From positions 1-24,313 of the IMG/VR virus record IMGVR_UViG_3300024344_000126: a stretch of 24,313 bases of DNA; one strand, written 5' to 3'. The stretch comes from a virus. The position numbers were made by a program, and so were the translations under genes. Shown here in pieces: positions 1 through 24,313 of this stretch. Below the pieces are notes generated by a model. It saw only the letters and a program-made list of their open reading frames with translations, had not been told where the DNA came from and searched no databases. Numbering within the stretch: position 1 is the first letter of the stretch; each line of letters begins with the position of its first letter.

Positions 1-124
1 GAACCCCTACGAACTCAGCAGCCCCACTGCGTCCGTGTTCGTTTATCAGGCCCGGCAGTAGATCTTCCAGCTTTTGCCCCTGCTCGGCTTCAACCTTCAA
101 CATTTGTTTGGTTTTCTTAGTCAT
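1..124 (-). CDS. small helix-turn-helix-like protein, 3' end cut by window
   Basis: Only the first 41 codons are present; the gene runs off the left edge. The ATG at 124 overlaps the end of the upstream gene by 8 bases. The visible protein has a lysine-rich start (MTKKTKQ), then a helix and a segment reading LINEHGRSGAAEFVGV. That segment resembles the first half of a homeodomain-like or Fis-type HTH (polar helix, turn, Ala-Ala, then Gly-Val before the recognition helix). The recognition helix itself would lie outside the window. It is the last visible gene of the leftward early operon, so a DNA-binding regulatory role is plausible but unproven. Confidence 0.55.
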   Translation of the reverse strand, partial: MTKKTKQMLKVEAEQGQKLEDLLPGLINEHGRSGAAEFVGV

Positions 125-308
125 TCAGCGCTCCAACCATCAGCATGGTTTTTATCTTCTGGATATGTGGGCAGGTTCGTTCCAGGCATGTGTCACACTT
201 GAAGTTGCCGCTGTTGTACCGGTAGACCACATACTTGGATTGACCAACCCCGACGTCTGGTTCGTGAAAACACCAGACCCCATCGGTTGTTTCGGTAATC
301 TGTAACAT
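117..308 (-). CDS. SWIM-like zinc-finger small protein
   Basis: This gene encodes 63 residues. I chose the ATG at 308 because AAAGGGGAAGGAA sits directly in front of it; an in-frame ATG 18 codons further upstream has no such site. The N-terminal half looks beta-rich (GVWCFHEPDVGVG, KYVVYRY). It is followed by a cysteine/histidine cluster, KCDTCLERTCPHI, with the order C-x2-C-x4-C-x-H close to SWIM zinc fingers (C-x-C-xn-C-x-H). SWIM domains bind DNA or proteins in many mobile elements. Position in the early operon suggests a nucleic-acid role. Family assignment rests on the motif alone. Confidence 0.65.
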   Translation of the reverse strand: MLQITETTDGVWCFHEPDVGVGQSKYVVYRYNSGNFKCDTCLERTCPHIQKIKTMLMVGALND

Positions 309-431
309 TTCCTTCCCCTTTGTTTTGTGGATTGGGCCGCCGCCTGGCCCCCGCTTCCACACTTCTTGAATGTTTAATGGTGTTGCCTATATTCTCAGCA
401 CCCCACCCCCGTGACGGCTCCGGTGGATGTT

Positions 432-1172
432 TTACTGGCCCTGTACGCAATACCGCGACCCGTCAACCGTTATTTCGGTATCAGGGGCCGGTGTTTCGTC
501 GTGTTCTTCCATCAATTGATGGAACCATTTGCCATTCTTTCCCATCTGCCGGGTTGCCTTATGTGCCTTGCAATAATGCGAGGACCGGAACATCTGCCCA
601 GCCGTGGCTTCGTACATTTCGTCCCGCAGATTCTTGATAAAGCAGAAGATTTTGTCTTTCTGACCCTTTACGTCATCGGGCAGCGGTATCAATCCCGCCG
701 CTACCAGTTCCACCACGTTGTTCTGGCACATGCCCAGGGCGCGTGGATCGGGGCGCATATTGGTCGCCGGTGCTGCAAAGTCAAATAAATCGTCAGATCC
801 CGACGGTTTAAGGTTTGAAATGTCCCATTCGTCCCCCTCATCTGATTCGCCTTGCCCGACCACGGCCGTGATGTCTATGCCTAACTTTGATTCGTCGGGT
901 TTGTTTTTGTCGGGTTCATCTTCAAAATGAACCGACTGGATGTTCCAATTGGTGTATTGGCCGTTAATCTGCACTATCCATGACATGTCGTAGGTTTTCC
1001 CGATTTCCAGGTTTAGGGCGTCCTCGCTCCACCATGTAAACCACGTATCCGGTGGTATATCTTTGCCACTTAAAAGGAACCCGTAACCATTGCCGCTTGG
1101 ACCTTTCATCGGTTCCCGTTTCTTTCTAACAACGGTCAAATTTGCGGTTTTTACATCGTTATTTTTGACCAT
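432..1172 (-). CDS. possible OB-fold single-stranded DNA-binding protein
   Basis: The protein is 246 residues. The ATG at 1172 follows a run of six G with a 6-base gap, a ribosome site used repeatedly here, and overlaps the upstream gene by 14 bases. Residues about 26-82 (GNGYGFLL, DTWFTWW, GKTYDMSW, NWNIQSVHF) look like the alternating beta strands with aromatic residues of an OB fold binding ssDNA. A linker rich in Asp and Glu follows (about 83-130), then a helical part and a C-terminal cluster YCKAH...GKWFHQL...RYC that could bind zinc. An early-operon phage ssDNA-binding or recombination accessory protein fits, but I do not recognise a specific family. Confidence 0.6.
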   Translation of the reverse strand: MVKNNDVKTANLTVVRKKREPMKGPSGNGYGFLLSGKDIPPDTWFTWWSEDALNLEIGKTYDMSWIVQINGQYTNWNIQSVHFEDEPDKNKPDESKLGIDITAVVGQGESDEGDEWDISNLKPSGSDDLFDFAAPATNMRPDPRALGMCQNNVVELVAAGLIPLPDDVKGQKDKIFCFIKNLRDEMYEATAGQMFRSSHYCKAHKATRQMGKNGKWFHQLMEEHDETPAPDTEITVDGSRYCVQGQ

Positions 1173-1641
1173 TGGTATCCCCCCATCGGTTGAATACCAG
1201 CTTTTTAGGCCCTAGGCGTCTCGCGCTTTCCAGTATCGCCAATGCCTGGGATCCGTACCGCTTCGCGTGTTTCTTGACCTGCGTGGCGTTCCATTTTTCA
1301 GCAACTTCGACTTGCTCTGTGTAGGCAGGTTTCCATGCATCATATAAATCGGTCTCGACAAATATTTCTTTTAACGGTGCAAATTTTGCGCCGTCATATA
1401 TGGTCTTTTGTTCGTATTCGCACTGGAATATATTGGATGGAATCGAAGTGGCCCCACGTTCGTCCATCAATTCCAGTAATCGCTGTTCAATGTGAAACTT
1501 CGCCTTTTCCATCTCGTACGAATATAGCCGCAACTCTTCCAGGTCATTCATCAATAACCCGTCAGGTCGATCTACCGGCAAATTCTGACCATCAGCCCAT
1601 AAACGGACTAATTCGATAATTCCTGACTGCTCTGCAATCAT
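1159..1641 (-). CDS. coiled-coil early phage protein
   Basis: The ATG at 1641, preceded by AAAAGGGGG and a 4-base gap, gives 160 residues; a longer frame upstream to 1677 has no ribosome site. Residues about 30-62 form a charged helix (LEELRLYSYEMEKAKFHIEQ), followed by a short beta part (FQCEYEQKTIYD) and then K-x-APLKEIF. Near the end is the segment AEKWNATQVKKHAKRYG. The combination of a coil, a beta hairpin and a YTEQVEVAEKW-type end resembles conserved hypothetical proteins of phage early operons. I do not know a biochemical role. It overlaps the next gene downstream by 14 bases, suggesting coupled translation. Confidence 0.65.
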   Translation of the reverse strand: MIAEQSGIIELVRLWADGQNLPVDRPDGLLMNDLEELRLYSYEMEKAKFHIEQRLLELMDERGATSIPSNIFQCEYEQKTIYDGAKFAPLKEIFVETDLYDAWKPAYTEQVEVAEKWNATQVKKHAKRYGSQALAILESARRLGPKKLVFNRWGDTNGQK

Positions 1642-1699
1642 GTTTCCCCCTTTTCCTTTAATTTTTCTTGTCCCCACGTTCGTCCCGTCCCCACAACGG

Positions 1700-1999
1700 T
1701 CATAAAAGCGTCTGCTGGCCTACTGGCCACCATGTGGATTGATTGGATCCCTTGTATTCTTTGCGGTCCCCCATGACCACCTTGCCCGCCGCCTTCAAAT
1801 CAGAAAGCCGGCGCTGGGCTGGTATATGGCCCAACTGCGTGACATCCCCAATTTCCCCAGCTGTCAGCCCTGGGCGGTCTATTACCACCGATAAACACCG
1901 TTCGGCCGCGCTTTGACGCTTCCCGCTGGTGTTCTGATAGGCAGCAGCCTCGTGGCTGGTGTATGGATCGTTTGTTCTAGCTATTGGCGTTCGTAACAT
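1700..1999 (-). CDS. winged-helix DNA-binding protein
   Basis: The ATG at 1999, with AAGGAA in front, gives 99 residues; it overlaps the end of the upstream HTH gene by 23 bases. The start MLRTPIARTNDPYTSHEAA matches a common phage N-terminus (R-x-x-DP-x-TS-x-EAA). It is followed by a winged-helix core at about residues 35-90: AAERCLSVVID, then LTAGEIGDVTQLG, then RRLSDLKAAGKVVMGD, and a wing ending in STWWPV. Such proteins act as small transcription or replication regulators in phage early operons. The DNA target is unknown. Confidence 0.75.
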   Translation of the reverse strand: MLRTPIARTNDPYTSHEAAAYQNTSGKRQSAAERCLSVVIDRPGLTAGEIGDVTQLGHIPAQRRLSDLKAAGKVVMGDRKEYKGSNQSTWWPVGQQTLL

Positions 2000-2180
2000 G
2001 TGCGTTTCCTTCAAGCCATTCCTTAAACTTTGGGCCGTTGATGTGGTAGTACGGGTATTTTTCATCCTGTGCCGGTGCAAAATACTTCGCACAATCCGGT
2101 GGTATTTGGCCGTTCTTAATCAATTTCTTGATTATCGAAGGCGTGGTGTCCATCAACTTGGCCGCCTCGGTCGTTCTCAC
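1977..2180 (-). CDS. excisionase-like / MerR-type HTH protein
   Basis: This is the first gene of the leftward early operon, 67 residues, starting with GTG at 2180, six bases after a run of six G. The N-terminus (RTTEAAKLMDTTPSIIKKLIKNGQIPP) has the layout of HTH_17 / MerR-like excisionase domains: short helix, turn with TTPSIIKKL as the recognition helix, then a G-x-IPP wing. A second part, YPYYHINGPKFKEWL, matches the usual end of these domains. Excisionases direct integrase towards excision, and small HTH proteins of this type also act as early regulators. Its position as first lytic gene rather than next to the integrase makes either role possible. Confidence 0.7.
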   Translation of the reverse strand: MRTTEAAKLMDTTPSIIKKLIKNGQIPPDCAKYFAPAQDEKYPYYHINGPKFKEWLEGNAHVTNANS

Positions 2181-2201
2181 CTGGTTCCCCCCTTTCCGAA
2201 A

Positions 2202-2252
2202 AGTATACTATCTTTCCGAGTTTCTATACCCATAGAATACAATAAAACTCGG
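2202..2252 (-). promoter_or_regulatory. probable early-operon promoter region with inverted repeat
   Basis: On the minus strand a TATACT -10-like box lies at 2207-2202, about 22 bases before the GTG of the first early gene. No good -35 box is present 17 bases upstream. Just upstream lies a perfect 8-base inverted repeat, CCGAGTTT at 2216-2223 and AAACTCGG at 2245-2252, separated by 21 bases. A weaker one, CGAAG/CTTCG, lies at 2253-2271. The poor -35 and the repeat suggest a promoter that needs or is blocked by a regulator. This is inferred from layout only. Confidence 0.4.
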
Positions 2253-2290
2253 CGAAGTGCAATAATCTTCGGGAAGTTAATAATGGAAAT

Positions 2291-2322
2291 AAACAAAAGA
2301 AAAGGCCACCAATTTGGTGGCC
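2291..2322 (-). terminator. intrinsic terminator after the 2349-3182 gene
   Basis: GGCCACC (2304-2310), loop AATTT and GGTGGCC (2316-2322) form a perfect 7-bp stem. Read on the minus strand it is followed by TTTTCTTTTG. It stands 27 bases after the stop of the leftward gene, and would insulate the early operon from that gene's transcript. Confidence 0.8.
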
Positions 2323-2348
2323 CTGGTAATCAAAAGTTTATTATTGCT

Positions 2349-3182
2349 CTAATAGGTCGGGTTCAGATGATGCCCTGCAATTGCTAAAATATGCTGGATG
2401 CTTTGAATCTTGTGATCTGGTGAAAACGTATAATACACCGTCTGCAGCTTGCGGTCTTCCAGATGGATCGGTGGAATTGCCGAGGGCGTTTCTTGCTGGC
2501 CGTCAATGAAACGGTACGTTTGCGGCTTGTGCCAGGTGTCGGCATGTTTCCGGAACTCTGCCCTGATGTCATCCAGGTCCGACTTTTGTTCGGGAATTTC
2601 TGGAAGTTTTCCCGCCAGCAAATCGGTCAAGGTCCATTCCGGGTTTTCCATTTTAACCACTTCATACGTTGCAAACGCCATAGTCCTGGCCGTTAATGCC
2701 ATGTGGATTTTCATTTGATAGTCACCCTGGGCGTCACGCCATTGCCGTATGGCCTTCATCAATTGAGCCGAGCTATTACCCTGTAAAAGTTTCGGTTCTA
2801 CTAAACCCATCCAGTTGTTGGAATAAAAAGTAACATCTTCACAAATGACGCTTTCGGTTAATACCCAATCTTCGCGCCTGATGGCCGTTAAAAAAGTCTT
2901 TAACGTCTCGGCGTTGTCCATGTCCATCAGGTTGACAGATCCCGCCAATAGTTCCGTGTCACCGATGGAATAATCTTCTTTATTCCAGAAAGACCGGGGA
3001 TTAATTACCGGGGAAGCGCCCACCATTGTCCGAAACATTCCCGACAAACCCTTATCCAGTAAAACGGTGGAATCTGGCGGTATCGTATCGCTATCATTGC
3101 CCGGATAATAATTGACTAATATTTGCTTGAGATTTTCATTATTTGAATCATTTTCGACGGTGTTTTCGCCCCACATACTCAC
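2349..3182 (-). CDS. unrecognised 277-residue protein, moron-like gene beside the repressor
   Basis: I do not recognise the family. The GTG at 3182 is eight bases after a run of six G; an ATG two codons later (3176) is the alternative, with a 14-base gap. An open frame reaching 3482 would run over the divergent promoter and the repressor start, so I reject that extension. The protein looks soluble: an acidic, Asn-rich start (ENTVENDSNNEN), a central part with aromatic residues (FYSNNWMGLVEPKLL) and a helical part (LMKAIRQWRDAQGDYQMKIHMALTARTM, residues about 170-200). The end is beta-like (QTYRFIDG, LQTVYYTFS). There is no signal peptide, membrane segment or HTH that I can see. It has its own promoter and terminator, as phage morons do. 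Possible roles are immunity, exclusion or a partner of the repressor. Confidence 0.7.
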   Translation of the reverse strand: MSMWGENTVENDSNNENLKQILVNYYPGNDSDTIPPDSTVLLDKGLSGMFRTMVGASPVINPRSFWNKEDYSIGDTELLAGSVNLMDMDNAETLKTFLTAIRREDWVLTESVICEDVTFYSNNWMGLVEPKLLQGNSSAQLMKAIRQWRDAQGDYQMKIHMALTARTMAFATYEVVKMENPEWTLTDLLAGKLPEIPEQKSDLDDIRAEFRKHADTWHKPQTYRFIDGQQETPSAIPPIHLEDRKLQTVYYTFSPDHKIQSIQHILAIAGHHLNPTY

Positions 3183-3213
3183 AAACCGCACCCCCCTTTT
3201 TATAGGATTATTT

Positions 3214-3242
3214 ATATTAAAAAGGTCCCGGCACATTGTCAA
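3214..3242 (-). promoter_or_regulatory. leftward sigma70-type promoter of the switch region
   Basis: On the minus strand a perfect -35, TTGACA (3242-3237), is followed by a 17-base spacer and TAATAT (3219-3214). The start site would fall near 3207, giving a leader of about 25 bases with the six-G ribosome site before the GTG at 3182. It shares its -35 bases with the rightward promoter. Confidence 0.65.
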
Positions 3243-3264
3243 TACCTCGGGAGCTTGGTATACT
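3236..3264 (+). promoter_or_regulatory. rightward sigma70-type promoter of repressor and integrase
   Basis: TTGTCA (3236-3241), a 17-base spacer and TATACT (3259-3264) form a near-consensus promoter. The expected start near 3271 gives a leader of about 80 bases before the repressor ATG. The leader contains a small palindrome, ATAAT-C-ATTAT at 3279-3289, close to the start site, which might be an operator. The -35 overlaps that of the opposite promoter, so polymerase cannot occupy both at once. Confidence 0.7.
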
Positions 3265-3352
3265 CTTTCCCAAATCGAATAATCATTATCATGGTATAGC
3301 AGCACTTGTGGGACCGGCCACCAGGTCGGAATGTGTGAAAAAAGGGGAAAGT

Positions 3353-3760
3353 ATGCCGCCAGAAGCAAACACCAACTTCCAACAATTACGCGATTATATC
3401 CAGGATTGGATTGAACACAACAATACCAACTGGAACCGATTATTTGCCCTTGCCAATCTATCAAGCGGGACAATGATGTCAATTAAAAACCTTGATTATC
3501 TTGTGAGTCCGAGCATTAGAACGCTGCAACGGTTGGCCGACGCTATGGACATTGACCCCCAGATTCTATATATCAAGGCCGGTTTAATTGACGGGAATTC
3601 CGACGTATTGGGTCGGGTTCATTCTGAATACGACCTTACACCGGACGAAAAGGAACTGATCGACGCCGTTCGAAAAATGCCCCCACGCTACCGTAAAACC
3701 ATTATAGAAGGGGCCAAAAACACCGCCGAAGCCGTTGCCGAAGATGGGGATGGTGTTTAG
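3353..3760 (+). CDS. XRE-family phage repressor
   Basis: The protein is 135 residues. I chose the ATG at 3353 because GGGGAAAGT precedes it; the frame is open further upstream but that part covers the promoter. Residues about 8-65 form an XRE/HTH_26-like domain: a first helix RDYIQDWIEHNN, WNRLFALANLSSGTMMSI as the HTH, and SIRTLQRLADAMDIDP as the closing helices typical of the family. The C-terminal part (LTPDEKELIDAVRKMPPRYRKTIIEG) is a helical dimer-type tail. It lacks the S24 peptidase part of LexA/CI-type repressors, so classic RecA-driven self-cleavage is not expected. It lies directly before the integrase and opposite the leftward gene, as lysogeny repressors do. Confidence 0.8.
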   Translation: MPPEANTNFQQLRDYIQDWIEHNNTNWNRLFALANLSSGTMMSIKNLDYLVSPSIRTLQRLADAMDIDPQILYIKAGLIDGNSDVLGRVHSEYDLTPDEKELIDAVRKMPPRYRKTIIEGAKNTAEAVAEDGDGV

Positions 3761-4921
3761 ATGAAGGGCGGCGTTTACTCTGGGTATAAAGGCGCGTGGC
3801 GTATTCAATGGGACACATACCTCGACGGTGAAAGAAAAGTCAACGTCAAAACCTACAGGGGAACCAAACGAGAAGCGGAAAAGATATTAAGGGAAATAGT
3901 ATCGAGTCTCGACAACGGCACATATATCGATCCCAGCAAGATGACCGTGGGCGATTTCATCAACGAATGGCTGGCATATAAAAAACGATTCGTTAACGAC
4001 ACCCCAGGGAAGGGTTCCATAACTCCTAGCACATTTGCAGGATATAGCGATAAGCTGAAATACCCATCAGAAGATCCACTGGCCAAAATAGCCATCCAAA
4101 AGCTAACACTGGCCCATCTGGACGCCTTTTTTGAACGTCTTGAAACCCGTGCCAAGCCACTATCCACCGGGTCGATTAAACTTGTTCGGGACGTTATGCG
4201 AAACGCTTTTAGCTATGCAGTAGAGCGGGAATATATCAGGCGTAACTTACTACAGACGGTCAACATTCCCAGCATTAAACGCCGTGACGTTATTATCTGG
4301 ACCGACCAGGAAGTGGCCCGTTATATGGAATATATAAAGGAACACCCCCATTACCTAAATGATGCCACTGAACTGATACTGCACACGGGACTCCGCAGGT
4401 CTGAACTTTGCGGGCTTAAATGGGCCGATATAGACTTTGATAATGACCCGCCATATATACAGCTTGAAAGATCCCGCCATTCCAGGGAAGGCGGCGGGTT
4501 TCGGGTTGGCAGCTTGAAATCAAGTACCAGCAAGCGGATTATTGCCATGCATGATGACCTGGTCAATTTACTTCGCAGAATCCGGGGCGATCAAATATTA
4601 TTTGACCTACGCTTACCAGGAACGTGGCCCGAAGAATTAGACCGGTTTGTCATATCTAAAATGGACGGGATCCCGCCCACACCCGACGCTATCAGGAAGC
4701 AGCTGAAAAAGGTTTCCAAAATAGTTGGGCTGCCTGACATAACCGTCCACGGATTGCGCCATACTCACGCCACAAAGCTGGGCGAACTAGGCTATGGGCT
4801 GGAACGGGCGTCCCATCGCCTGGGTCATTCCAACACTAAAATAACCTATGAAACGTACACGCATTTCAGACTAGGCGAAAATGACAAAATCCTGGAAGGC
4901 TTAAACGGCTGGACCCGTTAA
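3761..4921 (+). CDS. int: tyrosine recombinase, phage integrase
   Basis: This 386-residue integrase starts at the base after the repressor stop, so the two are co-transcribed. The N-terminus (VYSGYKGAWRIQWD, about 5-50) resembles an arm-binding domain. It is followed by a SAM-like core-binding domain (MTVGDFINEWL to about 165) and the catalytic domain (about 175-386). The catalytic residues are visible: R212 in TGLRRSELCGLKW, probable K253 in SLKSSTSKR, H330 and R333 in HGLRHTHA, H356 in LGHS, and the nucleophile Y366 in ETYTH. Length and motif order match intact Tn916/lambda-type integrases of phages that use tRNA genes. The gene ends only 120 bases before the tRNA-like attP core, the usual arrangement. 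Confidence 0.95.
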   Translation: MKGGVYSGYKGAWRIQWDTYLDGERKVNVKTYRGTKREAEKILREIVSSLDNGTYIDPSKMTVGDFINEWLAYKKRFVNDTPGKGSITPSTFAGYSDKLKYPSEDPLAKIAIQKLTLAHLDAFFERLETRAKPLSTGSIKLVRDVMRNAFSYAVEREYIRRNLLQTVNIPSIKRRDVIIWTDQEVARYMEYIKEHPHYLNDATELILHTGLRRSELCGLKWADIDFDNDPPYIQLERSRHSREGGGFRVGSLKSSTSKRIIAMHDDLVNLLRRIRGDQILFDLRLPGTWPEELDRFVISKMDGIPPTPDAIRKQLKKVSKIVGLPDITVHGLRHTHATKLGELGYGLERASHRLGHSNTKITYETYTHFRLGENDKILEGLNGWTR

Positions 4922-4923
4922 AT

Positions 4924-4945
4924 AATTTGTAGCGGAATTTGTAGC
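4924..4945 (+). repeat. attP left arm: two direct repeats
   Basis: AATTTGTAGC occurs at 4924-4933 and 4936-4945, 12 bases apart, immediately after the integrase stop. The same TTTGTAGC core recurs twice in the same direction on the far side of the tRNA-like core. Direct repeats about one helical turn apart, on both flanks of the core, are the normal form of integrase arm-type sites. Confidence 0.65.
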
Positions 4946-5040
4946 AAAAAAACGATTGTTTAATCTTAGCAATCTCTTTAATGTCTACAATCTACCTTAG
5001 AAAGTGAAGATAATGTCAGATTAAATAACCTGATGTGCAG

Positions 5041-5100
5041 TTCTTGAAAACCGGTATACCCGCAAGGGTATCGTGGGTTCGAATCCCACTCCCTCCGCCA
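5041..5100 (+). other. attP: attP core: 3' half of tRNA-Ser(UGA)
   Basis: The sequence holds an anticodon loop CTTGAAA (5043-5049, anticodon TGA), and the 3' anticodon strand ACCGG. It continues with a long variable arm (ATACCC-GCAA-GGGTAT), T arm GTGGG-TTCGAAT-CCCAC, acceptor strand TCCCTCC, discriminator G and an encoded CCA. The long variable arm and anticodon identify serine. Upstream there is no D arm or 5' acceptor strand, and the 5' anticodon strand pairs at only 3 of 5 positions, so this is not a tRNA gene. It is the piece a phage carries to restore the host tRNA after integration. The crossover is likely in the anticodon loop. Confidence 0.85.
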
Positions 5101-5117
5101 CTTTTAAGTACGCAATT

Positions 5118-5138
5118 GGGCCTTTTGGCCCTTTTTTG
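5118..5138 (+). terminator. rho-independent terminator next to the attP core
   Basis: GGGCC (5118-5122), loop TTTT, GGCCC (5127-5131) and then six T. It lies 18 bases after the encoded CCA. After integration it would stand just behind the rebuilt host tRNA-Ser gene; in the free phage it can stop the repressor-integrase transcript. Confidence 0.8.
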
Positions 5139-5168
5139 TTGTCTTTTCTAATGTCTAATTTCGATGGT

Positions 5169-5190
5169 TTTGTAGCGAATTTGTAGCGAA
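5169..5190 (+). repeat. attP right arm: two direct repeats
   Basis: TTTGTAGCGAA occurs twice in tandem, at 5169-5179 and 5180-5190. It shares TTTGTAGC, in the same orientation, with the left-arm pair at 4924-4945. A further direct repeat, TAATGTCTA at 4979-4987 and 5149-5157, also flanks the core and could be a second protein's site. I infer integrase arm binding. Confidence 0.6.
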
Positions 5191-5218
5191 ACACTTTTTT
5201 TCATGTTTTCCCACGCTC

Positions 5219-5251
5219 AAAAAAGAAAAGCCCCGACACTTAATTCGGGGC
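5219..5251 (-). terminator. terminator of the leaderless zinc-finger gene
   Basis: GCCCCGA (5230-5236) and TCGGGGC (5245-5251) form a 7-bp stem. On the minus strand it is followed by TTTTCTTTTTT. The stem loop includes the stop codon of the gene at 5240, so the transcript ends right at the end of the coding region. Confidence 0.8.
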
Positions 5252-5473
5252 TTGTTCTGATGGTTTTGGCTGGGATTTTCGCTGGCGGTATCGTTCCCGC
5301 CGGTCGGCGTTGTACTTCTCGCGCTTGGCATCCCAGGACGATCGGTTGCGGCAGTTATCCGAGCAATACTGGCGCCTGGTGGTTCCTTCAAACTCGGAAC
5401 CGCACACGGTGCAGGATCCCTTCACTATTTTCCGCATACTGGCCAGCAGCTGACCAGGTGTTAATTCTTTCAT
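5240..5473 (-). CDS. small zinc-finger protein, probably leaderless
   Basis: This gene encodes 77 residues. Residues about 21-42 carry C-x2-C (CTVCGSEF) and C-x3-C (YCSDNC), a zinc-ribbon-like pair common in small phage and host proteins. A strongly basic helix follows (KREKYNADRRERYRQRK), suited to nucleic acid binding. No ribosome site stands before the ATG at 5473. Instead, a perfect TATAAT -10 box ends 7 bases before it, so the transcript should begin at or very near the ATG. It lies between attP and a rightward accessory operon. The role is unknown; regulation of the locus or of a host function is possible. Confidence 0.7.
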   Translation of the reverse strand: MKELTPGQLLASMRKIVKGSCTVCGSEFEGTTRRQYCSDNCRNRSSWDAKREKYNADRRERYRQRKSQPKPSEQAPN

Positions 5474-5480
5474 GTCGGGG

Positions 5481-5509
5481 ATTATAAACGAATATTATCA
5501 ATTTCGCAA
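5481..5509 (-). promoter_or_regulatory. leftward promoter of the zinc-finger gene
   Basis: On the minus strand TTGCGA (5509-5504), a 17-base spacer and a perfect TATAAT (5486-5481). The predicted start falls at the ATG (5473). The -35 lies inside the palindrome at 5496-5516. Confidence 0.65.
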
Positions 5510-5516
5510 ATTGATA
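5496..5516. promoter_or_regulatory. perfect 9-bp-arm palindrome, candidate operator
   Basis: TATCAATTT (5496-5504), spacer CGC, AAATTGATA (5508-5516). The two arms are exact reverse complements. It covers the -35 of the leftward promoter and stands just upstream of the rightward -35 at 5527, so a dimeric regulator bound here could control both. Which protein binds is unknown; the XRE repressor and the adjacent zinc-finger protein are candidates. Confidence 0.6.
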
Positions 5517-5526
5517 CGCAAAAGTG

Positions 5527-5555
5527 TTGACAAGTGTATTTCCATCCTTTATACT
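5527..5555 (+). promoter_or_regulatory. strong rightward promoter of the accessory operon
   Basis: A perfect TTGACA (5527-5532), a 17-base spacer and TATACT (5550-5555), one base from consensus. The expected start is near 5562, inside the inverted repeat that follows. It drives the four frames at 5607-6570. Confidence 0.8.
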
Positions 5556-5560
5556 TCCTA

Positions 5561-5584
5561 TTGTAGCAAATGGGAACGCTACAA
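5561..5584. promoter_or_regulatory. inverted repeat at the transcription start, candidate operator
   Basis: TTGTAGC (5561-5567) and GCTACAA (5578-5584) are exact reverse complements 10 bases apart, placed on the start site of the strong promoter. The heptamer is the same as in the four attP arm repeats, here in opposed orientation. A bound protein would block transcription. Confidence 0.6.
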
Positions 5585-5606
5585 ATTACGAAGGAAGGTG
5601 AACAAC

Positions 5607-5834
5607 ATGGAAACAATCAACAACAACAAACCCGCTGGGGTCTGCGGCGGGTTCCGGGTCTGGGAAAATGGGTCCATCGAAGGACCTGCGGCATACATGG
5701 CCACCTTGGACATGGACAAGATCCTGCGCCATGCCAAGGTCTTGGCGCCAGCCATGGCCGAGCAATCGGTCTACCAGGTGATCGCGCTGGCCTTGGCCAC
5801 CGACGCGGCGGCGGGACCACTTCCGGGCCGGTAG
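5607..5834 (+). CDS. unrecognised 75-residue protein, first gene of accessory operon
   Basis: The ATG at 5607 has a strong ribosome site (GAAGGAAGGTG); the open frame upstream to 5472 covers the promoter and is not used. The protein has a short polar start (METINNNKPAGVCGGF), a beta-like piece (FRVWENGSIEG) and a helical C-terminal half (MDKILRHAKVLAPAMAEQSVYQVIALALATDAA). There is no membrane segment, signal peptide or metal motif. Base composition is more G+C-rich than the two genes that follow, so the operon looks assembled from different sources. The function is unknown; its place beside attP behind a strong promoter is typical of phage morons. Confidence 0.6.
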   Translation: METINNNKPAGVCGGFRVWENGSIEGPAAYMATLDMDKILRHAKVLAPAMAEQSVYQVIALALATDAAAGPLPGR

Positions 5835-5928
5835 GCCCGACCCTTCGCCCTGATGATGGCTGGGATGGCTTCCCAGCCGAAACTTGAAAAAGTCGGCGAT
5901 AGCCAAACAATAAAAGGAAGTGAACAAG

Positions 5929-6177
5929 ATGCGAGTAACACCGGAGCAAATCAAGGACAACGGAATATCAAGAATCTACAGGGCTGGACTGTGGGAATAT
6001 TTTAGATTGAAGGATGAAGAACAAGGAATTACAGACAACTTTTTGCTGAATTATCTTAAAAATAACATGAGCAGGGAACAAGTTTACGAGTTGTTGTTAA
6101 TCACACTTGAAAGGGATGACTGCACATTAGCCGATATCAATAAACTAGCCAAGAAGGAAGGTGAACAAGATGACTAA
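5929..6177 (+). CDS. unrecognised 82-residue protein of accessory operon
   Basis: The ATG at 5929 follows AAAAGGAAG with an 8-base gap; a GTG three codons earlier lies inside that ribosome site. The protein is mostly helical and charged (VTPEQIKDNGISRIYRAGLW, NFLLNYLKNNMSREQVYELLLITLERDD), with no cysteines in a cluster and no membrane segment. Codons are A+T-rich compared with neighbouring phage genes, which hints at separate origin. The 94 bases before it contain only a small hairpin (GCTGGG/CCCAGC around 5857-5876). No function can be assigned. Confidence 0.65.
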   Translation: MRVTPEQIKDNGISRIYRAGLWEYFRLKDEEQGITDNFLLNYLKNNMSREQVYELLLITLERDDCTLADINKLAKKEGEQDD

Positions 6178-6214
6178 CGAAGATATGACAATAAAAGGAA
6201 GGGGACAGCTATGA
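6170..6214 (+). CDS. 14-codon leader peptide coupled to the next gene
   Basis: The frame MTNEDMTIKGRGQL starts at an ATG preceded by AAGGAAGGTGAACAAG, as good a ribosome site as those of the other genes in this operon. It overlaps the end of the upstream gene by 8 bases. Its stop TGA overlaps the next gene's ATG as ATGA, so ribosomes finishing here can restart. It could be a translational-coupling leader, or chance plus a ribosome site. Confidence 0.4.
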   Translation: MTNEDMTIKGRGQL

Positions 6215-6570
6215 TTTGGTACGAATGGACTTGGGAAACTTTTTCCACATCCGACCCAGAGGGAGATATTATCCAGCAAGATTGGATTCCAGCCGGAGAA
6301 CTGCACACGATTATCCAGCAATATCCCAGCATACATTTTACAGAAGATGGGCGACAGACTCGTTTAGCTTTGATCCGGCATGAAACCTCAAACGAAGAAC
6401 ACCGCTCCCACTATTGCGGAAACGAAATCGGCCGAGATTATTTTTACGTCACTATGGATGGAGAATTAGATTCTAGTGGCTTCAAAATTCCAAAGCGATT
6501 ATTGAATGAATTTGCTATGAATTCAGAATGGGCATCTAAAATGTTTGATGCTGTAGACCTTAACCAATAA
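6211..6570 (+). CDS. unrecognised 119-residue acidic protein, end of accessory operon
   Basis: The ATG at 6211 follows AAAGGAAGGGGACAGCT. The protein begins with aromatic residues (MIWYEWTWETF) and includes SIHFTEDGRQTRLALIRHETSNEE, HYCGNEIGRDYFYVTMDGEL and a helical end (PKRLLNEFAMNSEWASKMFDAVD). It is acidic, apparently soluble and small, properties shared by many phage anti-defence proteins, though that is a resemblance only. A strong terminator follows 9 bases after the stop. I recognise no family. Confidence 0.65.
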   Translation: MIWYEWTWETFSTSDPEGDIIQQDWIPAGELHTIIQQYPSIHFTEDGRQTRLALIRHETSNEEHRSHYCGNEIGRDYFYVTMDGELDSSGFKIPKRLLNEFAMNSEWASKMFDAVDLNQ

Positions 6571-6579
6571 CCAGAAAAA

Positions 6580-6607
6580 GGCCACCAATACGGTGGCCTT
6601 TCTTTTT
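6580..6607. terminator. bidirectional terminator between accessory and late operons
   Basis: GGCCACC (6580-6586), loop AATAC, GGTGGCC (6592-6598). It is followed rightward by TTTCTTTTTG and, on the minus strand, by TTTTTC. It can stop both the rightward accessory transcript and the leftward late transcript. The 120 bases between it and 6728 hold no gene I can support. Its stem is identical to the one at 2304-2322. Confidence 0.85.
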
Positions 6608-6727
6608 GCCAAAAGTCAGGCGGCGCTAGGTAAAGGGGAAACTAAACCACAACCCCGCCCAACTCAAGGAGCGAACCCAGAATGGCTATTTTGTGGGGCA
6701 AAAAAGCCAATCGTTGCGGGTTCTCAG

Positions 6728-6904
6728 TTATTCATTTTCTAATATCTTCATAGCCGTTCCAGCCAAGAACCCAAACAATGCGCCAATTAAGCCCGTCAGA
6801 ACTTCAATGGCTCCCATTTGCATCCCTATCCATGCCGCAAACATTGAGAATATTGTACCGCATAAAATAGCAGTCAAAATTTGTGGACGTATTTTCCCCA
6901 TCAT
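6728..6904 (-). CDS. small two-membrane-segment protein, holin-like candidate
   Basis: The frame is 58 residues, starting with an ATG at 6904 that overlaps the upstream stop (ATGA). It has a short basic start (MMGKIRPQ), a hydrophobic segment at about 9-28 (ILTAILCGTIFSMFAAWIGM), a second at about 31-53 (AIEVLTGLIGALFGFLAG) and a charged tail (KILENE). Two short membrane segments and a charged end fit small class II-type holins, but many other small phage membrane proteins look the same. It is the last gene of the late operon and belongs to a run of overlapping membrane-protein genes. Confidence 0.7.
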   Translation of the reverse strand: MMGKIRPQILTAILCGTIFSMFAAWIGMQMGAIEVLTGLIGALFGFLAGTAMKILENE

Positions 6905-7107
6905 TTAATCACCACCACTAATAATGATCCCATCAGACCCACGAGAAGCCCAATGCCCGCCAATACAAGCCACATCTGGGCCTGTAGTACCGCCACCTTC
7001 CGCTCCAGCTTCACCCACGGGCCTTGAGGACTCATAAAATGATTCATCCTATCAATTACATTATCCGCGAACATCTGGCTGGCAGAATTACGCTGCACCG
7101 GCCTCAT
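6901..7107 (-). CDS. small single-membrane-segment protein with short coil
   Basis: The ATG at 7107 overlaps the stop of the gene before it (ATGA) and has AAGGAATACG in front; an upstream in-frame ATG at 7134 has no ribosome site. The 68 residues comprise a polar part (MRPVQRNSASQMFADNVIDRMNHFM), a short helical piece (WVKLERKVAVLQAQ) and one hydrophobic segment at the end (about 45-67, LVLAGIGLLVGLMGSLLVVVI). The layout resembles haemolysin XhlA-like phage proteins, which have a coiled N-part and a C-terminal membrane anchor and assist lysis. That likeness is by topology only. Confidence 0.65.
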   Translation of the reverse strand: MRPVQRNSASQMFADNVIDRMNHFMSPQGPWVKLERKVAVLQAQMWLVLAGIGLLVGLMGSLLVVVIK

Positions 7108-7253
7108 GCGTCGTATTCCTTCGCACTGACCCACATGGTCTGGCCGTTGGCGTATAGGCAGATTTCATCAATGCCACAACAGCATCGCCGCCTTCCCCAG
7201 CCGTATTCCTTGTAGTTGTGGAACCCTAGTTTGCACCTGATCGCTTTTATCAT
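7104..7253 (-). CDS. 49-residue Cys-rich small protein (DUF1660-like)
   Basis: The ATG at 7253 has AGGTGATGAA in front and starts 4 bases after the previous stop; the stop overlaps the next ATG. The sequence MIKAIRCKLGFHNYKEYGWG, RRRCCCGIDEICLYANGQ, TMWVSAKEYDA has a C-K-L-x-x-H start and a later CxCG pair. This matches the pattern of small phage zinc-binding proteins (CKLxGH...C-x2-CG, as in DUF1660). The function of that family is not established. Membrane-protein genes surround it. Confidence 0.65.
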   Translation of the reverse strand: MIKAIRCKLGFHNYKEYGWGRRRCCCGIDEICLYANGQTMWVSAKEYDA

Positions 7254-7257
7254 TTCA

Positions 7258-8304
7258 TCACCTAACATTTATCGGTCGGTCAACTAGCCCGGAAGTGGAG
7301 CCGCCGCGTATCTTTACCCCAGGGGATACGGTATAGCTGGGTACATCAATACCCGTCCCATTTCCGAATTTACTGTCCGCGTCTTGTTCCATCAAACCCG
7401 CCTTGACGTTGCTGATGTGCCATTCCCCGACACTGCAGTTCACGTTTTTGAAAATGATCTCGCCCACCTTCGGGGATCCCGTAACCTTGATAACGATACG
7501 GTCAACGGTCGAGTCCTTAGACTCGAATGTCCCTGCGCCCCGGTCTGAATTGACCACCAGTTCGGGAACCGTGGAATCCTGGGTCGGTGTTACGCTGGAA
7601 CCGTCAATGGATCCCGCAAGGTTCAGCTGGGATATCTCGGCGCCCGTTGTCACAAATGTGGGCGCACTAACATTCAATAAAGATATTTTCCCTGTGTGTA
7701 AAAAGGCAGTCGTGGCCACCCCGGTCGTGGCATATGTGATATCAACGCATCGGGCCAGGTTGGCTTTGCCCAGGCTCATGTTCTCAAATGCCAATTTATC
7801 CAGCCTGGAATTGTCCCCGAGGTTCAGCTGCAAGGTCTGACTTTGCTGGGATGGATACTCGGGGTCTGGTGGTAATTTCTCGCCGAAGATAAGCGGCAGC
7901 TGGTAGGAAGCGCCACTATCTGGCCAGATCTTGGGATTTTCGCTCGTGGTAGCTATGACGGTGGTCAATGCCAGGCTAAACCCAGCAGCTACAATTCCCA
8001 CACTTGTGGCCAGCCCACGCCATCCGCTGAGATTAAACCGGAACCGGGGCATGGGTATCCGCAGTGCTGACAAAAAGCCAATGCGCGGAACGTATGGAAT
8101 AAATATCTTGGCAAAGCGTACCTGCTTGTTTCTGACTATCAGCGCCTTATATCGCCATCCCAGGGCCAGCACGCCCACGGTAATGACCGCAGCACACGCC
8201 GCAATTACAAGCATCGACAACCATACCGCAACCGCTTCATGGGTTCCGGTGGATGTTGTAATCCAGGCAGCTATGTTACTGATAAGGGTTCCAATTGATA
8301 ACAT
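7258..8304 (-). CDS. membrane protein with two N-terminal segments and a large beta-rich outer domain
   Basis: This 348-residue protein starts at the ATG at 8304 with GAGGTGGAATA in front and overlaps the previous stop by one base. Hydrophobic segments lie at about 24-50 and 98-119. The loop between them is very basic (KALIVRNKQVRFAKIF, PMPRFRFNLSGWR), which by the positive-inside rule puts it in the cytoplasm. The last 230 residues then lie outside. That outer part is rich in short beta repeats (LQLNLGDNSRLDKLAFENMSLGKA, ISQLNLAGSIDG, VPELVVNSDR, VDRIVIKVTG, VGEIIFKNVNC), which suggests a beta-solenoid. I do not recognise the family. Possible roles are superinfection exclusion, surface change or a lysis function. 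Confidence 0.7.
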   Translation of the reverse strand: MLSIGTLISNIAAWITTSTGTHEAVAVWLSMLVIAACAAVITVGVLALGWRYKALIVRNKQVRFAKIFIPYVPRIGFLSALRIPMPRFRFNLSGWRGLATSVGIVAAGFSLALTTVIATTSENPKIWPDSGASYQLPLIFGEKLPPDPEYPSQQSQTLQLNLGDNSRLDKLAFENMSLGKANLARCVDITYATTGVATTAFLHTGKISLLNVSAPTFVTTGAEISQLNLAGSIDGSSVTPTQDSTVPELVVNSDRGAGTFESKDSTVDRIVIKVTGSPKVGEIIFKNVNCSVGEWHISNVKAGLMEQDADSKFGNGTGIDVPSYTVSPGVKIRGGSTSGLVDRPINVR

Positions 8305-8618
8305 TATTCCACCTCGCTTTTAACCTTCGCATCAGCCATGAGTCGTTGCCCCAATATGGATATAAACGCCGTGACCGGACCCGAGAACGTGGCAAAAGCC
8401 ACGAGCACCAGGTCGAGATGGGGCGCCACTTCGGAAGGATTCGTCGTTGTCTTGTAGACTATGAGAATTCCCAACACTACAAAAGCCATTATCAGCGGGA
8501 ACAAAAATATGATCGTCAAAAACTCGGTGCCGCTCAAGGTTGTCGAGCTTTTCCCCTTCAACCGCTCGATCTCCCGGGCTTGTTCTAATAGTCGTTCCTG
8601 TAAATCGTCCGCAGCCAT
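8304..8618 (-). CDS. two-membrane-segment protein, holin-like candidate
   Basis: The protein is 104 residues from the ATG at 8618, three bases after the preceding stop. A charged helical start (DDLQERLLEQAREIERLKGK, a short coiled coil) precedes two hydrophobic segments at about 33-55 and 69-90, and a charged end (MADAKVKSEVE). Two segments with charged cytoplasmic ends fit a class II holin topology. It follows directly after a small basic protein and a spanin-shaped protein. No known holin family can be named from sequence alone. Confidence 0.7.
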   Translation of the reverse strand: MAADDLQERLLEQAREIERLKGKSSTTLSGTEFLTIIFLFPLIMAFVVLGILIVYKTTTNPSEVAPHLDLVLVAFATFSGPVTAFISILGQRLMADAKVKSEVE

Positions 8619-8621
8619 TCA

Positions 8622-8741
8622 TCAATAAACCCGTATAGTTAAGATGCCGCCCAGCCCGTCCGGTTCCTGGTAGATAATCCGACCAGGTGCCGGGTCAACC
8701 TTCTTGCTGGGGCGTTTGAATATCCGCTTCAACCACTTCAT
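8622..8741 (-). CDS. 39-residue basic small protein
   Basis: The ATG at 8741 shares its A with the previous gene's TGA, and GCGGGG stands before it. The frame stops three bases before the next ATG, so it fills the space between two genes exactly, which supports it being real. The start is strongly basic and amphipathic (MKWLKRIFKRPSKKVDP), and the rest is short and beta-like (GRIIYQEPDGLGGILTIRVY). A peripheral membrane or connector role is possible; the function is unknown. Confidence 0.6.
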   Translation of the reverse strand: MKWLKRIFKRPSKKVDPAPGRIIYQEPDGLGGILTIRVY

Positions 8742-9193
8742 CAATACCCCGCGTAGCCGCCATAATCACGACGTTCCCCTGACGGCTGTGACTTCCCTAA
8801 TTCAGATAGCATATCGCCCATATATGCATGGTCTGCCATGATAGTGTTCATCTGGTCATTGGCTATGGCCAGGCCGGTTTTGAGTTTTTCAATGGCTGGG
8901 GAATTGGACCCCACTTCCTCGGTTAATTCGTCTATTCGGAAAATCAGGACATCGACTTCTTCGGTTATCGCTTCGATCTCGTCAAAATCTTCAATCAATT
9001 TATTGAGTTTGTTTATGTCAATTTCGGTCTGTCTGCTGGACTGGCTCACTAATTGCAGTTCTCGCCGTAGTTCCACCATCTGGGCCTGGGCGGCCGTTAT
9101 ATCCGAACGCAAAGTCAGAACAAAGCCTATTAAACCCACGGCCACAATGACCAGCGGTACAAGGGTTCCGATTAATTGCAGATGTTTCCCCAT
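8741..9193 (-). CDS. membrane-anchored coiled-coil protein, spanin-like topology
   Basis: This is a 150-residue protein from the ATG at 9193 with AAGGAATAAAGAT in front. A hydrophobic anchor lies at about 7-27 (LIGTLVPLVIVAVGLIGFVL), followed by about 90 residues of coiled coil (QAQMVELRRELQLVSQSSRQ to EKLKTGLAIANDQ) and a short Gly/Tyr tail (YGGYAGY). One N-terminal anchor plus a long outer coil is the shape of inner-membrane spanins (Rz-like), and also of some tail-linked proteins. No partner lipoprotein is visible. It starts the cassette of membrane proteins after the fibre genes. Confidence 0.7.
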   Translation of the reverse strand: MGKHLQLIGTLVPLVIVAVGLIGFVLTLRSDITAAQAQMVELRRELQLVSQSSRQTEIDINKLNKLIEDFDEIEAITEEVDVLIFRIDELTEEVGSNSPAIEKLKTGLAIANDQMNTIMADHAYMGDMLSELGKSQPSGERRDYGGYAGY

Positions 9194-9204
9194 ATCTTTA
9201 TTCC

Positions 9205-9585
9205 TTAAAGATTTTCGACCGTGGTGGCGCCCGTTACCGTGAAGGATTCATCGACTAACAAAGTTTTAAGCCCCTTCTCCACCAGGCCGGCAACTTCACT
9301 CCCGTCAATTAATCGGGTCGGCCCGGTAACATCCTCTATGAGATACGTGTTACATCGTAGCCCGACAACGCCGCCAGTGGAGTTTTTAATAGCCTTGCAA
9401 GATACGCAAAGGTTTATATTCTTCGCAGCTTGTTCTGTGTGCTTGACGCTCCGTATCCGTTCGGCTTCCACCGCATTGGAATCGTCAAAAGCTGCCGCTT
9501 TGCCTTCCAGGTATGTATCACGTGTGTCCCTATTTGTTTTCAACCCTGCGATTATTGCGTCAATTTCTGACGTACTTCGTGCCAT
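9205..9585 (-). CDS. phage tail-region protein, unrecognised
   Basis: I chose the ATG at 9585, four bases after five G; a TTG one codon earlier is too close. The protein is 126 residues: a charged helical N-half (TSEIDAIIAGLKTNRDTRDTYLEGK, VEAERIRSVKHTEQAAKNI), a cysteine pair C-V-S-C with a third Cys in GLRCN, and a beta-rich end (YLIEDVTG, LLVDESFTVTGATTV). It overlaps no gene but follows the small fibre-like protein closely. It probably belongs to the tail tip or host-contact module. The family is not recognised. Confidence 0.6.
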   Translation of the reverse strand: MARSTSEIDAIIAGLKTNRDTRDTYLEGKAAAFDDSNAVEAERIRSVKHTEQAAKNINLCVSCKAIKNSTGGVVGLRCNTYLIEDVTGPTRLIDGSEVAGLVEKGLKTLLVDESFTVTGATTVENL

Positions 9586-9594
9586 CAATCCCCC

Positions 9595-9897
9595 TTAATC
9601 CTTAGTAATGTATCCTGATACAAAATAGTTACCAATACCACCACTATTATTATTGCTAATCTTAACGTAATTTGTATTATTTATAGGTATAGTGCATGTA
9701 CCCCCATAAACCTTCGCCAGTGCGCCTTCTACAAAAATGGCATTATCACTACCATTCGTGCCGTATAAATATACCCAGCCGTTAAGATCACCACCAAAGG
9801 CTTTAATAACCCACTCAACACCCGATGCGGGCCTAATATCCTGTGCGCTTGAAGCTGCCAATTGATCACAATACGCTACTACATCCCCTCTTGCCAT
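9595..9897 (-). CDS. small beta-sandwich-like tail or host-contact protein
   Basis: The protein is 100 residues from an ATG with GGGGGAATT in front. The pattern ASSAQDIRPASGVEWVIKA, then YLYGTNG, then TNYVKISNNNSGGIGNYFVSGYI resembles a common phage domain. In that domain a charge-neutral beta sandwich begins with an I-R-P-A-x-G-x-x-W motif and sits near tail fibres. The coding sequence is clearly more A+T-rich than genes on both sides and Asn-rich in the second half, as host-contact parts that are swapped between phages often are. The role is inferred from position. Confidence 0.6.
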   Translation of the reverse strand: MARGDVVAYCDQLAASSAQDIRPASGVEWVIKAFGGDLNGWVYLYGTNGSDNAIFVEGALAKVYGGTCTIPINNTNYVKISNNNSGGIGNYFVSGYITKD

Positions 9898-9905
9898 AAT
9901 TCCCC

Positions 9906-10379
9906 CTATGAATACATCATTGTTTCGACCATCGTGTCGGCCGAGTTAGAACTTCCCCCCGCTGCCTGGAACGTGGGATCGGATCCCGTCCCGTTGCTGG
10001 TCAATACAAGCCCCGAACTGCCTGGTGTAATCGGAGTTACCGCACCAGTTCCCGAACCCAGCAGGACAAAATGGTCGTTCAAACTGGTTGCACCGGTCCC
10101 GCCATTGGCTACCGGTAGCGTTCCAGAAACACCCGTTGCAAGGGCCACCTGCGCCCATGCCGGATTATTGTTTGTCCCCGTGTTGGTCAATGACCTGGTG
10201 GCGTTGGTGTCCTTTGCCAGCCGTGCCGGGGCGTTGGCGCCCGTAGCGTATAGAATGTCACCCTGGGCGCTGAATAGCGCCGGTGCGGTCAATTCCATGT
10301 TGCCCTTGATCTGGGCATTAAGGTCACTCGCTTCGACTATTTGGCCCGTTGACCACGTTGCCGGTGTTGTCCATGCCAT
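9906..10379 (-). CDS. tail fibre-like protein
   Basis: The protein is 157 residues starting at an ATG eight bases after six G. The repeat-rich sequence contains SGTLPVANGGTGATSLNDHF and VLLGSGTGAVTPITPGSSGLVLTSNG. The motif LPVANGGTGATS is characteristic of phage tail fibre and baseplate proteins, in beta-structured trimeric shafts. The N-terminus (AWTTPATWSTGQIVEASDLNAQIKGNM) is the usual attachment part, found on many short fibre proteins. It is short for a complete fibre, so it may be a tail-tip spike or adaptor and rely on the neighbouring small protein for host contact. Confidence 0.8.
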   Translation of the reverse strand: MAWTTPATWSTGQIVEASDLNAQIKGNMELTAPALFSAQGDILYATGANAPARLAKDTNATRSLTNTGTNNNPAWAQVALATGVSGTLPVANGGTGATSLNDHFVLLGSGTGAVTPITPGSSGLVLTSNGTGSDPTFQAAGGSSNSADTMVETMMYS

Positions 10380-10394
10380 AAATAAATCCCCCCT

Positions 10395-11927
10395 TTAATA
10401 CGAAAGCCGTGTGCTGGTTCCTAACTTGCTGGTCCCTAACACCCACCAATCGCTGTATTGTGCCGCCCAGCTTAATAAAAGCGTCACAATGTGAAACCGG
10501 TTATTGCTGATAGTGTGGGATATTCCTTCAATGAAAAAGTCCCCATTGATGGCCAGGTTCGCGTTGTTTTGGGCCACTACCGTCACCCGGTCGGACAAGT
10601 CCCGCTGGATCATTTCGTTAAGTGAATTCTGGTCACGGTTGGCCACGAATGACAATTTCAGAACTGGCGTGGGATCCTTATAAATTGCGATGTTGAACTT
10701 GCCCCATTCCGCAGCCTCGGCCGTGGTCGGGATAAATTTCGTTTTACTTGGCCAGGTTCTTTCCCCGAAGGCGGTCTTGCTGGTGGCGTCGGTTTCCTGG
10801 ATTGTTACCGGGTTGTTGGATGTAATGGGCGTCCCCCGTGCCTTTAATAACGTTATATATGCCTTCGCTGCGTTGTTATTGGTCAAAGTTATTGACATTG
10901 TTTCCGAGCTTTTGGAAACCGCTATTCCGATATCTGACGTAATGTTTGTCCCTGATCCATCAGCGGCGGTATTGGCCGTCATGTCAGTAGTAGCAGCCAC
11001 CGTTGTCCATGTCCCCACCCCTACGGCGTTTCCAGCTACCCCAGGCGTAGGATATCGGGCGATATACGTGGCAGTTAATCCGGGTTCAATGCTCGGGGAA
11101 TTGGCCCCCGATTCGCTCAGGGTCCATAGATCCGCAACGCTGCCGGTGGTGTAGGTTATGATTTCGGTTTCAAAAATATTGAATATATGGGGAAGTGGGT
11201 CGTCCTGGTCTATCTTGTTATAGACCCGAGCAGCCCCAGCCGCGTCGCTATACGTGGCCTGGCTGGTCAATGCGGCCCCGCTCAGTCGTGCATGGCGGTC
11301 GTCGAATCCGATTTTGCCGTCTTTAGTTTCGTATATAAAACCAGCTTCGGTTTCCTCTACTTCCTGCAATGCTGCGACCGTGTAAGCCCCCGACTTCCAA
11401 TACCTGCCAATGGTAGTCTTGCCCGTGGATAAGGCCCGGTAATCGGCTCCAGCTGGCCATCCAGCGGCGTCCAGGATGTCATCCACTACCTGGTCGGTTC
11501 GTTGGTTTGTAACCATTGGAACGTTAATCTGGTCCAGGTTCACATGGCCCAGCGGTCCCGTGGCTTCCAGTGTGACCGTTGAATCCCCACCCGCTCGGAC
11601 CATTGGCGTAATTTTAGTTAGAAAGCCCCGCCAGACCGGTTGGTCTGTCAGGCTGTCGCTGCTGGCCAATAAGCGCACCGGGCGCCCTGGTAGCAGGTTC
11701 CCATATAGCGGCGAACTGGCATTAAAATACGAGTAGTCACCCGAACGGTTATCAACCACGGCCTTCAGCGTTCCAGCCTTGGAATTGCCCGTCAGCTGGG
11801 AAGCCCTATCACGTCCGAAGTCGCAGGACACCGTCCGCACGCGCCCCATGTCGAGGGAATCACCGGTATCAGTGAAATCCCCGTCATTATTCCAATCTAT
11901 TTCGAGCTTATACGTTGCAACTGCCAT
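10395..11927 (-). CDS. tail-tip / baseplate protein (distal tail or hub)
   Basis: This 510-residue protein is directly after the tape measure gene, the usual place of distal tail and hub proteins. It starts with a beta strand and a calcium-loop-like stretch, DWNNDGDFTDTGD (residues 11-23), as in EF-hand or dockerin-type loops. Beta-rich parts follow (SCDFGRDRASQLTGNSKAGT, YSYFNASSPLYGNLLPGRPV, VWRGFLTKITP). The middle (DQVVDDILDAAGW, GFIYETKDGKIGFDDRH) is like hub domains of siphophage baseplates. The region about 270-370 has Thr/Gly-rich beta segments, perhaps an inserted Ig-like domain. The family is assigned by synteny and pattern. Confidence 0.75.
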   Translation of the reverse strand: MAVATYKLEIDWNNDGDFTDTGDSLDMGRVRTVSCDFGRDRASQLTGNSKAGTLKAVVDNRSGDYSYFNASSPLYGNLLPGRPVRLLASSDSLTDQPVWRGFLTKITPMVRAGGDSTVTLEATGPLGHVNLDQINVPMVTNQRTDQVVDDILDAAGWPAGADYRALSTGKTTIGRYWKSGAYTVAALQEVEETEAGFIYETKDGKIGFDDRHARLSGAALTSQATYSDAAGAARVYNKIDQDDPLPHIFNIFETEIITYTTGSVADLWTLSESGANSPSIEPGLTATYIARYPTPGVAGNAVGVGTWTTVAATTDMTANTAADGSGTNITSDIGIAVSKSSETMSITLTNNNAAKAYITLLKARGTPITSNNPVTIQETDATSKTAFGERTWPSKTKFIPTTAEAAEWGKFNIAIYKDPTPVLKLSFVANRDQNSLNEMIQRDLSDRVTVVAQNNANLAINGDFFIEGISHTISNNRFHIVTLLLSWAAQYSDWWVLGTSKLGTSTRLSY

Positions 11928-11929
11928 AA

Positions 11930-13543
11930 TTACGCTCTAGCCAAAATACCCCGGAAGCCGCCGCCCAGCACGGCGTCCCTGACCGCTGCGGTCACACGTT
12001 GTTCAAAGTCATCACTTACAATATCGCCGTTGACCGTTATATTGACGTTAATTCCACCAGCCCCGGAGCGGTTCAAGGGAATCACGGCTTCCGGTCCACG
12101 TTCCCCGATCATTGCCAGGGTTGGGCTTCTTACAATGCCACCATTTGCCAACCTGGGGATTGTGCCAAGTTGTGGCACGCCAAACACCTGGCCCCCTACG
12201 GTATAACCGCCGAGGATCTCAGGAAGTCGAACCCGTGGAACCCTCAACTGTATCCGGTTCCATGACCCAATGAATGTATTGATCTTATCCACAATCCAGT
12301 TAATGGCGTCACGTATACCGCCAACAATGTCATCCCACACGCTTAATATTTTTGTTTTCATTCCCCCAAAGAAATTAGATACCGACTCGGTGACGTTTTT
12401 GGTAATGGTTTTAATGGCGTCAAATACTTCCCGCCAGTTATCCCTTAAAAACAAAATCCCTTTAACCAATGGCCCAGCTGGTAGCAGCCAGCCCAGCTTC
12501 GATTCGTAAAGGTCGGTGATGAAATTGAACACCTTTTCGACAATGTTCTTAATAAAAGTCATAACTTTTTCAAAGGTTTTACGCAGCACGTTGACGATAG
12601 TGTCCCAATTTTTCCACACGATAATCCCAGCGGTTATGGCTGCCGCGATACCCACAACGACCGCCGTAATGGGAAGCATGGAAAGACTGAGGGAACCAAA
12701 GGCCACCGTTAACAATCCCACCGCTGCGGTAATGCCGGGCAGAATCAAAAGAATCGGCCCCAATACCAAGGCAAGGCCACCGATACCCGCTGCAATGATT
12801 GTAATTGCGGCGGTTAATTTTGGATTTTCCTGCGTCCACGCAATTATCTTCGTTATTAACTCAGTCATGGGCGGGACAATTGCTTCCAGGGCTGGCAGTA
12901 ACGCCTTCCCGAATTCCTGCTGCAAGTCACCCGTACTATTCTTCAGCTGGACCAATGGGTCCGCAGTCGCTTCCGCTTGGCCGCCGACTTTATCAAGTAC
13001 GGCCCCTAATCTGTCGCTGAATGTGGCCGTTTTATCAACTGATATCCCGACCGCGTCCGAATTATTGGCCAACCCTGCGAGGAACTTTGACATGGTTTCG
13101 GCCACTGACCCCGCGCTTTTCCCGGAAGCTGCGGAAGCGTCCAGGACTGCGGGCAATGCGGCCAGGGCTTTTTCTTCATCACCCAACACCGTCACCAATT
13201 TCGACAAGACTTCCCGTTGTTCTTCGTCCCCAAAGTTGGTTTTGGCCTGGGTTGCGGCGATTGACGCTTCAATGGCTTCCCTGGTTGTATCGTAGGATGT
13301 CCCCACGTTCTTAAGTGCCTGGTCAAGTTTGGCAATACCGATGGCTTCGTCCTGCGCTGATTTGAGAGATAAACCACCGAGCGCAGTTAACCCGCCGCCC
13401 AATGCGGTCAGGCCGACACCGATTTTCTTTCGGTGCTTTTCAAAAGTGGCCGACATTTTACCGAAGCCAGTCTGGACTTCCTTGATTCCCTTTACTGCTC
13501 CAGAACTATCAGCACCGATGCCAATTTCGACTTCATTCGCCAT
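11930..13543 (-). CDS. tail tape measure protein
   Basis: This is the longest tail gene, 537 residues, directly after the tail chaperone pair. The first 200 residues are helical and Ala-rich (KHRKKIGVGLTALGGGLTALG). Hydrophobic segments span about 245-310 (PKLTAAITIIAAGIGG, LGPILLILPGITAAVGLL, ITAVVVGIAAAITAGIIVW). A helical part follows (about 311-430) and the C-terminus has NGGIVRSPTLAMIGERGPE and AVIPLNRSG (about 467-493), a very common tape measure ending. Tape measures set tail length and may help DNA cross the membrane. At roughly 0.15 nm per residue it suggests a short tail of about 80 nm, so this is a compact siphovirus. Confidence 0.93.
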   Translation of the reverse strand: MANEVEIGIGADSSGAVKGIKEVQTGFGKMSATFEKHRKKIGVGLTALGGGLTALGGLSLKSAQDEAIGIAKLDQALKNVGTSYDTTREAIEASIAATQAKTNFGDEEQREVLSKLVTVLGDEEKALAALPAVLDASAASGKSAGSVAETMSKFLAGLANNSDAVGISVDKTATFSDRLGAVLDKVGGQAEATADPLVQLKNSTGDLQQEFGKALLPALEAIVPPMTELITKIIAWTQENPKLTAAITIIAAGIGGLALVLGPILLILPGITAAVGLLTVAFGSLSLSMLPITAVVVGIAAAITAGIIVWKNWDTIVNVLRKTFEKVMTFIKNIVEKVFNFITDLYESKLGWLLPAGPLVKGILFLRDNWREVFDAIKTITKNVTESVSNFFGGMKTKILSVWDDIVGGIRDAINWIVDKINTFIGSWNRIQLRVPRVRLPEILGGYTVGGQVFGVPQLGTIPRLANGGIVRSPTLAMIGERGPEAVIPLNRSGAGGINVNITVNGDIVSDDFEQRVTAAVRDAVLGGGFRGILARA

Positions 13544-13751
13544 TATTTTCTTCCGGGTTTCCTTCTTTAATTATTGCCAACATCCTGAGAATTGTTACCG
13601 ATTCATCCATCAGCTGGGACGGTAAACAACCATATCGCTGGCAGATCCCGTCAATCAGTTCCGCTTCTTCCAGTTCCCAGGGCTTCCTAACTATTCGCCC
13701 ATCTCGGTCGATAGCGCCGCCAACGCTTCTATATCGCCGGATGGCTGCCCT
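13533..13751 (-). CDS. GT extension of the tail assembly chaperone (-1 frame)
   Basis: The frame lies -1 relative to the upstream chaperone gene and overlaps it. After slippage at 13751-13757 translation continues as RAAIRRYRSVGGAIDRDGR and reads to 13533, adding 72 residues (KPWELEEAELIDGICQRYG, ESVTILRMLAIIKEG). The fusion product would have 118 + 72 = 190 residues. It overlaps the tape measure start by 11 bases. In lambda-like phages the GT protein binds the tail tube subunit and the tape measure. A separate start for this frame (GTG at 13787) has no ribosome site, so fusion is more likely. Confidence 0.8.
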   Translation of the reverse strand, partial: RAAIRRYRSVGGAIDRDGRIVRKPWELEEAELIDGICQRYGCLPSQLMDESVTILRMLAIIKEGNPEENNGE

Positions 13752-14104
13752 AAAGGGTCTGACACCCCCGACACCTGTTCCACCCACTCGGCCACGATCT
13801 GCATGGCCATTTGAAGTGGTATTCCCATCATGCCTTCACCGTTGGCCGGTAATGATTCGCCGGTGGGATCTTCCAGGTTCCACTCAGCCAGGGCATGGTC
13901 CCCGAATAACGTGGCCATTGCCGCCTGATCTTCTGCATCAGCGGCGGCCCTCAGCTGGGCGTAATACTTCATCGAAACATTCAACCGACAAACAACCCAC
14001 GCGCCTTCATATGAACCCGTCAGCTTGAACCTGACAAGTTCTTCGGGTATACGAAAGCCGCCGGTTTTGCCTGTAGCGGGTTTACTCCCGTTGGTGGTGG
14101 TCAT
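13691..14104 (-). CDS. tail assembly chaperone (gpG-like)
   Basis: The protein has 137 residues. The ATG at 14104 comes one base after the tail tube stop (TAG-T-ATG), suggesting coupled translation; an upstream frame start (14137) lies in the tube gene. It has a basic-polar start (TTTNGSKPATGKTGGFRIPEE), a beta part (VRFKLTGSYEGAWVVCRLNVS), then helices (YYAQLRAAADAEDQAAMATL) and a C-terminal helix (MQIVAEWVEQ). It lies between tube and tape measure as gpG does. It ends in the normal frame 20 codons after the slippery site, giving the short form of the pair. Confidence 0.8.
   Translation of the reverse strand: MTTTNGSKPATGKTGGFRIPEELVRFKLTGSYEGAWVVCRLNVSMKYYAQLRAAADAEDQAAMATLFGDHALAEWNLEDPTGESLPANGEGMMGIPLQMAMQIVAEWVEQVSGVSDPLGQPSGDIEALAALSTEMGE
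13751..13757 (-). other. programmed -1 frameshift site CCCTTTA
   Basis: On the minus strand, the gpG codons are GAC CCT TTA GGG. The heptamer C-CCT-TTA fits the X-XXY-YYZ rule in the gpG frame, and slipping gives CCC and TTT. The -1 frame is open from here to 13533. A possible stem (AGCG/CGCT) lies about 30 bases downstream. Confidence 0.85.
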
Positions 14105-14105
14105 A

Positions 14106-14510
14106 CTATGCCCACGTCGGAACTGCGCCACCAGCAAGAAGGCCCGTTACTGTCCAGGTCAATGACCCATCAGTCCCACGGCTTAACGGGTAATCATTAA
14201 AAAACACTTCGGCCGCTAATACTTGCCCTGATATCGTATTCGTTGCGGTCCTGGCCACGCTGGTGGATGGAACCGTCTTAAATACGTCATGGCTCATATT
14301 GCTCGAATCGTTAAATATCCCGTTATAGGTGAAACTTAAATCAGCAAGTAAAAGCAACCGTTCCCGTGCTGACTTGTCCAATCCGGTGATATCTGATTCT
14401 TCCCTGGGTGTTGCCATGTCTGCAGACACAATATCGTTTGATATAGTCCTGGCGCTTCCACCCGAATCGTCAACTGCGACGGTCATTCCTAACCCTGATT
14501 CCTTAGCCAT
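14106..14510 (-). CDS. tail tube protein, short paralogue
   Basis: The protein is 134 residues, with AGGAGGGTCAGAA before the ATG at 14510, the strongest canonical ribosome site in the window. It starts MAKESGLGMTVAV and continues SADMATPREESDITGLDK, then RLLLLADLSFTYNGIFND and RGTDGSLTWTVTGL. The same landmarks (MAK-x-SGLG, MATPRE, ADxSFT, RGTDGSLT) occur in the gene at 14871-15608, so the two are paralogues. It stands immediately before the chaperone genes, the place of the major tail tube gene. It is a complete tube-domain protein, without the C-terminal extension of the other copy. Confidence 0.8.
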   Translation of the reverse strand: MAKESGLGMTVAVDDSGGSARTISNDIVSADMATPREESDITGLDKSARERLLLLADLSFTYNGIFNDSSNMSHDVFKTVPSTSVARTATNTISGQVLAAEVFFNDYPLSRGTDGSLTWTVTGLLAGGAVPTWA

Positions 14511-14874
14511 TTCTGACCCTCCTGATTTTGTATAGTGTTTCGTTCATGCCTTCCAGCCATTCCGGTCCGCTTAATGACCGGCTATCGCAAAGAAAAAGCG
14601 GGTCCCGTTCCACCGGGTTCCGGTGGTTGTCAGTCATACCGTCAAAACATTCTTGACCAGGTGCAAATATAAAATCTATAAACCCCGGTTTGTTTCGTTC
14701 TTCTCGGTATTCTTTACCCAGGCGCCGCATATATTCAGCGGCATCACTATTAATCGGAACCGTTGTTTTCCAGCCGTTCCAATATTTTGAACAATTAAAT
14801 TCAACACAAGACACCAACTGAAAATGCGTCGCGATTGGTCGAACAACTTTCCAATGGGTGAAATTACTGGTCAT
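14503..14874 (-). CDS. conserved phage hypothetical protein between two tail tube genes
   Basis: The protein is 123 residues; the ATG at 14874 overlaps the previous stop as ATGA and its stop overlaps the next start by 8 bases. It contains a cysteine pair CVEFNC followed by SKYWNGWKTTV. Then come YMRRLGKEYREERNKPGF, the segment FIFAPGQECF and ERDPLFLC. This pattern (H-F-x-x-x-x-C-x-x-x-x-C, G-W-x-T, F-x-F-x-x-G-Q-x-CF, ERDPLF) recurs in metagenomic and actinophage tail gene clusters as an unknown family. Conserved cysteines and an H in NHRNP might bind a metal. A role in tube assembly or modification is inferred only from being locked between the tube genes. Confidence 0.6.
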   Translation of the reverse strand: MTSNFTHWKVVRPIATHFQLVSCVEFNCSKYWNGWKTTVPINSDAAEYMRRLGKEYREERNKPGFIDFIFAPGQECFDGMTDNHRNPVERDPLFLCDSRSLSGPEWLEGMNETLYKIRRVRNG

Positions 14875-15608
14875 AAGCTCACGTCATCCTGGGCAGTGCC
14901 GCGCCTTACTGTCACAACAATAACCGCGTTGCTGAATGTCCCCGTGGTGTTGATTCTCAAGTACCGTTCCACGGCTCCGCTGGCCGTTATCCTCTCGGTT
15001 GCTCCTGCACTGGCAGCGGTAAAGGCTGCCACGTTTGCGAAGGCGTCACTGGACCCGTTATCGGATGACCCCTGGACCGCTACCGTTGCCGATCCGCTGG
15101 CAATACTTACAAGGTGCAGATAAGCCACCAAACCGTTGGAAGTGGCTGCCCCGTTGTCTACGCTGGCAGTTGCCCCCGCGCTGGAATGGGTATCAGAACC
15201 GGCAGTCAATAAAACGCCCCAATCCGGGGCCGTTCCCGTTGAATTGCAGTTAACGTCAAAGGTCAAACTTCCATCGGTTCCACGTGTCCCGTTATAGTCA
15301 ATCTGTTTAGCTACCATACTGACGGCGGGATCCCCTCGGGTTCCGCTAATCAGCCACGATATCTGGACGTCAGTGGTCGGCAGTCCCGACAATGCGGCGT
15401 GTTCCTGGCCAGCGGCGTCATTAAAATAAGACGTGAAGGATATGTTGCCGTCTGCCAGCCCCATCACCCGTTCATGGGCCGAAGCGTTAATGGCCGTCAC
15501 GTCAAGGGCTTCCCGTGGTGTTGCCATCGTTCCAATGCTGGCCACGTCACCCGATAGATCATAGCTTGATATATAAAATTCCTGCCCGAGTCCGCTTCTT
15601 TTTGCCAT
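14871..15608 (-). CDS. tail tube protein with C-terminal beta domain, long paralogue
   Basis: The 245-residue protein begins at an ATG with AGGGGTGAACG in front. Residues 1-135 match the short tube protein at 14106-14510 in order and spacing (MAKRSGLGQEFYIS, MATPREALDVTAINAS, LADGNISFTSYFND, RGTDGSLTFDVNCNS). The remaining 110 residues form a separate domain (SSAGATASVDNGAATSNGLVA, VSIASGSATVAVQGSSD, AVERYLRINTTGTFSNAV). The ending YLRINTTGTF is typical of a common beta-sandwich domain on phage structural proteins, likely exposed on the tail surface. Both paralogues may co-assemble, with the long form decorating the tube. Confidence 0.75.
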   Translation of the reverse strand: MAKRSGLGQEFYISSYDLSGDVASIGTMATPREALDVTAINASAHERVMGLADGNISFTSYFNDAAGQEHAALSGLPTTDVQISWLISGTRGDPAVSMVAKQIDYNGTRGTDGSLTFDVNCNSTGTAPDWGVLLTAGSDTHSSAGATASVDNGAATSNGLVAYLHLVSIASGSATVAVQGSSDNGSSDAFANVAAFTAASAGATERITASGAVERYLRINTTGTFSNAVIVVTVRRGTAQDDVSL

Positions 15609-15617
15609 CGTTCACCC

Positions 15618-16052
15618 CTATGGTGTAATTGTTATTTCCCCGTATATGTCAATCTCGAATGGGATGCTTACCGTCCTGCAGATAGCGTCCCCGATTTGCA
15701 TATTGACCACCGTGGCTGCGCCCACCCTGGAATCGGTGCAGTTGCCGTCCAGGTTGGCGTCGCTTCTCAGCTTGGAATCTATGTTTACCATTGCGTCCCA
15801 TATATCCAGTTCAATCGCTTCCTGTACTACCCGCGACGACTGCAGCCGCCAATAGGCCCGGACCATGATGGTCGTTGTGCTGCCTATGTCCCCCAGGGTC
15901 TGGTGGTTATCTACCCGACCATTGACCCAAAAACAAACCACCGGGGTCCCTGCCAGGGCTAATGGTTCAGCCCTGATTACCCCCACAAATGGCGGGTCGG
16001 TAATCTCGGACAATAGCGCGTCTATTCGATCCAATGCCCCACTTCTGCTCAC
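15618..16052 (-). CDS. tail terminator-like protein
   Basis: The 144-residue protein starts with GTG at 16052, overlapping the previous TGA as GTGA. Helix-strand pattern: SGALDRIDALLSE, then FVGVIRAEPLALAGTPVVCFWV, IMVRAYWRLQSSRVVQEAIEL, a middle helix with DIWDAMVNIDSKLRSD, and strands ICRTVSIPFEIDIYGEITI. The mixed alpha/beta plan, size and place (after the gp10-like neck gene, before the tube gene) match tail terminator (gpU/tail completion) proteins. These cap the tail tube when it has reached full length. Function is assigned mainly by synteny. Confidence 0.7.
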   Translation of the reverse strand: MSRSGALDRIDALLSEITDPPFVGVIRAEPLALAGTPVVCFWVNGRVDNHQTLGDIGSTTTIMVRAYWRLQSSRVVQEAIELDIWDAMVNIDSKLRSDANLDGNCTDSRVGAATVVNMQIGDAICRTVSIPFEIDIYGEITITP

Positions 16053-16483
16053 GGTTGGCCGCCTAGTAATTCAATGATGGGATCCCCTATATATTTGTCC
16101 CCCAACCTGGTGGCGTTTCGGTTCAAATCCTTTTTGGTGTTCTCAAACATGCCATACATTTCTTCAATTTTGTCGGCATAAACAATATTTTTGCCCTTCA
16201 TACTGGAACCAGCATCAACACGCGCTTCATTATTGCCACGCAAACTGGCCCATATATGGTTCCGCAGGTTGCGGGTATATGCGCCGTGGCGTTGGGCTGG
16301 GGTCGATGCCAGGTATGCTTCCTTCGTCCTCGGACCCCATAGTTGTTCCTTGACCTTATTTGCCCCTTCAAATATCGCCAAATCTAAAAGCCCACGGTTG
16401 ATGATGGGCTGGAATTTGGCAATTGTGGCCTGGTCAAACAATGGCCCGGTTGTTGTTATCTTTACCTGGAAGGCTTCAGCCAT
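16049..16483 (-). CDS. HK97 gp10-like neck / tail completion protein
   Basis: The protein is 144 residues; ATG at 16483 overlaps the previous stop (TAATG). It contains NRGLLDLAIFEGANKVKEQLWG, ARHGAYTRNLRNHIWASL-like spacing (AQRHGAYTRNLRNHI), and a beta-rich second half (NIVYADKIEEMYGMFENT). The motif R-x-x-G-x-x-x-x-x-L-R-x-x-I and the YA-x-x-I/V-E-x-G-type end belong to the HK97 gp10-like family, which joins head and tail. The usual place is between the connector and the tail terminator, as here. Confidence 0.7.
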   Translation of the reverse strand: MAEAFQVKITTTGPLFDQATIAKFQPIINRGLLDLAIFEGANKVKEQLWGPRTKEAYLASTPAQRHGAYTRNLRNHIWASLRGNNEARVDAGSSMKGKNIVYADKIEEMYGMFENTKKDLNRNATRLGDKYIGDPIIELLGGQP

Positions 16484-17400
16484 TAAAAGATCACCCCCCT
16501 AGACGTGCCAGTGGCGCGGTAATCGGCAATGGTCATCAACACCGACCGGATTTCTGATTCGCTGGTGGTCATTGACTCGGCACCACCCCCAATGGTTCCA
16601 GCTGAACCCATGTCCCGGTTCCGAAACATAATCTTTCCAATATCAAGACACGCCTGGACGATCAGCGGCGGGTAATCGTAGCGGGAAGCATTTGCCCCGC
16701 CCGAATGGGTTGCCGCCGTGGTCCCATTGACTCCACGTTCAACGGTCAAAGTGTTTCCGCTGATACTGGTTATATACATTTGTTCACTATCTATAAGCAC
16801 CGTCTGGGCCGGTCCGAAGTTGGCCGCTGCGGTTACACTGACCGACGTGGCCGTGGTACTCGCTACCGCGTCCGCAGTAGTCACCAGGATGGTGTCGTTC
16901 GTATATCCCCACTCCCCCAGGATGGTCAACGTTTGCTGGCCAGCGTCCAGGGTGTCGGCGGTATCTTCGTTCAGTTTTAGAATTGTTTTCGGTGAACTGT
17001 TATAGGGCATCAGGAAATAATCGGCGTTATATCCTGCCGTCAAAACCGTGTTGTTATCCCTGGCGGTTCCATCGTAGGCAGTCACCGTGGTGGCAGATAT
17101 TAGCCAATCGGTCAGCCTGATAATGGGGACCATTTCCGAAGTGGTTCGAATAGCATTGCGCCCACCCACCATGAACGGCTGCACCGAGTCCCGCAGATTA
17201 CCGGAACCTATGTCGAATGCAAAGGTTGCCGTCACGGGGCCGAAGGTTCCACCCCCGCAATATAAATCAATGCGGTCACTGGCGCCCTCAAGCACACGCC
17301 GAAGCGTGGCAGCGTCGGCAGTCCATCCGCTGGAATACGTTGTCCCTGCCAGGTAATCCCGCAGGTCGTCGGCTGTCGCGTATGTGTGGCGCGTTACCAT
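16483..17400 (-). CDS. head-tail connector protein with inserted beta domain
   Basis: The 305-residue protein has an N-terminal TYATADDLRDYLAG and ATLRRVLEGASDRIDLYCGG. This is the helix pair of gp6-like adaptor proteins, which ring the portal. The core continues (RLTDWLISATTVTAYDG, ILGEWGYTN). Between about 175 and 240 a Thr/Ser-rich piece (ATSVSVTAAANFGPAQTVLI, ISGNTLTVERGVNG) looks like a small inserted beta domain. The family part then resumes with LIVQACLDIGKIMFRNRDMG and ends in IRSVLMTIADYR. The length is nearly twice the simple adaptor because of the insert. Confidence 0.75.
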   Translation of the reverse strand: MVTRHTYATADDLRDYLAGTTYSSGWTADAATLRRVLEGASDRIDLYCGGGTFGPVTATFAFDIGSGNLRDSVQPFMVGGRNAIRTTSEMVPIIRLTDWLISATTVTAYDGTARDNNTVLTAGYNADYFLMPYNSSPKTILKLNEDTADTLDAGQQTLTILGEWGYTNDTILVTTADAVASTTATSVSVTAAANFGPAQTVLIDSEQMYITSISGNTLTVERGVNGTTAATHSGGANASRYDYPPLIVQACLDIGKIMFRNRDMGSAGTIGGGAESMTTSESEIRSVLMTIADYRATGTSRGVIF

Positions 17401-17403
17401 CTA

Positions 17404-17622
17404 CTATTTATCCTCGGCCGTTTCTGCTTCTTTGTTTTCTTCGGTTTCCTCGGCCTTTTCTTCGGTGGCTTCCTCTGCCGGGGCTTCCCCGCCCTCGACT
17501 TCCTGGAAGTAATTGGGATTAGCTTTAAGGGTTGCCGCCGGGACGTCGTACTCAACGCCGGCTTCATAGGCCAACCCGGTCGCTCCATTGGTAAAGTTCT
17601 GGATGCAAAGTTTCTTTGCCAT
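17404..17622 (-). CDS. small head-region protein with acidic tail
   Basis: The 72-residue gene starts with ATG at 17622, with GGAGGAAATT in front; the upstream in-frame ATG is part of the ribosome site. Residues 1-45 (KKLCIQNFTNGATGLAYEAG, VEYDVPAATLKANPNYFQEV) follow a known small phage pattern, G-x-x-Y-D-V-P, then helix A-x-x-L, then a V/E ending. The last 27 residues are almost all Glu, Ala and Lys (EEATEEKAEETEENKEAET). It stops three bases before the connector ATG. An acidic tail could serve packing or charge balance in the capsid; function unknown. Confidence 0.65.
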   Translation of the reverse strand: MAKKLCIQNFTNGATGLAYEAGVEYDVPAATLKANPNYFQEVEGGEAPAEEATEEKAEETEENKEAETAEDK

Positions 17623-17664
17623 AATTTCCTCCAAAGTTGGGCGCGGGACCGTAGCCCCGCCCCC

Positions 17665-17934
17665 TTATAGTGTTATTTCGTCCAGGGTCCTGATAAATAT
17701 GGGCGATTGATCCCCTGTATATAGCCCCGCTATATTGTAATTGAACCATTCCCACGCATCATCAAAACCCATATCACGGCTTAACAGTGCGATGATTTTG
17801 TCGATATCGTAAACCGCCGAAAGCACGTCCCCGTTCCGACTGTCTGTAACGCCTACACAAGCGGCATCCAGGCCATCCAAAAGAACGATCCCTTCAAAGC
17901 GTTCATCACTTAATTGTTCGGCTATTGATACCAA
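17665..17934 (-). CDS. conserved small phage protein, 89 residues
   Basis: I accept TTG at 17934 as start because GAGGGG stands five bases before it and no ATG lies near. Sequence: MVSIAEQLSDERFEGIVLLD, DAACVGVTDSRNGD, AVYDIDKIIALLSRDMGFDD, AWEWFNYNIAGLYTGDQSPI. The pattern of Y-D-x-x-K-x-I-x-x-L, then A-x-E-x-x-x-Y-N-x-x-G-x-Y-x-G-x-x-x-P-I-F is a widespread phage protein family without assigned function. It often lies in structural or late gene clusters. Here it follows the major capsid gene after 25 bases. Confidence 0.65.
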   Translation of the reverse strand: MVSIAEQLSDERFEGIVLLDGLDAACVGVTDSRNGDVLSAVYDIDKIIALLSRDMGFDDAWEWFNYNIAGLYTGDQSPIFIRTLDEITL

Positions 17935-17959
17935 TTAAACCCCTCGCCCCATCATATTA

Positions 17960-19267
17960 TTAAGCGGCTCGTGGGATCTTGAACGCCTCGGCCAGGCCGA
18001 CTTGTCCATCACCCCGGCGGGTTGCGAAGAACCCGACCTGGTCATTGCCCATGTAGAGGTCGTCATTTCTGCGGATCGTGAACCCTACACGGTCAAAGAT
18101 GTAATACTGTTTAAAATCGCCGAAAATGGCAATCTTTTCGGTGGACGTGATATTGCCACCCAAGCCACTCGTTACATCGGTTAGGACGTTCGGCTTGCCG
18201 AGTATGAAGTCGGCCGGTGCAGCGGTTAGACTTGGGATGCTATGAACGCCAGCGGCGGTTATAGCGATTGAATTGACCAGTGCTGCTATGGAAGATTTCA
18301 TCACCCACGAAGCATTGGCCCGGTGCTGGGCATTTAGGGCGTAGTAGGTCCCAATCAGGTCAGCGCCCACAACCGAAGTCGCGTTGGCCATCGTGTAGAA
18401 AGCCACCGACGCGTTGGACATGATACCGGCGTATTGGGTCGTATCATTCCCCGAGATAATTCCGGTGTCCTCAAACTGCCCGGCGGCTTCCTGGAATATC
18501 TGCGAAAGCAGTGCCGGAAGGTTGATGGCCGAGTCGTCCAATAATTCCCGGCTGACCTTGACAAGCCCGCCGGATTTCTCGATGGAAAAAGTCACCTGGC
18601 CCACGGTTGGCGTGGACTCGCTTGGTGCTGCTTCTTCCGCTATTGCTGCCCAGGTCGCGCTGCCCATCGTGGGTATATATCCATCCTTGGATGCTACCCT
18701 GATTACGTTGCAGAGTGGCCGCAGCTGGGATCCCGGAACTCCTGGGTCATGGACTACCTGATTAATGAATTGTTCCGGGACGAAAAACCCGCCTTCGGCG
18801 TCAGTAGCTTCTTGCATTGCTTTTGCTTCGTCTGGCGTTGCCATTTTCCAGAATTGGTTTTCAGTTGGTGCCGCCATCCATTTAAGAAATGTGTCGGTCA
18901 TGAACCGGGCTTCGTCCTTAAGGTTGCTTCCCATTTGCTCCTGGACCCACAACGGCTGCGCCATTCCTGGAAGTCCTTTGATAAAGGACGCCGGTTTATA
19001 ATCGCTCTTGATCCGGGCAGTCGTGTCTTGCTGGTCATAGATTGCCACGTCTTTCGATGTGACCGGAATGGTGTTGACCGGTTGGCTATATTCACCCTGT
19101 AGCTTCCGGACCTGGGACGCGGCTGCGTCCAGCTGTTCGGCCCTTATCATTAACGCCTTGGAATCTTCAACCATTCTGGTGGCGGCTTCGACGTCCTCTG
19201 CTTCCACGGCAACTGCTGCCTGGGCTGCCAAATTGACAGCTTCTTCCCGTAATTCTTTACTACTCAA
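17960..19267 (-). CDS. HK97-fold major capsid protein with N-terminal delta domain
   Basis: The 435-residue protein starts at TTG 19267, six bases after AGGAAGG. Residues 1-60 form a coiled coil (ELREEAVNLAAQAAVAVEAE, RMVEDSKALMIRAEQLDAAA), the delta domain that acts as built-in scaffold and is cut off by the prohead protease. The mature part has typical landmarks: ATDAEGGFFVPEQF, a TMGSATW strand, ISGNDTTQYAGIM as the G-loop, WVMKSSIAALV, ILGKPNVLTDV and a late FGDFKQYYIFDRVGFTIRR. Protease and portal genes upstream complete the head module. Hundreds of copies build the icosahedral head. Confidence 0.93.
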   Translation of the reverse strand: MSSKELREEAVNLAAQAAVAVEAEDVEAATRMVEDSKALMIRAEQLDAAASQVRKLQGEYSQPVNTIPVTSKDVAIYDQQDTTARIKSDYKPASFIKGLPGMAQPLWVQEQMGSNLKDEARFMTDTFLKWMAAPTENQFWKMATPDEAKAMQEATDAEGGFFVPEQFINQVVHDPGVPGSQLRPLCNVIRVASKDGYIPTMGSATWAAIAEEAAPSESTPTVGQVTFSIEKSGGLVKVSRELLDDSAINLPALLSQIFQEAAGQFEDTGIISGNDTTQYAGIMSNASVAFYTMANATSVVGADLIGTYYALNAQHRANASWVMKSSIAALVNSIAITAAGVHSIPSLTAAPADFILGKPNVLTDVTSGLGGNITSTEKIAIFGDFKQYYIFDRVGFTIRRNDDLYMGNDQVGFFATRRGDGQVGLAEAFKIPRAA

Positions 19268-19278
19268 AACGTACCTTC

Positions 19279-20142
19279 CTACTTTTTTATTTTTTCTAGT
19301 TCAATGCGTAGATTAAGAAGGCGAAGCTTGGCCTTTACCGTGTCCAGGGCATCATTGTCTGACGTGCTGGAGGCGGCAGCGGCTTCGTATTCTGAATCCT
19401 CGCCGGTTGCTGGCTCGAATTTAATCCCGTCGTGATCGGAGCAATACCCACGGGCTTCCGCTTCCGACCATTCGGACGTGGGCATCCGGTAGCTTTGGAT
19501 GTCCCATTCATCGGTTCCTTTTTCCTGCCCGTAAATCACGCGGATAGTTTTGCCGGCGGCGACTTCTTCTCTATTCCTGAAGATTTCAAAATCACCAGGT
19601 TCCCGCATGCGGCAGGCGTGTTCGTTGGGATATGGCTTTTCCTCGGTGTCCATGTCCGCTGACTTTGCTGCAATGGTTCCCGTTGCCGGTGACGCGCCCC
19701 GGATAACGCTGGATACTTCCACCCAATCAAGGGCGTTAATGCGCCGTACGGCCTTCTGACCGCCCCGGTCATATACCACGGCATCAGCGCTCGGTATGTT
19801 GAAACCCACCGACCATTCACGGATAAAGTTATTTGCGATATTGCTGAAGGCTTCCCGCCCAGCCTGGGTTTCCAGGTTTAGTTGCATCCTGGCAAATAGC
19901 TTGTATTCATCCCCTGCTATATGGTGGGGATGGGCTTCAAGCACCTTGCCAATAATTGAACCGTGGTCATGCCCAGCCAATACCGGAACGTGTATCGGTT
20001 CCACCAGTGAGCTATTGAAGGCGTTGGGATCTATGACATCCCCGTCATGGTCCACTACGCCCATAGTGTTGACGTATGCTTCTACTATTCCGAGTCTTTC
20101 ATCCAGGACTTTCGCGTCCGATATAATAAATTTCTTATCCAT
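19279..20142 (-). CDS. HK97-type prohead protease with extra C-terminal domain
   Basis: The 287-residue gene has its ATG four bases after six G. The N-terminal 160 residues are an S78/U35 prohead protease: GVVDHDGDVIDPNAF, PVLAGHDHGSIIGKV with a candidate catalytic His (58 or 60), REWSVGF with the candidate Ser at 111, and DWVEVSSVIRGASP with Glu 142. The rest contains PYPNEHACRMREPGDFEIFR and WSEAEARGYCSDHDGIKFEPA, a known small domain found on phage head proteins. Its role is not clear. The protease cuts the scaffold part of the capsid protein during head ripening. Confidence 0.9.
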   Translation of the reverse strand: MDKKFIISDAKVLDERLGIVEAYVNTMGVVDHDGDVIDPNAFNSSLVEPIHVPVLAGHDHGSIIGKVLEAHPHHIAGDEYKLFARMQLNLETQAGREAFSNIANNFIREWSVGFNIPSADAVVYDRGGQKAVRRINALDWVEVSSVIRGASPATGTIAAKSADMDTEEKPYPNEHACRMREPGDFEIFRNREEVAAGKTIRVIYGQEKGTDEWDIQSYRMPTSEWSEAEARGYCSDHDGIKFEPATGEDSEYEAAAASSTSDNDALDTVKAKLRLLNLRIELEKIKK

Positions 20143-20153
20143 AGTTCCCCCCG

Positions 20154-22262
20154 TTAAAGTGTCCCGGTTGGCGGTTGGTAATCCCTGGGCATCGGTATCC
20201 AGTTCAATGTCCCATTGGGGTGATCGTCGATATTCATGGCAGAATTGACCGTGTAGACCTGGCCGTTCCGCTGGCTGCAGGTGTACCCGTAGGGATCCCC
20301 GGGCGGGATGTAATTATCGTCATCGTCCCCACCGTCATCAGCCATCACAAATTCAAACCCTTGCTCCTTATAGAACCCCACGCTGGTCATGTTCTGCGCC
20401 TGCATCACCTCGGTCCGCGCTATCATGCGGGAACGGGCTTCGGTTTCGGTTAACAGTGAACGCAGCCCTTTGAAATCGTCATCAAGAACCCCACGGGCTA
20501 ATTGTTCGATTGAGTAACCCCGCTCAAGGGCAGTCTGTACCGCTTGCTTGACGTTCTTGTTCGTTGTGAAGTGGATATACGTGGCTTGCTGCTGCGCCCG
20601 GTCTATTACCCGCCTAACCAGTGGCAGCTTCTCCGACCAGTCCAGGGTTCCAGCGACACCGCTTGCGTTCATCCGGTCGAATGTTTTCTGGCTTACCCTG
20701 ACCAGGGCGCCCCGTACAATTTCGGCTAATATGTTGATCTCAGTGGTAGGCACCAGGTCATCAGTTTCAAATGGATAATCCTTTTCATTACTGACACCCC
20801 GTTCCATTGAACGGCCGAGGATCCCATCGATCCGGTTGCGTATTCCCCGAAAGTGTTTCTGTATCTGCGGGGTCATCCGGTCGGTTTCTTCTTCTCGGTC
20901 CTGTATCAAGTCACGGCTTAAAGAACGCGCCCGGTTCGCTACCCGTGGCGCTTTTGATAATGGCTCCAGTACTACCGTCGGGGTCTTGTATGTCCCAATG
21001 GCCAGCGCTTCTTCTACAGCTGGCGCACCAACGGCCACCGGTGCAGATTCACCCACAGGCAATTCAAAAGTGGCAGTTCCCACCAGCCTGACGTCACCGC
21101 CCGCAATGCTATCAATCCCCAGGGCGGTCCGCGCTTCGTTCAGTGAGATAATCCCCGCCTGGTATTGGGCCGTGACCTGCTGGGTTTCCCCCATCTTGTC
21201 ATCAAGGCCCGAGCGCATTGCAGCCCAATCGACCGTTATGGTTTCGTTGTTGCGGTATTCACTGGCCAGGTTATAGTTGAGGAAGCGCAGGATATCATCC
21301 ACCAGCGGTTCAAGGGTGTCAGTATGGAAGGATAGTTTGGCTTCCTTGTAGTTGCTATACGTGGCGCGCTGAAGTCCTACATTTGCCCCAGCGATAATGG
21401 CTGGCACATTGAACACGGCGCAGATCTTCGACTCGGTGTCGTTGTGAATTCCCGTCATATCCATGTCTTTGGGCGCTGACGATAATGTCTGGTATTCGGC
21501 GTCATCGTCCAGGATGGCCACGTTGTGCTGGTTGTTTGGCCCCCCGAACTTACTGCGCCACGAATTCCGAACGGCGGCAGCTTCCTCGCTGCTGGTGATG
21601 CGTCTTTTAAGTTTCAATAAACCAGAAGGAACCCCCGCGTTCTGGAAAAAGTTCTTGGCAAAATCGGTCAGGGATAAATCAAGGTTTACAATCCGCGCCA
21701 ATACCTGCAAGGGTGATAAACCATACACGTCACCCGATGGGTTTGGCAGCGCCATATGGCACATATCAGCTGGGTCGATATAGTGGTCTTTACCGTCCAC
21801 GGTATAAACGAAACCATCGGCGCCGTAATCCCCTGCAATAATCCGGATTCGATCCGGGCGCAGCAGATACATGGCCATGACCTGGTTGCCTCGGCTGCGT
21901 TCTTTCAGCACGTAGGCATTACCCGCAACTTGCAAATAAGTCACCAATAGCTTGATAAAAGCGTTCCAATCCTGGCGGCGGTTGGGCCTGGTTATCAGGT
22001 TGTATAAATCCCCACGGTCAACCCGTACGGTTCCCCCATCGCTGGACGGGGCTTGTACATAGTAAGTTGCCGCAGCTGCACCATTGGCCAGTTCGCGGAT
22101 ACAAGCGTGGACAATGGGATTCTTGGCGTAGCCTTCGGATGCAAGGTTTAAATAGGAAGTATTGGGATATGCAGCTTGACCCGCCCCCATGTGCATGGGA
22201 ACCGTGGCAGCTACTTCGGTATTCGCCGGTTGCTTGGTTCTGAACCGATCCAATAAACCCAA
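20154..22262 (-). CDS. portal protein fused to a MuF-type minor head domain
   Basis: I chose TTG at 22262 (GGAGG 9 bases upstream), giving MGLLDRFRTKQ, the classic start of HK97 portals, and 702 residues; the GTG at 22319 has its G-rich run touching it. Residues 1-400 are portal: NPIVHACIRELANGAA, LLVTYLQVAGNAYVL, LLRPDRIRIIAGDYG, GLSPLQVLARIV, NFFQNAGVPSGLLKL, FNVPAIIAGAN. Residues about 430-702 are like SPP1 gp7/Mu gpF: RARSLSRDLIQ, ARGVLDDDFKGLRSLL, ARSRMIARTEVMQAQN, then CSQRNGQVYTV and HPNGTLNWIP. The usual HPNCRC end has lost its cysteines. Portals form the DNA gate; MuF proteins enter the host or help DNA packing. Confidence 0.9.
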   Translation of the reverse strand: MGLLDRFRTKQPANTEVAATVPMHMGAGQAAYPNTSYLNLASEGYAKNPIVHACIRELANGAAAATYYVQAPSSDGGTVRVDRGDLYNLITRPNRRQDWNAFIKLLVTYLQVAGNAYVLKERSRGNQVMAMYLLRPDRIRIIAGDYGADGFVYTVDGKDHYIDPADMCHMALPNPSGDVYGLSPLQVLARIVNLDLSLTDFAKNFFQNAGVPSGLLKLKRRITSSEEAAAVRNSWRSKFGGPNNQHNVAILDDDAEYQTLSSAPKDMDMTGIHNDTESKICAVFNVPAIIAGANVGLQRATYSNYKEAKLSFHTDTLEPLVDDILRFLNYNLASEYRNNETITVDWAAMRSGLDDKMGETQQVTAQYQAGIISLNEARTALGIDSIAGGDVRLVGTATFELPVGESAPVAVGAPAVEEALAIGTYKTPTVVLEPLSKAPRVANRARSLSRDLIQDREEETDRMTPQIQKHFRGIRNRIDGILGRSMERGVSNEKDYPFETDDLVPTTEINILAEIVRGALVRVSQKTFDRMNASGVAGTLDWSEKLPLVRRVIDRAQQQATYIHFTTNKNVKQAVQTALERGYSIEQLARGVLDDDFKGLRSLLTETEARSRMIARTEVMQAQNMTSVGFYKEQGFEFVMADDGGDDDDNYIPPGDPYGYTCSQRNGQVYTVNSAMNIDDHPNGTLNWIPMPRDYQPPTGTL

Positions 22263-22345
22263 AATAAAAGACCTCCACGGATTCGGGCGGTTGCCCTGGA
22301 CACATTCCGCAAAGGTCACTTCCCCGGATTAAAGCATGGGGGATT

Positions 22346-22537
22346 TTAATTGTCAATATTCCACGGTTTATATGGCTCCAGCTTTCCCCGCCATTGGCTG
22401 CTGGTATGCATCAGCCCATCAATGAAGGTGTACCGGCACCAGCTATCGCCCGAGCGGATCTCAAACATTACCCCAGGCATGGCCATCGCCGACTTGATGG
22501 CCCAATATCGGGCGCGTTGTCGTGCCGTGTTATTCAT
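22346..22537 (-). CDS. small unrecognised protein before the portal gene
   Basis: The 63-residue frame starts at ATG 22537, which overlaps the methyltransferase stop (TAATG), a sign of coupled translation. The sequence (NNTARQRARYWAIKSAMAMPG, VMFEIRSGDSWCRYTFIDGL, MHTSSQWRGKLEPYKPWNID) has a basic helix at the start and aromatic, beta-like parts after. No motif is recognised. The 83 bases between its stop and the portal TTG hold the portal ribosome site and no other gene I can support. Confidence 0.6.
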   Translation of the reverse strand: MNNTARQRARYWAIKSAMAMPGVMFEIRSGDSWCRYTFIDGLMHTSSQWRGKLEPYKPWNIDN

Positions 22538-23622
22538 TACACCAACATCATCGGCAGCGTTTCCTTGCTCAGTCGCTTGACTGCCTGGTTCAGATAATCC
22601 TCACTCAAATCCACCCCGACACCAGAACGGCCCAGCCGTTGGGCCGCCAGTAATGTCGTGCCAGTGCCAGCGAATGGGTCTAATACTGTCGCTGGTATCT
22701 TGTCAGCATTGCAGTCGCAAGTTGACTTCCATGCCAGCGTGAGGTTACTTGAGCCTAGAAAACCGCTGTTGCCGTTACTGTCAAAGCGTCCAGACTTGTC
22801 CATATATCCTGAAATCTGACTCGTTGCCGTTGCGTTGGTATGTTCCACTACCCTAGCCCACTGGTTGCCACATGAACCGCAGACGCCAGCTTCACTGGTG
22901 GAAGCTTGTATGCATAAACGTGGAAGGTCTGGTGGGAACGTGGCAAAATGTTCGCCAGCGTAGGGTTCCGGTGATATGTCACGCCATACGTCACGGCGGT
23001 TGGCTCCGGTATCGCCTCTAAACTCTGTCAGCCCACTATCGCCATTGCGACCACTTCCATCTGAGTATGCAAGGTTTTTTACGCCGGACGCCCCATGTCG
23101 CGCGTCGGCAAAGGCCGTCTTGACCGCTTCTCCATCACTGTAATAGTTCATGCCTTTGGTTAACTGGAATATGTGTTCATGGCTACTGGTGGAACGCCAC
23201 GACCCTTGTCGTAATACACCGTCTTGATACCTAGTGCCAGCCATTGATTCTGGCATGCAGGATTTCTTTGCCCATATGACATCCGACCTGAGTGTCCAGC
23301 CGTTGTCCTGTAGGGCAAAAGCTACACGCCAGGGGATCCCAAGTTGCTGGCCGGTGCCGCCGTAACTATCACCTAAATTAAGCCACGCTATCCCGTCCGG
23401 TCTAAGCACTCGGTAGATCTCAGCAAACACCATGACCAGCTGATTGACATAATCCTCGGGGCTTTGCTCATTTCCTATAATCGCCGCGTTGTCCCCATAG
23501 GACCGAAGCGCATAATACGGCGGGCTGGTAACTACACAATGAACCGAAGCATCAGCCAGCGGCAAATGGCGGGCGTCTGCCTGGTATAACGTGCTGATGT
23601 TATTAGTCCAGAAGTGCGTCAT
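22537..23622 (-). CDS. DNA methyltransferase (N4-cytosine or N6-adenine), class beta
   Basis: The 361-residue protein begins at ATG 23622 with AGGAACGAAGCGGAATA in front. Motif order is IV before I, as in class beta enzymes: TSPPYYALR (SPPY at 33-36, catalytic) and, near the end, DPFAGTGTT (315-323, AdoMet binding), followed by GRSGVGVDLSEDYL. The SPPY form is usual for N4-cytosine but also found in N6-adenine enzymes, so the target base is open. Between them are a Cys pair C248/C251 and C302/C304, a probable zinc site. It has no restriction partner in view, so it is likely an orphan protective methylase. Confidence 0.9.
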   Translation of the reverse strand: MTHFWTNNISTLYQADARHLPLADASVHCVVTSPPYYALRSYGDNAAIIGNEQSPEDYVNQLVMVFAEIYRVLRPDGIAWLNLGDSYGGTGQQLGIPWRVAFALQDNGWTLRSDVIWAKKSCMPESMAGTRYQDGVLRQGSWRSTSSHEHIFQLTKGMNYYSDGEAVKTAFADARHGASGVKNLAYSDGSGRNGDSGLTEFRGDTGANRRDVWRDISPEPYAGEHFATFPPDLPRLCIQASTSEAGVCGSCGNQWARVVEHTNATATSQISGYMDKSGRFDSNGNSGFLGSSNLTLAWKSTCDCNADKIPATVLDPFAGTGTTLLAAQRLGRSGVGVDLSEDYLNQAVKRLSKETLPMMLV

Positions 23623-23637
23623 TATTCCGCTTCGTTC

Positions 23638-24313
23638 CTAAAATAAAACTTCCTGCGCTAATCGCTTGACGGCAATTTCGCAGTATCGTTCTTCAATCTC
23701 AATGCCGATGACCCTGCGCCCCAAGTCCTTCGCCGCTCGTAGCGTGGTTCCGCTGCCCATGAATGGGTCGAGAATAAGGTCATCTTTATCAGATAGAATG
23801 TCAATAAAAAACTCCATTAAGGCAACTGGCTTTTGAGTTGGATGCTTGCCGTGCTTTTTTTCTTTTGCCCCAATAGTAGAAGTTTGGATGTAGTCGTGAA
23901 TTGCCTTGCCCTTGTTATTGTATTTTCCAGTTTTAGATCCGTGAACAAAATAGACCCAAGCCTCTGTCGAATTTATGAAGTGGAGATTCATATTTCTTGG
24001 CATAGGATTTGTCTTATGCCAAATACCGGTTGTTTTATAGTAGAATCCATGTGCTTGGGCCAGTCGTATCAGGGTTTCTACACGTATAATTGACATGCAG
24101 ACAACCATTGAGCCGCCTTTTTTTATCACACGGGCCGACTCTTCAAACAGTTCATGCATATTCTTCTCCCATTCATCCTGCTCGACGTGGTCCCAGCCAC
24201 TTACAGCAAAGTGGTTATCTCTCATAGCGCCGAGGTTTGTATCTCTTTTTTGCATGAAGAGACCTAGGTTATACGGTGGATCAGTCAGCACCAAATCAAC
24301 CTTATCCAGTGAG
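23638..24313 (-). CDS. DNA adenine methyltransferase, 5' end cut by window
   Basis: The frame is open to the right edge; the true start lies outside. The TTG at 24294 is not a likely start, because the in-frame codons before it read SLDKVDL, the expected lead-in to motif IV. Motif IV is TDPPYNLG, the catalytic DPPY of N6-adenine enzymes; motif I is DPFMGSGTT near the end, followed by [12 protein letters not shown]. The middle ([14 protein letters not shown]) is the usual lead to motif I. The stop lies 15 bases before the next methyltransferase, so both are probably in one transcript. The codons are A+T-richer than those of its neighbour. Confidence 0.9.

What the first reader, a model, noticed from the sequence alone, without database searches (positions are those of the whole stretch)
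5527..5584. Integrase-arm heptamer reused as an inverted repeat on a strong promoter
Seen: TTGTAGC and GCTACAA, 10 bases apart, sit on the start site of a TTGACA-17-TATACT promoter. The same heptamer occurs four times as direct repeats in attP. If one protein reads both (integrase or an accessory factor), expression of the accessory operon would be tied to integrase level or to the integration state. I have not seen this arrangement described, though it may be.
Basis: partly seen in the sequence, partly recalled or inferred. Interest (0 to 1): 0.65.

Follow-up and report, generated by a model that had tools for sequence, protein, structure and literature searches.

The report
Arm-like dyad at phage promoter, unconserved
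A phage promoter carries an inverted copy of the short DNA word that its integrase probably uses at the attachment site, but the only close relative found keeps all the integrase sites and breaks this copy, so a regulatory link between the two is possible but poorly supported.

Summary
The sequence observation is correct. A TTGACA-17-TATACT promoter (5527-5555) is followed by TTGTAGC (5561-5567) and its reverse complement (5578-5584), 10 bases apart. The same heptamer occurs as four direct repeats around a tRNA-Ser 3'-half core. The match at the right half is 12 bases long (TAATTTGTAGCG). Only one other copy exists in the window, inside a coding ORF. In Markov simulations a dyad of this heptamer appears by chance in 0.4% of windows, but a shared 11-12-mer appears in 5-13%.

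The attP reading is well supported. A relative (L004) has the same four arm sites and a 97% identical integrase N-domain, with a diverged catalytic domain and a different tRNA core.

The regulatory reading is weakened by the same relative. It keeps the promoter, the left half and all four arm sites, but its right half is GCTAACAAC, with a base inserted inside the heptamer. Loop plus right half is the least conserved piece of the intergenic region, whereas a 21-bp palindrome upstream (5496-5516) is fully conserved. TTGTAGC dyads at promoters are no commoner in viral contigs than scrambled controls.

I favour a strong promoter of a small accessory (moron-like) operon whose start-site dyad is phage-specific, acting at most as a 5' mRNA hairpin. 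Integrase control is kept at about 0.18.

The parts
3761..4921 (+). tyrosine integrase gene (386 aa), N-terminal arm-binding-like domain, C-terminal catalytic domain
   Evidence: Pfam PF00589 E 1.4e-23, Arm-DNA-bind_4 weak (E 0.025); PHROG integrase E 3.4e-64
4926..4945 (+). attP P-side arm pair, TTTGTAGC x2, 12 bp apart
   Evidence: identical in L004
5037..5100 (+). attP core: 3' half of a tRNA-Ser gene (anticodon loop, read as TGA by eye, to CCA); no complete tRNA, so the unintegrated site
   Evidence: blastn matches 5048-5107 to annotated tRNA-Ser and 5043-5100 in rhizobial plasmids; ARAGORN finds no full tRNA
5169..5187 (+). attP P'-side arm pair, TTTGTAGC x2, 11 bp apart
   Evidence: identical in L004
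5240..5473 (-). small zinc-ribbon-like protein gene (77 aa, CxxC...CxxxC), divergent from the accessory operon
   Evidence: weak PHROG matches to HNH endonuclease zinc regions (E 8e-7); 79% identical in L014
5481..5509 (-). promoter-like site of the zinc-ribbon gene, TTGCGA-17-TATAAT
   Evidence: 10 of 12
5496..5516 (.). 21-bp palindrome TATCAATTTCGCAAATTGATA (9-bp arms), overlapping the divergent promoter; fully conserved in the relative; better operator candidate than the start-site dyad
   Evidence: a >=9-bp dyad in this region arises in 0.4% of shuffles
5527..5555 (+). sigma-70-type promoter TTGACA-17-TATACT of the accessory operon
   Evidence: 11 of 12; one difference in L004
5561..5584 (.). 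start-site dyad TTGTAGC-N10-GCTACAA (the finding); right half in 12-bp identity with arm 1; could form a 7-bp hairpin at the mRNA 5' end
   Evidence: RNA fold -6.6 kcal/mol alone, -9.0 in the leader (z -2.8); right half broken in L004
5607..5834 (+). first gene of the accessory operon (75 aa, no family)
   Evidence: 93% identical in L015 (same contig as L004), no other relative
5929..6177 (+). second accessory ORF (82 aa), lies in the stretch without DNA similarity to the relative
6211..6570 (+). third accessory ORF (119 aa, no family)
6577..6601 (.). bidirectional terminator-like hairpin closing the operon and facing the minus-strand structural genes

Best explanation
The region is an ordinary temperate-phage attachment module followed by a divergent promoter pair. 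The four TTTGTAGC direct repeats are integrase arm-type sites (well supported, not shown by binding). The TTGACA-17-TATACT promoter drives a small accessory (moron-like) operon that ends in its own terminator and runs against the structural genes (inferred from layout). The dyad at its start site belongs to this phage only. It most likely acts, if at all, as a 7-bp hairpin at the extreme 5' end of the transcript, of the kind known to slow mRNA decay, and not as an integrase operator. The shared heptamer would then be a coincidence or a stray arm-like sequence. If the region has an operator, the conserved palindrome at 5496-5516 is the better candidate.
For: Arms, promoter and left half are conserved in L004, but the right half is not (GCTACAAAT versus GCTAACAACT), and loop plus right half has 7 differences in 20 positions against 1 in 29 for the promoter. 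The L004 leader can still pair the same 7 bases around one bulge, at -3.1 kcal/mol against -9.0. A shared 11-12-mer arises in 5-13% of simulated windows. TTGTAGC dyads at promoters give 25 hits in viral contigs against 19 and 61 for two scrambled controls. The palindrome is unchanged in L004.
Against: A heptamer dyad matching the arms occurs in only 0.4% of simulated windows, and the 12-bp identity with arm 1 is striking. The hairpin is much weaker in the relative, so a hairpin role is no better conserved than an operator role. Only one relative was available.
Confidence: 0.5

Rival explanations
1. The integrase binds the dyad through its N-terminal arm-binding domain and represses (or roadblocks) the accessory promoter, so the operon responds to integrase level; L004 has lost the second site.
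For: 12-bp identity between the right half and arm 1 and 11-bp with arm 4; dyad at the start site, where a bound protein would block transcription; 0.4% chance estimate for the pair. Precedent: KplE1 IntS and P4 Int repress promoters that carry arm sites (PMC2951348).
Against: Integrase N-domain (68/70 identical) and all four arms are kept in L004 while the right half is broken. The left half lacks the first T found in all four arms. attP arms are direct repeats 11-12 bp apart, the dyad is inverted with 17-bp start-to-start spacing. The promoter is not the integrase's own.
Confidence: 0.18
2. Another phage DNA-binding protein (the excisionase-like protein at 1977-2180, the XRE-type repressor at 3353-3760, or the zinc-ribbon protein) reads the dyad, and possibly attP.
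For: An excisionase-family helix-turn-helix protein (weak: TIGR01764 E 0.0015, below cut-off; HTH_17 E 0.014) and a weak Cro/C1-type protein are encoded nearby. RdfS binds both attP and promoters (PMC11963761). In another phage (L035) the same dyad lies on the promoter of a divergent pair of Cro/C1-like genes.
Against: The heptamer is absent from the region upstream of the repressor-integrase genes and from the early region around 2180-2280. The bracket layout of the attP repeats fits integrase arms. The dyad pattern is not enriched in viral contigs. The right half is broken in L004.
Confidence: 0.14
3. The dyad has no function at all; its match with the arms is chance or a neutral stray copy.
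For: Not conserved in the relative. Any 7-bp dyad in a 133-bp region of this composition arises in 17% of shuffles. With attP excluded, heptamer numbers are at expectation.
Against: A 7-bp dyad inside the 51-nt leader arises in only 0.9% of shuffles and this exact heptamer pair in 0.4% of windows.
Confidence: 0.18

Closest known systems
KplE1 prophage IntS autoregulation (E. coli; PMC2951348), and P4 Int as cited there
   Same: A tRNA-targeting tyrosine integrase whose arm-type sites overlap a promoter; integrase binding there represses transcription (shown for KplE1, proposed here).
   Different: In KplE1 the promoter is the integrase's own and the arm sites are those of attL. Here the promoter belongs to another operon about 350 bp from the P' arms and the sites are inverted, outside attP and not conserved.
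RdfS of ICEMlSymR7A (PMC11963761)
   Same: One recombination protein binds both attP and promoters of other genes.
   Different: RdfS is an excisionase-type winged-helix protein without a clear sequence motif. Here a shared motif is present and no binding protein is known.
5'-terminal mRNA stem-loops such as ompA and papA of E. coli (references listed in PMC3997798)
   Same: A short stem at or next to the first transcribed nucleotide of a strongly expressed gene.
   Different: Predicted only; start site not mapped; the stem is weak in the relative.
attP sites of Bacteroidota-type phage integrases in L021, L028 and L033
   Same: Two pairs of TTTGTAGCG direct repeats 11 bp apart, about 220-235 bp between pairs, beside a tyrosine integrase gene.
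   Different: The integrases show no tblastn similarity to the window's and no dyad at a promoter was found there.

Membership tests
tyrosine-integrase attP with arm-type sites in a tRNA gene | tyrosine integrase gene next to the site | tested here: met
   PF00589 E 1.4e-23; gene ends 5 bp before the first arm
tyrosine-integrase attP with arm-type sites in a tRNA gene | core identical to the 3' end of a tRNA gene, with no complete tRNA | tested here: met
   tRNA-Ser match; ARAGORN finds none
tyrosine-integrase attP with arm-type sites in a tRNA gene | repeated arm sites on both sides of the core | tested here: met
   4926, 4938 and 5169, 5180; conserved in L004
tyrosine-integrase attP with arm-type sites in a tRNA gene | integrase binds the arm sites | not testable with these tools
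   indirect: N-domain and arms stay constant while catalytic domain and core change
promoter controlled by integrase arm sites (KplE1 IntS type) | arm-type sequence overlapping promoter or start site | tested here: met
   5561-5584, with the right half matching arm 1 over 12 bp
promoter controlled by integrase arm sites (KplE1 IntS type) | promoter lies within the att region and drives the integrase gene | tested here: not met
   drives 5607-5834 onward, outside attP, divergent zinc-ribbon gene between
promoter controlled by integrase arm sites (KplE1 IntS type) | sites kept in relatives that keep the integrase arm specificity | tested here: not met
   L004: arms identical, right half broken; one relative only
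promoter controlled by integrase arm sites (KplE1 IntS type) | integrase lowers expression | not testable with these tools
   needs a reporter
5'-terminal mRNA stem-loop | stable stem starting within a few nucleotides of the start site | tested here: inconclusive
   predicted -6.6 kcal/mol stem at 5561-5584; start site inferred from the -10 box only; -3.1 with a bulge in the L004 leader

The most novel reading that the evidence does not exclude
A phage integrase uses a pair of inverted arm-type sites, outside attP, as an operator that ties expression of an unrelated lysogeny-time accessory operon to integrase level.
Probability: 0.15. Interest if true: 0.6.

Novelty: new member of a known kind. 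Interest (0 to 1): 0.25.

Why it matters
If integrase really controlled this promoter, the recombinase would double as a regulator of accessory genes, linking cargo expression to integration; so far such control is described for the integrase's own promoter. As it stands, the more useful result is the natural domain swap between two close phages: same arm sites and N-domain, different tRNA core and catalytic domain. It is clean sequence evidence for which part of the integrase reads which DNA.

Tried and rejected
(1) Relatives of the first accessory protein and of the integrase in 84,980 genomes: none confirmed. (2) Relatives of the 75-aa protein in phage records: none. (3) A wider class of TTGTAGC dyad operators: 25 promoter-dyad hits looked suggestive, one of them between divergent Cro/C1-like genes (L035), but two scrambled heptamers gave 19 and 61 hits, so rejected as a general class. 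(4) A shared arm word as evidence of a shared integrase family: arm-pair hits in L021, L028 and L033 sit beside unrelated integrases, and the arm-pair hits in the other loci inspected (L016-L019, L023) lie inside coding ORFs. (5) Literature search for the arm word: nothing relevant. (6) Rfam: no riboswitch or leader; the 5046-5097 hit on the minus strand overlaps the tRNA-Ser core. (7) KplE1 attL as a check for the same arm word: TTGTAGC absent there. (9) tRNA identity of the L004 core by blastn against phage records: no match, so tRNA-Gln there is only my reading.

Full report
What is there. The window is a complete IMG/VR record of 24,313 bases from a temperate phage, with portal, head and other structural genes on the minus strand and a repressor-like gene plus a tyrosine integrase on the plus strand. 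Five bases after the integrase stop come TTTGTAGC at 4926 and 4938, then a tRNA-Ser 3' half (about 5037-5100), then TTTGTAGC at 5169 and 5180. No complete tRNA is found, so this is the unintegrated attP.

The observation. The promoter TTGACA-17-TATACT (5527-5555) and the two heptamers (5561-5567, 5578-5584) are as described. The right half is in 12-bp identity with arm 1 and 11-bp with arm 4; the left half has only the heptamer. One further copy, at 7988, is in a coding ORF.

Chance. In 1500 order-3 Markov windows the heptamer occurs 2.5 times on average, so three copies outside attP are expected. A dyad of it with 3-25 bp spacing occurs in 6 of 1500; a shared 12-mer that contains the heptamer in 73 and an 11-mer in 195. 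A 7-bp dyad of any sequence arises in 0.9% of shuffled 51-nt leaders and in 17% of shuffles of the 133-bp intergenic region. The coincidence is unusual, but it was picked out after the fact from many possible ones, and it is not decisive.

Are the repeats arm sites? Yes, by inference. In the one close relative, IMGVR_UViG_3300032006_000098 (L004, L014, L015 and L025 are the same contig), all four repeats are identical. Integrase residues 1-70 are 68/70 identical and 71-184 are 106/114, but the catalytic part 185-370 is 136/194, and the tRNA core is different; I read the L004 core as tRNA-Gln-like, but a blastn check found no match. Arms go with the N-domain and core with the catalytic domain, as expected for this integrase type (established knowledge of tyrosine integrases). 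Similar paired TTTGTAGCG repeats also flank attP-like regions beside unrelated integrases in L021, L028 and L033.

Does the same protein read the promoter? The relative argues against it. Its promoter differs at one position and its left half is the same, but the right half reads GCTAACAACTAACG where the window has GCTACAAATTACG: a base is inserted inside the heptamer. Loop plus right half carries 7 differences in 20 positions, against 1 in 29 for the promoter. A factor that still reads unchanged arm sites in attP would have lost its second site here. Direction of change cannot be told from two sequences, so the site could have been gained in the window or lost in L004.

Wider search. A scan for TATAMT, 4-9 bases, TTGTAGC, 6-14 bases, GCTACAA in 2.9 million viral contigs gave 25 loci. 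Some look like true operators, for example between divergent Cro/C1-like genes in L035. None of these loci holds the 11-base arm word, and two scrambled controls gave 19 and 61 loci, so there is no enrichment. No further relative of the attP, integrase or accessory operon was found in viral, phage, plasmid or genome collections; integrases in phage records are all below 60% identity.

What the dyad most likely is. If transcription starts 6-8 bases after TATACT, the transcript begins on or next to the stem UUGUAGC-N10-GCUACAA, predicted at -9.0 kcal/mol within the leader, z -2.8. The relative keeps the same seven pairs around one bulge, at -3.1. A 5'-terminal stem that slows mRNA decay is a known device (ompA, papA; references in PMC3997798). 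That role is inferred, not shown, and no function is almost as likely. The operon (5607-6570, three small ORFs without family matches) has its own strong promoter and terminator and opposes the structural genes, which fits a moron-type accessory cassette.

A better operator candidate. Between the two divergent promoters lies a 21-bp palindrome, TATCAATTTCGCAAATTGATA (5496-5516), overlapping the zinc-ribbon gene's -35 box and spacer. It is identical in L004 although the bases next to it differ, it is found nowhere else in viral contigs, and dyads this long arise in 0.4% of shuffles.

Known precedents. Integrase repression through arm sites overlapping its own promoter is shown for KplE1 IntS and several other E. 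coli integrases and reported for P4 (PMC2951348); an excisionase that binds attP and other promoters is shown for RdfS (PMC11963761).

Noticed in passing
window 3761-5100 and L004 2287-3645: Natural domain swap: two phages with the same arm sites and integrase N-domain but diverged catalytic domains and different tRNA cores (tRNA-Ser here, tRNA-Gln-like in L004).
   Followed up: partly
window 5496-5516: Perfect 21-bp palindrome conserved in the relative, between two divergent promoters; likely operator.
   Followed up: partly
window 5471-5486: The zinc-ribbon gene's -10 box ends 7 bases before its ATG and no ribosome-binding site is seen, so its transcript may be leaderless; same in L004.
   Followed up: no
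L012 1775-1815: Two direct and one inverted TTTGTAGC within about 35 bp, just upstream of an unrelated integrase gene (ATG at 1846); looks like arm sites on the integrase's own promoter, as in KplE1.
   Followed up: partly
L021 2091-2343, L028 8885-9125, L033 1813-2063: Paired TTTGTAGCG repeats 11 bp apart on both sides of attP-like regions beside tyrosine integrases without detectable similarity to the window's integrase: the same arm word in different integrase families.
   Followed up: partly
window 2195-2280: Several CTTTCCGA/CTTCGGGAAG-like repeats around a TATACT box upstream of the early minus-strand genes; possible operators of the XRE-type repressor.
   Followed up: no
L030 4413-4569: Nine TTTGTAGC copies in both orientations within about 160 bp, just downstream of a large ORF that resembles a primase/helicase by eye; looks like an iteron or operator array.
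   Followed up: no
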